A stretch of 64,000 nucleotides of DNA. Source: Carboxylicivirga fragile. GTDB lineage: Bacteria > Bacteroidota > Bacteroidia > Bacteroidales > Marinilabiliaceae. The notes beneath the pieces are model-generated. The model made no database searches. It was not told where the DNA came from and saw only the letters and a list, made by a program, of their open reading frames with translations. The translations under genes and the position numbers were made by a program. The stretch covers positions 1-64,000 of the forward strand of contig JAFMVD010000018.1 in the NCBI GenBank assembly GCA_025499625.1. The letters are read 5' to 3'. Below, piece by piece: positions 1-64,000 of this stretch (positions within the stretch are counted from its first letter, which is position 1; each line of letters starts with the position of its first letter).

Positions 1-13
1 GGTCTAATTTGAA

Positions 14-43
14 ATAAAAAACCAAACGCCCAATAAATGGGCG
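14..43 (-). terminator. Rho-independent terminator after the LytTR regulator
   Basis: Six-base-pair stem CGCCCA/TGGGCG (27-32 with 38-43) with a five-base loop. Read on the minus strand it is followed by a short T-rich run (complement of 14-21). It lies about 40 bases beyond the stop of the LytTR regulator and probably ends that operon. Confidence 0.6.
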
Positions 44-81
44 CTGTAGAAGAGAATTTTATGAATCCCGACTTTAGTCGG

Positions 82-681
82 TTAATAGTGATTAATTATA
101 TAAGAACGATGAACTTGAACAAACTGGTTTTCTGGTAATTTTTCAATCCAATATTTCAAGGTGTAATTCACAAAATACCTTTTATTTTTATGGTGCACCA
201 TCGTGTAATCTCCATCCGATTTTATATAAAAAATATCATTGAAGTTTAATACAACTTGTTCGTAGCCAGACTTAACCAGAATGGTATTGTTATTACTTTC
301 TTGATATTCACTAACAGCATTTTTCATATTGTATAGCTCAAATACCTTGTAAGTCGCTTTCTGGAAACGCTCAAACGAGAATGGTTTTAATAGATAGTCA
401 GCTATATCAAGCTCATAACCTTGAATGGCGTAATTTGAGAATGCAGTTGTAACAATTATATAGGGTCTATTATTCAAGTTTTTAATTAATTCAATACCGG
501 AATATTCAGGTAAGTGTATATCCAGAAAAATAAGGTCAACCTTTTCGGTGCTAATAAATTTTAGGGCATCATTGGCGCTAAAAAACACCTTCGCCAGATT
601 TATATAATCTATATCAGCAATGTATCTTTGTAATACGCGCTGAGCAGGAGCTTGGTCTTCAATAACAATACTGTTAATCAT
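82..681 (-). CDS. LytTR-family response regulator, C-terminally short
   Basis: Two-component response regulator of 199 residues. Residues about 3-115 form a receiver domain with the acidic pocket (E8, D9), the phosphoacceptor Asp in LIFLDIHLPEYSG and the conserved Lys in DYLLKPFSF. Residues about 132-199 start a LytTR DNA-binding domain (IFYIKSDGDYTMVH, FVQVHRSYIIN). Family members are usually about 230-250 residues and continue some 30 residues past the RSYIIN motif. Here a stop follows at INHY, so the last strands of the domain are absent. The reading frame past the stop does not look like LytTR sequence. Its ATG overlaps the kinase stop by four bases, so the two are translationally coupled. 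Class is certain; whether it still binds DNA is doubtful. Confidence 0.88.
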   Translation of the reverse strand: MINSIVIEDQAPAQRVLQRYIADIDYINLAKVFFSANDALKFISTEKVDLIFLDIHLPEYSGIELIKNLNNRPYIIVTTAFSNYAIQGYELDIADYLLKPFSFERFQKATYKVFELYNMKNAVSEYQESNNNTILVKSGYEQVVLNFNDIFYIKSDGDYTMVHHKNKRYFVNYTLKYWIEKLPENQFVQVHRSYIINHY

Positions 682-1676
682 TTTGGTAATTTTAATGAAA
701 CAGAAAATATACCATCTTTAATATTGGTCTGCAGCTTATAGTTATTTCCATAACAAATTTTAAGCCTTTCCTCAACATTCTTCAATCCAATTCCATGCTC
801 CAAACCGCTATTGTTGCTTATGTTTTGAAAATTATTCGTGCAATAAAAAGCAATGAACTCTTCCTCATTAGATATTGAAACAGAAATCTTAATATTTTTT
901 GTTTGGCTCGATGATGCATGTTTAAATGCATTCTCTACAAATACAATATAAATAAGAGGGGCAATAGAAGTATTGGCTGCAAACTCATCATAATTGAAGG
1001 TAATTAGCCCTCGTTCTTCGAGTTGGATATTGCATAACTCTATATAGTTTTCCAATGTTTCAATCTCACCCCGAAGAGCTACCATGTTATCATTACATTC
1101 ATAAAGCATATAACGCAAAAGGGAAGAGAGTTTTAATATTATTTCTGAAGTCTTGTCTGAGCTTTCTAATGAATAGGAATAAAGATTATTCAAATTATTA
1201 AATAAGAAATGTGGATTAATTTGAGATTTAAGATGTTGTAATTGACTTTCGGCTAGTAAAACATTTAGAGTTGCAATTTTTTTCTCCTTTTGAAGGGCAT
1301 CCCAAGCAAATTTATAGCCAACAAATAGCAAGATATTGGTCATTGGTTTTACAATCGAAATCAAATTAAAATCAATGGCTCTCGTTTCAGGGTAAAATAT
1401 TTGTTCAATAAAAAACTCTTCCAGAAGGAAAGAGACAATTAGCACGATTAAAGAATACACTGAAAATTGTCTGAACTTCTTTTTATAAAAGAAGACCGGA
1501 AGAAATACATAGCTGATTAGAATAGCAGCCCAAACATTATTGAGCAAAAAAACGGATTCATCCCATCGAAAGACCTCTTCATTTTCGTTATAAGCTCTTA
1601 AAATAAAAAGCAGAAATACAATTAAGCCAAACAGACTATATTCCTTTATCTTATTGTTTACAGACATGTTTTTCAT
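678..1676 (-). CDS. LytS/YehU-type sensor histidine kinase
   Basis: Membrane sensor kinase of 332 residues. The N-terminal 130 residues contain about four hydrophobic spans (such as FGLIVFLLFILRAY and VWAAILISYVFLPVFF) and no periplasmic domain. The cytoplasmic part has the His_kinase (PF06580) signature QINPHFLFNNLNNL with the phosphoacceptor His, followed by a GHKL ATPase domain with an N box (FVENAFKHA) and a GIGLKNVEERL G box. It would phosphorylate the LytTR regulator encoded directly downstream, whose start overlaps its stop. An alternative ATG lies three codons inside. The signal is unknown. Confidence 0.92.
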   Translation of the reverse strand: MKNMSVNNKIKEYSLFGLIVFLLFILRAYNENEEVFRWDESVFLLNNVWAAILISYVFLPVFFYKKKFRQFSVYSLIVLIVSFLLEEFFIEQIFYPETRAIDFNLISIVKPMTNILLFVGYKFAWDALQKEKKIATLNVLLAESQLQHLKSQINPHFLFNNLNNLYSYSLESSDKTSEIILKLSSLLRYMLYECNDNMVALRGEIETLENYIELCNIQLEERGLITFNYDEFAANTSIAPLIYIVFVENAFKHASSSQTKNIKISVSISNEEEFIAFYCTNNFQNISNNSGLEHGIGLKNVEERLKICYGNNYKLQTNIKDGIFSVSLKLPK

Positions 1677-1884
1677 TTAAACTTTTAATCTCATGTTTTG
1701 CTGCTTGAAGAGCTATTTTCAATTGCTTTTTATCGCCAATATTATTTCTGACATCAAAAGTACAACGTTGAATTAATCTTTCACAATAATCAATACGTAC
1801 ATCTTCTGATAAATAAACAATAGCTTGCTTGTATAGAGAATCAATTGATAATAATGAGTTGTTGTTTCTTCTCTTCAAAAACAT
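1651..1884 (-). CDS. Hypothetical 77-residue protein ahead of the sensor kinase
   Basis: Short ORF of 77 residues, rich in Lys, Asn and Ile, with two Cys near the middle and one near the end. No signal peptide, membrane span or recognisable domain. It overlaps the first 26 bases of the kinase gene in another frame, so if translated it is the first gene of a three-gene operon coupled to the kinase. Composition is compatible with a real small cytoplasmic protein, but no family is recognised and the overlap is fairly long, so it may be spurious. Confidence 0.35.
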   Translation of the reverse strand: MFLKRRNNNSLLSIDSLYKQAIVYLSEDVRIDYCERLIQRCTFDVRNNIGDKKQLKIALQAAKHEIKSLNEKHVCKQ

Positions 1885-2013
1885 ATTTAAGTAGATTTTT
1901 TTCTTTTATCGAATAAAATCAAAAATCAATCCACAGCAGAACAGGAAGTGCTCTAAATCGACAAACGACTTAATTAACATGTCGAACGACAATAGGAAAA
2001 ATAACACATTCCA

Positions 2014-2021
2014 TAAATTTG
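2014..2021 (+). promoter_or_regulatory. Bacteroidota -7 promoter element upstream of katG
   Basis: TAAATTTG matches the Bacteroidota TAnnTTTG -7 consensus exactly, 78 bases before the katG start. No clear TTG -33 element is seen. Transcription would begin near 2025-2028, placing the palindromes at 2034 and 2066 in the start of the transcript region. Confidence 0.5.
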
Positions 2022-2033
2022 TTTATTCCTAAT

Positions 2034-2048
2034 TAAGAATAATTCTTA
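2034..2048. promoter_or_regulatory. Fur/PerR-type operator, 7-1-7 inverted repeat
   Basis: TAAGAATAATTCTTA is a perfect 7-1-7 palindrome, the layout typical of Fur/PerR boxes. It lies 52 bases before the first katG start and just after the predicted promoter. A PerR-type regulator gene ends the same cluster, so peroxide-responsive repression is the natural reading. The assignment rests on the architecture, not on a known box for this organism. Confidence 0.55.
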
Positions 2049-2065
2049 TTTAGCTTTTATTGCAT

Positions 2066-6602
<4,537 letters not shown>

Positions 6603-6612
6603 TTAATATATT

Positions 6613-6650
6613 ATTGGTTAATAGGAGTTTTGTAACTCCTGTTAACCAAT
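6613..6650 (+). promoter_or_regulatory. Long hairpin between katG2 and perR
   Basis: Seventeen-pair stem (ATTGGTTAA 6613-6621 with TTAACCAAT 6642-6650, one T-G pair, then AGGAGTT with AACTCCT) and a four-base loop. No T run follows, so it is not a typical terminator. It ends 18 bases before the perR start, where it could act as an RNA stability or processing element or limit regulator expression. Confidence 0.55.
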
Positions 6651-6668
6651 TTGTAAAGAAATGGGCAA

Positions 6669-7094
6669 ATGAATTTTTCATTAGAGGAAATAAGAAATAA
6701 ATTATCGGAAAAAGGCTTGAAAGTAACCCCTCAACGACTTACTATACTTGATGCAATTTATAAATTAGGGGGGCATCCTACGGTCGATAAAATTATTGAG
6801 TATGTCCGAAAAAGTAGCCCAAATATTGCTTCCGGAACAGTTTATAAAACCCTTGACACATTAATTGAAAACAATCTTGTAAAGAGGGTAACAACAGATA
6901 AGGATGTAATGCGATACGATGGAAATATTAACAAGCACCATCATTTATATTGCACAGAATGTGATGTGATTGAGGATTATATTGACGAAGAATTGGATAC
7001 TCTGTTGAAAGTTTATTTTAGTAATAAGAAAATTAAAGATTTTGATATCAAAGACTTTGTCCTTCAAATAAAGGGCACATTTAATAAGTGCTGA
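6669..7094 (+). CDS. perR: Fur-family peroxide regulator, PerR-like
   Basis: Fur-superfamily repressor of 141 residues: winged helix at about 8-80 (VTPQRLTILDAI, SGTVYKTLDTL) and a dimerisation/metal domain after it. Residues at the five regulatory metal positions of B. subtilis PerR appear present with an offset of one: H36, D84, H90, H92 and D103. Asp at the last position favours PerR over Fur. Only the first structural-zinc CxxC is present (C95, C98); the second is absent and a single terminal Cys (C141) remains. Location behind two catalase-peroxidase genes supports a peroxide-sensing role and autoregulation through the upstream operators. Confidence 0.87.
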   Translation: MNFSLEEIRNKLSEKGLKVTPQRLTILDAIYKLGGHPTVDKIIEYVRKSSPNIASGTVYKTLDTLIENNLVKRVTTDKDVMRYDGNINKHHHLYCTECDVIEDYIDEELDTLLKVYFSNKKIKDFDIKDFVLQIKGTFNKC

Positions 7095-7239
7095 TTATCA
7101 ATTAATACTGAATACATTTGTGTGTAATATCATGGAAGCCATAGGGAAGTTATACTAGCTTCTCTATTTTACTTTGCAATTAAAATGAATTTACATAACT
7201 AATGTGAATTAGTTATGAGCAATTAAGTTGGTTTGAAGT

Positions 7240-7875
7240 CTACATGTTGAATATATCCTGAAGAATTGGTTTCAAGCCACTAAGGAAAAACTCCACCGCG
7301 ATTACCATGACGATTAATCCCATCAATCGCATCAATACATTATTACCAGTTTCGCCAATGGTTTTAATAATTTTTCCAGAACTAAGGAGAATAAAATAGG
7401 TGATAAGTATAACCAAGGCCAGTGCTACAACTAATACCACTGCACCTTGAATGGTTTCCGCATCTTCCATTAATACAATGGCATTGGTGATGGCACCGGG
7501 TCCCGCTATCATCGGTATAGCCATAGGGGTAATGGATATATCATTAACGTATTTTTTTACTTCCGAATCTTTTATTTTTACCTTCGTTAGCCGAGCTTGC
7601 AACATATCCATGCCCATCAAGAAGAAGATAACGCCGCCAACAATACGAAAACTATTAACAGATATACCGAAGAAATTAAATAGTAATTGACCTGAAAGAG
7701 CAAATAGAAGTATCGTAATAAAACCAACAATAGATGCCTTTTTAGCTGTTTTTGCTCTGTCTTCTGGACTTAGATCGGCACTCATAGTCATAAAAATAGG
7801 CATTACACCCAAGGGGTTAATGAGTGTGAAGAAAGAGGTAAAAGTTAAAATGCCAAAAGTTACTAATTCGTTCAT
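7240..7875 (-). CDS. MarC-family integral membrane protein
   Basis: Multi-pass inner-membrane protein of 211 residues with about six hydrophobic segments and the family motifs LINPLGVMPIFMTM near the N terminus and TPMAIPMIAGPGAIT around residue 115. MarC (UPF0056) proteins resemble small transporters but have no agreed substrate; the early link to multiple antibiotic resistance was not upheld. It stands alone on the minus strand between the perR and fhs genes. Family is certain, function unknown. Confidence 0.9.
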   Translation of the reverse strand: MNELVTFGILTFTSFFTLINPLGVMPIFMTMSADLSPEDRAKTAKKASIVGFITILLFALSGQLLFNFFGISVNSFRIVGGVIFFLMGMDMLQARLTKVKIKDSEVKKYVNDISITPMAIPMIAGPGAITNAIVLMEDAETIQGAVVLVVALALVILITYFILLSSGKIIKTIGETGNNVLMRLMGLIVMVIAVEFFLSGLKPILQDIFNM

Positions 7876-8113
7876 TATCTTGTCTTTTAAAATCAGATAA
7901 GTGGTTAATGAACGGTATTTATGGTTTGTATTGCTGTTTTGTTAATACAAATATCCGCAAAGTATTTCACGAGAAACATGACTTTTTCGATGTTCTCATT
8001 CTAAATAAGAGATAGTCGTGAGCTTTGTCATTAATAATTCTTGGAAAAGCACTTATTTTGGCAATTCAAAATGACCAAATAATAGAAAATTCAAGAAGAT
8101 AAATTATAACTAT

Positions 8114-9808
8114 ATGGAGTTACAATCAACAAGAGAGGTGAAGAGTGATTTAGAGATAGCACAAGCTGCAAGCATGCAGCATATTTCAAATATTGCGAAG
8201 AAACTAAATATTAGTGAGGATGACCTGGAATTGTATGGTAAGTATAAGGCTAAGATACCTTTGCATCTGATTGATGAGGATATAGTAGCTCAAAATAATT
8301 TAATATTAGTAACCGCTTTAACACCAACACCTGCCGGAGAGGGTAAAACGACTGTTTCCATAGGATTAACTGAGGGGTTAAATAAGATTGGTAAACAAGC
8401 TACCGTTGTTCTGCGTGAACCATCATTGGGACCTGTGTTTGGAATAAAAGGTGGTGCTGCTGGTGGTGGATATTCTCAGGTGCTTCCTATGGAAGATATC
8501 AACCTGCATTTCACGGGTGATTTCTCGGCTGTGGAAAAAGCAAATAATTTATTATCAGCCTTAATCGATAATAATATTCAGAGTAAGACACGTAGTTTGA
8601 ACATCGATCCTCGTACCGTCATTTGGAAACGTGTGATTGACATGAATGATCGTGCTTTGCGCGACATTGTAATCGGACTGGGCGGAACAGGTAACAGTAT
8701 TCCTCGTCAAGATGGATTTAACATTACGGCGGCTTCCGAGATTATGGCTATTCTTTGTATGGCTAAAGGATTGGATGATTTGAAAGAGAAACTAGGAAGT
8801 ATTTTTGTAGGTTTCACTTTCGACAAAAAACCTATCTATGCTCGCGACTTAAATGCTCAGGGCTCCATGGCATTGTTATTAAAAGATGCTGTTAAACCTA
8901 ACTTAGTACAGACATTGGAAGGAAATCCAGCCATTATTCATGGTGGACCATTTGCGAATATCGCACAGGGAACAAACACAATAATAGCAACTAAAATGGG
9001 CTTGTCACTTTCTGATTATGTGGTAACAGAAGCTGGTTTTGGTGCTGACTTAGGAGCTGAGAAGTTCTTAAATATTAAATCGGTTGTTGGTGGATTAAAG
9101 CCAAAAGCTATGGTAATTGTAGCAACTATTCGTGCGCTTCGCCACCACGGAGGAGCAAGCAAAGAGGAGTACAATACACCAAGTAAAGAGCGTGTAGATA
9201 TTGGCTTTGCTAATTTGGCTAAACACATCGAGAATGCTAAGAAGTTTGGTTTAAACCCGGTAATTGCCATCAATAACTTTATATCAGATAGTGAAGCAGA
9301 GATAGCTTTGATTAAAACACGTTGTGCCGAAATGGGAGTGGAGGCAGTAATGAGTCAAGGTTGGGAACTTGGCGGCGATGGTACTACCGATTTAGCTCGA
9401 GCTGTTGTAAGATCTGTTGAAGATGGGAATAATGACTTTACCCCATTGTACGATCATAAAGCACCTGTAGCTGAAAAGATTGAAACCATTGCGCGTGAAA
9501 TATATGGTGCCGATGGTGTTGACTTTTCAAAACAAGCTCTTCTTGATATGGTGAAAATTGATAAACTTGGTTTGAATGATTTACCGGTTTGTATGGCTAA
9601 AACTCAGAAGTCTTTCTCTGATAATGAGAAACTGATCAATCGCCCCAAAGGATTTAAGGTAACGGTGCGTGAGTTTGAAATTGCTGCTGGGGCAGGTTTC
9701 ATAATTCCAATTCTGGGTAAGATGATGCGTATGCCTGGTTTACCAGCTGTACCAGCTTCGGAAGGGATGGATATTGATAACGATGGGGTTGTTACAGGAT
9801 TATCTTAA
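8114..9808 (+). CDS. fhs: Formate--tetrahydrofolate ligase
   Basis: ATP-dependent formyl-THF synthetase, 564 residues, the normal length. The nucleotide-binding loop TPTPAGEGKTTVS starts at residue 71; REPSLGPVFGIKGGAAGGGY and the formate/folate-site stretch EAGFGADLGAEKF are family signatures. It makes 10-formyl-THF from formate, and works with FolD, encoded further along, in one-carbon supply. The ATG at 8114 fits the usual MxxxSxxEIAQ start. No partner gene is adjacent; a bidirectional terminator follows. Confidence 0.97.
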   Translation: MELQSTREVKSDLEIAQAASMQHISNIAKKLNISEDDLELYGKYKAKIPLHLIDEDIVAQNNLILVTALTPTPAGEGKTTVSIGLTEGLNKIGKQATVVLREPSLGPVFGIKGGAAGGGYSQVLPMEDINLHFTGDFSAVEKANNLLSALIDNNIQSKTRSLNIDPRTVIWKRVIDMNDRALRDIVIGLGGTGNSIPRQDGFNITAASEIMAILCMAKGLDDLKEKLGSIFVGFTFDKKPIYARDLNAQGSMALLLKDAVKPNLVQTLEGNPAIIHGGPFANIAQGTNTIIATKMGLSLSDYVVTEAGFGADLGAEKFLNIKSVVGGLKPKAMVIVATIRALRHHGGASKEEYNTPSKERVDIGFANLAKHIENAKKFGLNPVIAINNFISDSEAEIALIKTRCAEMGVEAVMSQGWELGGDGTTDLARAVVRSVEDGNNDFTPLYDHKAPVAEKIETIAREIYGADGVDFSKQALLDMVKIDKLGLNDLPVCMAKTQKSFSDNEKLINRPKGFKVTVREFEIAAGAGFIIPILGKMMRMPGLPAVPASEGMDIDNDGVVTGLS

Positions 9809-9827
9809 AATACAAAAAAGAATAATT

Positions 9828-9863
9828 AGCTAATAGCTGTCAGCTGATAGCTATTAGCTTTTT
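9828..9863. terminator. Bidirectional terminator with AGCTATTAGCT repeat
   Basis: Inverted repeat AGCTAATAGCT (9828-9838) and AGCTATTAGCT (9849-9859), followed by TTTTT on the plus strand and preceded by an A-rich run that becomes T-rich on the minus strand. It separates convergent genes and overlaps the stop of the minus-strand gene. Similar AGCT-rich units recur near 43065 and 43170. Confidence 0.65.
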
Positions 9864-10351
9864 AATATTATTTCAAATTGGTATCGACTGATTGGCGCAA
9901 TCACAAAAAACACTTCGTCTCCTTCCTGACATTGTTCATATAATTGTTTTTTTACCTTGTACCTCGTGTTTTTAATCACAAAATAAAATGAAGTAAAAGC
10001 CTCTTTTTCTTTTAGTAAGCAGCTCGACTTGCCACCACCTGCATCAAAATCAATGTGATTCTCCATTTTATCTATGACCTTAGTATGTAGCTCTTTTTCA
10101 TCGTTGCGAATATCCTTAAGAAACTTGTTAGTCATCACATAAGCGACTAATAACCCACAAGATATAGCAACTACAGCCATTAGAGAATATTCAATAATTG
10201 ATGGATCCGAAATGAAAAATGGCCAGATGAAAGCTAATAAAACAAAAGCAGCAGGAGCTGTTAATATGGAAAGAACTATGCCATCTTTACATTGGCGCTT
10301 TAGTTCTTTTATATCTTTTCCCGTCAGTTTTTGTTTTGAGTGGTAGCTCAT
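9854..10351 (-). CDS. Hypothetical two-span membrane protein
   Basis: Protein of 165 residues with no recognised family. A basic N-terminal segment (about 1-25) precedes two hydrophobic spans at about 27-47 and 55-75; the remaining 90 residues are a charged soluble domain with mixed alpha/beta character ending in VFFVIAPISRYQFEIIL. It probably sits in the inner membrane with the C-terminal domain in the cytoplasm. It lies 16 bases after the YwbE gene and is probably co-transcribed with it. Confidence 0.7.
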   Translation of the reverse strand: MSYHSKQKLTGKDIKELKRQCKDGIVLSILTAPAAFVLLAFIWPFFISDPSIIEYSLMAVVAISCGLLVAYVMTNKFLKDIRNDEKELHTKVIDKMENHIDFDAGGGKSSCLLKEKEAFTSFYFVIKNTRYKVKKQLYEQCQEGDEVFFVIAPISRYQFEIILKS

Positions 10352-10367
10352 CGCGCAGTATTAATTA

Positions 10368-10562
10368 TCATTCCAATATTTCTTTTACTCGCCCAACTTG
10401 TCCATCTTCTAATCTAACCTTAATTCCATGCGGATGTTGCGGCGATTTGGTCAATATATCTTTCACTACACCTTCGGTTAAATTACCACTTCGCTGATCT
10501 TGTTTAAGTACGATGGCTACCTCAATACCAGGCTTAATATTTGCTCTTTTTTTGCCGTCCAT
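10368..10562 (-). CDS. YwbE-family protein (DUF2196)
   Basis: Small protein of 64 residues matching the YwbE family pattern: IKPGIEVAIVLKQDQRSGNLTEGVVKDILTKS followed by HPHGIKVRLEDGQVGRVK. The fold is a small beta barrel, probably nucleic-acid or protein binding; no function is established. The start codon lies only a few bases after a TAATTTTG -7 element read on the minus strand (10571-10578), so the mRNA may be nearly leaderless. Confidence 0.85.
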   Translation of the reverse strand: MDGKKRANIKPGIEVAIVLKQDQRSGNLTEGVVKDILTKSPQHPHGIKVRLEDGQVGRVKEILE

Positions 10563-10719
10563 TTTTCTTTCAAAATTAGCTTAAATTCATGTCATAATAG
10601 TTAGAGTTGTTACATTTTAATAAAACATCTAAAAAATAGTTAGTATTTAATCAAATTATTATGACTTTAGCTAAACAACTTATAATTTAGAAGTGTTTGT
10701 AGAGATAAAGCTTTTAATT

Positions 10720-13275
10720 ATGAGTGAACAGATTGAAAAAGCCTTTCAAGAAGAGGTTGAATTAAAATATCAATTATATAATAGTTTGTTTTTAACATTG
10801 CCACTTGATGCAGTTGAGCAAACTGGTTTATTGTTGCCCTTACTGCAAGATGCTTGCAGAAATGGCTTGGCCAATGAACTATCTCCCGAAACAATAATTA
10901 AGCAGTTTTTTAAGGAACACAAACCTTCTTTTACAGAGGAGGAACAAGTACTATTTTTGTTTAAGGTAGTTCAATATGTTGAGCGTCAAATAGTGTTGAT
11001 TGATGCTCTGGAAGAAGCTGCTTATAAAAAAATACATCGCATTGTTAAACATTGGGAGCGTATACGCGATAAGGTTAACCGAAAAAGTCTTGAAGAGGAG
11101 TTGGCCGAAGTGTTAAAATCTTTCAGTATCAGAGTAGTTTTAACTGCCCACCCAACGCAGTTTTATCCAGGCAAGGTTTTGGCCATATCAACCGATTTAA
11201 CAGCAGCCATTAAAAAGGGTAACATAGCTTATGCGCGCGATTTGCTGCAACAATTGGGTAAAACAGCTTTCTTTAGGAAGAAGAAACCCACAGCATACGA
11301 TGAAGCGCACGCTCTAATATGGTATTTAAGTAATATCTTTTATCCGGCAGTGGGTGATTTATTAGACAATGTTTCTAAAACTGTGGGCGATCATTATACT
11401 GTTGGGCAGCTAATTGCACTTGGTTTTTGGCCAGGTGGTGACAGGGATGGTAATCCTTTTGTAAAAGTTGATACAACGCTTAAGGTGGCTAAACGTCTTC
11501 GTTCAGCCATAAGTACTTGTTATTACGAAGATATTAAAGACTTAAAACGTCGTTTGAGTTTTGATGGGGTTTATGAGTTAATGAATGAGTTAGATCTGCT
11601 TTTTGTTGATGAATTATCTAATTCGAGTGGGGAGAAGAACATATCATTAAGCTACTTGCAACAAAAGTTAGATGAGATAGAATACTTGCTTGTAACAAAG
11701 CATCAGAGCCTGTTTCTGGAGCAATTCAAATCGTTCCGGCGTAAGGTAGATAGTTTTGGGTTTTACTTTGCAAGTATTGATATCAGACAAGATAGTCGTG
11801 TTATTGCAAAGGCCTTTGATGCGCTGGTTGATGCTAACCCTGGCTTATTACCCGACAATTATAATGAGTTCAGCGAAGCGAAGCAATTGGATGTACTATT
11901 AAATCTAAATGCTAAGGTTAGTTTTGATGGGGTTGAAGATGATGTATTGAGGGATACACTAGAGTCGTTTTCAGCCATTAAGCAAATTCAGACAATAAAC
12001 GGAGAATTAGGTGCGCACCGATACATTATTAGCAATTGTCGGGGGGCAATTGATATGGCAAGGGTGATGGCTATGGGGCGTTTGTGTGCCTGGCAATCAG
12101 GTACATTATCTTTCGATGTGGTTCCATTGTTCGAAACCGTAGATGATTTAAAAGGTGCAGGAGAATCAATGACAAAAGTTTATCAACATCCTGTTTTCAA
12201 AGCTCATCTTGAGAATAGAAGTAAAAAGCAGACTGTCATGTTAGGTTTCTCGGATGGTACTAAGGATGGTGGTTATTTAACTGCCAACTGGTCTATTTAT
12301 CGAGCTAAAGAAGATATAACCGCTGTATCGCGCAATTCAGGTATCGAAGTCATGTTTTTCGATGGACGTGGTGGACCACCTGCTCGTGGTGGGGGTAATT
12401 CGCATTTATTTTATTCGGCCATGGGTGAAACCATTGAGAATAAAGAAATACAGATGACTGTGCAAGGACAAACAATTAGCTCACATTACGGTATCAAGCA
12501 AGCGGCTATTAACAACCTTGGTCACCTGCTATCGGCAGGTATGGAGAATAATCTGTTTAAATTGCCCGGAGCTGATTTAGATGCGGAACAACGTAACTTG
12601 ATTGAGACTTTATCAGACAGTAGTTATGCGAAGTATGATGCATTAAAGCAGCATGATTTGTTTATGCCATTTCTTGAAGAGAGAAGCACACTTAAATACT
12701 ATGGGCAGGCAAACATAGGTAGCCGTCCTTCAAAAAGAGGGAAGGAGAGTAAATTGTTGTTTGAAGATTTACGGGCCATTCCGTTTGTTGGTGCCTGGAG
12801 CCAATTAAAATTGAATGTGCCAGGATTTTTTGGATTAGGAACAGCGCTTCAGGAGCAAAAAGATGCTGGCAATTGGGAGGCATGTGTTGAGTTATATAAT
12901 TCCTCAGTATTCTTCAAGGCACTTGTATCAAATAGTATGCAGAGTATGAGTAAAACTAACTTTTCCATAACACAATACATGGCTGATGATCCAAAGTTTG
13001 GAGAGTTCTGGAAGTTGATTTATGCAGAGTTTGAATTAACTAAAAGCTTAGTATTGAAACTGTCAGGTTATGATGAGTTACTTCAAGATAGTGCGCGAAG
13101 CAGAATGAGTATTGCACTGCGAGAACGTATCGTGTTACCTTTATTGACTATTCAGCAACACGCACTAATACAAATTCAGAAAGCTGAAGAAGGTGATGCC
13201 TTAGTTGATAAATATGGTAAAATGGTAGTGCGATCCTTATTCGGAAATATTAACGCTAGCCGAAATTCAGTTTAA
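10720..13275 (+). CDS. ppc: Phosphoenolpyruvate carboxylase
   Basis: Anaplerotic carboxylation of PEP to oxaloacetate, feeding the TCA cycle and the aspartate family. With the ATG at 10720 the product is 851 residues; an in-frame GTG at 10693 would add nine residues but is less likely. Active-site motifs: VLTAHPTQ with H144, GFWPGGDRDGNPF, GFSDGTKDGGYLTANW and FFDGRGGPPARGGG. This is the slightly divergent, shorter form common in Bacteroidota. It stands alone; a stable hairpin follows the stop. Confidence 0.95.
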   Translation: MSEQIEKAFQEEVELKYQLYNSLFLTLPLDAVEQTGLLLPLLQDACRNGLANELSPETIIKQFFKEHKPSFTEEEQVLFLFKVVQYVERQIVLIDALEEAAYKKIHRIVKHWERIRDKVNRKSLEEELAEVLKSFSIRVVLTAHPTQFYPGKVLAISTDLTAAIKKGNIAYARDLLQQLGKTAFFRKKKPTAYDEAHALIWYLSNIFYPAVGDLLDNVSKTVGDHYTVGQLIALGFWPGGDRDGNPFVKVDTTLKVAKRLRSAISTCYYEDIKDLKRRLSFDGVYELMNELDLLFVDELSNSSGEKNISLSYLQQKLDEIEYLLVTKHQSLFLEQFKSFRRKVDSFGFYFASIDIRQDSRVIAKAFDALVDANPGLLPDNYNEFSEAKQLDVLLNLNAKVSFDGVEDDVLRDTLESFSAIKQIQTINGELGAHRYIISNCRGAIDMARVMAMGRLCAWQSGTLSFDVVPLFETVDDLKGAGESMTKVYQHPVFKAHLENRSKKQTVMLGFSDGTKDGGYLTANWSIYRAKEDITAVSRNSGIEVMFFDGRGGPPARGGGNSHLFYSAMGETIENKEIQMTVQGQTISSHYGIKQAAINNLGHLLSAGMENNLFKLPGADLDAEQRNLIETLSDSSYAKYDALKQHDLFMPFLEERSTLKYYGQANIGSRPSKRGKESKLLFEDLRAIPFVGAWSQLKLNVPGFFGLGTALQEQKDAGNWEACVELYNSSVFFKALVSNSMQSMSKTNFSITQYMADDPKFGEFWKLIYAEFELTKSLVLKLSGYDELLQDSARSRMSIALRERIVLPLLTIQQHALIQIQKAEEGDALVDKYGKMVVRSLFGNINASRNSV

Positions 13276-13306
13276 ATTCAATTGTGTAAATCGTATTTTT
13301 ATTATC

Positions 13307-13343
13307 TTGCCTTTGTAAGAATTGAGAGTTCTTACAAAGGCAA
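13307..13343 (+). promoter_or_regulatory. Perfect 15-bp hairpin directly before the DUF481 gene
   Basis: TTGCCTTTGTAAGAA and TTCTTACAAAGGCAA pair without a mismatch around a seven-base loop. The hairpin ends six bases before the ATG at 13350 and has no T run. It may end ppc transcripts, but its position would also cover the ribosome-binding region of the next gene. Confidence 0.6.
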
Positions 13344-13349
13344 AATTGT

Positions 13350-14384
13350 ATGTATAACAAATCGTTTTTTATTGGAAGTGTAGTAGCACTTCTCTTTTTA
13401 TTTTTCACCGTTGATGTATTTGCACAACGCGATTCATTGGTTTTTAATGATGGCGATGTAGTTGTAGGTAAGATAAAGTCGATGGATGATAATGTGTTGG
13501 TAATAAAGACTGCCTATAGTAAGTCGGATTTTAATATAAAGTGGGATAAAATACGTGAAGTTTATACTGAAACTGAATTTATAGTCTCGTTAAGTAATGG
13601 TGAGAAATATTGGGGATCTCTAAAAAGCGAATCTGCCATGGATGTTGGTATTTGGCACCACAATAATTTACTAAGCAAATGCAAGTTTCTTCATATCGTT
13701 AATCTTAACCCTGTTGCCGAAGGGTTCTTAGATCGCTTTTCAGGTTCTATTGATTTAAACTTTACGTCAACCAAATCGCGCAATGCCAAACAATTAAACT
13801 CGCGTGGTATCATTGATTATAAAACTGAAAAGTGGTCATTTTCAACTTCTTATAATACGATTATTTCAGATCAGGATGATTCTGAACAGAACAGCAGGAG
13901 TGATGGTTCCTTATCGTATCGATTCTTTTTAAAAAATAATTGGTACCCAATTGCTTCTTTCTCCATCCACTCTAATACCGAGCAGAAACTGAAGCATCGA
14001 TTCAATTCGGAGCTTGGTTTTGGTCGTTTCTTCATTAGAAATAATAAGGGTTTCTGGGGCGCTAAGCTTGGGTTAAACCGCAACCTTGAGGAGTATTCTA
14101 ATGAAACGCCATCTCGAAAAAGTTGGGAGGGGTTTTTAGGAACGGATTTAGTATTGCATAATTCCGGGGATTTAACGCTTTCCACGGCATTTACATTTTA
14201 CCCTGGAATAACCGAAAAGAAGCGTTATCGTGCTGATTTTTCTTTGGACGTTAAATATGATTTGCCCCTTGATTTTTATATCCGCTTTGGAGGATCAGTC
14301 AATTTTGATAATCAGCCTGCTGATGATGCTGGAGAATACGATTACGATATTCAGACAGGTTTTGGATGGAAATGGAATAAATAA
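13350..14384 (+). CDS. DUF481-type outer-membrane protein
   Basis: Exported protein of 344 residues. A signal peptide runs to about residue 25 (VVALLFLFFTVDVFAQ). Residues about 30-110 form a small beta domain (SLVFNDGDVVVGKIKSMDD) and the rest is a run of amphipathic strands with aromatic ends, as in DUF481/YdiY beta barrels, closing with YDYDIQTGFGWKWNK. It probably inserts in the outer membrane; no function is established. The ion-channel gene follows after seven bases, suggesting an operon that may link the two to salt or osmotic behaviour. Confidence 0.8.
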   Translation: MYNKSFFIGSVVALLFLFFTVDVFAQRDSLVFNDGDVVVGKIKSMDDNVLVIKTAYSKSDFNIKWDKIREVYTETEFIVSLSNGEKYWGSLKSESAMDVGIWHHNNLLSKCKFLHIVNLNPVAEGFLDRFSGSIDLNFTSTKSRNAKQLNSRGIIDYKTEKWSFSTSYNTIISDQDDSEQNSRSDGSLSYRFFLKNNWYPIASFSIHSNTEQKLKHRFNSELGFGRFFIRNNKGFWGAKLGLNRNLEEYSNETPSRKSWEGFLGTDLVLHNSGDLTLSTAFTFYPGITEKKRYRADFSLDVKYDLPLDFYIRFGGSVNFDNQPADDAGEYDYDIQTGFGWKWNK

Positions 14385-14391
14385 ACTTTAA

Positions 14392-15195
14392 ATGATTAAA
14401 AAACTCTTTCTTAACGACCGTTTCATATTAGGCCTGATAGTTATCAATGCTGCGTTACTATTTTTTGAAGGATACCAAATTCATAATTCGGGAACAAGTT
14501 ACCTAACTATAATCGATCATCTCATTACTTTTTTATTCATTGTTGAGGCCATAGTTAAAATTAAACAGTGGGGGCTAAGGGTTTATTTTAAAGGTGGGTG
14601 GAATCGATTTGATTTTATACTTGTTATTTTTTCTTTACCAGCTTTTATAACTTTTATGTCAGGTGTTGAAACCTTTGACGTTAGTTACCTGCTTGTTTTT
14701 AGAATATTTCGCATACTTCGGGTATTTAAGTCGTTTCGTTTTTTCCAGTTCATACCAAATATTAACTCATTGGTGAGCGATGTAAAACGCGCCATGAAAT
14801 CATCGGTTTTTGTATTGCTTGGGTTTATTATTTTCATAGTGGTAACAGGTATCTTATCGCATTATATTTTTGGTCCTAGCGGATCAGATATGTTTTCGAG
14901 TCCTATGAAATCGCTTTATTCAACTTTTAAGGTGTTTACCATCGAGGGGTGGTTTGAGATTCCGGAGGAAATTATTGAACATTACGGACCCATTGAATCC
15001 TTTTTTACTTATCTCTATTTTATTGTAATCGTGCTGTTGGGAGGAATACTTGGCCTGTCACTCATTACTTCAATATTTGTTGATTCAATGGTGAGTGATA
15101 ATAATGATGCACTGGAAGCAAAAGTGGACGGCCTTGAACGTAAAATCGATATTTTACTTGAAGAAATTCAATATATTAAAAAACCTCGTGAATAA
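14392..15195 (+). CDS. Single-domain voltage-gated cation channel
   Basis: Six-transmembrane ion channel subunit, 267 residues, forming tetramers in the inner membrane. S1-S3 occupy about 10-92. S4 carries positive charges every third residue (R104, R107, R110, K113, R116). The pore loop reads FTIEGWFEI at 182-190 between S5 (about 138-160) and S6 (about 204-232). Bacterial NavBac channels carry a TLESW-like filter; the EGW form here resembles calcium-channel repeats of eukaryotes. A coiled coil at about 238-263 (LEAKVDGLERKIDILLEEI) fits a tetramerisation stalk. Ion selectivity is inferred only. Confidence 0.88.
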   Translation: MIKKLFLNDRFILGLIVINAALLFFEGYQIHNSGTSYLTIIDHLITFLFIVEAIVKIKQWGLRVYFKGGWNRFDFILVIFSLPAFITFMSGVETFDVSYLLVFRIFRILRVFKSFRFFQFIPNINSLVSDVKRAMKSSVFVLLGFIIFIVVTGILSHYIFGPSGSDMFSSPMKSLYSTFKVFTIEGWFEIPEEIIEHYGPIESFFTYLYFIVIVLLGGILGLSLITSIFVDSMVSDNNDALEAKVDGLERKIDILLEEIQYIKKPRE

Positions 15196-15348
15196 TTATT
15201 GACTTTTTTGGGGTAGCTGGCTAATGCAAATTACCAAAATTTGAAGATTCTAACCGATCCCAAAGGCTGTTTGAACTTGTGATTTATTTAATCCATTTAA
15301 TTGTGATATATTAGATGGTAAGTTATTTATTATTCAATCATAAGGACG

Positions 15349-16410
15349 ATGATGTATCAAACCAAATCTTCAATTGTTGTATGGTTAGCCGCTCTGGTTG
15401 TTTTATTAGCGGGAGTTATGGCTGCTAAAACAGTTGTGTTACCTGTAATCATGGCAGTGTTCATAAGTGTTATTTGTAATCAACCAATAGTTTGGTTAGA
15501 GAAAAAGCGGGTTCCATACACTGTTTCTGTATTAATCGTACTTCTGAGTTTTGCATCTATATTAATGCTTTTTGGAAGTATAATAGGAGGTTCACTTACT
15601 AATTTTATGAAAGTACTTCCAAAGTATGAAGCTAATTTGAAGCAAATAATACTTTCTGTAATTAATGATCTTAATGCCTTAGGAGCTAATATAAACCCAT
15701 CTCAACTAATTGATTTAATCGACCCTGGTAAAGTTTTAAGTTATACATCAACTGCAGTTGGTGAGATTGGACGTATTATGTCCGATTCCTTTATTATTCT
15801 TTTAATTACGATTTTTATATTGCTTGAGGCAAAAAGTTTTGTTTCAAAGGCTGATGTCATTCAAAAGCTTCAGGGCACATCACTAATGCATTTAGATAGT
15901 ATTGGAAAAAGTATACGCCATTACTTATCTATTAAAACAATGATCAGCTTATTAACTGGTGTATTCATATGGTTGTGGTTATTCATATTAGGTGTTGACT
16001 TTCCCATATTATGGGGTGTGATTGCTTTCTTTCTTAATTATATTCCAAGCATCGGTTCAATCATTGCTGCTGTACCTACTGTTTTATTGGCGCTTGTCCA
16101 AATTGGAGTTGGCGGTATGTTATGGACTGGTTTGGCTTATCTGGTCGTAAATATTGTGATGGGTAATGTTATTGAACCACGCATGATGGGTAAAGGCCTT
16201 GGTTTATCAACATTTGTGGTATTTCTCTCCTTAATCGTTTGGGGATTTATCTTCGGTCCGGTCGGAATGTTTTTATCCATTCCATTAACCATCACACTTA
16301 AGATAATGCTTGAACAGAAAGAAGAAACAAAATGGATAGCCATTATGCTTGGCTCTGAGCAAGAAACAAGAGATATTTTAAGAGAGTTTAAAGATGATGA
16401 TGCCCTTTAA
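15349..16410 (+). CDS. AI-2E family transporter (PerM/UPF0118)
   Basis: Integral membrane protein of 353 residues with about eight hydrophobic spans in the family arrangement: two N-terminal spans, a central soluble segment (about 85-140), and a C-terminal half with the conserved LWGVIAFFLNYIPSIGSIIAAVPT and GNVIEPRMMGKGLGLS motifs. Members export autoinducer-2 or act as cation/proton antiporters; the substrate cannot be told from sequence. An adjacent ATG one codon in is an equal start. Stands alone. Confidence 0.9.
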   Translation: MMYQTKSSIVVWLAALVVLLAGVMAAKTVVLPVIMAVFISVICNQPIVWLEKKRVPYTVSVLIVLLSFASILMLFGSIIGGSLTNFMKVLPKYEANLKQIILSVINDLNALGANINPSQLIDLIDPGKVLSYTSTAVGEIGRIMSDSFIILLITIFILLEAKSFVSKADVIQKLQGTSLMHLDSIGKSIRHYLSIKTMISLLTGVFIWLWLFILGVDFPILWGVIAFFLNYIPSIGSIIAAVPTVLLALVQIGVGGMLWTGLAYLVVNIVMGNVIEPRMMGKGLGLSTFVVFLSLIVWGFIFGPVGMFLSIPLTITLKIMLEQKEETKWIAIMLGSEQETRDILREFKDDDAL

Positions 16411-16543
16411 GTATATTTTCTTTTATTAATCGATGCATTAATTTTGATGTTTTTACAGACTGTTCATATTCTTTAAGTAGGGTTTATAAAGTGAGAAGAT
16501 TTTACTAACTTGAATTAATTTACTAACTATTATTCTATGTATT

Positions 16544-17731
16544 ATGATTTTTACTAATCGATTTGTTGCCCTAGTATTTATTGCATTTACTATACAAGTT
16601 AGTTATGCGCAGATGACTATATTATCAGGTCCCGAAAATGGTTCATATAGTTATTTTGTAAATGATATGGCTGAGGTATTGGCGTCAAATAATCATATTG
16701 TTTTGAATAATAAGACAAGTGGAGGAAGTGCATATAACTTCAAAATGCTAATGAATCCTCAATCTAATTTTAAAATGGCGCTAATTCAATCCGATTACCT
16801 GAGTCTGATGCAAGCAAAAGATAAAATAAATAATAGTCAGAATACACATTCGATTAAGGTCGTGATGCCATTGGCTACAGAGCAGATTCATTTGATAGCT
16901 AAAAAGAGCAGCGGTTTAACTTGTTTGCAAGATTTAAATAATAAAAGGGTAGGTATTGGTAATGAAGATCAGGGCTCATCATCAACAGCTAAAAATATTA
17001 AAGATCGCTCTAAAATAAACTGGTTGACTAACCATATCGGTTTCGATCAATTATTGAAAAAATTATATGATGGTAATATAGAGGCTGGATTAATTGTAGG
17101 AAGTGCACCAATGGCTTTATTGGATATTGATCCTCAGATTATGGTTGATGAGCTGATTTTACTTGAGTTAAGTAATTTTAATGGATGGGCTAAATACTAT
17201 GAGAGTGATGTAATATCAAGTTTGGATTATGCATGGCTCGAAAGGGACATTGCTACATTTGGTGTTAGAACACTATTAGTAGTGAACGAAGCCAAATTAT
17301 CAGAAGAGGAAAGGCAAACAGTTGAAGATATCAAAATTGGTATCATAAAGGCTTTGCCACAATTAAAACAAAATGGACATCCCAAATGGAAAACGGTGAT
17401 TATTCCGGATGAAGGAAGAGTTGAGCGGATAGTTAATACGGCAGTGGTTAGTCAGAAAAATGAAAAATCAATAGCTAATGAAGTAAAATATCGGGTTCAA
17501 GTTTATTCAAGAAATTATGAACGCAACGAAGAGTTAACTATTGATGAAAAAATATATTCCACTTATAACTATTTCTATAAAGGGGCTTATCGCTATACCG
17601 TTGGTGAATTCAATACTTTTTCTGAAGCTGCTAGGTTTCAGAAAAGTTGCCGTTCATCAGGTTATCCACAGGCATTTGTTGTTGCCTTTATAAATAATGA
17701 ACGATCCACTGATGCGAATTTGTTTAAATAA
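16544..17731 (+). CDS. TAXI-type solute-binding protein fused to a SPOR-like domain
   Basis: Exported protein of 395 residues. A signal peptide ends near residue 22 (SYAQ). Residues about 23-290 follow the TAXI family of TRAP binding proteins: ILSGPENGSYSYFVNDMAEVL, NNKTSGGSAYNFKML and ALIQSDYL are recognisable. Residues about 310-390 form a repeat-like domain (VKYRVQVYSRNYE, YRYTVGEFNTFSEAARFQ) as in Bacteroidota SPOR-like domains, which bind peptidoglycan. No TRAP permease gene is nearby. The SPOR part suggests it is fixed to the cell wall, so sensing or storage rather than transport is possible. Confidence 0.8.
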   Translation: MIFTNRFVALVFIAFTIQVSYAQMTILSGPENGSYSYFVNDMAEVLASNNHIVLNNKTSGGSAYNFKMLMNPQSNFKMALIQSDYLSLMQAKDKINNSQNTHSIKVVMPLATEQIHLIAKKSSGLTCLQDLNNKRVGIGNEDQGSSSTAKNIKDRSKINWLTNHIGFDQLLKKLYDGNIEAGLIVGSAPMALLDIDPQIMVDELILLELSNFNGWAKYYESDVISSLDYAWLERDIATFGVRTLLVVNEAKLSEEERQTVEDIKIGIIKALPQLKQNGHPKWKTVIIPDEGRVERIVNTAVVSQKNEKSIANEVKYRVQVYSRNYERNEELTIDEKIYSTYNYFYKGAYRYTVGEFNTFSEAARFQKSCRSSGYPQAFVVAFINNERSTDANLFK

Positions 17732-17831
17732 TAAATAAAGTAGCAGTAGTTATTAATAAAATATTAACCACTTTCAATACAATATTAGCAGTTATTTCAT
17801 TTTATTAATTTAATGAGATAATATTGTGCTA

Positions 17832-18701
17832 ATGAAAGCACAAATAGAGTATTTATCTGCGAATATACTTCACTCATTCAGGGTAAAGCATACGATATTA
17901 CCATACCTCGATAATCCATGGCATTATCATCCGGAATATGAATTGCTGTATATTATTAATGGTTCTGGAAAACGCTTTGTAGGTGATAGTGTGGAAAATT
18001 TCACACATGGGGATTTGGTGTTGGTTGGGCCAAACCTCCCGCATGTATGGAAAAATGATGATCGATACTTGAGAAAAGATCCGAATATTAATGCAGAGGT
18101 AATCGTTATTCAATTTAAACATGATGTATTTGGAGATCATTTTTTTGCATTACCTGAATTTAAGGAAATATTGAAGATTCTTAATTTTAGCTTACGTGGC
18201 TTAAAAATTACAGGCTTAACTAAAAATGAGGTGATTAGGGAAATGTGGTCTATATTAGAATCATCAGGAGCCCGCCGTATTACAGGCTTACTCAATATCC
18301 TCATTCTATTAACAAAATTAAATGATCTTACGCCGCTTTGTTCCCATTCCTTTAGAGGATTAAAACACGAAGTGAAGTCTGAAAAATTGGACAAAGTACT
18401 TGATCATATTGTTAGTAATTTTCAAAGTACAATTCTTCTTGATGATATGGCTGATTTGGCCAATATGAGTAAAACTGCATTTTGTCGATTCTTTAAATCA
18501 AAAACTGCTAAGACCTTTAACCAATACTTAACTGATATTAGAATTAGTTACGCATGTGAGTTATTAATGGATTCTGATTTGTCAATTTCACAGGTTGGTA
18601 GTTTATGTGGGTTCAACAATCAATCTTTCTTTAACAGGCAGTTCAAGTCAGTAAAGGGAGAAACACCAAGTGAATATCATAGCCGATATAAGAATATTTG
18701 A
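17832..18701 (+). CDS. AraC-family transcriptional regulator with cupin domain
   Basis: Regulator of 289 residues from the ATG at 17832; an in-frame GTG two codons earlier is less likely. The N-terminal part is a cupin ligand domain with a metal-like HYHPEYELLY motif and GDLVLVGPNLPHVW. The C-terminal 100 residues hold two helix-turn-helices (LDDMADLANMSKTAFCRFFK and ISQVGSLCGFNNQSFFNRQFK). It ends 22 bases before the ECF sigma gene, so it may be co-transcribed with, or control, the carbohydrate locus downstream. Confidence 0.92.
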   Translation: MKAQIEYLSANILHSFRVKHTILPYLDNPWHYHPEYELLYIINGSGKRFVGDSVENFTHGDLVLVGPNLPHVWKNDDRYLRKDPNINAEVIVIQFKHDVFGDHFFALPEFKEILKILNFSLRGLKITGLTKNEVIREMWSILESSGARRITGLLNILILLTKLNDLTPLCSHSFRGLKHEVKSEKLDKVLDHIVSNFQSTILLDDMADLANMSKTAFCRFFKSKTAKTFNQYLTDIRISYACELLMDSDLSISQVGSLCGFNNQSFFNRQFKSVKGETPSEYHSRYKNI

Positions 18702-18723
18702 GTCATAACTATAATTTGTTGAT

Positions 18724-19311
18724 ATGCATATGAACAGTGGAGTTATTACACAATTGCAAAAGGGCAGTAAAACAGCATTTAAATTATTGTATGATGAATA
18801 CTACGAGATGTTGTTATATGTGTGTTTGCAATATATATCTAACCGTGAAGATGCCAAGGAAGTCGTGCAAGATGCTTTTATAAAACTATGGGTAAATCGT
18901 GCAAACGTAAATGAGTCAGCAAATATTAGAAACTTCTTATATACCATAGCAAAAAATAATTGCCTGAATATTCTTAAGAAACAGGAAGTAGTCGCTTTAG
19001 GTACTGATGAATTGCTTGGTAGAGAAATACACCATCAATACGAAGCCATGCATCGTTTAAGTTTTGACTCCATTGAATTTAAAGAGCTTCAAGAAAAAAT
19101 TGATGAAGCCATTCAAAAGCTACCAGAACATAGTCGAGTGGTGTTTAAGCTTAGTAGGTTTGATCATTTGAAAAACAAAGAGATTGCTTTAAAACTTAAT
19201 GTGACAGAAAAAACGGTTGAAGCTCATATGACCAAGGCAATTAAACTGTTAAAAAGTGAGCTGTCGCCCTATTTATCGCTCACTTTATTTTTTACTGATT
19301 TTTTTTCCTAA
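18724..19311 (+). CDS. ECF sigma factor, FecI-like (Bacteroidota type)
   Basis: RNA polymerase sigma-70 factor of the extracytoplasmic-function group, 195 residues. Region 2 (about 10-75) has the YDEYYEMLLYVCLQYI and DAKEVVQDAFIKLWVNR motifs; region 4 (about 120-180) ends with HLKNKEIALKLNVTEKTVEAHMTKAIKLLK. Gene order sigma, FecR, SusC with an STN domain is the standard trans-envelope circuit: substrate binding at SusC releases the sigma factor through FecR and switches on the locus. A second ATG two codons in is an equal start. Confidence 0.93.
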   Translation: MHMNSGVITQLQKGSKTAFKLLYDEYYEMLLYVCLQYISNREDAKEVVQDAFIKLWVNRANVNESANIRNFLYTIAKNNCLNILKKQEVVALGTDELLGREIHHQYEAMHRLSFDSIEFKELQEKIDEAIQKLPEHSRVVFKLSRFDHLKNKEIALKLNVTEKTVEAHMTKAIKLLKSELSPYLSLTLFFTDFFS

Positions 19312-19399
19312 GAAATATCAATTTCTCGTTAGGGTTAGATCATCTTCAATTGTATAGTTAATAGAAGCTGCTTAATTAGCTTCAAGATTAAAATTAATT

Positions 19400-20395
19400 A
19401 TGGATTCAAAGGATACGATTATAAAATATTTAAGGGGACATTTAAACCATCAGGAAAAACTCGATTTTTTTGAAGCTTTAGACCAAGATGAGGAACTGCG
19501 TGAGCGTTTTTATAAGGAAAAAAATTGGTGGGTAAAAGCTGGCGTTAAACCTGTTCTTTCTGCTGAAGAGAGGCAATCAGATTTTAATGCTATTTGGAAC
19601 GAGGTCTCTCCAAAAACCAAGCGATTACGTATTTCAAATATGCTTAAATATGCCGCTATGATTATTCTAACTCTCTGTATTGGTGGCTTAGTGGGTTACA
19701 TTACTAACGAACAGGTGCATTCGAATACGCATGCAGCCAATCAGGTTTATTCATTTTCTTCAGGTGAACGTAGTGTAAGTGAAGTTAAACTTCCGGATGG
19801 TTCTGTAGTACGTTTAAATTCTAATTCCAAAATCACTTACCAGAAAGATGTTCAATCAAATGAACGCTTACTAACTCTCAAGGGAGAAGCTTTTTTTGAG
19901 GTATATCATGATGAGGAGAGCCCGTTTGTTGTTGATTTCAATGAACTTAAAATAGTTGACTTAGGAACATCCTTTAACATTAAAGCATACGATTGCTTTA
20001 ACGCCATCGAAACTTCTTTGGTAGAGGGTGCTATTCAAGTTAATGTTGATGGAAATAAGGTGGTGGATATGAAACCAAATCAAAAAGCTTTATTCAACAG
20101 ATCAAATAGTGAAGTGAAGATTATGGCTTTTGATGGAGCTCAGGAATTAGCATGGACCAACAATCGTTTCATTTTTCAAGGAGCAAGCCTTTACACCATA
20201 TCAAGCGAGTTAAGTTTATGGTATGGAGTTGATATTAAGTGGGAAACCACGGCGCAGCGCGAGGATTCATTCCATTTTAATATTGATCGTTCTACCTCCC
20301 TTGAATCTATTATGAAGATGTTAAAAATTAGTTCCAATATTGATTATAAATTGGTTCGAAAGGAAGGAAAATTAAGTGAAATAATAATAAAATAA
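19400..20395 (+). CDS. FecR-family anti-sigma factor
   Basis: Single-span anti-sigma factor of 331 residues. A cytoplasmic N-terminal part (about 1-80), which would hold the sigma factor, is followed by a membrane span at about 82-102 (MLKYAAMIILTLCIGGLVGYI). The periplasmic FecR domain has the family stretch KLPDGSVVRLNSNSKITYQ and FFEVYHDEESPFVVD with LGTSFNIKAY; a DUF4974-like module (FIFQGASLYTISSELSLWYGV) closes it and is expected to touch the SusC STN domain. It lies 88 bases after the sigma gene. Confidence 0.93.
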   Translation: MDSKDTIIKYLRGHLNHQEKLDFFEALDQDEELRERFYKEKNWWVKAGVKPVLSAEERQSDFNAIWNEVSPKTKRLRISNMLKYAAMIILTLCIGGLVGYITNEQVHSNTHAANQVYSFSSGERSVSEVKLPDGSVVRLNSNSKITYQKDVQSNERLLTLKGEAFFEVYHDEESPFVVDFNELKIVDLGTSFNIKAYDCFNAIETSLVEGAIQVNVDGNKVVDMKPNQKALFNRSNSEVKIMAFDGAQELAWTNNRFIFQGASLYTISSELSLWYGVDIKWETTAQREDSFHFNIDRSTSLESIMKMLKISSNIDYKLVRKEGKLSEIIIK

Positions 20396-20442
20396 GATAT
20401 ACATACACGAAGTAAAATAACATAATGTCATAGAAAAAAAAG

Positions 20443-20468
20443 CCGGAATTGGATGCCGCCAATTCCGG
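20443..20468. promoter_or_regulatory. Hairpin between fecR and susC
   Basis: Ten-pair perfect stem CCGGAATTGG/CCAATTCCGG with a six-base loop. The clear T run lies on the minus-strand side (complement of the A run at 20434-20441), while on the plus strand only TTATTAAAG follows. In the plus direction it may be a weak attenuator or 5' processing site separating the regulators from the susCD transcript. Confidence 0.5.
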
Positions 20469-20532
20469 TTATTAAAGTTCATCGAAGCAGAAAAAGACTG
20501 CTTCAATATGTAAAACTTAACATTACAAATTT

Positions 20533-23500
20533 ATGAAAAAAATTAACTTTTATCACGATCGTGATCGATCTGTGATAAGTAAAATCGTATTGTACATGAA
20601 AGTCACAACAATATTGTTGTTCATGTCAATGGTGACTGTCTCAGCCAAATCTTTGGCTCAAGATGCTAGATTTGACCTTAAGGTAAATGATGCAACCCTT
20701 CTCGAAGTATTTGAGGAGATTGAACATCAAACAGAATTTGGCTTTGTATTCAAGGTTAATCAACTGGATTTATCCAAACGTTATAGTTTTGATAAAGCAG
20801 ATGTTACTCTAATTGATGTACTTGATGATCTGTTTAGTGACGAATCAATCAACTACCGCGTACTCGAAAATAACGTAGTGGTTCTTGAGGATAAGGATAA
20901 TAATACAATAGAACTTCAACAAGAGAATATAGTTGTAAACGGTTTGGTTTCTGATACAAATGGAGAAGGTATTCCCGGGGTCAATGTTTTTGATGCCTCT
21001 AATCCATCCAATGGAGTCATTACCGGAATGGATGGTACTTATAATATAAAAGTTAGTACTTTATCATCCCAACTAACATTCTCATTTATTGGTTTTGAAA
21101 CGCAAGTAATTAATGTTGATGGCAAAACTGTTGTTGATGTTACATTGATCGAGGAGTTTACTGACTTGAATGAAGTTGTGGTTGTTGGTTACGGAACTCA
21201 GAAGAAGGTGAATTTAACCGGAGCTATTTCTGCTGTTAAAGGTGAAGAGTTAGCCAAGCGTACTGTTACTGATACACGTTTAGCTTTACAAGGAGCTGCT
21301 ACAGGGGTAACGGTTATTGACCGTGGTGGTATGCCTGGTAGTGAAGAGGTAAGTATTAAAATTCGTGGTAATACTTCGTTATCTGCAGGTAGTAATCCAT
21401 TGGTATTGGTAGATGGAATTGAAATGCCAATTAAGGAAGTTAACCCATCGGATATCGAAAGCGTATCGGTATTAAAAGATGCGGCTTCAAGTTCTATTTA
21501 TGGTTCGCGCGCGGCAAACGGTGTAATCCTCATTACTACAAAACGTGGTAAAGATGGAGAATTTAAGGTTTCGTACGATGGCCACATGGGATGGCAAACG
21601 CCTGCTACCTTACCAGAGTTGGTGAGTGCTGGTGATTATTTGATGTTGGTTAACGAAGCAAAGGTTAATGCCGGATTACAAGCTAAGTATTCGCAAGAGT
21701 ACATTGATAAAACAGTTTCCGGATCCGATCCTATCAACTATCCATATACCAATTTGTTTGAGGAGATGTATGAAACAGCTCCAATGCACAATCATTCTCT
21801 TAGAGTGAGTGGAGGTAGTGATAAGTCACGCATTGCTCTATCGTTGAATTATCTTGATCAGGACGGTATGTTGAAAAATATCAATACCAAGCGTTACGGC
21901 ATGCGCTTAAATACTGATTTTGTGGTTAATGATCGCTTGAATATAAGGGCAGATATAAACTTTAATCGCCGCGATAACGAACAGCCAACACGAACGGGAG
22001 ATGCCATGTCAAATATTATTGGCACATCACCTGTTTTTGTATCAAAATACCCCAATGGTTTATATGGTCTTAACAAAGATAACGAGAGCCCATTGGCTGC
22101 CTTAGAAGTGGGTGGTATGAAGGAAAGTGAAAATGAAGTGTTAAATCTAAAAACAGGATTTGATTATTCTATAATAGATGGCTTAAAATGGAGTACTGAT
22201 GCTTCATACAAAAGTTTAAGTATAAGACGACATACTTTTTCATCCGAATACCAATTCTATGATCCATTTGATGAAACAAGAATTGTTACGCAGTGGTATC
22301 CTAGCGAATTGTTTGATAACCGTTGGATGGAAAAGGAAACCAATTTTCGCAGTTTATTGACTTATGAAAAGATCTTTGGCCAACATAACTTCTCTGCTTT
22401 GGCGGGCTTTGAGGCCATAGAACACAATGCCTACTTGCTTGAAGGTGCAAGAAAGAACATCTACAGTAATGATTATGCTGAATTAAACACAGGTGATGTT
22501 GAAACTAAAGACAACAAAGGTTACCGTGAGGACTGGGCTTTAGTATCATATTTTGGACGCCTGAATTATGATTTCAAGCAACGTTATCTACTAGAAGCCA
22601 ATTTCCGATATGATGGTTCATCCCGTTTTGCAAAAGGAAATAAATGGGGGTTTTTTCCTTCTTTTTCTGCTGGTTGGCGTATATCAGAGGAGGGCTTTAT
22701 TTCGGGTACAGAATACTTGGATAACTTGAAATTACGTGCTTCATGGGGGCAGTTGGGTAATCAGGATATAGGCTATTACAAATTTACATCGCCCATCTTC
22801 TCAGGCTACGATTATAGCTTTAACGACAAACAGGTGAGTGGTTATTCACAATATTATTATGCCAATGAAGATGTTTCCTGGGAAACGACAAGCATTTTGG
22901 ATATTGGTTTTGACTTAAGTTTATGGCAAGGTAAACTTGGTGTTGTTGCCGACTGGTTTCAGAAAGATACCCGCGATGTACTAATGACCTTACCAATTTC
23001 GACTATGGTTGGTTTGGCTCCGGCCGAATCTAATATTGGCAATATCCGAAATACGGGCTGGGAAATATCTCTAACACACCACAATAAAATTGGAGAATTT
23101 CAATACAATGTTGGATTTAACTTATCTGATATTAAAAATGAAGTGGTTAGTTTAGCTGGTCAGGAAGCCACCATTAGTGGATGGAAGATTCTTAAGGAAG
23201 GCGAATCAATATGGTCGATGTATGGCTATAAATCTGCTGGATTATTCCAATCAGAACAAGAAATTAATGATGCGCCGCGTCAACCGAATCATGATCAGTT
23301 AAAACCAGGCGATATTAAACTAGTTGATCTTAATGGAGACAAGGTTATTGATGATGAAGACCGTACTATAATTGGTTCGGATATTCCGCGTTACACCTAT
23401 AGTCTTGATTTGGGTATGAGCTATAAGGGATTTGACCTTTCAGCCCTTTTCCAAGGGGTTGCTAAGGCTGAAAATTATTTTTATGGCGCACCTAATGAAG

Positions 23501-23859
23501 GCCCTAACTTTGAAATATTTACCACAACACGTGCCTTGGATCGTTGGACACCTGATAATCCGAATGCCAGTTTCCCACGTTTAGAAGATGCCTCTAATAA
23601 AAACAATTACCTCTATAACGATTTCTGGTTAAGAGATGCTTCTTATCTGCGTTTAAAGAATCTACAAATTGGTTACTCTTTCAATGAACAAGTTTTGAAT
23701 AAGCTGAAGATTGAGCGTTTACGTTTATATGTTGGAGGTACAAATATCTTCACTGTAACTGATGTGGAAAGTGGTCTGGATCCTGAAACTTATGATGGAC
23801 GACCATCCTATTACCCACCGGTATCTACTTATTTAGTTGGCTTACAAGTAACATTTTAA
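20533..23859 (+). CDS. SusC/RagA-family TonB-linked outer-membrane transporter with STN domain
   Basis: TonB-dependent glycan importer, 1108 residues. A basic N-terminal leader and signal segment (about 16-42) precedes an STN domain at about 50-105, which talks to FecR. Residues about 130-210 form a carboxypeptidase-D-like repeat (VNGLVSDTNGEGIPGVNVF), then the SusC signature LNEVVVVGYGTQKK and the plug (LVLVDGIEMPIKEVNPSDIESVSVLKDAASSSIYGSRAANGVI split over about 290-335). The remainder is a 22-strand barrel ending in VGLQVTF with a terminal Phe. It works with the SusD partner just downstream. Confidence 0.97.
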   Translation: MKKINFYHDRDRSVISKIVLYMKVTTILLFMSMVTVSAKSLAQDARFDLKVNDATLLEVFEEIEHQTEFGFVFKVNQLDLSKRYSFDKADVTLIDVLDDLFSDESINYRVLENNVVVLEDKDNNTIELQQENIVVNGLVSDTNGEGIPGVNVFDASNPSNGVITGMDGTYNIKVSTLSSQLTFSFIGFETQVINVDGKTVVDVTLIEEFTDLNEVVVVGYGTQKKVNLTGAISAVKGEELAKRTVTDTRLALQGAATGVTVIDRGGMPGSEEVSIKIRGNTSLSAGSNPLVLVDGIEMPIKEVNPSDIESVSVLKDAASSSIYGSRAANGVILITTKRGKDGEFKVSYDGHMGWQTPATLPELVSAGDYLMLVNEAKVNAGLQAKYSQEYIDKTVSGSDPINYPYTNLFEEMYETAPMHNHSLRVSGGSDKSRIALSLNYLDQDGMLKNINTKRYGMRLNTDFVVNDRLNIRADINFNRRDNEQPTRTGDAMSNIIGTSPVFVSKYPNGLYGLNKDNESPLAALEVGGMKESENEVLNLKTGFDYSIIDGLKWSTDASYKSLSIRRHTFSSEYQFYDPFDETRIVTQWYPSELFDNRWMEKETNFRSLLTYEKIFGQHNFSALAGFEAIEHNAYLLEGARKNIYSNDYAELNTGDVETKDNKGYREDWALVSYFGRLNYDFKQRYLLEANFRYDGSSRFAKGNKWGFFPSFSAGWRISEEGFISGTEYLDNLKLRASWGQLGNQDIGYYKFTSPIFSGYDYSFNDKQVSGYSQYYYANEDVSWETTSILDIGFDLSLWQGKLGVVADWFQKDTRDVLMTLPISTMVGLAPAESNIGNIRNTGWEISLTHHNKIGEFQYNVGFNLSDIKNEVVSLAGQEATISGWKILKEGESIWSMYGYKSAGLFQSEQEINDAPRQPNHDQLKPGDIKLVDLNGDKVIDDEDRTIIGSDIPRYTYSLDLGMSYKGFDLSALFQGVAKAENYFYGAPNEGPNFEIFTTTRALDRWTPDNPNASFPRLEDASNKNNYLYNDFWLRDASYLRLKNLQIGYSFNEQVLNKLKIERLRLYVGGTNIFTVTDVESGLDPETYDGRPSYYPPVSTYLVGLQVTF

Positions 23860-23878
23860 TGGTAAAAAACTGTAAACA

Positions 23879-25561
23879 ATGAAAACACTAAAATTATATA
23901 TCACAATTGTCGTTCTCGTATTGGGAATGACCAACTGTAGCGATGAATTCTTGGAGCGTTTGCCAAGTGATCAAATTTCGTCGGCTACATTTTTTAAGCA
24001 GCAAAAGGATATTGAATATGCGCTTAATGCCGTGTATGACATGATTGGGTTTAATAGTTGGAATCGTGCTTATGGTAGTGGTACCGATTTATTACGCATC
24101 GAGGTTTTAACTGATAATGCTGTTGATCATCACTCTTGGAATGCTTGTTACGAACTGGGAAATGGGACGGCTAATGTGTATGATTGGTATGTTCAATACC
24201 GTTGGCAAGAAAGATACAAAGGAATCCAACGAGCAAATAGGATATTAGAAGGAGCTCCGTATGTAACTGACATGGATTTGGATTATCGAAACCGTTTAGT
24301 TGCTGAGGCTACTTTTTTAAGAGCATACTTCTATTTCGATTTGGTCTATCTTTTTGGAGATGTTCCATTCGTGACATCAAGTTTGGTGCCTGATGATTGT
24401 AAGCCAACAACCGATTCGGGGGGTAATGTTATTCCAAATCCTAAATGCTCCAGAACTGACAAAGAGCAAATTTTAGATCAGTTATTAATCGATCTGGACG
24501 ATATTGTTGAAAATCTTCCAAAGGAATATGATAGAGATAATAAAGGCCGAATTACAAAAGGAACAGCCTTAACCTTAAAAGCTCGTATTCTTTTATATCG
24601 CGAACAATGGACACAAGCTGCTGAAGCTGCCAAAGCGGTTATGGATTTACAAGTATATAGCCTGTACTCAAATTATGCGACTTTATTTGATTATGAAGGT
24701 GTTGATTGTAATGAAGTGATTTTTGATATTCAGGTAATGAAAGATGTATGGGAAGGTGAATTTTGGTTGCCAAATTACGGTTCTAATTCAGTTGGCGGAT
24801 GGAGCTGTTCCAACCCTTTACAATCAATGGTTGATAGTTATGAAACGACTGATGGCTTAAGTATAAGCGATCCGGCTTCGATTTACGATCCGGCTAACCC
24901 TTATGCTAATCGTGATCCACGCATGCATCATTCTATCCTTTATCCAGGACGCGATTGGCAAGGTGGCGTTTACAATACTATTCCTGGTGCAACTTATCCT
25001 GGTAAAGATATAATACCGGGCGATGACTTATATGATGGAACTGGTGGACAGTGGAATAAGTCGGCTACAGGTTATAATTGGCTGAAATATATATCGCAGC
25101 AAGATATTAATGATGCTAATTATTGGGATAGTTCCATCCATTTTATCGTTATGCGTTACGCAGAAGTATTGTTAATGTATGCTGAGGCTAAGATTGAAGC
25201 GAACGATATTGATCAATCGGTATACGATGCAATAAATGAAGTTCGTCAACGACCTGATGTAAATATGCCTGTAATTACAAGTGGTAAATCCCAGGATGAA
25301 CTTCGTGCCCTCGTTCGTAACGAACGTCGTGTTGAATTGGCCTTTGAAGGCATTCGCCTATACGATATTCGACGATGGAAAATTGCTGAACATGTTATGC
25401 CAGGCGAATCATATGGTTTAACGTTTACCGATCCTGAATCGGGTGAAGAAGTAACTCTGACAGGTGGAAATAGAGCTTTTGATGCTTCAAAACATTATTT
25501 ATGGCCTGTACCTCAGGCTGAGATTGATGTGTCGGGTCTTTCTCAAAATGATAATTGGTAA
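23879..25561 (+). CDS. SusD/RagB-family glycan-binding lipoprotein
   Basis: Surface lipoprotein partner of SusC, 560 residues. The lipobox is GMTNC with C20, followed by DEFLERLPSDQISSATFF, the usual SusD start. TPR-like helices (AEATFLRAYFYFDLVYLFGDVPFV) and the C-terminal RagB motif (ELRALVRNERRVELAFEGIRLYDIRRWK) are clear. It caps the SusC barrel and selects the glycan. The gap to susC is 19 bases. A strong terminator follows, so the enzymes downstream may have reduced or separate expression. Confidence 0.97.
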   Translation: MKTLKLYITIVVLVLGMTNCSDEFLERLPSDQISSATFFKQQKDIEYALNAVYDMIGFNSWNRAYGSGTDLLRIEVLTDNAVDHHSWNACYELGNGTANVYDWYVQYRWQERYKGIQRANRILEGAPYVTDMDLDYRNRLVAEATFLRAYFYFDLVYLFGDVPFVTSSLVPDDCKPTTDSGGNVIPNPKCSRTDKEQILDQLLIDLDDIVENLPKEYDRDNKGRITKGTALTLKARILLYREQWTQAAEAAKAVMDLQVYSLYSNYATLFDYEGVDCNEVIFDIQVMKDVWEGEFWLPNYGSNSVGGWSCSNPLQSMVDSYETTDGLSISDPASIYDPANPYANRDPRMHHSILYPGRDWQGGVYNTIPGATYPGKDIIPGDDLYDGTGGQWNKSATGYNWLKYISQQDINDANYWDSSIHFIVMRYAEVLLMYAEAKIEANDIDQSVYDAINEVRQRPDVNMPVITSGKSQDELRALVRNERRVELAFEGIRLYDIRRWKIAEHVMPGESYGLTFTDPESGEEVTLTGGNRAFDASKHYLWPVPQAEIDVSGLSQNDNW

Positions 25562-25576
25562 TAAACTCATTAATAG

Positions 25577-25612
25577 CATGTACTTGATTTAATGGTCAAG
25601 TACATGTTTTTA
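25577..25612 (+). terminator. Terminator after susD
   Basis: Eleven-pair perfect stem CATGTACTTGA/TCAAGTACATG with an eight-base loop and a TTTTTA tail. It lies between susD and the glycosidase genes and may cause partial termination so that susCD is expressed above the enzymes. Confidence 0.75.
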
Positions 25613-25689
25613 TTAAATGATACTATAAATTGTTCTCAACATTGGCATCTTATTAATAAATTACTGTGTCAATCGATAAATGAAAAACC

Positions 25690-28074
25690 ATGAAGAATAT
25701 TTCGATCTTTCTCTTAACATGTTTCCTTTGTAATGGCTTTTTACAAGCCCAGGAAACTGTCTTCCCCGGTGCCGATGAAAAAACACCATCTAAAGCACAG
25801 TATTTTAGTTGGATCAATAATACCAATGAGGGTGCTACCGAAGCACAAACAATGGTTAATCTCGCCTTTTTCGAATGGATGAAGAAAACCTATGGCATGC
25901 AATTGGATATTTATGCCTTTGATGCAGGAGCTATTGATGGCAAACGCTTTTATGGTAGTATTTATTCCGATCGCTTTAAAAAACAATTCCCCAACGGATT
26001 TGATCCTATTTATGAAAGAGCTAAAAAGTCAGGCATTCGTCTTGGAGTTTGGGGTGGTCCCGATGGCTTTGGTGATACGCCTGAAGAAGAGAAAGCACGT
26101 ATTGATCAAATGGTAAAACTTTGTAAAGACTACGAGTTTGCTTTATTTAAATTCGATAAAGTTTGTGGTCCGCTTCCCCTCGAAAAAGAAGATGCATTTA
26201 TTGAAATGATGAAGGAATGTCGCAAGTACAGTTCGGATTTAATACTGCTTAATCACCGTTTGGGCTTGCAAAAAGCAAAGCCCTATGCTACCACATTCCT
26301 GTGGGAAGGTTACGAAACATACATCGACGTGTTTATGACCAATGGCGTAACTGCTCCGCACAACCGTGCCGGCGCATTAAACCGTGGCTTACCACCTGAA
26401 ATGAAACGATTAACAGAAGATCACGGCGTTTGTCTTTCATCATGCCTCGATTACTGGGAAGACGACTTGGTACTGCAGGCATTTAACCGATCATTAATAC
26501 TAGCTCCTGAGCTATATGGTAGCCCATGGTTTCTGCGCGATAATGAGTTCCCGCAACTCGCGCGATATTTTAACCTGCATAAAAAATATTCCGACATAAT
26601 GGTTAATGGCATGGCCTTACCAGAATCTTATGGGCCATCAGCAGTCAGCCGAGGAGACGACAGCCGTCGTATTGTCACAATGCGTAATTTGAGCTGGAAT
26701 GAGCAAGCATACACCGTTAAACTAAATGAAGAAATTGGCCTTAAGAAGCACGAAACAATAACGCTTGTACAATGGCATCCAACTGAAAAAATATTAGGAA
26801 CCTATTCTTTTGGTGATGAAGTTGAGGTGGTGGTTGAACCCTTTAGAGCCTGTATGTTACTTGCAACAAGTGAGATATATGATGAACCTTCAGTAGAAGG
26901 AGTAGATTATAAGGTGATTCGTAATGTGGAAGGTAAAGCAGTAGAGCTTGAGTTGCTTGGTCGTCCAGGGCAAACAGCATCAGTCACTTTGAACGCACAC
27001 GAAAACTACACTAATGCCCTTTTAGCAGGTAAAAGTAGTACCAGCTTATTAAAAGGTAAAAAAGTAAAAGTAAAATTCGAAGGGGAGATATTAAACCAAA
27101 GCGCACATAGAAAATTAGCCGACTTAAGCGAAACTGATATTCCTAAAGATGCTAATGCCTTATATGAAGCCACGGTTTATGCCGCCGATAACAATGCCTT
27201 GGAAGTACGATCTATTCAACGTTCTGGTTTTTCATCTGTACCTGAAGTGAAGGCTGCTCAAGAAGCTTTCTTTAACCAGCCTACATTTGTTGAACGAGGC
27301 TTGTGGGATAAAAATTTGTTTGATGGTGATTATCGTACGTCCTTTTATCCATCTACAAAATATGGTAAAGACCAAAAGATTAAAGGAGGAACACTTCGTT
27401 TGGATTTAGGTGAAGCAACTGAATTGGATCAGCTTGTAATAACCGTTCCCGACGAATTCTCACTACAACCATTATTACGCGAAGAAGGTAACTATGTTGA
27501 TGTATCAACTGATCTTGTGAATTGGGAAACCATCACTTATTTATCAGGAAAGAAAATGGTGATTGATTTGAATGCACCAGTTCGTTACTTTAGGTTCAAA
27601 GCTTTTCCTCAACAGATATCAGAAATCGAAGGATTTAAAGCTGGTAAAAAAGTGAATAGAGACAATTGGCGAGCATCCAACTTATTTGCCCACAGCGACA
27701 AGATGGTGGCACAAAAAGCATGGTCATCAAATATTACTTTAAACGAAGTGGCCGATAACAGCTATTTGTGTGTCGCCATCAATGGTGAGCATGGCTACGA
27801 AGGAGCATATGCTTCAATCAAGGTTGATGGTGAATTACGTGGTGCTCCAAATCGTGCCGTTTCCTACCAATCAAATACTTGGGAGTACATCAATGCCAAA
27901 CGCGATAAAAATTACACCTATTACATCCCTGTAAGTAAGGAGGATATTGGAAAAGAAATTGAGGTATTTGTATTGGGTTACGAAAAAGAAAAGCTCGATT
28001 TGAAAGCGGAAGTTTGGATTACAGCCTATCCGTCCCCTTATCAATCAATACAATTAGAATTAAAAAGAAAATAA
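25690..28074 (+). CDS. Putative alpha-galactosidase-like glycosidase (clan GH-D type fold)
   Basis: Secreted enzyme of 794 residues with a signal peptide ending near residue 21 (FLQAQ). The first 400 residues look like a TIM barrel with strand motifs such as IYAFDAGAID, SGIRLGVWGG and ALFKFDKVCG. D156 in KFD sits where clan GH-D (GH27/GH36) alpha-galactosidases hold their nucleophile. A beta-sandwich follows, then a discoidin/CBM32-like region at about 540-660 (LWDKNLFDGDYRTSF, LDLGEATELDQLVITVP). The exact family is not recognised; GH27/36/GH31-like relatives remain possible. Next to a GH97 gene in a SusCD locus, so it acts on the imported glycan, probably removing alpha-galactose. Confidence 0.65.
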   Translation: MKNISIFLLTCFLCNGFLQAQETVFPGADEKTPSKAQYFSWINNTNEGATEAQTMVNLAFFEWMKKTYGMQLDIYAFDAGAIDGKRFYGSIYSDRFKKQFPNGFDPIYERAKKSGIRLGVWGGPDGFGDTPEEEKARIDQMVKLCKDYEFALFKFDKVCGPLPLEKEDAFIEMMKECRKYSSDLILLNHRLGLQKAKPYATTFLWEGYETYIDVFMTNGVTAPHNRAGALNRGLPPEMKRLTEDHGVCLSSCLDYWEDDLVLQAFNRSLILAPELYGSPWFLRDNEFPQLARYFNLHKKYSDIMVNGMALPESYGPSAVSRGDDSRRIVTMRNLSWNEQAYTVKLNEEIGLKKHETITLVQWHPTEKILGTYSFGDEVEVVVEPFRACMLLATSEIYDEPSVEGVDYKVIRNVEGKAVELELLGRPGQTASVTLNAHENYTNALLAGKSSTSLLKGKKVKVKFEGEILNQSAHRKLADLSETDIPKDANALYEATVYAADNNALEVRSIQRSGFSSVPEVKAAQEAFFNQPTFVERGLWDKNLFDGDYRTSFYPSTKYGKDQKIKGGTLRLDLGEATELDQLVITVPDEFSLQPLLREEGNYVDVSTDLVNWETITYLSGKKMVIDLNAPVRYFRFKAFPQQISEIEGFKAGKKVNRDNWRASNLFAHSDKMVAQKAWSSNITLNEVADNSYLCVAINGEHGYEGAYASIKVDGELRGAPNRAVSYQSNTWEYINAKRDKNYTYYIPVSKEDIGKEIEVFVLGYEKEKLDLKAEVWITAYPSPYQSIQLELKRK

Positions 28075-28082
28075 TAAGCATA

Positions 28083-30047
28083 ATGACCAATCTAATTAAG
28101 ATAACGACTTTGCTATGTGCGACATTCTTATTTGTGAATGCCAGTGCTAAAGAAAAAGTTTACAGTGTAAGTTCACCTGATAAAACAACTGTACTTTCTG
28201 TACATGTATCAAATAAAGTACAAATATCGATTCAGCAAGATGGGAAGTTCATTGTGAGCCCATCGGAATTAGCATTGGAGTTAGAATCAAAAACTCTAGC
28301 TCAAAACCCAAAGGTACTCAAGGTTGATAAACGTCGAATTGAAGAAACGATAAAGCCAGTAGTTAAGGTAAAAGAAGCAGAGGTGCTGAATAATTGTAAT
28401 GAGCTAAGCATAACTTTTGATGGAAATTATGCCATGAGCTTTAGAGCATATAACGAAGGTGTTGCCTATCGCTTCGAAACCTCAATGGTCAACGACATTA
28501 CGGTTGTTAATGAAAAAGGCGAATACAGCTTCCCTGAAAACTATATGTGCTGGTGGGGCCGCGAGAAGAAGTTTCAATCGCACAACCAGGTATATTACGA
28601 TTATACATCAGTTCAAAAATTGGGTAAAGATGATTTAGCCAGTTTACCATTAATTTTAAACCCAGCCAATGGGCCTAAAATAGTGATTGCCGAAACGGAT
28701 TTGATTGATTATCCGGGTTGGTGGTTACGTGGTGCTGAGGGTTTAACTCTTAGTGGAACATCGGCACAAGTGGTTAAGCACTTTGATGAGTTAAGCGACC
28801 GTAACTTACCGATTAAAAAACGTGAATCATATATTGCCAAAACCAAAGGTACACGAACTTTTCCCTGGCGTATATTCGCCATTGCTCGTAACGATGCTGA
28901 GTTAGTAGTGAATCAATTAACATTCTTATTAGCTTCGGAAAATAAAATTGAAAATACCGACTGGATTCAACCAGGTAAGGTGGCATGGGATTGGTGGAAT
29001 GCCAATAATGTGTATGGTGTTGATTTTAGAGCTGGCTTTAATACGGAAACGTATAAGCATTATATTGATTTCGCATCGGAATACGGTATTGAAAATATCA
29101 TGCTTGACGAAGGATGGTACGAGTTGGGCGATATCACTGCGGTTAAACCTGAATTAAACCTGAAAGAGTTAATTGAATATGCCGATAGTAAAAATGTGGG
29201 TGTTCTACTTTGGGTTGTTTGGAAAACATTGGATAATCAAATTGATGAAGGGTTTGAGTTGTTTAAGGATCTTGGCATTAAGGGTATCAAAGTTGATTTT
29301 ATGAACCGCGATGACCAATGGATGGTTAATTACTTTCATCGTATTGCAGCCAAAGCAGCCGAATATGAGTTGATGGTTGATTTTCATGGTTCATACAAAC
29401 CAGCAGGTTTACGTCGCATGTATCCAAATGTTATGACTCGCGAAGGTGTTAATGGGGGCGAGCAATTTAAATGGAGTCTGCGCCAAACACCCGAGCATGA
29501 TTTAATTTTACCCTTTGGTCGTATGTTAGCCGGTCCACTGGATTACACACCGGGTGCAATGGCTAATGCTCAGGACAAAGATTTTGAACCCATCTTTGAT
29601 ACTCCAATGAGTATGGGAACGCGCTGTCACCAATTGGCCATGTTTGTTATTTACGAAAGCCCAATACAAATGCTTTGTGATAGTCCAACACGTTATAAAC
29701 GTGAGCCTGAGTGTATGAAATTTTTATCGGATGTGCCAACAGTCTGGGATAGAACGGTTGTGCTTGATGCCAAAGTGAGCGACTATTTGCTTATGGCGCG
29801 TCAGAATGGCGATAAGTGGTACATTGGTGGAATGGGCGATTGGGATGAGCGTGACTTAGAGCTTGATTTATCGTTCCTACCTGAAGGAAAAAAATATACG
29901 ATGACCATTTATACCGATGGCATTAACGCCGATAGAGATGCCAACGATTTTAAAGTTGAAGAAATAGAAGTTGATAACAAGTACAAATCAAAAATAAAAC
30001 TGTTTGCTGGTGGAGGTGTAGCAGCAATGTTACACCCGCTTAAATAA
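28083..30047 (+). CDS. Glycoside hydrolase family 97 enzyme, probably retaining alpha-galactosidase
   Basis: Periplasmic GH97 enzyme, 654 residues from the ATG at 28083; the open frame runs 23 codons further up but overlaps the previous gene and would bury the signal peptide (ITTLLCATFLFVNASA). The N-terminal super-sandwich (about 25-280) and the barrel core are typical. KGIKVDFMNRDDQ carries D405 at the place of the nucleophile of retaining GH97 members (BtGH97b type); inverting SusB-like alpha-glucosidases lack that Asp. MVDFHGSYKPAGLRR and TREGVNGGEQFKW are further family motifs, the latter with the probable acid/base Glu. The stop of the previous gene is 8 bases upstream, so they form an operon. 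Confidence 0.9.
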   Translation: MTNLIKITTLLCATFLFVNASAKEKVYSVSSPDKTTVLSVHVSNKVQISIQQDGKFIVSPSELALELESKTLAQNPKVLKVDKRRIEETIKPVVKVKEAEVLNNCNELSITFDGNYAMSFRAYNEGVAYRFETSMVNDITVVNEKGEYSFPENYMCWWGREKKFQSHNQVYYDYTSVQKLGKDDLASLPLILNPANGPKIVIAETDLIDYPGWWLRGAEGLTLSGTSAQVVKHFDELSDRNLPIKKRESYIAKTKGTRTFPWRIFAIARNDAELVVNQLTFLLASENKIENTDWIQPGKVAWDWWNANNVYGVDFRAGFNTETYKHYIDFASEYGIENIMLDEGWYELGDITAVKPELNLKELIEYADSKNVGVLLWVVWKTLDNQIDEGFELFKDLGIKGIKVDFMNRDDQWMVNYFHRIAAKAAEYELMVDFHGSYKPAGLRRMYPNVMTREGVNGGEQFKWSLRQTPEHDLILPFGRMLAGPLDYTPGAMANAQDKDFEPIFDTPMSMGTRCHQLAMFVIYESPIQMLCDSPTRYKREPECMKFLSDVPTVWDRTVVLDAKVSDYLLMARQNGDKWYIGGMGDWDERDLELDLSFLPEGKKYTMTIYTDGINADRDANDFKVEEIEVDNKYKSKIKLFAGGGVAAMLHPLK

Positions 30048-30071
30048 AGAATATCTTATAACATAAGTTAA

Positions 30072-30095
30072 GGTGGTAATAATTGTATTACCACC
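30072..30095 (+). terminator. Hairpin after the GH97 gene
   Basis: Perfect ten-pair stem GGTGGTAATA/TATTACCACC with a four-base loop, followed by AATTT only. Probably marks the 3' end of the carbohydrate-locus transcript, though the T run is weak. Confidence 0.5.
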
Positions 30096-30140
30096 AATTT
30101 CAAACGCCTGTTTATACCCAGGTAATTATTAGATTAAAAA

Positions 30141-30482
30141 ATGAATTTGAAACCTATATATCTATTTACCTTAATACTAATTGTTAGTGCATGCAAATCA
30201 TCATCCGAAGACGTCAATAAAGTTCCTTTGGTGAAAATAACTAGTCCTTCTGAAGGCTATATCTATATTGATGGAATATATGAAGGGCACAAAACACCCA
30301 AGGAGTTGGTTTTATCGAAAGGGAGTCACATTATCGGTGTTGCAATGGATGCTTCAAATACCTACTTAAGAAAAGAAATAACTGTAGGAGAAGAGGATGT
30401 GACAATTGATTTGCAAATCTCTGATAAACCTGAACCTAAGGTGTGGAAAGGACTTTGGGTAGGTATTCGTGAAGCAACGTAA
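30141..30482 (+). CDS. PEGA-domain lipoprotein, 5' part of a split receptor gene
   Basis: Product of 113 residues with lipobox IVSAC (C18) and a PEGA domain at about 30-95 (VKITSPSEGYIYIDGIYEG). It ends abruptly in WVGIREAT. In the frame one base away, sequence from 30479 reads VIITDANLNVKKTIDKN and runs without a stop into the next ORF. A missing single base near 30477-30479 would fuse both into WVGIREATVIITDANLNV, a plausible propeller strand. The next ORF needs an exported N-terminal part but has no signal of its own. Most likely this is the N-terminal piece of one membrane receptor, broken by a frameshift or a sequencing error. Confidence 0.6.
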   Translation: MNLKPIYLFTLILIVSACKSSSEDVNKVPLVKITSPSEGYIYIDGIYEGHKTPKELVLSKGSHIIGVAMDASNTYLRKEITVGEEDVTIDLQISDKPEPKVWKGLWVGIREAT

Positions 30483-32809
30483 TTATTACTGATGCCAACC
30501 TAAATGTAAAAAAGACAATTGATAAGAACCTGGGTACCGATCGCGAGATGATTTATAAGATGAATTGCGATAATTTGGGTAACCTGTGGTGTTCGCATAG
30601 TAAGGGTATTAGCATGATTAAACTAAACTCTCCGATTTCGGTTTTAGATAAGAATTCGGAATACGATGTTTACACTATGAATTTAACCAAATTTAATAAC
30701 GAATACATAGCGGGAACATGGGACAAGGTAGTTAAGTTATCGCCTAACAAATATGGAAAGCATAATCATGCAATAAATACGATTTTAGATGAGCAAGTTT
30801 GGTCGCATTGCGATCTTGGTGATAGGCTTATTTATGCAACACAATTTGGTCTTTTTGATTTTTATAATAATAAGCCGAATCATATTTTCAAAACAGAATC
30901 GTTGCCATATGTCATTCAGGGAATACGGAATAATCCAGATTGGATAGTACTTGGTCAGCAGGGTTTAACTTTTCTAAAGTATGAGAAGACGAGTTCTTCA
31001 TCACCTATAAAAATTGTGGATTCCTTAAAAGTAAGAGAGGTAAAAGACGATATTGTAGCCATTGTACAGGATGAGAATGGAGATATTTGGTTTAGAACCA
31101 ATCCTTTCGAAATATTTGTTCTACGTATAAAAGATGATTCGTTTAGCGATTATGAACTACATCAAATTAATGATGGCGACAAAGAAATATTGAATGAGAT
31201 TCAGTTTTTCGATTCAGAATTGTTGATTACCAAAAATGGAGATATTTTTTCAATGCATTATGATAAAGCCAATCTCAGCGGCTTTGAGTTAAAACACCAT
31301 CCATTAACTGATTCTTTAAGTTCAACGTATGTCACCTTTATGCATGCTTATAATAATGAACTGTTTGTTGGTACAGATGAAGGAATTTCCATTATTAGTA
31401 AAGATAACAAGTCCAATTATCAAATCGACAGAGATCAGTTTATAGGCGTTAATCAGCTTAAAGATTTTTACTGTTTTGATGGTGATTTATGGGGTATTAA
31501 TTCGGATGCAGTTTTTAATTTAGACAGGCAATTTATACCCAATAAGAACAAGTTGTTTAATGCAATAATAAGGCAAGTGGCTGTTAATGGCGATTCAATT
31601 ATTCAATTTGGAACCTATTACGATGAAAGCTCAAAACGTGATAGTTTATACCTTTATCACACCTATACCCAGCCAGAATCAATGATGCCGGAGTTGGTCT
31701 TTAAGGAAAACTCTATTTCATTTGAATTTGGAACCAATAGCTACGATAAAGAAAATGCTCTTAGCTTTTCATATCAGTTAGAAGGATACGATAAAGCATG
31801 GAGTCCGTATTCAGATGAAACAAAAAAGGAGTACACTAATCTGCGTGAAGGGAAATATTGTTTTAAACTACTATGTGCCGATTCAAGAGGAATGATTAGT
31901 AAAATGACCAGTTATAGTTTTACTATTAAGCCACCGTGGTATCGTACTTGGTTTGCCTACGTACTTTATGTGCTAATTGCCTCAGGACTTGTTTATTTGG
32001 TCATTTATTTCAGTTTAAAAAGCCTACGCAAAAACAATAAAAAATTGGAAGAGGCTGTTAACGAGGCCACGAAAAAAATAGAAGGTCAGAATGATAAATT
32101 AAAGCAGGCTCAGGAAAAACTAACCGAAGTAATGGATGCGGTAAAAGAAGAACTGAGTTTAACCTCAGTAGAGCTGCGTGACGCAACCAATAATCAAGCT
32201 GCCACAGTAGAGGAGTTGGCATCATCAATTGGGCAGATGGCCGGTAATATTGATGATACAGCAACTAAGTCGACACAAATGTTGTCCAAGGCTAAGAGCG
32301 TGGAAGAAAGTGCAGAAACAAGTGTTGAAACAGTACTTCAAACAGTAAAAGCGATAGAAAACATAACGGAAGAAATTAGTTTTGTTTCCGATTTTTCAAG
32401 AATGACCAATTTATTATCGATTAATGCCGCTATTGAGGCTGCCAGGGCAGGTGAGTACGGACGAACTTTTTCAGAAGTTGCTAAACAGGTTAAAAACCTA
32501 GCAGAAAAATCGCAGAAAGCAGCCGTTAATATTACTGAATTATCAGATGCAGGCTTGACTTTATCTCAAAATGCCAATCATAAAATTATTGAATTAAAAG
32601 ATTACATTAATCAAACAGTATCGGCAATTTCAGAAATTCATGAATACAGCCAAGAACAGGCTGCACAATCAACTGAAATAAATACTGCTATCCAAAATAT
32701 CTCTAATCATATACAAGTGACATCTAATTTAGCCGAAAAGCTTGATGAAGCCATTCAATCATTATCTATTGATACAGAAAGCGAAGCAAGAGGTAATAGT
32801 GAAACTTAA
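30479..32809 (+). CDS. Propeller/Y_Y_Y/chemoreceptor fusion protein, 3' part of a split gene
   Basis: The open frame runs from just after a TGA at 30470; the first ATG is at 30548, giving 753 residues from there. Residues about 1-350 are beta-propeller-like repeats (DNLGNLWCSHSKGISMIKL, DENGDIWFRTNPF), about 365-455 a Y_Y_Y domain (FSYQLEGYDKAWSPYSDE), then a membrane span (about 462-485) and a coiled-coil MCP signalling domain with the tip-like stretch NLLSINAAIEAARAGEYG and VAKQVKNLAEKSQKAA. The propeller part would lie in the periplasm, yet this ORF lacks a signal peptide, which supports fusion with the upstream PEGA lipoprotein. Such sensor fusions usually end in kinases; here a chemotaxis-type output replaces it. 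No che genes are nearby. Confidence 0.75.
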   Translation, partial: VIITDANLNVKKTIDKNLGTDREMIYKMNCDNLGNLWCSHSKGISMIKLNSPISVLDKNSEYDVYTMNLTKFNNEYIAGTWDKVVKLSPNKYGKHNHAINTILDEQVWSHCDLGDRLIYATQFGLFDFYNNKPNHIFKTESLPYVIQGIRNNPDWIVLGQQGLTFLKYEKTSSSSPIKIVDSLKVREVKDDIVAIVQDENGDIWFRTNPFEIFVLRIKDDSFSDYELHQINDGDKEILNEIQFFDSELLITKNGDIFSMHYDKANLSGFELKHHPLTDSLSSTYVTFMHAYNNELFVGTDEGISIISKDNKSNYQIDRDQFIGVNQLKDFYCFDGDLWGINSDAVFNLDRQFIPNKNKLFNAIIRQVAVNGDSIIQFGTYYDESSKRDSLYLYHTYTQPESMMPELVFKENSISFEFGTNSYDKENALSFSYQLEGYDKAWSPYSDETKKEYTNLREGKYCFKLLCADSRGMISKMTSYSFTIKPPWYRTWFAYVLYVLIASGLVYLVIYFSLKSLRKNNKKLEEAVNEATKKIEGQNDKLKQAQEKLTEVMDAVKEELSLTSVELRDATNNQAATVEELASSIGQMAGNIDDTATKSTQMLSKAKSVEESAETSVETVLQTVKAIENITEEISFVSDFSRMTNLLSINAAIEAARAGEYGRTFSEVAKQVKNLAEKSQKAAVNITELSDAGLTLSQNANHKIIELKDYINQTVSAISEIHEYSQEQAAQSTEINTAIQNISNHIQVTSNLAEKLDEAIQSLSIDTESEARGNSET

Positions 32810-32846
32810 ATACGAGATATAATAATAAGATTCTATTAAGACCTTT

Positions 32847-32893
32847 ATGGCTGTAACTGCATAATTAATAAATGCTAGTTGCAGCCTTTTTTG
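32847..32893 (+). terminator. Terminator after the chemoreceptor-like gene
   Basis: Stem GGCTGTAACT (32849-32858) with AGTTGCAGCC (32877-32886), one G-T pair, followed by TTTTTT. Good rho-independent terminator. Confidence 0.75.
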
Positions 32894-33062
32894 TTGTTTA
32901 TTACTCCTTATTTGCCTATTGCATGTTTATGATATTCCATCTTCATTTTATGTAATGTGGGATAGCTCAAAAGAATATAAATGACAAAAAGTGCAATTAG
33001 AAATAAAAAACAATTCATACTTTAACTAATATTTTCAGATTTATGGTAAGCTTGATTTTTTG

Positions 33063-33287
33063 ATGGACAATACTTTAAGTGGTGTTTATGGAACCGTATT
33101 TATTAGCTTTTATATCGATGTAGATGGTAGTGTAATAACTATCAAAATACTTAGAGGGGTATCTTCAGAAATAGATGCAGAAGCCATCCGAGTAATTAAA
33201 GCTATGCCACTATGGAAGCCTGGCAAACAGCTTTGTAAAACCATAATAGTTAGTTATACCATACCTGTTAGGTTTAGTTTGAATTAA
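33063..33287 (+). pseudogene. TonB C-terminal domain fragment
   Basis: About 74 residues from the ATG at 33063 (TTG one codon before). Nearly the whole product is a TonB C-terminal domain: GVYGTVFISFYIDVDGSV, the ILRGVSSEIDAEAIRVIKAMPLWKPGKQ core and the closing VSYTIPVRFSLN. The N-terminal membrane span and the linker that a working TonB or its relatives need are absent, and a stop lies 12 codons upstream in frame. It is likely the remnant of a larger protein; a free-standing small domain protein cannot be excluded. Confidence 0.55.
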
Positions 33288-33765
33288 CAGACTAGAAATC
33301 TTTTAATAGCCATTCAGAAGTGAGTGGCTTGTATTTATGTTCGATGTGTTAAAGTTAAGGCGTGAGGTATTATAGGTAGATACATTGCCCATGAATAAAA
33401 TGACCGAAGGTGAGCAGCTTTATTTGAATCCTTTAAAAGACAAACAATGAAAATAAGGCTGCGAAAGCCTGGCATGAGCTTTTGCTGACGAGGGATGAAG
33501 AACACCGATGGACCTGAAAAAGTGAAGATGAAAATTAATAGTTGAAGAAAAGTATCGGCGCGAAATGAAAGTTCATAAAAATTATCTGCAAGTGTGCTAT
33601 CCACCTCTTTTATTGTTAAATTCTTAATTATAGGTGTATCCATATACGATGTGGATTTACTTATATTCTCATTTTTTAGTATTTTTAATATTACATTTAA
33701 TGAATCAAATAAGGAGAATGAAGAATTTTTTTCTCAAATAATTCTTTTATCAATTATACAGATCT
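33288..33765. other. ORF-poor stretch between the TonB fragment and an outer-membrane protein gene
   Basis: No convincing gene. The middle (about 33340-33600) has a higher GC share than usual spacers here and small hairpins such as AGGCT/AGCCT near 33452. Two ORFs occur on opposite strands (102 and 71 residues) but overlap each other and have no recognisable domain. It may be a decayed gene, or a non-coding RNA; nothing firmer can be said. Confidence 0.3.
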
Positions 33766-35238
33766 ATGAAAAGGTTATATGTTTATTTATTTGTGGCATT
33801 GTTTTCTAGTGTCGTTACCGCGCAAGATGCTCATTATTGGACCGAACAGTTTGGTACTAAATCAATGCTTCTTAGTAATTCTGTTGTAGGCGTTGTTGAA
33901 GATTTGGGGGCTGTATTTTATAATCCGGCAAGATTGGGATTGGTTGATAACCCTGCTTTTGTTATAAGTGGAAAGGTATACGAATTAAATAAAGTGACCA
34001 TTCATAACGCTACTGGAGATGACCCCAATGCCACCAAGCGGAACAATAAATTTGGAGGTGGACCAAGTTTGGTTGCAGGTACTTTTTCGGTAAAAGGTTG
34101 GGATAACCATCATTTTGCCTATGCCTTTTTAACCCGAAGGCGGATGGATACGAATATTTCTGGGGGTGCAGAGAACTATGGTCAATTAATAGAGGTTTTG
34201 CCTGGTGAAGAATACTTTAGTGGTTCTATTAATACCAATAAGAAATTTAACGAAGAGTGGATGGGAGGGACTTGGTCATACAGTGGTAACGATAAATTTA
34301 GTATTGGTGTAACTGGATTTCTTAATATACGTGATCAGAATGCCTCTGGAGTAACGCAGCTTCAGGCTTATAATCATACCGATGTGGCACTTTATCAAAA
34401 TAGGAAGTCATATAGTTTTAAGAACTATGGCTTATTATTTAAGATTGGTTTAGCAGCTGAGTTAGATCCTGTTCAAATCGGTTTAACTATTACTACTCCA
34501 ACCATAGGATTAAAAGGAGAGGGTACTTTTAATTATGAGCAATATCTTGCAGGCGTAGGTTCAGAAGATGCTATATATGTTCGCAATAATCAAAGTGGCG
34601 TAAATTGCAATTACAAAACACCTTTCTCCGTTGCAGTAGGAGTAGGTGTAGAACTTTGGGGAGGTAAATTAATGGGGAGTGGAGAATACTTTCATAAAAT
34701 CAACAACTATACCATTATGCAAGGAGAGACCTTTACTGGTCAAAGTACTGGTACTGATATAACACCAATGTTACAAGATAAGTTGAGTTCGGTAATAAAT
34801 TTTGGTGTTGGATATAATTATGTATTCAATGAGCACATAAGTGGTTACTTGAGTTATTCCACGGATTATTCAGCAGCGGTTAATTCAAATAAAAACTTGG
34901 ATGATTATTCGATGGATCTTCAATCTTCTACATTTTTTTCAAACATCAACCATTATGGAGGTGGCGTTGTATTGGATTTTCCAAGGGCAGATATTACCCT
35001 AGGTGCTACTCTTGCAAGTGCTAAATATCCCATTTCGCAACCCATCGATTTTCCCGATGGAGACGGCGGATCAATTGTAGATCCCGATAAATATTCGGAT
35101 GTCAGTTGGAATAGATGGCGCTTTATTGTTGGTATATCAGTGCCATTTGTGAACGAAGCTGCCAAAAGATTGGAAGATAAATTGACAAAAAAACTTCAAA
35201 AAAAGCAAAGAGATAAGCCTAAAAAGAAAGACCAGTAA
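33766..35238 (+). CDS. Outer-membrane beta-barrel protein, OmpP1/FadL-like
   Basis: Exported protein of 490 residues with a signal peptide ending near residue 19 (VVTAQ). It opens with a segment that recalls FadL/PorV-type barrels (LLSNSVVGVVEDLGAVFYNPARLGLVDNPAFVISG), then runs as alternating strands to about 475 and ends in a basic Lys-rich tail (KKLQKKQRDKPKKK). No lipid-transport residues can be assigned. The tail is unusual for a barrel, whose last strand normally ends in Phe; the barrel closes near WRFIVGISVPF instead. Function unknown. Confidence 0.75.
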   Translation: MKRLYVYLFVALFSSVVTAQDAHYWTEQFGTKSMLLSNSVVGVVEDLGAVFYNPARLGLVDNPAFVISGKVYELNKVTIHNATGDDPNATKRNNKFGGGPSLVAGTFSVKGWDNHHFAYAFLTRRRMDTNISGGAENYGQLIEVLPGEEYFSGSINTNKKFNEEWMGGTWSYSGNDKFSIGVTGFLNIRDQNASGVTQLQAYNHTDVALYQNRKSYSFKNYGLLFKIGLAAELDPVQIGLTITTPTIGLKGEGTFNYEQYLAGVGSEDAIYVRNNQSGVNCNYKTPFSVAVGVGVELWGGKLMGSGEYFHKINNYTIMQGETFTGQSTGTDITPMLQDKLSSVINFGVGYNYVFNEHISGYLSYSTDYSAAVNSNKNLDDYSMDLQSSTFFSNINHYGGGVVLDFPRADITLGATLASAKYPISQPIDFPDGDGGSIVDPDKYSDVSWNRWRFIVGISVPFVNEAAKRLEDKLTKKLQKKQRDKPKKKDQ

Positions 35239-35288
35239 AATATTTAAAAATAAATATTCATCCTAATTGGTTTTAAAAAATAAAAGAC

Positions 35289-35312
35289 CGGTTTCTAAAG
35301 CTTTAGAAACCG
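35289..35312 (+). terminator. Palindromic hairpin after the OmpP1-like gene
   Basis: A perfect 24-base palindrome with arms CGGTTTCTAAAG and CTTTAGAAACCG. No T run follows, so termination is uncertain. Confidence 0.45.
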
Positions 35313-35436
35313 ATCAGTTCATTGCTGTAGCGAAGTTTCTGATAAATATTTTGGACCTTCGTCAGTCACGAAATAGGTCACAAAAAATATGCATTTATAC
35401 CGTTTAGAATGATTTATTACGATTTGTATAAACACA

Positions 35437-35472
35437 AAAAAGCCTGTAAATCGAACGATTTACAGGCTTTTT
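35437..35472. terminator. Strong bidirectional terminator downstream of tRNA-Arg
   Basis: Sixteen-pair stem (AAAAGCCTGTAAATCG with CGATTTACAGGCTTTT) around a two-base centre, with T runs in both directions. It ends the minus-strand tRNA transcript. Confidence 0.8.
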
Positions 35473-35495
35473 ATACAATTTGATATCTTGTTATG

Positions 35496-35569
35496 TGATC
35501 CCGGCAGGACTCGAACCTGCAACCTCTGCGGCCGTAACGCAGTGCTCTATCCAATTAAGCTACGGAACC
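35496..35569 (-). tRNA. tRNA-Arg (anticodon ACG)
   Basis: Seventy-four bases on the minus strand. Acceptor stem GGTTCCG pairs with CGGGATC; D loop, anticodon stem CTGCG/CGCAG with loop TTACGGC (anticodon ACG) and T arm GCAGG-TTCGAGT-CCTGC are all present. The 3' CCA is not encoded. A strong terminator lies 24 bases downstream. Confidence 0.97.
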
Positions 35570-35703
35570 GTATTTGCATCGTTTCTGAACCCGTTTGGCT
35601 CAAATGCGGTGCAAAGAAAAGTAAAAGGATTTTATTTACCAAAACTATTTTCAACAATGTTTGAATCTTGAAAATAAGCTACTGGTTTCCAGTTAAAATG
35701 TCT

Positions 35704-36411
35704 TTAGCCTTCGCTCTGGTAGGCTTTTACTTTACCTCCTGTATTTTCTTTTTTCTCAATTTTAGCTGGTTCTCCTTTATAGTTTACTACACCACCCGAA
35801 CCTGCTGTTGCAATCAATTTTTTACTTGCGTTAACTTCTACGTTACTACCAAGAGTTGCCTTAGCAACCGTTTCTTCGCACTCTAAAGGATAACACAGGT
35901 ATTTACCACCTGTTCCCATATTTACTTCCTGCGTTTTCGTTACGCCTGATAATTCAACTCGAGAGGCCGAACCAGATACTTCTATGGCATTAACATCAAC
36001 ATCTAATTCTACACTAGAATCTGTTCCTGCTCTTACTTTAAGCTTATCTGCGTAAATGGTGTTATCGGCATCAAGGCTGGCTCCTGAACCAACTTCTATT
36101 TCACGAATGGTATTATAAGTAACATAAACCTGAACAGCCATGTCTTTATATATCTTCGTTTTCATTTTTAATACTAATTGACGACTTTTTATGCTGCTCA
36201 CAACATCACTTAGTTCACCATTACGTATATGTATCTCTATCGATTCTTTATTGCCTTCAACCAGAGTTACATTAATACCTTTACTGGCTTTCACCTTGTC
36301 GAAAGAGCCCATCTTTCTAACCTGTGTTTGTTCATTAGCTTCGTTTTCTTCCTGGGCTACAGTGTTTCCTATAAATAGTGCAAAAAGTAAGAGGGTGCTT
36401 AAAAATCTCAT
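35704..36411 (-). CDS. GIN-domain (DUF2807) secreted protein
   Basis: Exported protein of 235 residues with a signal peptide ending near residue 19 (NTVAQ). The body matches the head GIN domain pattern (FDKVKASKGINVTLVEGNKESIEI, followed by regularly spaced right-handed beta-helix turns such as IREIEVGSGASLDADNTIYADKLKVRAGTDSS split over about 105-140). The C-terminal tail is Lys/Glu/Gly rich. These proteins are common in Bacteroidota envelopes, are sometimes called putative auto-transporter adhesins, and have no proven role. A TAAATTTG element lies about 60 bases upstream. Confidence 0.85.
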   Translation of the reverse strand: MRFLSTLLLFALFIGNTVAQEENEANEQTQVRKMGSFDKVKASKGINVTLVEGNKESIEIHIRNGELSDVVSSIKSRQLVLKMKTKIYKDMAVQVYVTYNTIREIEVGSGASLDADNTIYADKLKVRAGTDSSVELDVDVNAIEVSGSASRVELSGVTKTQEVNMGTGGKYLCYPLECEETVAKATLGSNVEVNASKKLIATAGSGGVVNYKGEPAKIEKKENTGGKVKAYQSEG

Positions 36412-36471
36412 ATCGTATCGTTTAATTATTTTATAAAGATGTTTAGTTGTGCCAATTCAACAAAAACTGTG

Positions 36472-36479
36472 CAAATTTA
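36472..36479 (-). promoter_or_regulatory. -7 promoter element for the GIN-domain gene
   Basis: Read on the minus strand this is TAAATTTG, an exact TAnnTTTG match, 60 bases ahead of the start codon. No clear -33 TTG. Confidence 0.4.
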
Positions 36480-36553
36480 ATAAATGCTTCTTATTATATG
36501 TAATAATTGTATGTAATTACTAGTTAATTAGTGTTTTGTATTGTCAATTAAAT

Positions 36554-39511
36554 TTATGCAAATAATTCTTTCAGATCATTTTTGCTGATGTCCTTAAGTG
36601 GATTATTTGATGTAATAAATGTATCGGCCAATTCAAGTTTTCTTTCTTGTAATTTAATTATTTTTTCTTCGATACTTTCGGAAGAGATAAATTTGTAAAC
36701 AAACACATTTTTAGTTTGTCCTATGCGATGCGCACGGTTGATGGCCTGTAATTCCGCAGCAGGATTCCACCATGGGTTAAGCATAAACACATAATCGGCT
36801 TCTATTAAATTTAAACCAACGCCACCAGCCTTGAGGGAGATAAGGAAAACTCTGCAATCCTCATTTTTAGTAAACTCATCAATGGCTTTTTGTCGATTAG
36901 TGGTTGAGCCTATCAATTTTGAATAGGCCATTTTTCTTTTCTGTAAATCTTTTTCAATCAACTCAAGATCTTTTACAAAGGAAGAGAATATTAGTACTTT
37001 ATGCTTTTCCGTAATCACGTTATCCAGTTTCTCAAATATTTGCTGGTACTTGCCTGATGAGCCTTTGTACTCGTCATCGATTAGGGCAGGGTGATTGGCT
37101 ATTTGGCGCAATTTGGTGAGTGCCTGCAATGCTAGTATAGCATTGTTGTTCACGCCTGTTTGTTCAATGGCTTTTAATAACTCATTACGTATACCTGACT
37201 TTTCTTTTTCGTAGTATTTTTGTTGATCTTCAGTCATGTCGCATAGCAATACTTGCTCGGTAACTGGTGGCAATTCTTTGGCTACCATATCTTTGGTGCG
37301 ACGAAGAATAAACGGATTAATGAGTTGCTGTAGTTTTTTCTCTTTCTCTTCACTGCGTTTCTTTTCGATGGGACCAACGTAATGGTTCTTGAAAAAATTG
37401 AGACTGCCTAATAACCCATCGTTTACAAAATTCATTTGTGCCCATAAATCAACCAATGCATTTTCTATTGGTGTACCCGTTAATACCAGGCGGAATTTGG
37501 AATCGAGAGTAGTGACTGCTTGGTATATTTTTGATCCAGGGTTTTTAATGTTCTGACTTTCATCCAGTATCACATAATGAAACTGATAATGTTTTAAATA
37601 ATCAATATCGTTGCGTACCACACCATAACTGCTCAATACAATGTGATAATGCTTTAGTATGTTGCCAATTTCTTTGGTTTTTAAGCGATTGGTCCCAGTG
37701 TAGATATATACCTTTAATTTGGGAGCAAACTTCTTTATTTCGTTGGCCCAATTGTGTACCAGTGAGGTAGGCATCACAATTAAACTAGCCGCCTTATTAC
37801 TTTTGTTGAAACCGACTATTGGTGTATCAAACATAGCCAATTGTTGTTCTTCTTGAGGCTTATCTAATGATTTTTCATTTGCTTCCTGTTCTTCTTCATC
37901 GTAATGATCAAGTAAAAGAGATAAGGTTTGAATGGTTTTACCAAGCCCCATATCATCGGCCAGAATACCTCCAAAACTATTTTTATATAAGAGCTGCATC
38001 CATGTATAACCTTCCTGCTGATAATGGCGTAATTCGGCATTTAAGCTATCCGGAGGTGTTAGCAATTCGCTGGTGTCTTGTTCAACTAAATCGTTGATGC
38101 GTTTATACCAGTTGGGTGATATTTCCTGCAGTTTTTTTGAGTCGAGTAGGTTGAAATGCATCTTGTCAAGTGTCATCTGCTCATCGTTGATATCAACAAA
38201 ATGCATTAGGTCGCTAAATCGTGTGAACCATTCCATTGGAATAATAAAATATTCGCCATTGGGTAAGATGAATTCACGTTTCCCTTTTATGATGTTCTGC
38301 CGTATTTTATGAAATGGAATTTTAAATTCACCAACAGATATGATGGCATTAATGTCGAACCAATCATTATCTTCTTCATAAGCAACTTCTAACTTTACAT
38401 TACCAGTGTAAAAGGTTTCGTCAAAACCTGATTGCGTAAGGATAATCCCTGCTTTTATTAAAACGGCGTTTTTCAGATTAGTCCACTCAATAACTTCATT
38501 TATTTGATCTTCTTTTAATAAATCAATGTTGCTTGGCAGGTATTGCGATTCGCCTACACTTTTTAATCCTAGTTTTTTTAGTTTGCCAATGACGGCTTGC
38601 TCCTTATCAATGTCGCGTTCCAATCGGAAAAAGGTAAAATCACGCTTGTATTTTCGCATCTCAACAAAAACACGGGATTTTGTTCCTGCCAGATATTCAT
38701 CTCTATCATACTTAAACTTTAATGTAAGTACAGCATTACCTGACAGATCTTTTTCGAGTAATAGAATAGGCTTCATGTCTACCTTTTTATCGAATACTCT
38801 AAACCCTTCCACTTCAACACGATGATTGCGAATACAAGTTTTTACATAGGCATTCATATAGGTTTCTACACTTTGGGGTTTAATCAACAAGTGATTAACT
38901 CTCAGGAATGGTTGAAACTTCTTAATATTAATTTCTTCGAATCGAAATAAACGATTATTGATTAAAAAAGTGGCAGGAGTGGCGGTGAGCTCAATTACTT
39001 CGCGGTTAGTTAAACCCATCGAAGTGTCACCCTTCATAACTTTTAAGGTGTATTTTAATCCTGAATATTCCAGTTTAAAACTAAAGATAGCTTCATCGTA
39101 TGTTGGACTAACCTTGATGCGATCAGCGATGTATATTCTACTGTATTTTGGGTTTTTATAATAAACGGGGGTTTCATCGAGCGCTAGTATTTCAAGCGCC
39201 TTTGAAATCTTTTTATCGATGTATGGTCGTATGTGTTCTTCAGCGTATTTCGGATCTAACTTCTCAAAGAATAGTTTCAGGTTCTTTTGTTTCGAGAAAC
39301 GTTTATAAAGGTTTTGTTCATTAATGCTACTTAAAAGTTTAACTACTTCTGCCTGAGCTTTAGAAAATGGATAGCGATTTTGTTTGAGATGTTCCTCAGT
39401 GGCTTGCTCCGATAAGGCTAAATAGTTTTCTTCCCCATTCTCTACATAATAGGGAATGAGTGTTAAACCAATGTTTCTTTTCTCCGTAATAACAGCAATA
39501 AATTGCTCCAT
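36554..39511 (-). CDS. SNF2-family helicase-like ATPase
   Basis: DNA translocase of 985 residues. The first 480 residues are a Bacteroidota-type N-terminal region without clear domains. The SNF2 core starts with Walker A GGILADDMGLGKTIQTLSLLL near 520, has the DESQ box (YVILDESQNIKN), the LTGTPIENALVDLWAQMNFV motif, and ends with the helicase C part INRAHRIGQTKNVFVYKF. Members move along double-stranded DNA and remodel protein-DNA complexes, often in repair or transcription. Stands alone on the minus strand; no restriction or defence genes adjoin it. Confidence 0.92.
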   Translation of the reverse strand: MEQFIAVITEKRNIGLTLIPYYVENGEENYLALSEQATEEHLKQNRYPFSKAQAEVVKLLSSINEQNLYKRFSKQKNLKLFFEKLDPKYAEEHIRPYIDKKISKALEILALDETPVYYKNPKYSRIYIADRIKVSPTYDEAIFSFKLEYSGLKYTLKVMKGDTSMGLTNREVIELTATPATFLINNRLFRFEEINIKKFQPFLRVNHLLIKPQSVETYMNAYVKTCIRNHRVEVEGFRVFDKKVDMKPILLLEKDLSGNAVLTLKFKYDRDEYLAGTKSRVFVEMRKYKRDFTFFRLERDIDKEQAVIGKLKKLGLKSVGESQYLPSNIDLLKEDQINEVIEWTNLKNAVLIKAGIILTQSGFDETFYTGNVKLEVAYEEDNDWFDINAIISVGEFKIPFHKIRQNIIKGKREFILPNGEYFIIPMEWFTRFSDLMHFVDINDEQMTLDKMHFNLLDSKKLQEISPNWYKRINDLVEQDTSELLTPPDSLNAELRHYQQEGYTWMQLLYKNSFGGILADDMGLGKTIQTLSLLLDHYDEEEQEANEKSLDKPQEEQQLAMFDTPIVGFNKSNKAASLIVMPTSLVHNWANEIKKFAPKLKVYIYTGTNRLKTKEIGNILKHYHIVLSSYGVVRNDIDYLKHYQFHYVILDESQNIKNPGSKIYQAVTTLDSKFRLVLTGTPIENALVDLWAQMNFVNDGLLGSLNFFKNHYVGPIEKKRSEEKEKKLQQLINPFILRRTKDMVAKELPPVTEQVLLCDMTEDQQKYYEKEKSGIRNELLKAIEQTGVNNNAILALQALTKLRQIANHPALIDDEYKGSSGKYQQIFEKLDNVITEKHKVLIFSSFVKDLELIEKDLQKRKMAYSKLIGSTTNRQKAIDEFTKNEDCRVFLISLKAGGVGLNLIEADYVFMLNPWWNPAAELQAINRAHRIGQTKNVFVYKFISSESIEEKIIKLQERKLELADTFITSNNPLKDISKNDLKELFA

Positions 39512-39875
39512 AAATGTTGTGAACTATAAAATTTGAACCAGTGTTGAACTATACCCAAATAAGCAAAGATAATAGGAATATTAATTGTGCGAATCAGTTT
39601 CTGAATTTTTTAAGTACATTATAAAAAAAAGTCCGGTAGTTGTTAGCGAGAAGTCTGTAGCTTGTTTTGTAGTTTTTACAATTCTTAATCCCGATTGGAT
39701 TAATTAGTAATAACTACGGGTGTAACACGTGGAAAATAAAAAGTCATCAAAAGGAACCCGGAAGTGCGTTCAGCCCTTAATGTTAATAATTAGCAAAGAT
39801 GAAAAATCAATCGAACATTTCTTTAACTTATTGGTCTAATAGGCAGAGTAAATACTAAAAACACAAATATTCGAA
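39512..39875. other. Intergenic region between divergent genes
   Basis: Contains a possible minus-strand -7 element (TATCTTTG, plus-strand 39564-39571) for the SNF2 gene. No ORF, hairpin of note or riboswitch-like structure is seen in the rest. Confidence 0.4.
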
Positions 39876-40487
39876 ATGAAACATGTCATTATATATGCTC
39901 ACCCTTCACCTAAGAGCTTTAGCTCAAAGTTGAAAAATGCGCTTAAACTAACGAGCGATGAACGTAATTGGGAAACAACGATTCGTGATTTGTATGAAAT
40001 GAAATTTGATCCGGTTTTATGGCCTGTTGAATTGGCCCAATTATCGAAAGGAGAGGTGAGTGATGAGATTAGAAAGGAACAAGAATTAGTTTTAGATGCA
40101 GATATTATTTCAGTGATATATCCTTTATGGTGGGCTGGGTTTCCTGCAATCTTAAAGGGGTACATCGATAAAGTATTGGCATATGGTTTTGCCTATAAAG
40201 CTGGTAGTAATGGGATAGAAGGATTGTTGAAGAACAAGAAAGTTTACCTTTTTACATCAATGGGAAATACCATTGAGCAATATGAAAGTAAGGGACTAAT
40301 CGATGCTTTTAAGAAGATACAAGGTGGCGAAATTTTCGAGTTTTGTGGAATGGATGTGCAAGCGCACCAATTTTTCCCGGAAATTCCATCCGCATCAGAT
40401 GAGGAAATAAACCATCATATTGATAAAGCCTTGTCATTATTTGAACCAAATGAGGTTATACCAATTGTATTCCAAAATGATTTATAA
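39876..40487 (+). CDS. NAD(P)H:quinone oxidoreductase-like flavoprotein
   Basis: Flavodoxin-fold protein of 203 residues related to NQO1/KefF/MdaB. The N-terminal FMN/FAD phosphate loop is VIIYAHPSPKSFSSKLK; the aromatic IYPLWWAGFPAILKGYIDKVLAYGFAY stretch (about 92-118) is the family signature of the flavin/quinone site. It probably reduces quinones or quinone-like compounds with two electrons, avoiding semiquinones. Stands alone; no potassium-efflux partner gene nearby. Substrate not known. Confidence 0.88.
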   Translation: MKHVIIYAHPSPKSFSSKLKNALKLTSDERNWETTIRDLYEMKFDPVLWPVELAQLSKGEVSDEIRKEQELVLDADIISVIYPLWWAGFPAILKGYIDKVLAYGFAYKAGSNGIEGLLKNKKVYLFTSMGNTIEQYESKGLIDAFKKIQGGEIFEFCGMDVQAHQFFPEIPSASDEEINHHIDKALSLFEPNEVIPIVFQNDL

Positions 40488-40739
40488 ATCATTTTGCTAA
40501 TTACAATGGTTAATGCCGATACAAAAGCACAGATTGATTTTTTTATCAATCGTTTTGGTTTGTAAACGGTATTATTAGTGAGCAGTAATCATTCATTAAT
40601 ATTTATTTTAAGTTGATTGCAATATAATTTTATCGCTTACTTCTCTGCTAATCTATTAGTTAGTGAGTGGTGCATTGGCTTTACCTAAAAAATGCCTCTA
40701 ACACTTCAATATAAAGTTTTAAAGGCAAGTAAATATTTT

Positions 40740-40747
40740 TAATTTTG
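40740..40747 (+). promoter_or_regulatory. -7 promoter element of ffh
   Basis: TAATTTTG, an exact TAnnTTTG match, 24 bases before the ffh start. No clear -33 TTG. Confidence 0.4.
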
Positions 40748-40770
40748 CACAAAATTAAAAAGTAACAAGA

Positions 40771-42108
40771 ATGTTTGAGAATCTGAGTGAAAGGCTCGAG
40801 CGGTCGTTTAAACTACTAAAAGGAGAGAGTAAAATCTCCGAACTAAATATTGCAGAAACTTTAAAGGATATTCGTCGTGCATTGTTAGATGCCGATGTTA
40901 ACTATAAAACTGCAAAAGATTTTACGGAAACCGTTAAGGAAAAGGCAATGGGACAAAATGTCCTTACTGCTGTTAAGCCTGGCGAAATGATGACAAAGCT
41001 AGTTCATGATGAATTAGCTTTGTTAATGGGAGGTGAGTCGGTTGATATCGATTTAAAGAACAATCCAACCATCATATTAATTGCAGGTTTACAAGGTTCG
41101 GGTAAAACCACTTTCACTGGAAAACTAGCCAATTTACTTAAAACCAAACGTTCTAAGAATCCTTTGCTTATTGCGGGTGATGTTTACCGTCCGGCGGCGA
41201 TCAATCAGCTGCAGGTATTGGGTGAACAGATTGGTGTTCAGGTTTATACCGAAGAAGGAAGTAAAGATCCTGTTAAGATTGCCAAGGATGGTATTAAAAT
41301 GGCCAAAAAAGGTGCGCATGATGTTGTTATCATCGATACCGCTGGTCGTTTAGCCATTGATGAGCAGATGATGGATGAGATTTCGGCTGTTAAAAAGGCA
41401 ACCAGTCCCGATGAGATTCTTTTCGTAGTGGATTCTATGACAGGTCAGGATGCTGTAAATACTGCCAAGGAATTTAACGACCGTCTTGATTTTAATGGTG
41501 TTGTACTAACCAAGCTTGATGGTGATACACGTGGTGGAGCAGCTTTATCCATCCGTAGCGTTGTTAATAAACCAATTAAATATGTAGGTACGGGCGAGAA
41601 GATGGAAGCGCTTGATGTTTTCCACCCGAATCGTATGGCCGACCGTATCTTGGGTATGGGTGATATCGTATCACTTGTAGAACGTGCTCAAGAGCAATTT
41701 GACGAAGAAGAGGCTCGTAAGCTTCAGAAGAAGATAGCCAAAAACCAGTTTAACTTCGATGATTTCTTGAAGCAGATTCAGCAAATCAAGAAGATGGGTA
41801 ACCTTAAGGATTTGGCAGGCATGATACCAGGTATGGGTAAAATGCTTAAGAACATGGATTTTGACGACGATGCTTTTAAAGGTATCGAAGCTATTATTCG
41901 TTCGATGACACCTGTTGAGCGTGATCAGCCTAGTGTGATTAACGGTAGCAGAAAAAAACGTATTGCAGCAGGTAGTGGAACATCCATTCAAGAAGTTAAT
42001 CGCTTGATAAAACAATTCGACGATACGCGCAAAGTCATGAAGATGATGACTTCAGGAAACAAAATGGGCAAGATGATGGGTAAGATGCCCATGGGAAAAC
42101 GCCGATAA
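40771..42108 (+). CDS. ffh: Signal recognition particle protein Ffh (SRP54)
   Basis: GTPase of the signal recognition particle, 445 residues. N domain at about 1-85, G domain with G1 [28 protein letters not shown] and [14 protein letters not shown] (about 100-295), and a Met-rich M domain (about 325-445) with [14 protein letters not shown] and the tail [15 protein letters not shown] that binds SRP RNA and signal peptides. It targets nascent membrane and secreted proteins to the translocon with FtsY. A terminator follows. Confidence 0.98.
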
Positions 42109-42121
42109 ATAATATAATTTT

Positions 42122-42150
42122 AAAAGAAGCGCGTTTGTGCTTCTTTTTTT
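42122..42150 (+). terminator. Terminator after ffh
   Basis: Nine-pair stem AAAAGAAGC/GCTTCTTTT with an eight-base loop and a long T run. It lies between ffh and the folD start. Confidence 0.8.
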
Positions 42151-42176
42151 ATTTAACCCAGATAAAAATCAACACC

Positions 42177-43058
42177 ATGCAGTTAATTGATGGAAAAGTA
42201 ACTTCAAAGGAAATTCGCAAAGAAATAGCTGAAGAGGTTAAACAGCTTGTTGCAACTGGCGCTAAACAGCCTCATTTGGCCGCCATATTAGTTGGACACG
42301 ATGGTGGGAGTGAATCGTATGTTTCGGGTAAGATGAAAGCATGCGAAGAAGTTGGATTTAAATCGAGTCTGATACGTTTCGAAGACGATGTAACAGAAGC
42401 TGAACTACTTGCTAAAGTAGACGAATTAAACAATGATGCCGATATTGATGGTTTTATTGTGCAGTTACCATTACCAAAACACATTTCGGAAGATAAGGTG
42501 ACTGACACCATTGACCCTCGTAAAGATGTGGATGGTTTCCACCCAATCAATGTTGGTCGCATGACCATTGGTATGCCAGCATATATTTCGGCAACACCAC
42601 AGGGTATTATGGAGTTACTGAAACGCTACGAAATTAATACATCGGGTAAGCATGTGGTAGTTATTGGTCGTAGTAATATTGTTGGCCGTCCAATGAGTAT
42701 TCTGTTGTCTCAAAAAGGAAATCCTGGTGATTCAACTGTAACGGTTTGTCACAGTCGTACAGCTAAGCTTAAAGAGATTTGTTTAGATGCAGATATTATT
42801 ATTGCAGCCATTGGTGCTCCTGGTTTTGTTAAGGGCGATATGGTTAAAGAAGGCGCGGTTGTAATTGATGTTGGTACTACACGTGTAAAAGCTGATGATA
42901 CCAAATCAGGATGGCGCTTGAAGGGTGATGTTTTATTTGATGAAGTAGCTCCTAAGTGTTCGTTCATTACACCAGTTCCTGGAGGAGTAGGGCCAATGAC
43001 CATTACTTCATTGATCATCAATACGCTTAAGTCGGCAAAGAAAGAGATATATAAATAA
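42177..43058 (+). CDS. folD: Methylenetetrahydrofolate dehydrogenase/cyclohydrolase FolD
   Basis: Bifunctional folate enzyme, 293 residues from the ATG at 42177; the frame is open 14 codons further up, across the ffh terminator, so that start is rejected. Motifs: [14 protein letters not shown] with the catalytic Lys, [13 protein letters not shown] and the Rossmann signature [17 protein letters not shown], ending with [15 protein letters not shown]. It interconverts methylene-, methenyl- and formyl-THF, linked to the formate-THF ligase upstream. A large bidirectional terminator follows. Confidence 0.97.
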
Positions 43059-43063
43059 AAAAT

Positions 43064-43200
43064 AAGCTGATGGCTATCGGCTTATAGCTACTAGCTTTCC
43101 GAAAACACAAAAAGGAGCGGCTCTTTATTTACATTTTGTAATTAAAGAACCGCTCCTTTTCTTTTAATGCTATCGGCTAGAAGCCAGCAGCTATCAGCTT
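43064..43200. repeat. AGCT-rich imperfect inverted repeat around a bidirectional terminator
   Basis: Two AGCT-rich arms, about 43064-43097 and 43169-43200, are partly reverse complements of each other (about two thirds of positions). Between them lies a near-perfect terminator stem (43110-43130 with 43140-43160, AAAAGGAGCGG/CCGCTCCTTTT at its base, nine-base loop) with T runs in both directions. It separates folD from the convergent DUF4301 gene. The arms resemble the element at 9828-9863. Confidence 0.7.
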
Positions 43201-44726
43201 TATTGTGGTTGATGCTGCGGTCTTAGTAAATCCATCACTGTTTTCACAGGGTTGAAGGTGGTAATAGGCACTTCCACAAAGAAGGTTAGCCAGTTGGCCA
43301 TGGCACCATTCCAAAGTCCTGGTAATTCTAGTGCTTTAAGTTCCTTTCCATTTTGTGTTTTCTCCGAGATAAAACCTGTGTTATGGTCGATGTAATCCAA
43401 TAAATTAAACTTCTGACCTTTGTAATCCTTAACAAAACAGACCAAGTCAACCGGGTTAAAATGAGTACTATTATTTAAAATATCCTGCTGAGCACTATCG
43501 CTTGGATCTATCTGTGCGCCTTCAACTACTTGTAGCGTAACACTGCCATCGCTTTGCTCAACCCAGAATGGGCCACCTCCCGGTTCGCCTTCATTCTTCA
43601 CCATACCACAAACGCGTATTGGTCTATTTAAACGTTCGTGTATGAATTGCTTCGTTTTTGCAAGATCATCAACACTTAATTGAGATGTATCAATTTGTAA
43701 TTCGTCTTTTAAGAATTGGATACCTGCCTGAATACCTTCCTTTATGGTTCTCTTGTCTTCCAAGTTGTTGAGAATTCCATGTATGGTTTCCCTTTTCGAT
43801 AGGAGTAATCCAGCTAATATTTTTTTGTATTCGATGGTGTCAGCCTGCAAATGTTCGGGAACTACATTGTCGATGTTCTTAATAAAAATGATATCATCCT
43901 TAAGATCATTTAAGTTTTCGATCAAGGCACCATGTCCACCTGGGCGAAATAGTAGTTCGTCATTCTCTGTTCTAAAAGGGGTGTTATCTGGATTGGCTGC
44001 TATGGTATCGGTGGATGGTTTCTGATACGAGAAACTGACATCAAATTTTGTATTGTATTTGGATTCGTATTTTTGTTTCACATCACTCAGTAGTGCTTCA
44101 AACTTTTCGTGATGCTCTGGACTAACCGTATAATGTACTTTGCCATTCCTTTTATTGTTGAGACTATAACCTGCCGTTTCTCTCAAATGTTCTTCAAAAG
44201 GCGTCACTGCCTTTTCTCCATTCGCATGGAATTTTAATAAACCTTTAGGTAATTTACCATAATCTAAGCCATCAGCTTGCAATAACTGGCTTATAATAGA
44301 GTGAAGAGCTGTGGCATCAATATTATCCAGGTTTATATTAGAATCAAGCAATGTTTTTAAATCATTATAAAATGCAAAATCAGATAAACGATCATTAAAT
44401 GTTTTGTATGGTTCCTCATCGAATTTACTTGCCTGCAAATCCACATTTTGAATATATTCAAATAAAGATTTAAACATGCGTGTGGCCGCACCTGAGGCTG
44501 GAACAAATTTACATGGCGCTAAATCATTTTTTATTGCGTCGTTATAGATATTAACAAAGTCTGCTTTTTTATCATCATGTACAGCGATTATACCGTCACT
44601 AATCGTTGCTGCTTTTATCAATTTTGAAAAGGGAAAACCAGACTTAAATTGTTCTAGTTGTGAACTAACCTTATCAATACTAATATCTTTCTTGCTTAAT
44701 AGTTGTTTATCCTTGTCTGAAATCAT
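43200..44726 (-). CDS. DUF4301-family protein
   Basis: Cytoplasmic protein of 508 residues from the ATG at 44726; an in-frame ATG at 44780 adds 18 residues with no clear purpose. Large DUF4301 domain across almost the whole length. CKFVPASGAATRMFKSLFEYI near residue 80 resembles the glycine-rich loop of nucleotidyltransferase-fold enzymes, and LLFRPGGHGALIENLNDL and RVCGMVKNEGEPGGGPFWV are conserved-looking. The family is found in Bacteroidota; a sugar or nucleotide-transfer role is a guess. Stands alone on the minus strand. Confidence 0.8.
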   Translation of the reverse strand: MISDKDKQLLSKKDISIDKVSSQLEQFKSGFPFSKLIKAATISDGIIAVHDDKKADFVNIYNDAIKNDLAPCKFVPASGAATRMFKSLFEYIQNVDLQASKFDEEPYKTFNDRLSDFAFYNDLKTLLDSNINLDNIDATALHSIISQLLQADGLDYGKLPKGLLKFHANGEKAVTPFEEHLRETAGYSLNNKRNGKVHYTVSPEHHEKFEALLSDVKQKYESKYNTKFDVSFSYQKPSTDTIAANPDNTPFRTENDELLFRPGGHGALIENLNDLKDDIIFIKNIDNVVPEHLQADTIEYKKILAGLLLSKRETIHGILNNLEDKRTIKEGIQAGIQFLKDELQIDTSQLSVDDLAKTKQFIHERLNRPIRVCGMVKNEGEPGGGPFWVEQSDGSVTLQVVEGAQIDPSDSAQQDILNNSTHFNPVDLVCFVKDYKGQKFNLLDYIDHNTGFISEKTQNGKELKALELPGLWNGAMANWLTFFVEVPITTFNPVKTVMDLLRPQHQPQ

Positions 44727-44949
44727 AGCTGTTCTTGTATTATTAAAAGTAATATTACTGCATTCATTTAAAATATGCAAAGCCTTTACCTAACTAATTT
44801 TTGTTTCAAGGTAGCTGTCTTCTGTGTTCGACTATTTAAACAAAAAAGTCTAATCGATTAATAGTCAGGCGTTTTAGAATTCGAAGTGTTAAGAAAAATT
44901 AATATATTGCCAGCGTTTAAATAGAATAATCATTAATTATAAATTCTAT

Positions 44950-46167
44950 ATGAAGAAAATCTTCGCAATGGCCGCATTTATAGTATGCGGACTTAGCCTG
45001 AGTGCCGAAGGCTACCAGGTGAATCTACAAGGAAATCGTCAAACAGGAATGGGGCATACAGGTGCCGGCCTTTTGATGGGAGCTTCCAGCATGCATTTTA
45101 ATCCTGGAGGTTTAAGTTTTTTAGAAAAAAAGTATGAGTTTTCGCTAGGAGGAAGCGCTATTTTTGGTAAAAATACTTTTCAGAAACAATCACCCTCCAC
45201 CTACGAAGCTAGTTCGAATAACCCATTGGGAACGCCATTTTACTTTTATGGCGCCATGCAATTAAATGATAAAATGACTGTTGGATTATCTGTAACTACG
45301 CCCTTTGGTAACTCATTGGTGTGGGGCGATGATTGGGATGGACGGTTATTAATTCAAGATATTTCATTACGTGCCATATTTATTCAACCTACATTTGCTT
45401 ATAAGGTTAATGATAAGTTAGGTTTTGGTGTCGGGCTAATGGCCGTTAACGGAAATGTTAATCTAAATAAAGCTTTACCAGTGCAATCTGCTGCTGGAGA
45501 TGCGAGTGTAAATATAAAAGGTAATACCTGGGCTTTTGGTTTTAATGCTGGTGTTACTTATAAGGCATCCGAAGCTTTAACACTTGGATTGAGTTATCGT
45601 TCAGAGGTAATGGTTAAGCTAGAGGAAGGTGACGCTGATTTTTCAGTACCAGGTTCTTTAGCCGGTCTTTATCCGGATACTAAGTTTAAATCTGAACTAC
45701 CTATGCCAAGTAATATTACTTTCGGTGTTGGATACCAGGTAACGGATAAACTTCTTTTAGCTGTTGATTTGCAGCATGTAGGATGGTCAGCTTATGAGAG
45801 CTTAGATTTTGATTTTGAGGCTCCTACAGTACCAGACTCTAAGAATATAAGAAATTTCGAAAATACCATGATCTATCGTTTAGGAGCTGAGTATGCTTTG
45901 AAAGAAACAATTGATTTACGTGCAGGGGTATATTACGATACAACTCCTATTCCGGAAGATCACCTAACACCTGAAACACCAGGAACTAATAAAACAGGTT
46001 TCTCGGCTGGTATTACATGGTCGATAAATGATAAGTTAGATCTTGATGGTTCTTTCTTATACATTCATGGGCAAAAGCGTGAGGATGGCTATGCTCCATC
46101 TAACTTTTATGGAACTTATTATACCAATGCGGTTATTCCTGGTATAGGTCTTACTTATTCATTTTAA
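44950..46167 (+). CDS. FadL/OmpP1-family outer-membrane porin
   Basis: Exported barrel of 405 residues. Signal peptide to about residue 19 (SLSA), then EGYQVNLQGNRQTGMGHTGAG, the FadL start in which the N-terminal segment plugs the pore. GLSVTTPFGNSLVWGDDWDGR is a family motif, and the C terminus closes with GLTYSF. FadL proteins move hydrophobic molecules such as long-chain fatty acids across the outer membrane. The GDSL esterase gene follows after 11 bases, so hydrolysis of an ester and uptake of the product are probably coupled. Confidence 0.9.
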   Translation: MKKIFAMAAFIVCGLSLSAEGYQVNLQGNRQTGMGHTGAGLLMGASSMHFNPGGLSFLEKKYEFSLGGSAIFGKNTFQKQSPSTYEASSNNPLGTPFYFYGAMQLNDKMTVGLSVTTPFGNSLVWGDDWDGRLLIQDISLRAIFIQPTFAYKVNDKLGFGVGLMAVNGNVNLNKALPVQSAAGDASVNIKGNTWAFGFNAGVTYKASEALTLGLSYRSEVMVKLEEGDADFSVPGSLAGLYPDTKFKSELPMPSNITFGVGYQVTDKLLLAVDLQHVGWSAYESLDFDFEAPTVPDSKNIRNFENTMIYRLGAEYALKETIDLRAGVYYDTTPIPEDHLTPETPGTNKTGFSAGITWSINDKLDLDGSFLYIHGQKREDGYAPSNFYGTYYTNAVIPGIGLTYSF

Positions 46168-46178
46168 ATTAGAATACA

Positions 46179-47534
46179 ATGATTAATAAATATATTTCAA
46201 AAGTTGCCATTGTGCTTATTGCACTTGTAATGTGGCAATGTGAGCCTAAGGTTGACTCGTTTACCCCTTCCAGTGGCTCGGCAGATTTCTCAAGTTTTGT
46301 GGCTATTGGTGATTCGTATACGGCTGGATATACCGATGGAGCTTTAGGGCAAAGAGGTCAAATGGAAAGTTTTGCTTACATTTTGGCGAAGCAATTAGAA
46401 TCAGTAGGAAGCAAAGGTTTTAATCAACCAATGGTAAAATCAAGAGGTAGTGTTGGTAGCACTGTAATTGATGAATCAGGAAGCTTAAATGGATACTATG
46501 AATTAAGTACTGCATCTGGTTCCTTAGCGCCTGTGCCAACAATGGGCGATATGGCCATTCTAGCAGAACGTGTGTATGATGCCAGTAATCCATTTCATAA
46601 TGTTGGTATTCCAGGAGCAAAGGTTATTCATATGAGATATCCAGGTTACGGTATGGCAAATCCATTTTTCACAAGATTTGCAAGTAATCCGGTATCAACA
46701 ACTGTTATTGATGATGCAATGTTAGCGAAACCTACTTTTGCTTGTTTATGGATTGGAAATAATGATGTACTTGGATATGCTTTAGCGGGTGGTGAAAGTG
46801 ATGCTATAACCCCGCATACTTTGTTTCAATCAGAAATGGAGGAAGTAGTTGATAAGATCTTTGCTGAAGCGAATGGTGTAATTGGGAATATTCCAGCTAT
46901 TGATGCTATTCCATTTTTTAATACTGTTACTTATGATGCTTTAGTACTAGATCAAGCTACAGCAGATATGTTAAATGCTCATCCTAATTATATTGCTTAT
47001 AATCAAGGATCCGAAGCGTTGGGTTTAGATAAAATTATTTTTCAAGCAGGTTCAAATGCTTTAGTTATTGCGGATGAGGATTATGCTCACCCTGGAAAAA
47101 TTCGACAAATCAAAAAGGGTGAAAAAGTTTTATTAAGTGCTTCTGGTAAAATATCTGATAAAGAAATTGGGTGGGGTTACATGCAACCAATTCCTGCTAC
47201 TCATGTGCTTGATGAATTTGAGTTAGAAGATATTCGTGATGAGACTATGGAGTATAATAGTGCTATTGCAACTATTTGTGATAATGAAGATATAGCCTTA
47301 GTTGATCTAAGTGCCATTATGGATGAATTAAGCACTACAGGTTTAATAATAGACGGAAATAAGTACACAGATACTTTTGTAACTGGTGGAGTGTTTTCAT
47401 TGGATGGCATTCATGCAACAGGTAGAGGTTCTGCGATAATAGCAAATGCTTTTATTGAAGCAATTAATAAACAATATGGCGCTATGGTACCGTTGGCTAA
47501 TATAAATGATTATGCCGGAGTTAAGTTTCCTTAG
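46179..47534 (+). CDS. SGNH/GDSL-family lipoprotein esterase
   Basis: Lipid-anchored hydrolase of 451 residues with lipobox VMWQC (C21). Catalytic block I is AIGDSYTAGYTDG with S46; the oxyanion-hole Asn lies in LWIGNNDVLGYAL; the Asp/His dyad is in SLDGIHATGRGSAI near the C terminus. It would act in the periplasm or at the surface on lipid or acyl esters. Overlapping function with the FadL porin just upstream suggests hydrolysis then import of fatty products. Long insertions in the middle make it larger than a simple GDSL enzyme. Confidence 0.9.
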   Translation: MINKYISKVAIVLIALVMWQCEPKVDSFTPSSGSADFSSFVAIGDSYTAGYTDGALGQRGQMESFAYILAKQLESVGSKGFNQPMVKSRGSVGSTVIDESGSLNGYYELSTASGSLAPVPTMGDMAILAERVYDASNPFHNVGIPGAKVIHMRYPGYGMANPFFTRFASNPVSTTVIDDAMLAKPTFACLWIGNNDVLGYALAGGESDAITPHTLFQSEMEEVVDKIFAEANGVIGNIPAIDAIPFFNTVTYDALVLDQATADMLNAHPNYIAYNQGSEALGLDKIIFQAGSNALVIADEDYAHPGKIRQIKKGEKVLLSASGKISDKEIGWGYMQPIPATHVLDEFELEDIRDETMEYNSAIATICDNEDIALVDLSAIMDELSTTGLIIDGNKYTDTFVTGGVFSLDGIHATGRGSAIIANAFIEAINKQYGAMVPLANINDYAGVKFP

Positions 47535-47557
47535 ATAATTATACGAATGAAAATATA

Positions 47558-47590
47558 ACGGCGCTAAAACCATTGTGGTTTAGCGCCGTT
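47558..47590 (+). terminator. Terminator-like repeat, copy 1
   Basis: Stem ACGGCGCTAAA...CC / GGTTTAGCGCCGT with a five-base loop (one bulged A), then TTTGTGTTTT. It closes the esterase gene. A near-identical element occurs on the other side of the toxin-antitoxin pair. Confidence 0.7.
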
Positions 47591-47661
47591 TGTGTTTTGT
47601 AATTATACTATTTGCACAGCTAAGCGAAAATATTGTAACTTAGAACAAAGTTTTTTGTGTT

Positions 47662-47895
47662 ATGACTAAGATTGAGGTTATAAAAAATAGGTTGATTGAT
47701 AGGGTTTTGGCAACCAATAATGAGAGTCTGTTAAAAGCTATCGATAGTATATTTGAGTCAACAAGTGAGGAAGAAAAGGTCTTATTATCATCTGAGCAAA
47801 TTGAAATGTTGCAAATGAGTGAGAATGATATAAAGAACGGAGATATTGTTTCTGAATCCGAAATTGAAAAATTGGATGAAGAATGGTTAAGCTAA
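47662..47895 (+). CDS. Antitoxin of a type II toxin-antitoxin module
   Basis: Acidic protein of 77 residues with a helical N terminus (MTKIEVIKNRLIDRVLATNNESLLKAI divided at about 14) and a flexible acidic tail ending ESEIEKLDEEWLS. This layout is common for the short antitoxins that precede RelE/ParE toxins in Bacteroidota. The toxin gene starts 13 bases before its stop, so translation is coupled. The antitoxin would bind and neutralise the toxin and repress the operon. Confidence 0.82.
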   Translation: MTKIEVIKNRLIDRVLATNNESLLKAIDSIFESTSEEEKVLLSSEQIEMLQMSENDIKNGDIVSESEIEKLDEEWLS

Positions 47896-48194
47896 AAGTT
47901 TACTGGACTCAGACGGCCATAAAACAAAGAAATCATGCATTTGACTATTGGAATAAGAGAAATAGAAGTAAATCTTTTTCAAGAAAATTAAATATTGCAA
48001 TAAAAGAACGAACAAATCTTCTCAAAAAACACCCAGATTTAGGGAAGGCAACCAATTATGAACAAATAAAGGCTGTTTCTTTAGGGCATTATAGTATTTT
48101 ATATCTAAAACAAGGTTCGAAGATTATTATTTCAGGTTTCTGGGATAATAGGCAAGACCCTTGTAAATTATTGAAACATATTGAAGGCAAATAG
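47883..48194 (+). CDS. RelE/ParE-family toxin
   Basis: Basic protein of 103 residues in the RelE/ParE toxin superfamily: a strand-helix-helix start (KVYWTQTAIKQRNHAFDYWNKRN) and a C-terminal sheet (YSILYLKQGSKIIISGFWDNRQDP). The NRQDP end is typical of Bacteroidota ParE/RelE toxins. It may cleave ribosome-bound mRNA or poison gyrase; sequence does not decide. Overlaps the antitoxin gene and is followed by a terminator-like repeat also present upstream of the module. Confidence 0.85.
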   Translation: MVKLKVYWTQTAIKQRNHAFDYWNKRNRSKSFSRKLNIAIKERTNLLKKHPDLGKATNYEQIKAVSLGHYSILYLKQGSKIIISGFWDNRQDPCKLLKHIEGK

Positions 48195-48245
48195 AACATG
48201 CCACTAGCTATTAGAATTTTTCAGTCCATTTGAAAAATATAAAAA

Positions 48246-48277
48246 TGGCGCTAAATCCACTGTGGTTTAGCGCCGTT
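48246..48277 (+). terminator. Terminator-like repeat, copy 2
   Basis: GGCGCTAAATCC with GGTTTAGCGCC around a five-base loop. The repeat unit, including the preceding GAAAAATATAA, is almost the same as at 47549-47590, in the same orientation, and bounds the toxin-antitoxin module on the other side. Confidence 0.65.
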
Positions 48278-48334
48278 TCTATATTGTCTAAAGTTGATCT
48301 AAAGTCTATTTATCTATTATCTAATAATCTATTT

Positions 48335-49156
48335 TTAAAACTGTACAATTGTTTTTCTAATTTCAACCAAACGAGTCATTAAACCTTCCAGTAAATCAAG
48401 GTGTAACATGTTAGCACCATCTGACTTGGCATTGGCGGGATCAAAATGGGTTTCGATAAATAATCCATCGGCTCCAACAGCAATACCGGCTCTGGCCACC
48501 GTTTCGATTAATTCGGGCTTGCCTCCTGTAACACCACTGGTTTGATTTGGCTGCTGTAACGAGTGGGTTATATCTAATACAACCGGCACATCAAATTTCT
48601 GCATGGCAGGGATGCCTCGGTAATCAACAATCATATCCTGGTAGCCAAACATTGTACCACGGTCGGTTAATACCACTTGATCGTTACCCATGTCGCGTAC
48701 TTTGTTAACTGCAAATGTCATTGATTCTGGACTCAAGAATTGACCTTTCTTGATGTTAACCACTTTACCTGTTTTAGCGGCAGCTACCAATAAATCAGTT
48801 TGTCGACACAGAAAGGCTGGAATCTGCAATACATCAACATATTCGGCAGCCATGGCAGCTTCATCAGCAGCATGAATATCTGTTACAGTTGGTACATCAA
48901 ATGTTTCGCTAACCTTACGTAGAATCTTTAATGCCTTTTCATCGCCAATACCACTGAATGAATCAATTCGTGAGCGGTTAGCCTTACGATACGAGCCTTT
49001 AAAAATATAAGGTATCTCAAGTTTGTTAGTAATTTCAACAGCACGTTCGGCAATTCTAAGCGCCATATCTTCGCCTTCAATGGCACAAGGGCCTGCCAAT
49101 AGGAAGAAATTATTACTGTTGGTATGTTTAATTCTGGGTATCTTATTTAAATCCAT
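48335..49156 (-). CDS. kdsA: 3-deoxy-8-phosphooctulonate (KDO-8-P) synthase
   Basis: Condenses PEP and arabinose-5-phosphate to KDO-8-P, the first step of KDO synthesis for lipopolysaccharide. The product has 273 residues, normal size. Family motifs: NFFLLAGPCAIEGEDMAL at the start, FKGSYRKANRSRIDSFSG, PTVTDIHAADEAAMAAEYVDVLQIPAFLCRQTDLL divided over about 90-125, and VTGGKPELIETVARAG. A -7 element precedes it at a distance of about 87 bases, so the 5' leader is fairly long and holds short repeats. Confidence 0.97.
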   Translation of the reverse strand: MDLNKIPRIKHTNSNNFFLLAGPCAIEGEDMALRIAERAVEITNKLEIPYIFKGSYRKANRSRIDSFSGIGDEKALKILRKVSETFDVPTVTDIHAADEAAMAAEYVDVLQIPAFLCRQTDLLVAAAKTGKVVNIKKGQFLSPESMTFAVNKVRDMGNDQVVLTDRGTMFGYQDMIVDYRGIPAMQKFDVPVVLDITHSLQQPNQTSGVTGGKPELIETVARAGIAVGADGLFIETHFDPANAKSDGANMLHLDLLEGLMTRLVEIRKTIVQF

Positions 49157-49242
49157 AATTTTTAAATAGTCCGAAGTTCCGATAGCATTCGGAAGAAATC
49201 CGTAGTCCGAATTTCTTTGTTCGGGGTTAATTATTTATAATG
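49157..49242 (-). other. TCCGAA-rich 5' leader of kdsA
   Basis: Stretch with several TCCGAA/TTCGGA units, some as inverted pairs such as TTCCG...CGGAA, within the likely 5' untranslated region of kdsA. May form hairpins; could also be a small dispersed repeat. Confidence 0.35.
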
Positions 49243-49250
49243 CAAAAGTA
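49243..49250 (-). promoter_or_regulatory. -7 promoter element for kdsA
   Basis: Read on the minus strand this is TACTTTTG, an exact TAnnTTTG match. A TTG lies about 23 bases further upstream, slightly wider than usual. Confidence 0.45.
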
Positions 49251-49285
49251 CAATACATCGATCTATATTAATACAAAACCTTAGC

Positions 49286-50560
49286 TTATTTCTTTTTCCA
49301 TAGAAACTTCATGCGCTCATCAATCTTTGATTCCTGAGGATTGACTTGCGGCGTATACAATTCCTTATCTTTTATTTCATCTGGCATGTAATCCTGTATC
49401 ACAAAATTATTAGGATAACTATGCGAATACATGTATTCTTTGCCGTAATTCAACTCTTTCATCAGTTTGGTTGGCGCATTTCGCAAATGTAAAGGCACGG
49501 GTAGATTACCTGTTTGTTTAACGATGGATTGGGCATCTTTAATGGCCATGTAAGCCGAATTACTCTTAGGACTTGTCGCCAAATAGATGGTACATTGCGA
49601 GAGAATGATTCGTGATTCGGGCCAGCCAACCATTTTTATGGCCTCAAAGCAATTGGTGGCTAATAATAAGGCATTTGGGTTGGCCAAACCTATGTCTTCC
49701 GATGCTGAGATGATGAGTCTGCGCGCTATAAACTTAGGGTCTTCGCCACCTTCAACCATACGTGCTAACCAATAAACTGCGGCATCAGGATCGCTACCAC
49801 GTATCGATTTAATAAAAGCAGAGATGATGTCGTAGTGCAATTCCCCATTTTTATCATATTGTGCAGGGTTCTGCTGAAGATTATTGGTGACTAATTCATC
49901 GTCGATAACAATTTTATCTTTGCTGATTTCCGCATTAGAGACTAACTCTAAAATATTCAGTAGTTTTCTAGCATCGCCACCGGAATAACGAAGCAAGGCA
50001 GAATCTTCTTTTATTGTAATTTCTTTTTCTTTAAGAAGAATGTCCTTCTTAAGAACATTGTCAACTAATTCAAGTAAGTCCTCTTTTTCGAGTGCTTGAA
50101 GTACATATACCTGACATCTTGAAAGTAATGGTGATATTACCTCAAAAGATGGATTTTCGGTAGTTGCTCCAATAAGCGTGACAGCTCCTTCTTCAACAGC
50201 TCCAAGCAAACTATCTTGTTGTGATTTACTGAAACGATGTATCTCATCAATAAATAAAATAGGAGAGGGTGAGCTAAAAAAACGCGCCTTCTTTGCTTTT
50301 TCAATGGCTTCACGTACATCTTTCACACCTGAATTGATGGCTGATAGCACATAAAAAGGTCGTTCGAGTTGCTTGGATATAATTTTAGCCAAAGTAGTTT
50401 TACCTACCCCAGGAGGTCCCCAAAGAATGATGGATGATATTACCTTACGTTCGAGCATGTTGCGCAATACCGCACCTTTACCAACAAGGTGTTTTTGTCC
50501 AATATAATCGTCAAGATTGCGCGGCCGCATACGTTCGGCCAAAGGAGGATATCCGCTCAT
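49286..50560 (-). CDS. rarA: Replication-associated recombination protein RarA (MgsA)
   Basis: AAA+ ATPase of 424 residues related to clamp loaders. Opening motif RPRNLDDYIGQKHLVG; Walker A WGPPGVGKTTLAKI (about 48-61); Walker B ILFIDEIHRFSKSQQDSLL; sensor region LIGATTENPSFE; the C-terminal AAA and oligomerisation domain has NHY-like ends (KELNYGKEYMYSHSYPNNFV). It acts at stalled replication forks. A -7 element (50580-50587) sits about 20 bases before the ATG. Confidence 0.95.
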   Translation of the reverse strand: MSGYPPLAERMRPRNLDDYIGQKHLVGKGAVLRNMLERKVISSIILWGPPGVGKTTLAKIISKQLERPFYVLSAINSGVKDVREAIEKAKKARFFSSPSPILFIDEIHRFSKSQQDSLLGAVEEGAVTLIGATTENPSFEVISPLLSRCQVYVLQALEKEDLLELVDNVLKKDILLKEKEITIKEDSALLRYSGGDARKLLNILELVSNAEISKDKIVIDDELVTNNLQQNPAQYDKNGELHYDIISAFIKSIRGSDPDAAVYWLARMVEGGEDPKFIARRLIISASEDIGLANPNALLLATNCFEAIKMVGWPESRIILSQCTIYLATSPKSNSAYMAIKDAQSIVKQTGNLPVPLHLRNAPTKLMKELNYGKEYMYSHSYPNNFVIQDYMPDEIKDKELYTPQVNPQESKIDERMKFLWKKK

Positions 50561-50579
50561 GTTTATTTATTTGATTGAT

Positions 50580-50587
50580 CAAAATTA
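50580..50587 (-). promoter_or_regulatory. -7 promoter element for rarA
   Basis: Minus-strand TAATTTTG, exact TAnnTTTG match, about 20 bases before the ATG, leaving a short leader. Confidence 0.35.
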
Positions 50588-50598
50588 CAAAAAATATT

Positions 50599-50635
50599 AA
50601 ACGGTTGACATCGCTTTAAGCGATGTCATCCGTTT
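50599..50635 (+). repeat. REP hairpin downstream of the RAYT gene
   Basis: Stem AAACGG/CCGTTT, a small internal loop, then GACATCGCT/AGCGATGTC with a three-base loop. The unit GACATCGCT-nnn-AGCGATGTC-ATCCGTTTA is repeated at 51295-51323 in the same orientation. It overlaps the stop codon of the transposase gene. Confidence 0.8.
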
Positions 50636-51248
50636 AATATTCTAGAAGAAGGCTTTGCCTTTCTTTATGAATACAGTTGTGGTAATTGTTAAAAGTGCCA
50701 AGATCTTCAAAAAAAGAGAGCCCATGTGCCTTATTTATTATTCCTTCATGATGGCTAGTATAGTGTTTGTAAGAACTATGGGTGTAGGTTTTATAATCTA
50801 ATTCAATGTGTTTTGTGGGGTTGTGATGAATGTAAAAAATGAGATATTTGATATATTCATCATCTTCGATCATAATGCGTTTAAAAGGTCTCTCAAAAAG
50901 TGACCCTGTTCTGTTTTCTTGTTTGTTAATTGCCTGAGAGTATGAAACAAAAAAACGTCTGAATTGATTGGAGAAGTACTTGTTTATTTCAGATTCTCCG
51001 CTTAGAGTTTTATATTTATTATTATCTACCTGTGAGATTTTTTCAGGTATTTGTATTAAAAAATGAAAGTGGTTTAACAACAGACAATAAGCCAATACAT
51101 CACACTCATTTAAGTATTTGTCAAGTTGCCTAAGGAAATAGTTATAGTTCTCTTCTCGAAAGAAAATCTTCGTGCTATTAATGCCTCTATTGAATAGATG
51201 ATAATATTTTCCTGGCAGTAAGGGAGTTTTTGTTTTAAGTGAGGGCAT
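50634..51248 (-). CDS. REP-associated tyrosine transposase (RAYT)
   Basis: Y1/HUH transposase-like protein of 204 residues. It has the N-terminal PGKYYHLFNRGINSTKIFF strand, the HUH motif in LLNHFHFLIQIP, and the catalytic Tyr region IKYLIFYIHHNPTKH. RAYTs act on REP/BIME hairpins in their own genome. Exactly such hairpins, near-identical in sequence, lie on both sides here. It is presumably single-copy and domesticated. The reading frame is complete. Confidence 0.92.
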   Translation of the reverse strand: MPSLKTKTPLLPGKYYHLFNRGINSTKIFFREENYNYFLRQLDKYLNECDVLAYCLLLNHFHFLIQIPEKISQVDNNKYKTLSGESEINKYFSNQFRRFFVSYSQAINKQENRTGSLFERPFKRIMIEDDEYIKYLIFYIHHNPTKHIELDYKTYTHSSYKHYTSHHEGIINKAHGLSFFEDLGTFNNYHNCIHKERQSLLLEY

Positions 51249-51290
51249 TTTGTTTATAAAATTATGAAAGTATAACTAAGAAAGCAATAT

Positions 51291-51319
51291 GGATGACATC
51301 GCTAGAAGCGATGTCATCC
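51291..51319 (+). repeat. REP hairpin upstream of the RAYT gene
   Basis: Perfect 13-pair stem GGATGACATCGCT/AGCGATGTCATCC with loop AGA, followed by GTTTATAT. Matches the hairpin at 50599-50635 through about 25 of 29 positions, same orientation. Confidence 0.82.
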
Positions 51320-51371
51320 GTTTATATGTAAACAAAACTTGCTTAGCGCTGTTTTTTTCAAAAAGACGTTT

Positions 51372-51968
51372 ATGCGATATATAATACTACTAACAATAAT
51401 ATGGGGAATTAATTCGATTAATATGCAAGCACAAGATACAGCAGTGGCCACATTTGGAGGTGGATGCTTTTGGTGCACCGAGGCAATTTTTTTAAAGCTA
51501 AAGGGTGTGGATAAGGTTGAATCAGGTTACAGTGGTGGCGAATCAAAAAATCCGACTTATAAAGAAATTTGCACTGGGTTAACTGGTCATGCCGAGGTGA
51601 TACACATTACTTACCAACCAGCACTAATTGAATTTGAAGATTTGTTAGAAGTTTTCTTTGCCACTCATGATCCAACTACGTTGAATCGTCAAGGGGCTGA
51701 TGTAGGAACACAATATCGATCGGTGGTGTTTTATCACAACGAGCAGCAAAAATCAAAATCAGAATTTATTATTCAAGAACTAAACAGACAATCTGCTTTT
51801 GATGATCCAATAGTAACAGAGGTAAGTGCTTTTGATGTTTTTTACCCAGCTGAAGGCTACCATCAGGATTATTATAGCAATAATAAGAATCAGCCGTATT
51901 GTAGAGCAGTAGTAGGACCTAAGGTGGAAAAGTTTAAAAAAGCATTTAGTGATATTTTGAAGGATTAA
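51372..51968 (+). CDS. msrA: Exported peptide methionine sulfoxide reductase MsrA
   Basis: Reduces methionine-S-sulfoxide in proteins. From the ATG at 51372 it has 198 residues; an in-frame TTG at 51339 is rejected because the signal peptide starts at MRYIILLTIIWG. A secretion signal ends at about MQAQ, so it works in the periplasm. The catalytic motif is GGGCFWCTEAIF with the sulfenic Cys in GCFW; GYSGG, HAEVIHITY and EGYHQDYY are further family blocks. A resolving Cys may be the one in PYCRAVVGPK. It complements the periplasmic catalase-peroxidase in oxidative defence. Confidence 0.93.
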   Translation: MRYIILLTIIWGINSINMQAQDTAVATFGGGCFWCTEAIFLKLKGVDKVESGYSGGESKNPTYKEICTGLTGHAEVIHITYQPALIEFEDLLEVFFATHDPTTLNRQGADVGTQYRSVVFYHNEQQKSKSEFIIQELNRQSAFDDPIVTEVSAFDVFYPAEGYHQDYYSNNKNQPYCRAVVGPKVEKFKKAFSDILKD

Positions 51969-52048
51969 AAATGTTGAATTAGAGTTTGTTGGGTGAGGGT
52001 GTGTTAAGTTTTTTAGTTTTTTAATTTTAATTTAAAACTAAATTTACC

Positions 52049-52056
52049 TATCTTTG
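52049..52056 (+). promoter_or_regulatory. -7 promoter element of the pyrBI leader
   Basis: TATCTTTG, an exact TAnnTTTG match. Transcription would start near 52061, about 280 bases before pyrB. No TTG -33 is evident. Confidence 0.5.
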
Positions 52057-52065
52057 AACCCCGGA

Positions 52066-52317
52066 ATGAGACAAGAAGAAAACAAATATTTTCGACTTAG
52101 AAACCAAAGTTATCATCCGGATAATAATGGTAAAATTGCTTTTTTCTTTTCATTCATTTCACGATTAACAATTGAGCAATTTATTTTTTTTAAAAATATA
52201 AAAGACCTGATTTTTCCATCAGGTCTTTTTTTTGTGCCTCAATTTGTAGCAATAAAATCGTCTAAGATTCAAAACCAAAGTAGAACAAACCATATAGAGT
52301 TATGCTATCAGGTGTAA
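52066..52317 (+). CDS. pyrB leader ORF running through the attenuator
   Basis: Frame of 83 codons starting MRQEENKYFRLRNQSY. It crosses a U-rich mRNA stretch (52139-52160, coding AFFFSFIS) and then the terminator hairpin at 52201-52232, and ends 21 bases before the pyrB start. No family is recognised. E. coli pyrBI has a similar leader peptide gene that spans a U-rich pause site and the attenuator, and coupling of translation to transcription there responds to UTP. The layout here fits that model. The ORF could also be fortuitous; the ATG is only a few bases after the predicted transcription start. Confidence 0.45.
   Translation: MRQEENKYFRLRNQSYHPDNNGKIAFFFSFISRLTIEQFIFFKNIKDLIFPSGLFFVPQFVAIKSSKIQNQSRTNHIELCYQV
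52201..52233 (+). terminator. Attenuator-like terminator in front of pyrB
   Basis: Eleven-pair perfect stem AAAGACCTGAT/ATCAGGTCTTT with a six-base loop, followed by eight T. It lies between the likely promoter and pyrB, so full termination would silence the operon; a regulated attenuator is the best reading. Confidence 0.8.
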
Positions 52318-52338
52318 TTAACAGGTAAATTTTATACA

Positions 52339-53247
52339 ATGAAGAACAAAAGTTTAGTTTCCATTACAGATTTCTCGAAAGAGGAAATCCTTCGCATTGT
52401 GGAGTTAGCAGCAGAGTTTGAAGCCAATCCTAACCAAAAGTTATTGGATGGGAAAGTGGTATCGAGTCTTTTCTTTGAACCATCAACGCGTACTCGCTTG
52501 AGCTTTGAAACAGCCATAAACCGCTTAGGTGGTGGCATTATCGGTTTTACCGATTCGTCTTCTTCATCTACCACAAAGGGAGAATCGCTAAAGGATACCA
52601 TTAAAATGGTAAGTAGTTATAGCGATTTAGTTGTAATGCGCCATCCATTGGAAGGATCTGCACGTCATGCTTCTGAACAGTCATCTGTGCCTGTTATCAA
52701 TGCTGGAGATGGTGCTAATCAACATCCAACACAAACTTTACTTGATCTTTATTCAATTTATAAAACTCAAGGTACTTTAGAGAATCTGAATATTTTCTTG
52801 GTAGGAGACTTAAAATATGGACGTACAGTTCACTCATTGTTGATGGCTATGTCGATGTTTAATCCAACTTTTAACTTTATCTCACCTGATTCGTTAAAGA
52901 TGCCAGATGAGTACAAGTTATTCCTTGATAAAAAGGGAATTAAATACTACGAGCATTTAGAGTTTACTGATATTATTGAGGCAGCTGACATTCTTTACAT
53001 GACACGTGTTCAACGTGAACGCTTTTCAGATCCTATCGAATATGAGAAGGTGAAGAATGTATACGTACTACGTAATGCCATGTTAGATAATACGAAAGAT
53101 AATCTTCGCATCCTTCATCCACTGCCAAGGGTAAACGAAATTCACACCGATGTGGATGAAAACCCAAAAGCATACTACTTTGAACAAGCCGAAAATGGTG
53201 TATACGCGCGTATGGCCATTATGTCATCAATATTAGGATTGAAGTAA
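52339..53247 (+). CDS. pyrB: Aspartate carbamoyltransferase catalytic chain
   Basis: Second step of pyrimidine synthesis: carbamoyl phosphate plus aspartate to carbamoyl aspartate. Size 302 residues. Carbamoyl-phosphate site [13 protein letters not shown] (about 45-57), HPTQTLLD, the aspartate-site MTRVQRERF and [14 protein letters not shown] are all present. The regulatory chain pyrI follows after 37 bases, giving the allosteric holoenzyme. The leader ahead carries an attenuator. Confidence 0.97.
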
Positions 53248-53284
53248 TAAGAACTAAGGAAAAGGACAAGAAAAAATTAAGATT

Positions 53285-53740
53285 ATGCCTAAAAAAGAGT
53301 TAAGTGTAAGCGCTATAAAAAACGGAACTGTAATAGATCATATTCCGGCAACACATTTATTTAAAGTGATTTCCATTTTGGGTTTAGATAAAAGTGAAAA
53401 CCAAATAACCTTTGGTACCAACCTAAAAAGTAAGTTGCAAGGTCGCAAGGCCATTATTAAAGTAGCTAAAAAGTATTTTGCCGATGAGGACATTAACAAG
53501 ATATCGCTTGTTGCGCCTCACGCTAAACTGAATATCATCAAGGATTACAATGTAGTTGAGAAGAAGACTGTAGAAATCCCTGAAAACATTATTGGTATAG
53601 CTAAGTGTTTTAATCCAAAATGCATTACCAACAATGAGAACATGGTAACTAAGTTTGCCTTGGTAGAAAAAGAGCCTATTGCTTTAAAGTGTCAGTATTG
53701 TGAGAAAATTACAAATGAAGAGCATCTAGAAGTACTATAG
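53285..53740 (+). CDS. pyrI: Aspartate carbamoyltransferase regulatory chain
   Basis: Regulatory subunit of 151 residues. The N-terminal allosteric domain (VSAIKNGTVIDHIPATHLFKVISIL) binds nucleotides; the C-terminal zinc domain has the four Cys (CFNPKC ... CQYC) that tie it to the catalytic chain. Together with pyrB it forms the c6r6 complex, where CTP inhibits. A terminator follows. Confidence 0.97.
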   Translation: MPKKELSVSAIKNGTVIDHIPATHLFKVISILGLDKSENQITFGTNLKSKLQGRKAIIKVAKKYFADEDINKISLVAPHAKLNIIKDYNVVEKKTVEIPENIIGIAKCFNPKCITNNENMVTKFALVEKEPIALKCQYCEKITNEEHLEVL

Positions 53741-53760
53741 ATAGTGTTTATTGCAAATTA

Positions 53761-53797
53761 AAAAATCAGAGAAGTATCAGTTTCTCTGATTTTTTTA
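53761..53797 (+). terminator. Terminator after pyrI
   Basis: AAATCAGAGAA with TTCTCTGATTT, eight-base loop, then a long T run. Confidence 0.8.
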
Positions 53798-53845
53798 TGC
53801 CTTTCTCTTAAACAAAAGAAGTATCAATATAAGAATCGAAATCGC

Positions 53846-53853
53846 TACATTTG
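53846..53853 (+). promoter_or_regulatory. -7 promoter element of the flavin reductase-like gene
   Basis: TACATTTG, exact TAnnTTTG match, 20 bases before the ATG. No clear -33. Confidence 0.4.
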
Positions 53854-53872
53854 TAATTCAATCTTTTGAATT

Positions 53873-54460
53873 ATGGCAAAACAAGACTGGAAGCCCGGAA
53901 ATATGATTTACCCTCTACCAGCGGTAATGGTATCGGTAGGAGATAAGCCAGAAAATTTCAATATTATTACAATTGCCTGGACGGGCACTATTTGTTCCGA
54001 CCCACCTATGTGTTACATCTCTGTCAGAAAGGGAAGACATTCGTACAAAACACTAAAAGAGACTGGCGAATTTGTAATCAACCTAACAACAAAGGATACT
54101 GCTTACGCTACTGATTGGTGTGGTGTTCGATCCGGTAGACAATACGACAAGTTTAAGGAAATGCATCTAACACCAGGTAAGGCTTTAAAAGTGAATGCCC
54201 CAATCATTGAGGAATCGCCGGTAAATATCGAATGTAAAGTTACCGAAGTTAAGGAACTTGGTACGCATGATATGTTTATTGCCGAGGTGGTCAATGTAAA
54301 AGCCGATGAAAAATACATTGATGAAAAAACAGGAGCATTCAGTCTACAAAAGTCAAAACCAATCTGTTATTCCCACGGACATTATTTCGAGGTAGGTAAG
54401 AAGATTGGTAAGTTTGGTTTTGCTGTTGAGAAGAAGAAAAAGCGTAAACCGAGAACATAG
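53873..54460 (+). CDS. Flavin reductase-like FMN-binding protein
   Basis: Split-barrel FMN-binding protein of 195 residues. Motifs: NMIYPLPAVMVSVGD at the start, NIITIAWTGTICSDPPMCYISVRK (the flavin site), HSYKTLKETGEFVINL and the C-terminal HGHYFEVGKKIG. The end is unusually basic (EKKKKRKPRT). Substrates for this family range from free flavin to aromatic monooxygenase partners; none can be named here. Stands alone. Confidence 0.88.
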   Translation: MAKQDWKPGNMIYPLPAVMVSVGDKPENFNIITIAWTGTICSDPPMCYISVRKGRHSYKTLKETGEFVINLTTKDTAYATDWCGVRSGRQYDKFKEMHLTPGKALKVNAPIIEESPVNIECKVTEVKELGTHDMFIAEVVNVKADEKYIDEKTGAFSLQKSKPICYSHGHYFEVGKKIGKFGFAVEKKKKRKPRT

Positions 54461-54504
54461 TGCTCATTTATATGTTGTTATGATAAACCCAAACCTAAGT
54501 GGCG

Positions 54505-55584
54505 ATGATTAACAACAGTATCTTAAGAAAATTACGGGTATACATGATGTCGTTTGGCGTATTGATGGGGTTTGTTTTTCCCGTTTACGCCAATTTTTTT
54601 GTTGAGTGGAAAGATGGCATGTTTTATTGGTTTTTAATTGGCTGTTTGGCCGCAGGAACGACTGTGGGTGTTGTGAGTTATGCCTTTGTAAAAGTGATTC
54701 TCATTAAAAAGTTAAAGGAGATTGCTCATGTTGCTGAAGATTTGAGCCATAAAAAAATGCCAGAAGCCATTGATATTGTGAGTAATGATGAAGTGGGTGT
54801 TATTATTAAGGGTTTAAATACAAGTATATCAAGTATAAAGATTCTTTTGGAGGAAGTTTTAAAAATTACCAGTTACTCTAAAGAAATACTAAGTGAAGTT
54901 GATGAAGACGACGAAGCAAATGAAGCCAGTACGCTACACGACTTAAAGGAAGGGATCAATCATGTTAAGGAAATTGGTAGTCAATTAGGTGATGGTTCAT
55001 CTAAATCGATTCAGTTTGTTAAAACGGCTCTGGGATCAATGGGGAAAACGCAGCGCCACTTTAAAACAACCAGTGATAAGGTAGAAGCCTATAGAGAAAC
55101 CGTTGAACTGATGCTAAATCATGCTTCGGCGATTAACGAGGCCATAGAAGCCATTGATGACATTGCGGCTCAGACCAATATTATTTCATTAAATGCTTCG
55201 ATAGAGGCTAGTAGAGCTGGAGATGTGGGTAAAGGATTTGCTGTTGTTGCTGGTGAAATTCGTAAGTTGGCTGAGCAAACAGTCAGTTCATCCGCCTTGG
55301 TGGCTCAGAAATCGGAAGGTATTACTGCTAATTTGGCCAAAATGAGAGAAATGATACTTGACATCACAGATAATGTTAAGGTAAATAATTCGGATGTTAA
55401 ACAAATTGGAAGCTATCTTGAGGGAATAAGAGACGGTGTTGAATTTACGCATTCGCAAAGCTATGAGTTAAATGCATCCACAGAATCGCTTAATAAGTTG
55501 TACACTATAGTTAAGGATTCGTACAATCAACTCACTGAGCAAATTAATATATTATCAGTTCAAATAGAGGAATATAAGTTATAG
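54505..55584 (+). CDS. Small methyl-accepting chemotaxis-like protein
   Basis: Receptor of 359 residues from the ATG at 54505; a GTG two codons earlier is in frame. Two membrane spans (about 12-30 and 40-62) leave almost no periplasmic part. A HAMP-like segment (about 65-115) precedes a long coiled coil with the signalling tip: QTNIISLNASIEASRAGDVGKG and FAVVAGEIRKLAEQTVSSS. No methylation or CheW genes are near. It may sense membrane or cytoplasmic states, or regulate gliding; unclear. Its stop abuts the convergent lipoprotein gene. Confidence 0.88.
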   Translation: MINNSILRKLRVYMMSFGVLMGFVFPVYANFFVEWKDGMFYWFLIGCLAAGTTVGVVSYAFVKVILIKKLKEIAHVAEDLSHKKMPEAIDIVSNDEVGVIIKGLNTSISSIKILLEEVLKITSYSKEILSEVDEDDEANEASTLHDLKEGINHVKEIGSQLGDGSSKSIQFVKTALGSMGKTQRHFKTTSDKVEAYRETVELMLNHASAINEAIEAIDDIAAQTNIISLNASIEASRAGDVGKGFAVVAGEIRKLAEQTVSSSALVAQKSEGITANLAKMREMILDITDNVKVNNSDVKQIGSYLEGIRDGVEFTHSQSYELNASTESLNKLYTIVKDSYNQLTEQINILSVQIEEYKL

Positions 55585-56712
55585 CTAATTCGACGATTCT
55601 AATTCCAATGCCTTTTTCCATAGGTGATAAGCCGGACGCTCATTGCCGTTCTCATCAAGAAGGCCGGTATCCTTCCATATTTTACCAATATCTTTTACTT
55701 CATCAGGAAAAGTCTCCCATAATGCATCATAATCGCGATGTGCCCACCAGATAATAAATTCATAATTGTGATTCTGGGCATTTTGTAATAAGGTATTTAA
55801 ATAGGCACTCTGCTCACAGGTATTACTTTTTATATCCACATTTAAAGCATCAATATATAAATCCTCAGCCAAGTTTGCTGTTTCAACAAATGCAATTGGT
55901 TTCTGTGTCTGTTCATGTAAAAAATCAAAGGCCTCTTGAAAATCAGCTCTTGTATGTTGTTCTTTGAAATAAGGATAATAACTTATGCATACAAAATCGA
56001 GATTGTTAACAAACTGAGTAATCTTAGCAATGAATTCTTCTGGATTACTAACATTAGGATTGAACCAATTATGTAGGGTAATGGATTCACTTTGAGGAAT
56101 ATTCGGATATTTGTTTTTTATCCTGGTTCGCACCTTATTCATTAGTAAAACATATTCATCCCATTTGTTCTCGGGTTTAATCATTAATTCATTAACCTCA
56201 ATAGCCAGAACTACATAGTCAGGCTGAAATCTTGATATTAGAAAATCTACATGCTTAAAATAGGCATCTTCTATTTGTTTATCGTTTAGGGCTGTGTAGG
56301 TAGGTCTACTTCCATCGTAATCTTCAAGTAAATCATCACGATCTGTGTTTAGCAAACTAATGGATAATAATAGTTTGTTAGACTCTATTTTATTGGCTAT
56401 TCTGTAATTGATATCATTTACAAATTCATCGGGGATAGCAGTGTCATTAATCCAGGCCTTCCAGGGAATTTTGTTGTCTAAATGATGTGCATAAATATCA
56501 GCATTGGATTCAATAAAATTATAGGTGTCAACTACATCTGCTAATTCAGGACCATAGGGCCAAGTTGTAAAACCCATGTGGAAATCGCGTTGGTCGATGG
56601 CTAAAGTGTTGGCATCCTGGCATTTTATAGGCGTAGTTTCCTTTTCTGAGCACGAAAATATCATGAAAACACAACTAAAAAATAGGATGTGTTTAAAACG
56701 AAGATAAGCCAT
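55585..56712 (-). CDS. Clan GH-A-like lipoprotein glycosidase
   Basis: Lipoprotein of 375 residues with lipobox MIFSC (C21). The rest looks like a TIM barrel: AIDQRDFHMGFTTWPYGPE at the start, VVLAIEVNELMI in mid-sequence and PIAFVETANLAE near 280. N174-E175 fits the Asn-Glu acid/base pair and E277 the nucleophile of clan GH-A glycosidases (such as GH5 or GH53). A precise family is not recognised. It would act at the surface or in the periplasm on an unidentified beta-linked glycan. No SusCD genes adjoin it. Confidence 0.65.
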   Translation of the reverse strand: MAYLRFKHILFFSCVFMIFSCSEKETTPIKCQDANTLAIDQRDFHMGFTTWPYGPELADVVDTYNFIESNADIYAHHLDNKIPWKAWINDTAIPDEFVNDINYRIANKIESNKLLLSISLLNTDRDDLLEDYDGSRPTYTALNDKQIEDAYFKHVDFLISRFQPDYVVLAIEVNELMIKPENKWDEYVLLMNKVRTRIKNKYPNIPQSESITLHNWFNPNVSNPEEFIAKITQFVNNLDFVCISYYPYFKEQHTRADFQEAFDFLHEQTQKPIAFVETANLAEDLYIDALNVDIKSNTCEQSAYLNTLLQNAQNHNYEFIIWWAHRDYDALWETFPDEVKDIGKIWKDTGLLDENGNERPAYHLWKKALELESSN

Positions 56713-56754
56713 ATTCGTAATGTTTAGATGTGAAACGTAAACTGTTTATTGCCA

Positions 56755-59700
56755 TTAAAATAATGTGCCTTGTATACTTGTATTATCAATCTCAATTATT
56801 TCATCTTCTTCACCTATATACCATAGATAACCACTGACTTTCTTATACTTCATTTTCTCCAAAAGGTTCATGTAGCGTTGAACCTGATCCTTGTATTTAT
56901 CATCGCGTATTTCACCAAACTTATAGTCTATTACAGTGGCTTCGTTTTGTTTATTAATAATTACACGATCTGGTCGGTATTTACCACTTGGGGTTAATAT
57001 GCTTCCTTCATTTATAATGGTAAGATCAGTTCTAAACCAATCTTTTACAGTGTCTTGTTGTATTTTCTCATTAACAAAAGTTAATATCGAATCTTTATCC
57101 TTCGTTTTTATCTGACCATTAAGAATTAGTTTTAAAACGGCCTTTTCAATATCCTGATATGTTACAATGTGTTCGAACAAACGGTGCATTAATTTACCAT
57201 GTTTCAGGTTGGTAAATGCATCAGACGAAATCATACCAGTGCTTTCCGGATGGATCTTTACCCGATCTGATATGTCGTTTGTTCTAAAATTATACACAAC
57301 AGCATCTTCCAATTCGTCGGCAATAACTTCTTTCTTTGGCCGTTCACCAAACTCAAATACCAAGTCATCCTGATTCCAGGCCTCTGTTAATGCCTCTTTT
57401 GTAGCTTCGGGATAATTGGAGAGCAGATTAAATTGATTAGCTAGTCTAATTAGTACATGTGATACATTTTTTAATCCTCCTGATTTAGGAGGTTGTTCAC
57501 CAATTATTACCAAACTCTCTTCAGCACGGGTAAAGGCAACATACATTAGATTTAGATTATCCACAAACTGATGCAGGCGTTCATCCAGATATTGATCGAT
57601 AAATTGTGATTGTAATAATTGTGCCGAATAAGTAACAGGAACCAAGTCAAGTTTATTGAAAGGTTCGTGCTGTGGCGAGCACCAAATGAGGCTTCCTTTA
57701 CCTTTGTCATCAATTGGCCAGTTGCAATAGGGGATTACAACAGCTTTAAACTCCAAACCTTTTGATTTATGAATGGTCATCACATTAATGGCATTTTGCC
57801 CTTCAGGCACCGAAATAGCAGTGTTTTGACCTTTTTCGTCCCACCAATTAATAAAATCGTGGGCGTTTACTGATTGATTGCTTACATAATCGCGAACCGA
57901 ATCCATTAATCCTTGCAAAAAGATAAACTGATTCTTATGAAGTTCATCAGGCAATTGCCGTATTAAAAACTCTGTCATCTCAAATAAAGCTTGCCCCTTA
58001 AGCTCAAGTAAATCACTTCTTAGTTGTTTAAACTTGGTACCATCTGTGCTAAGTAGGCTATCTGCCTTACAAGTAGTGTTTGAATCTACTTCTTCCGAAT
58101 TATAAAAATGACTGTATAGATTTACAAAAGCGGCATAAACTTCATTGCTTGGCTCTTGTATAAATTTCATTTGCTGGATAATCAGGTTAACAGCAGGAGA
58201 GCTACCCAGTAATAAAGTTTCGTTTGAGATAACCGGGTGTTTTTTATTTGTAGGCGAAAACTTACCGGATAAGAGTGCTTCACTAATTTCTTGCCCTTCA
58301 CTTTTGCGTCGAACCAATATGCAAATGTCCTTATAGCAATAACCTGTATTTAATAATTCCTCAATTTGAATGACGGCTTGCTCCGTGGCATTTTCCATGA
58401 AATCAGCCTTCTTTTTTCCTTCTAAAAAAGACATATGGACATAACCGCCGGTTCCTATTGATTTAGCGGATATATTCTGAACTGTATCGCTATAGGCATT
58501 ACTAATTTTCGTTCTTAAATCTGAAGGGATGATATGTTGAGGATTGGCAGCTTCTGACGAATCAATAAATTCGTTTTGCAGCATTTTTGCAGCACCTTCA
58601 AATACAATATTGTTGAAGGTTATAACATTCTCAAAACTGCGCCAGTTGGTTTCTAATACACACGCATCAACACCATAGGTGTTAAAATCGTGTTGAACCT
58701 GTTCGCTAAGTAATTTCCAATCCGAATTTCGCCAGCGATATATCGATTGCTTAACGTCCCCTACAATCATCGCCGTTTTATCTTCGCTTACACTGTTTTC
58801 TAATAATGGTTTAAAGTTATTCCACTGTAGGTTCGATGTGTCCTGAAATTCATCAATCATATAATGTTGAAAGCGAGTACCAATCTTTTCGTAAATGAAG
58901 GGCGCATCATTTTGATCGATGATTTGATGCAATAGACGGTTAGAGTCCGCTAAAAGAAATAAGTTTTCGTTACGTGCAATGCTTTGTACTTTAAGGGCTA
59001 TGTCAGTTGCTATACCAAGTGCATTTAAATTTACTAAGATTGATTTGGCCGTGAAATAATTAGATTTTTGCTCAAGATAATAGCTATGTAAATCTATTAA
59101 AATTTGGTTTAATCCTGCGTTGAAACAATCAATGATGATACTATTATCCGATTCTGTGTTTTTATTGTTAAAACAGTTTTCGGGTGCATTAATTAGGTTC
59201 TCAAATTTTAATATGCTTAGTAAATCATCAGCTTTCTTTAAAAGAAATAGTTTTTGAAGATTAGTAAGCGGCGATCGTGATTTTAAATGTAGTATTTCGG
59301 GACTAATTCCATGTTGCTTAATTAGTTCAATACCTTTGGAAGCTAGCTCTTTAATATTTTTTTCAAAGTTTTTACTTATGGTATTAAGTTCTTGTCGATA
59401 GGTGTTCAGAAGGTTTTTATTTCTGAGCTTTTCCAAAACTTCAGGTTCTAAACTTTGAAACTCTTCCTTAAAAACTTCCTTACCCAATAACTTTAACTCA
59501 TTGCTGATGTTCCAATCTCGTCCATCTTCAATTTTAGAAAGCGTATGGCGAATAAGCCATTCTCGCATGTCCTCATTACCCTTAAGCTCCAACTCACGTA
59601 ATAACTCATCAACAGCTTGTGTTAGTACTCGATCTGAATCTAATTCAACCTTAAACGCTGCGGGCAAATTGGCTTCGTAAGCAAAGGAGCGAATCACCTT

Positions 59701-60036
59701 TTGAAAAAAGCTATCAATGGTATTTACCGAGAACTTCGAGAAATCGTTAAGAATATTAATAAGCAAGGTTTTTGCAACTTTACGAATGTATGATTCGTCC
59801 TTTTTATACAAAGCCATCAATTCTTTAAGATAGTCTGGCTCTTCATCAACTTCAATGGCATGTAGATTTTCCAGTATGCGATTTTTCATCTCAGAAGTCG
59901 CTTTATTGGTAAAGGTTACGGCCAATATGCTTTTATAATTGAGAGGATCAGCAAATAGTAATTTGATAAACTCAAACGAAAGCGTATAAGTTTTTCCTGA
60001 ACCAGCGGATGCTCTGTATATTTTAAGTTGCGACAT
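56755..60036 (-). CDS. UvrD-type helicase-nuclease, AddA/RecB-like
   Basis: Double-strand break repair helicase-nuclease, 1093 residues. Walker A is IYRASAGSGKTYTL at the N terminus; SILAVTFTNKATSEMKNRIL, the FQDTSNLQWNNF box, GDVKQSIYRWRNSD and INVMTIHKSKGLEFKAVV are the SF1 helicase motifs; the C-terminal nuclease has YRPDRVIINKQNEATVIDYKFG with QVQRYM (PD-(D/E)XK). The gene stands without the usual partner nuclease-helicase (AddB-like) beside it, which may be elsewhere. A short spacer then leads to the lipoprotein gene. Confidence 0.92.
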   Translation of the reverse strand: MSQLKIYRASAGSGKTYTLSFEFIKLLFADPLNYKSILAVTFTNKATSEMKNRILENLHAIEVDEEPDYLKELMALYKKDESYIRKVAKTLLINILNDFSKFSVNTIDSFFQKVIRSFAYEANLPAAFKVELDSDRVLTQAVDELLRELELKGNEDMREWLIRHTLSKIEDGRDWNISNELKLLGKEVFKEEFQSLEPEVLEKLRNKNLLNTYRQELNTISKNFEKNIKELASKGIELIKQHGISPEILHLKSRSPLTNLQKLFLLKKADDLLSILKFENLINAPENCFNNKNTESDNSIIIDCFNAGLNQILIDLHSYYLEQKSNYFTAKSILVNLNALGIATDIALKVQSIARNENLFLLADSNRLLHQIIDQNDAPFIYEKIGTRFQHYMIDEFQDTSNLQWNNFKPLLENSVSEDKTAMIVGDVKQSIYRWRNSDWKLLSEQVQHDFNTYGVDACVLETNWRSFENVITFNNIVFEGAAKMLQNEFIDSSEAANPQHIIPSDLRTKISNAYSDTVQNISAKSIGTGGYVHMSFLEGKKKADFMENATEQAVIQIEELLNTGYCYKDICILVRRKSEGQEISEALLSGKFSPTNKKHPVISNETLLLGSSPAVNLIIQQMKFIQEPSNEVYAAFVNLYSHFYNSEEVDSNTTCKADSLLSTDGTKFKQLRSDLLELKGQALFEMTEFLIRQLPDELHKNQFIFLQGLMDSVRDYVSNQSVNAHDFINWWDEKGQNTAISVPEGQNAINVMTIHKSKGLEFKAVVIPYCNWPIDDKGKGSLIWCSPQHEPFNKLDLVPVTYSAQLLQSQFIDQYLDERLHQFVDNLNLMYVAFTRAEESLVIIGEQPPKSGGLKNVSHVLIRLANQFNLLSNYPEATKEALTEAWNQDDLVFEFGERPKKEVIADELEDAVVYNFRTNDISDRVKIHPESTGMISSDAFTNLKHGKLMHRLFEHIVTYQDIEKAVLKLILNGQIKTKDKDSILTFVNEKIQQDTVKDWFRTDLTIINEGSILTPSGKYRPDRVIINKQNEATVIDYKFGEIRDDKYKDQVQRYMNLLEKMKYKKVSGYLWYIGEEDEIIEIDNTSIQGTLF

Positions 60037-60087
60037 TCAATCTTGTTTTTCTCAAAAATAGCCAAAGTGCAGCACTAATCAAATCAT

Positions 60088-60116
60088 AAAAAAGCCACTT
60101 CGAAAATGAAGTGGCT
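60088..60116 (-). terminator. Terminator after the XylF-like gene
   Basis: Stem AGCCACTTC/GAAGTGGCT with a six-base loop; the T run is on the minus-strand side (complement of the A run at 60088-60093). Confidence 0.75.
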
Positions 60117-60138
60117 AAGTTATACGTTAAAGTACTCA

Positions 60139-61131
60139 TCAATTAAAAATATCTTGCTCTCCAAGAAAACCTTCTGATATAACAGTCATTTTAATATTTT
60201 GACGATTTACAACGCTGGCTTGCAGTAAAATGGCTGGAACGAGTCGTTTGCCATTATTAACCGTTATGTTCATGTTTGAAGGCGCTTCGCCATCTGCAAT
60301 TTTTATGGCTGCATTAGCTGCTGTGTAGGCTAATGATTCAATTGGTTTGTAAATGGTAATGGTTTGATTACCGGCTACAATGTTTCGAACGGCTTGTATT
60401 TCGGCATCTTGTCCGGCAAGTAGCACTTTACCTTCTTTTCCATGTTCTTTTAATGCAGAAATGGTGCCCAAAGCTAATGCATCGTTACCGCATATAATAG
60501 CATCGATTTCACTATTGTTTTCAAGGTATTCACTCATTATAGCATATGATTCATCAGGTAGCCAATATTCAGAAAATTCATCGAGAACAATTTCAATGTC
60601 ACCTTTGTCGATGAGTGGTTGTAATACATTCATCCACCCAATATGAAGCAGGTATGCGTTATTATCGCTCTCAGGTCCACTAATAAGGGCATATTTACCT
60701 TCAGGGGAAATTTTAGATAAGTAGTTGGCTTGTAATTCACCAATGTTAATGTTATCGGTAGAAATGTAGTAATCCAAATTACAATCTTTTATAAGGCGAT
60801 CGTACGATATAACTGGTACGTAATTACGATGCGCTAAGCGAACAATATCCCCAGCCTCCTTTGAATCAACAGGTACAACTACCAGAACTTCAACACCTTC
60901 ATCAATCAATTTTTGCGCTTGTAAAATCTGTTTTTCAGGATCTGAATCTGCAATTTCGACATAAGCCACGCCTCCTAATTCCTCAACCTTTTGTTCAAAA
61001 AGCTCTTTGTCTTTTTTCCATCTTTCGATGGCTAAACTATCCATTAAAAAACCGATCTTAGGTTTTTGGTTACAACCAACAAGTAGAAATAACACCAGAA
61101 CCCATGTTAGAATGTTGTGAAATTGTTTCAT
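60139..61131 (-). CDS. XylF-like periplasmic sugar-binding lipoprotein
   Basis: Sugar-binding protein of 330 residues with lipobox LLVGC (C20). It follows the D-xylose-binding group of type I periplasmic proteins: KIGFLMDSLAIERWKKDKELF at the start, LQAQKLIDEGVEVLVVVPVD, PVISYDRLIKDCNLDYYISTDN and AIICGNDALALGTISALKEHG with VLLAGQDAEIQAVRNIVAGNQTITIYKP split at about 255. No ABC permease or ATPase gene is near. In Bacteroidota such orphans may be sensors for a two-component or hybrid regulator. Ligand likely a pentose, not certain. Confidence 0.88.
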   Translation of the reverse strand: MKQFHNILTWVLVLFLLVGCNQKPKIGFLMDSLAIERWKKDKELFEQKVEELGGVAYVEIADSDPEKQILQAQKLIDEGVEVLVVVPVDSKEAGDIVRLAHRNYVPVISYDRLIKDCNLDYYISTDNINIGELQANYLSKISPEGKYALISGPESDNNAYLLHIGWMNVLQPLIDKGDIEIVLDEFSEYWLPDESYAIMSEYLENNSEIDAIICGNDALALGTISALKEHGKEGKVLLAGQDAEIQAVRNIVAGNQTITIYKPIESLAYTAANAAIKIADGEAPSNMNITVNNGKRLVPAILLQASVVNRQNIKMTVISEGFLGEQDIFN

Positions 61132-61288
61132 GGCGAATTTTTTAAGGTTTATAATTTGTATTTAAATTACAAAATTGTGGGGGGAATGTAAAGTTTTGCA
61201 ACAATTAATTGAAAAATATTATTGTTGAGCTTTTGTTGTAGTGTGTGAAACAAATATAGAATAATATTAGATTAAATCGCTTAGTTGT

Positions 61289-61296
61289 TACATTTG
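61289..61296 (+). promoter_or_regulatory. -7 promoter element of mtnA
   Basis: TACATTTG, exact TAnnTTTG match, 47 bases before the mtnA start. No clear -33. Confidence 0.4.
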
Positions 61297-61342
61297 TATT
61301 ATTCTTAGAGGGTATTTGATATTATTATAAAGATAGATTTCT

Positions 61343-62383
61343 ATGATCGTTCAGGGAAAACATTATAAAACAGTTTGGTTTGAGTCAGCATCTAATATTG
61401 TATACATGATTGATCAGACTCAACTGCCATTTAAGTTTGAAATAGTTGAATTGCATTCATTTGAAGAAACTGCAGAAGCAATCAGAAACATGACCGTGCG
61501 AGGAGCAGGTGCCATTGGTGCAAGTGCTGCTTTTGCAATGGCTCAGGCTTTTATCCAGTCAAAAAAAAGTTCGGCCAGTGATCTCGTTTGGGAAGCAAGA
61601 AAATTTATTGAAGCAACACGACCAACAGCAGTGAATTTGTTTTATGCAACTCAAAAAGTATTTGATGCTGGAATTAAAAGCATTGACGAAGGAGTAGAGA
61701 TGGCCTTTGCTATTGCTCATGAGGATGAGGATTTTTGCAAGGCACTTGGTGAGCATGGCAATACTTTAATCAAACCACAACAGCGTATACTTACGCATTG
61801 CAATGCTGGTTGGTTGGCTTTTGTTGATTATGGTTCGGCAATTTCGCCTATTTATGCAGCGCATAGAGATGGCAAGAAACCATTTGTTTATGTGGATGAG
61901 ACCCGTCCGCGAGGGCAGGGAGCCAGATTAACAGCTTGGGAGTTGAACGAGAATGGAGTGGAGCATCGCATTATAGCCGACAATGCTGCTGCCTATTACA
62001 TGTCGAAGGGAATGATTGATATGGTCATAACAGGAGCAGATCGGATTGCATCTAATGGAGATACAGCCAATAAAATAGGTACGCTTGAAAAAGCTATTCT
62101 TGCAAAGGAGTTTAATATCCCATTTTATGTAGCTGCGCCATTTAGTACCATTGATTTTGATAGTAAGAGCGGTGCTTCTTTTAATATTGAGGAACGGTCA
62201 GATGAAGAGCTTTTATATCATGATGGATTAGATGAGCAGGGTGTTAAAAGAACCATTCGTATGGCTTCACCAGGGTCGCTAGGTTTAAACCCTGCCTTTG
62301 ATGTTACACCTCATAATTACATTAAAGGTTTTATTACAAATAAGGGAATTTTAGCGCCATCACAAATTATCAAATTTGAGTAA
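61343..62383 (+). CDS. mtnA: S-methyl-5-thioribose-1-phosphate isomerase
   Basis: Methionine salvage enzyme: 5-methylthioribose-1-phosphate to the ribulose form. The product is 346 residues, normal for the family. Signatures: MTVRGAGAIGASAAFAMA near residue 50, LTHCNAGWLAFVDYG with the catalytic Cys, VDETRPRGQGARLTAWEL and VITGADRIASNGDTANKIGT with the catalytic Asp. No SAM riboswitch-like structure lies ahead. The other salvage genes are not in this window. Confidence 0.95.
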   Translation: MIVQGKHYKTVWFESASNIVYMIDQTQLPFKFEIVELHSFEETAEAIRNMTVRGAGAIGASAAFAMAQAFIQSKKSSASDLVWEARKFIEATRPTAVNLFYATQKVFDAGIKSIDEGVEMAFAIAHEDEDFCKALGEHGNTLIKPQQRILTHCNAGWLAFVDYGSAISPIYAAHRDGKKPFVYVDETRPRGQGARLTAWELNENGVEHRIIADNAAAYYMSKGMIDMVITGADRIASNGDTANKIGTLEKAILAKEFNIPFYVAAPFSTIDFDSKSGASFNIEERSDEELLYHDGLDEQGVKRTIRMASPGSLGLNPAFDVTPHNYIKGFITNKGILAPSQIIKFE

Positions 62384-62493
62384 GATGTGTTTTTTTGTGA
62401 TAATTGCACTGTATAATGTTATGAAAATAACAAATTTGTAAGTTTTGTTATGATATTAGTGTTATTTCTTTAGTGTTTTTTGGTAGAGATGTT

Positions 62494-62522
62494 TTGAAAT
62501 GTAAATTATATCTGTACATTTG
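62494..62522 (+). promoter_or_regulatory. Promoter of the thr leader/thrA transcript
   Basis: TTG at 62494-62496 and TACATTTG at 62515-62522, spaced 18 bases, match the Bacteroidota -33/-7 layout. Start near 62527, about 30 bases before the leader ATG and 250 before thrA. Confidence 0.6.
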
Positions 62523-62557
62523 CTTCCACATTCTCAAAACAGCAGACCGTTTAATTG

Positions 62558-62614
62558 ATGATTTATAATTTAACAAATACAACTTCTATTATTACTACCC
62601 CTTGGGGGGTCTAG
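62558..62614 (+). CDS. Threonine-rich leader peptide (thrL-like)
   Basis: Eighteen-codon ORF that reads MIYNLTNTTSIITTPWGV. Five Thr and three Ile codons are clustered in it, as in thr operon leader peptides (E. coli ThrL is likewise a run of Thr and Ile). It follows the promoter directly and precedes thrA by 165 bases. Its end is G-rich (run of six G at 62604-62609), which can pair with the C run at 62729-62732. This run of Thr codons is far too dense to be chance in a short spacer. It probably serves to sense charged tRNA-Thr and tRNA-Ile. Confidence 0.72.
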   Translation: MIYNLTNTTSIITTPWGV

Positions 62615-62699
62615 TATTGTTATATCATCAGGTCGACGTTTATTCTATTTAATTCATTTTTATTTATTGTCGTTAAACGAGCTTTAATTTAATTTTCTT

Positions 62700-62774
62700 A
62701 TGGAGAAATTAGTTATTGTAAGTTGTTCCCCTTTTGCTATTGGGGTAAAGAAGTCAATGGAAAGTAAAATATAA
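62700..62774 (+). CDS. Short upstream ORF before thrA
   Basis: Twenty-four codons starting MEKLVIVSCSPFAIG; the stop ends four bases before the thrA ATG. The coding stretch includes a CCCC-GGGG hairpin arm pair (62729-62732 with 62742-62745). It could couple translation of thrA to the leader, or be fortuitous. No Thr codon enrichment. Confidence 0.35.
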   Translation: MEKLVIVSCSPFAIGVKKSMESKI

Positions 62775-62778
62775 GCAG

Positions 62779-64000
62779 ATGAAAGTACTAAAGTTTGGAG
62801 GTACCTCTATGGGGTCTTCAGTAGCCATGCTAAATGTTAAGCGCATTGTTGAAAAGGTAAATGAGCCGCTTGTTGTGGTTGTTTCTGCCGTAGGCGGAGT
62901 TACCGATGGCTTAATTAAAGCTTCAGATATGGCCTTAAAAGGTTTGGACTTTTTGTCCCATGTTGAGGAAATAAAAGCAAAGCATAAGCAAATAATTACG
63001 GAATTATTTACGCCTGTAATTGCTAAAGATATTGAAGTATTAACCATCAATATTTGGGACGAATTAAGCCAAATTTTAAAGGGGGTTAGTCTAACTAAAG
63101 AACTTAGTACAAAAAGTTACGATACAATAACCGGTTGTGGCGAACGTTTATCATCTCAAATAATCAGTCAATTATTTGAAGATGCTAAGCTGTTTGATTC
63201 CAGAGAGTTTATTCAGACTGAATTGAATGGTCGTGGACATATAGTGAAACTTAATGAAACCATGCAAGCCATTGGCGAACTTAAGTTTAATTTGCCAAAA
63301 TTGTCTGTTTTTCCTGGATTTATTGCCTCCAATGCCAATAACGAAAATACAACCCTAGGGCGCGGTGGATCGGACTATACAGCTGCCTTAATAGCGGCTG
63401 GTATCGATGCCGATGTATTAGAGATATGGACGGATGTTGATGGTTTTATGTCGGCCGACCCAAGGGTAATTAAACGTGCTCACTGCATTGATCGGTTGAG
63501 TTATGCCGAGGCGATGGAGTTATCTCATTTTGGCGCTAAGGTTATATATCCACCTACCATTATTCCAGCTCTTCAAAAAGAAATTCCTATTTTAATTAAG
63601 AATACCTTTAATCCTGAGGCAAAGGGAACTTTAATTAATAAGAGTGGTAATGATGAGCAAAAGGTTAAAGGTTTATCATCCATAAAAGATGTTTCGCTGC
63701 TAACTGTTCAAGGAAGTGGTATGATCGGTATCTCAGGTACATCCATGCGCTTGTTTGCTGCCTTAGCAGAGCATAATATTAATGTGATTCTTATCTCGCA
63801 AGCTTCAAGTGAGAATAGCATTAGTGTAGTCATCAATTCAGAAGATGCTGCTTTGGCTCGAATGGCTTTATTGAAGGCCTTTGAAAAAGAAATAAGTCGG
63901 AAGCAAATAAATGGAGTTAAAGTTGATCCGGAGATGGCTGTTGTTGCCGTTGTAGGTGAAGGAATGAAACACACATCAGGCGTATCAGGTAAGCTGTTCA
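62779..64000 (+). CDS. thrA: Bifunctional aspartokinase/homoserine dehydrogenase, partial
   Basis: N-terminal 407 residues of an aspartate kinase, cut by the window end. Starts MKVLKFGGTSMGSSVAM (ATP site KFGGTS), then VVVSAVGGVTDGLI, the GCGERLSSQI and GRGGSDYTAALIAAG motifs and the ACT region (about 300-400; VQGSGMIGISGTSMRLFAALAEHNIN). Then PEMAVVAVVGEGMKHTSGVSG appears, the typical second ACT module of ThrA-type enzymes, so a homoserine dehydrogenase domain should follow outside the window. Feedback by threonine is expected from the ACT domains and matched here by the Thr-rich leader. Confidence 0.92.
   Translation, partial: MKVLKFGGTSMGSSVAMLNVKRIVEKVNEPLVVVVSAVGGVTDGLIKASDMALKGLDFLSHVEEIKAKHKQIITELFTPVIAKDIEVLTINIWDELSQILKGVSLTKELSTKSYDTITGCGERLSSQIISQLFEDAKLFDSREFIQTELNGRGHIVKLNETMQAIGELKFNLPKLSVFPGFIASNANNENTTLGRGGSDYTAALIAAGIDADVLEIWTDVDGFMSADPRVIKRAHCIDRLSYAEAMELSHFGAKVIYPPTIIPALQKEIPILIKNTFNPEAKGTLINKSGNDEQKVKGLSSIKDVSLLTVQGSGMIGISGTSMRLFAALAEHNINVILISQASSENSISVVINSEDAALARMALLKAFEKEISRKQINGVKVDPEMAVVAVVGEGMKHTSGVSGKLF

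Follow-up and report, generated by a model that had tools for sequence, protein, structure and literature searches.

Organization of the pyrBI leader

The window, a 64,000-nt stretch of the Carboxylicivirga fragile genome, carries on its forward strand two genes that are taken, by their sequence, to be pyrB (52339–53247) and pyrI (53285–53740), encoding the catalytic and regulatory subunits of aspartate carbamoyltransferase. Upstream of pyrB, the sequence TATCTTTG (52049–52056) fits the consensus TAnnTTTG of a −7 promoter box. Nine bases, AACCCCGGA, separate this box from an ATG at 52066 and contain the predicted transcription start region, CCCCG (52059–52063), with +1 placed at the C at 52061 and the first purine being the G at 52063. 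The ATG opens a leader ORF of 83 aa (52066–52317), a length of frame reached in just 11 of 20,000 mononucleotide shuffles. It begins 273 nt upstream of the pyrB ATG at 52339 and closes with a TAA that ends at 52317, 21 nt 5′ of that ATG. The longest version of the frame would start at a TTG at 52054, a position within the −7 box that the transcript would not include, leaving the ATG at 52066 as the usable start.

The leader ORF runs through an intrinsic terminator (52200–52233, −15.1 kcal/mol) consisting of a 12-bp stem at 52200–52229, AAAAGACCTGAT-TTTTCC-ATCAGGTCTTTT, and a run of eight T (52226–52233) that overlaps its end. Two U-rich tracts precede it: GCTTTTTTCTTTTCATTCATTTC at 52138–52160, a putative RNA polymerase pause region, and AATTTATTTTTTTT at 52178–52191, directly 5′ of the terminator, where a U-rich block stands at the same place in the alignment. 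The T content reaches 0.52 in the last 60 nt before the terminator, as compared with 0.29 in the first 150 nt of pyrB. A second predicted hairpin, resting on the genus alignment and on the complementarity tests described below, would form at the very 5′ end of the RNA, its 5′ arm (52061–52069) comprising CCGGA, a bulged A and the TGA of ATGA, and its 3′ arm (TCA TCCGG, 52113–52120) lying within the leader ORF. The leader region as a whole folds more stably than its dinucleotide shuffles (z = −3.3).

The initial annotation had listed a −7 element, an ORF start, a U-rich tract, a terminator with eight T and the pyrB ATG in this order, all of which stands, the U-rich tract included. The stem has 12 pairs rather than the 11 claimed, and the ORF does cross the terminator and stop just before pyrB, as proposed, provided that it is read from the ATG and not from the TTG of the longest frame.

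Two neighboring features complete the locus. Directly 3′ of pyrI, at 53760–53800, another clear hairpin with a T run (AAATCAGAGAA...TTCTCTGATTTTTTT) probably marks the end of the operon. On the minus strand, an ORF at 50634–51248 resembles a gene for a REP-associated transposase-like protein.

Conservation of the leader reading frame

Relatives of pyrB were collected from four sources: 80 loci on genome contigs, the window's family, a sample of the order and a sample of the phylum. The family search found true pyrB in 66 of 71 genomes, of which 64 were fetched, fragments in G063 and G066 being left out. The order search gave 113 matches, two of them already in the set; 60 of the other 111 were taken, the remainder having lower identity. 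In the phylum sample, a search limited to E ≤ 1e-60, which hides weaker relatives, finds window-type pyrB in 4 of 99 genomes, one of them being the window's own; the other three have E values between 3e-62 and 7e-64. Removal of regions with identical last 200 nt reduced the total from 207 to 192, and ten family members are thus counted under genome contigs. Two of the 192 regions, L064 with no usable upstream sequence and L060 with only 127 nt, were scored as leader-less. A region was assigned the box/ATG arrangement if it held the box, an ATG at 7 or 9 nt and an ORF of at least 15 aa.

Of 60 such regions, 53 have a detected terminator 3′ of the leader ATG, and 7 of the 65 box/ATG rows are without a detected one. 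Among the 58 rows that have one, the ATG frame continues uninterrupted beyond it in 41, as compared with none for frame +1 and three for frame +2; these rows include a second, spurious box of L092, and for L087 the finder took an upstream hairpin. When the set is reduced to about one locus per genus, the ATG frame passes the terminator in 16 of 21 loci and neither of the other frames does so in any, and all 21 leaders come within 12 nt of the stem or go further. Overall, 52 of 53 leaders extend at least as far as 12 nt before the stem, and nearly all of those that do not pass it stop at its foot or inside it. The exception is L056: its box-linked ORF ends 76 nt short of the stem, and a different ATG, located 25 nt further on, starts a frame that crosses it. 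Four loci without a terminator in the main count (L010, L013, L023 and L032) have long ORFs that end 3–10 nt before pyrB, and in L032 another terminator finder does report one. One observation that, according to the initial annotation, would refute its proposal was a frame not conserved among relatives; the frame is conserved. This conservation would go unexplained under control of pyrB by PyrR or a riboswitch, a most improbable alternative for other reasons as well: an Rfam scan of the window at the gathering score returns only a tRNA, with no match on the leader, and the window's genome has no PyrR over the family cut-off, two weak hits scoring 22.8 and 20.2 bits versus 138.

Substitution and gap patterns place the constraint more precisely. 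For the part 5′ of the terminator, eight close genomes give a dN/dS of 0.43 in frame versus 0.95 and 0.83 out of frame; after the terminator the corresponding values, 0.70 in frame and 1.05 and 0.49 shifted, show no frame preference. An alignment of 15 loci (14 genomes of the window's genus and G029, the nearest neighbor) contains three gap events between the ATG and the end of the terminator, all of 3 nt, and gaps of many lengths thereafter. As judged from these sequence comparisons, the leader is under coding-type constraint up to the terminator. The constraint within the genus, as reflected in the dN/dS of 0.43, is also what would be seen if the ORF encoded a small functional protein and the terminator were incidental or its own. 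This explanation is very unlikely, given that the peptides differ between genera (by eye) while position, frame and terminator persist, and that no frame-specific constraint appears beyond the terminator, where the frame is still open. As regards a run of codons for a regulated amino acid, the hallmark of amino acid leader-peptide attenuators, by inspection only Phe recurs clearly among the leader peptides, as expected of U-rich RNA.

In 21 of 22 loci, 15 of them belonging to the window's genus and its nearest neighbor, no stop interrupts the frame beyond the terminator until 27 nt or less from pyrB, as compared with 3.6 expected from shuffles and 5 of 44 for the other frames; the count takes in loci with a frame that passes the terminator and a tail of at least 60 nt. 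In 9 of the 15 loci of the genus set, the stop is a TGA that overlaps the pyrB ATG. Ribosomes thus appear to be needed as far as pyrB, a hint that the leader is also translationally coupled to that gene. In an extreme form of this idea, the leader ORF would do nothing but boost pyrB translation by ribosome hand-over (reinitiation), with the terminator a minor filter. The frame kept open without amino acid constraint after the terminator and the overlapping stops are consistent with such a role, which has been proposed for close leader genes in many bacteria, Bacteroidetes included (PMC4833913). As a full account it is nevertheless improbable, because it leaves unexplained both the strong terminator kept inside the frame (53 of 60 regions) and the U-rich stretch that precedes it.

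The U-rich stretch before the terminator

In 23 loci, the T content of the final 60 nt ahead of the terminator is 0.425, versus 0.305 in the earlier leader (Wilcoxon p = 0.0015) and 0.291 in pyrB (p = 8e-6), some genera being represented twice in this test. Shuffles of each leader reveal a discrete U tract beyond composition in only 6 of 21 loci, and the U richness is therefore better described as a trend across the entire stretch than as a fixed element.

A predicted near-leaderless start

The distance between box and ATG is in most cases the same. In a count of all ATGs 0–59 nt from a TAnnTTTG, made over the final 420 nt upstream of pyrB in 134 regions that include related genomes, the ATG lies exactly 9 nt after the box in 45 cases and at 7 nt in 10, and every other distance accounts for 5 or fewer. 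In Flavobacterium psychrophilum, the sigma-A box is reported at −12 to −5 (PMC9723704), and by analogy the leader ATG is predicted at about +6, with a 5′UTR of ~5 nt. 5′UTRs this short are uncommon in the phylum: leaderless transcripts are put at 5.5% in F. psychrophilum (PMC9723704) and 5′UTRs under 10 nt at ~3.7% in Bacteroides thetaiotaomicron (PMC7366714).

The bases on either side of the predicted start also follow a pattern. Distinct start sequences, taken as the nine-base spacer with the ATG and one further base, number 30. All of them have a pyrimidine at the predicted +1 and 29 have one at +2; +3 is a purine in 29 (G in 24), +4 is a purine in 27, and +5 is A or T in all 30. For comparison, 86% of starts in B. 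thetaiotaomicron are reported to be A or G. All 14 genomes of the genus have the full motif, TAnnTTTG-NN-YYYY-RR-W-ATG, at pyrB. As a general promoter signature it was rejected: 13 of its 27 matches in the genus are not at pyrB, and 11 of these 13 fall inside open frames of at least 287 codons, the reversed control of the motif giving 9 matches. The window's genome has two matches, one at pyrB and one inside a 551-codon open frame, and the upstream regions of its carA and pyrE, when inspected, were without the motif. The shorter pattern TAnnTTTG-N9-ATG occurs 193 times in that genome (G000) versus 130 for a reversed control, and other genes there may have ~5-nt 5′UTRs as well.

One explanation for a pyrimidine-rich start is that UTP-dependent reiterative transcription at a T run controls initiation, the leader serving only as an attenuator. 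T runs do occur in many start regions (e.g. TTTTTTGAT and GTTTTTGAT), and the reported behavior of E. coli pyrBI, carAB and upp provides precedent. This mechanism is unlikely here, because such a run is missing from both the window (CCCC) and the majority of its genus (CTCC) and because it does not account for a downstream arm that covaries with the start sequence, as described next.

A predicted, covarying hairpin on the first bases of the RNA

The start pattern YYYY-RRW-ATG is complementary to a site inside the leader ORF, and the two sides change together. The pair is TCCGGA/TCCGGA in most of the window's genus and TCTAGA/TCTAGA in Marinifilum; elsewhere it is TTCGGA/TCCGAA (L084), TTTCGGT/ACCGAAA (L102), TTTAGAA/TTCTAAA (L099), TTTGGA/TCCAAA (L107) or TTCTGA/TCAGAA (L133). 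Start sequences pair better with their own downstream sequences than with swapped ones, with p = 5e-5 for 34 loci (the floor of 20,000 permutations), p = 2e-4 and 1.4e-4 for 21 loci that are not strictly one per genus, and p = 0.0019 for 18 loci, one per genus. In a sliding 7-nt window from −24 to +12 of the ATG, the 18 loci yield p = 0.0012, 0.0004 and 0.0002 at −7, −6 and −5; the effect fades at −4 and −3 (0.008 and 0.041) and elsewhere falls below 0.05 only at −12 (0.015). The corresponding values for the 21 loci are 0.0012, 0.0006 and 0.0018, with 0.043 at −12 and 0.028 at −8. The peak at −7 to −5 places the pairing at the predicted first bases of the RNA.

Other tests of the same pairing give weaker results. 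Single-locus shuffles are weak, with p ≤ 0.05 in only 8 of 65 rows, and within the genus there is too little variation for covariation to register, 160 of 500 shuffles being as good by both-side changes and 64 of 500 by score. Perfect 6-base complements show no clear excess at the 5′ end (own versus swapped, 6 versus 6.1 at −7, 9 versus 5.7 at −6 and 4 versus 4.0 at −5), and a larger excess appears further upstream (7 versus 1.6 at −20). The start of the best 3′ arm varies widely across loci, from 5 to 68 nt after the ATG, and lies at 50 nt in most of the genus. In some loci (L048, L111 and L128) the AUG lies in the hairpin loop rather than in the stem. Initiation in Flavobacterium johnsoniae is reported to be tuned by secondary structure around the start codon (PMC6847099), and a hairpin at the leader AUG should therefore matter.

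There are two main readings of what the hairpin would do. It might form part of a two-layer switch, in which the choice of start site within the pyrimidine run decides whether the hairpin can close over the leader start codon, and leader translation then decides termination: RNA would begin with C or U at +1/+2 when CTP and UTP are plentiful and with G at +3 or +4 when they are scarce. This amounts to E. coli pyrC-type control on top of a pyrBI-type attenuator. The near-invariant pyrimidines at +1 and +2 and purine at +3, set against the preference for A or G starts in B. thetaiotaomicron, fit this reading, as does the mapping of the pairing to the predicted first bases; moreover, E. coli pyrC has the same layout, TCCGGC...GCCGGA, and its start is reported to shift with the GTP/CTP ratio (PMC7818426). 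Folding predictions are less favorable. With the start moved from +1 to +3 and then +4, predicted AUG pairing goes from 0.76 to only 0.62 and then 0.25 in the 15 loci of the genus and its nearest neighbor, and from 0.48 to 0.42 and 0.37 in 27 other loci, such that the predicted opening of the hairpin by a start at +3 is a weak effect, and the loci with the AUG in a loop likewise speak against the switch. On balance, the switch is a tentative reading, less likely than not.

Alternatively, the hairpin may be a polymerase pause or 5′-end stability element that synchronizes polymerase and ribosome, with no sensing through the start site. Pause hairpins are part of classical attenuators, and such an element would tolerate the widely varying distance between the arms. 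Confinement of the pairing to the extreme 5′ end, often including the AUG, is harder to reconcile with this role, which we regard as somewhat unlikely.

A model for translation-controlled attenuation

The position of the ATG, the frame through the terminator, the open frame to pyrB, the U-rich stretch and the 5′ covariation are each shown by comparison of related sequences. Together they make it probable that transcription of pyrBI is governed by an attenuator under translational control, one that part of the Bacteroidales has conserved. In this mechanism, RNA polymerase would start at the pyrimidine run ~5 nt before the leader ATG, and a ribosome would load on the nearly leaderless ORF and follow the polymerase as it slows in the U-rich stretch before the terminator. 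A ribosome close behind would block the terminator hairpin, allowing pyrBI to be transcribed; with no ribosome close behind, the terminator would form and transcription would stop. Low UTP would presumably raise read-through by slowing the polymerase. The 5′-terminal hairpin would pair the first RNA bases with a site in the ORF, taking in the start codon as well in many species; it should gate ribosome loading, and it might answer the CTP or UTP pool via start-site choice.

A more ambitious reading combines these elements into a two-input nucleotide sensor run by RNA polymerase and ribosome alone, with no regulatory protein. Under this hypothesis, the pyrimidine start tract would set closure of the 5′ hairpin over the leader AUG via CTP/UTP start choice, the U-rich tract would set ribosome proximity by UTP, and the open ORF would hand the ribosome to pyrB. 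As a whole the proposal is speculative and, although worth entertaining, more doubtful than the attenuator itself. If true, it would join two devices that E. coli keeps on separate operons.

Relation to known leaders

The closest counterpart is the pyrL leader of E. coli pyrBI, which precedes the same operon and likewise has a leader ORF across an intrinsic terminator and a U-rich stretch before it. The initial annotation had drawn this parallel, including the end of the ORF beside pyrB, and the comparison of relatives strongly supports it. The two leaders differ in detail. The E. coli ORF encodes 44 aa and ends 3 nt before pyrB (MG1655), as compared with 21 nt in the window, and leaders passing the terminator in the present set encode 40–120 aa; by eye, they have no peptide or other sequence in common with pyrL. 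The initial annotation took such differences as a hint of independent evolution, which is one possible history. Here, the ATG lies ~5 nt from the predicted 5′ end of the RNA, with an extra predicted 5′-terminal hairpin at the start codon; E. coli pyrBI is not known to have such a near-leaderless start or 5′ hairpin. These two features, which the initial annotation missed, make the system more than a copy of that of E. coli. At the E. coli operon, a UTP-sensitive pause and a need for tight coupling at pyrL have been described (PMC7818426, PMC5021804).

The 5′ end resembles instead pyrC and pyrD of E. coli and Salmonella, in which a pyrimidine start is also followed by purines and the first bases are complementary to a downstream site. 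In E. coli pyrC, the resulting hairpin is reported to hinder ribosome binding (PMC7818426). The pyrC/pyrD hairpin stops translation of the enzyme gene, whereas the one proposed here would hide the AUG of a leader ORF that governs a terminator, and for this reason the leader is not classed with the pyrC/pyrD type.

Leaders of other kinds also occur within Bacteroidota. Bacteroid-trp RNA is a trp attenuator. It is listed as a Bacteroidetes motif (RF01692, PMC2864571), and leader-peptide attenuation has been proposed for amino acid operons of F. psychrophilum (PMC9723704). In the accessible text of the latter source, “pyrB” occurs 0 times and the pyrB leader does not appear; likewise, “pyrimidine” and “aspartate carbamoyl” occur 0 times in that of PMC2864571, which to that extent describes no pyrimidine leader. 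No account of a pyrB attenuator in Bacteroidota was found in the open-access literature searched. Distinctive here is pyrBI-like logic in a lineage for which this search gave no report, together with the predicted near-leaderless start and 5′ hairpin.

To our knowledge, little is known about transcription–translation coupling in Bacteroidota. Conservation of the frame through the terminator is evidence, of an evolutionary kind, for a ribosome travelling near enough to the polymerase to make a difference in this phylum, whose members are described as being without Shine–Dalgarno sequences (PMC6847099). It also points to a way in which bacteria outside Proteobacteria may sense their pyrimidine supply with no regulator protein, and the combination of a near-leaderless start with a hairpin on the first RNA bases makes the role of start-site choice directly testable.

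Distribution and history of the arrangement

The box/ATG arrangement is found in 36 of 54 family regions and 19 of 80 genome-contig regions (including those of the ten dropped family duplicates), in 5 of 55 order-sample regions, and in none of the 3 phylum matches. None of the 5 order-sample regions has an ORF that passes a detected terminator, and the presence of the arrangement in so few regions of this sample indicates that pyrBI can do without the leader. A pyrB tree of 106 rows contains 42 that have the arrangement, and these belong to Marinilabiliaceae, Marinifilaceae, Prolixibacteraceae, Odoribacteraceae and Barnesiellaceae, the last two represented by one row each; all seven Bacteroides rows lack it. 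Its distribution needs 12 changes on this tree (11 forced by supported branches), versus a mean of 33 when shuffled, and is compatible with either one ancestral gain followed by losses or several gains.

Four Bacteroidales regions without the arrangement (L037, L039, L041 and L192) carry a nearly identical strong terminator (AAAACCGAAAG...CTTTCGGTTTT and a T run) ~75 to 45 nt before pyrB, slightly different in L037, which is perhaps a different pyrB attenuator. In three further regions (L005, L020 and L105) the last base of the box is changed (TAnnTTTA) with the ATG still at 7 or 9 nt; the ORF extends past the terminator in L020 and L105 and stops just before it in L005.
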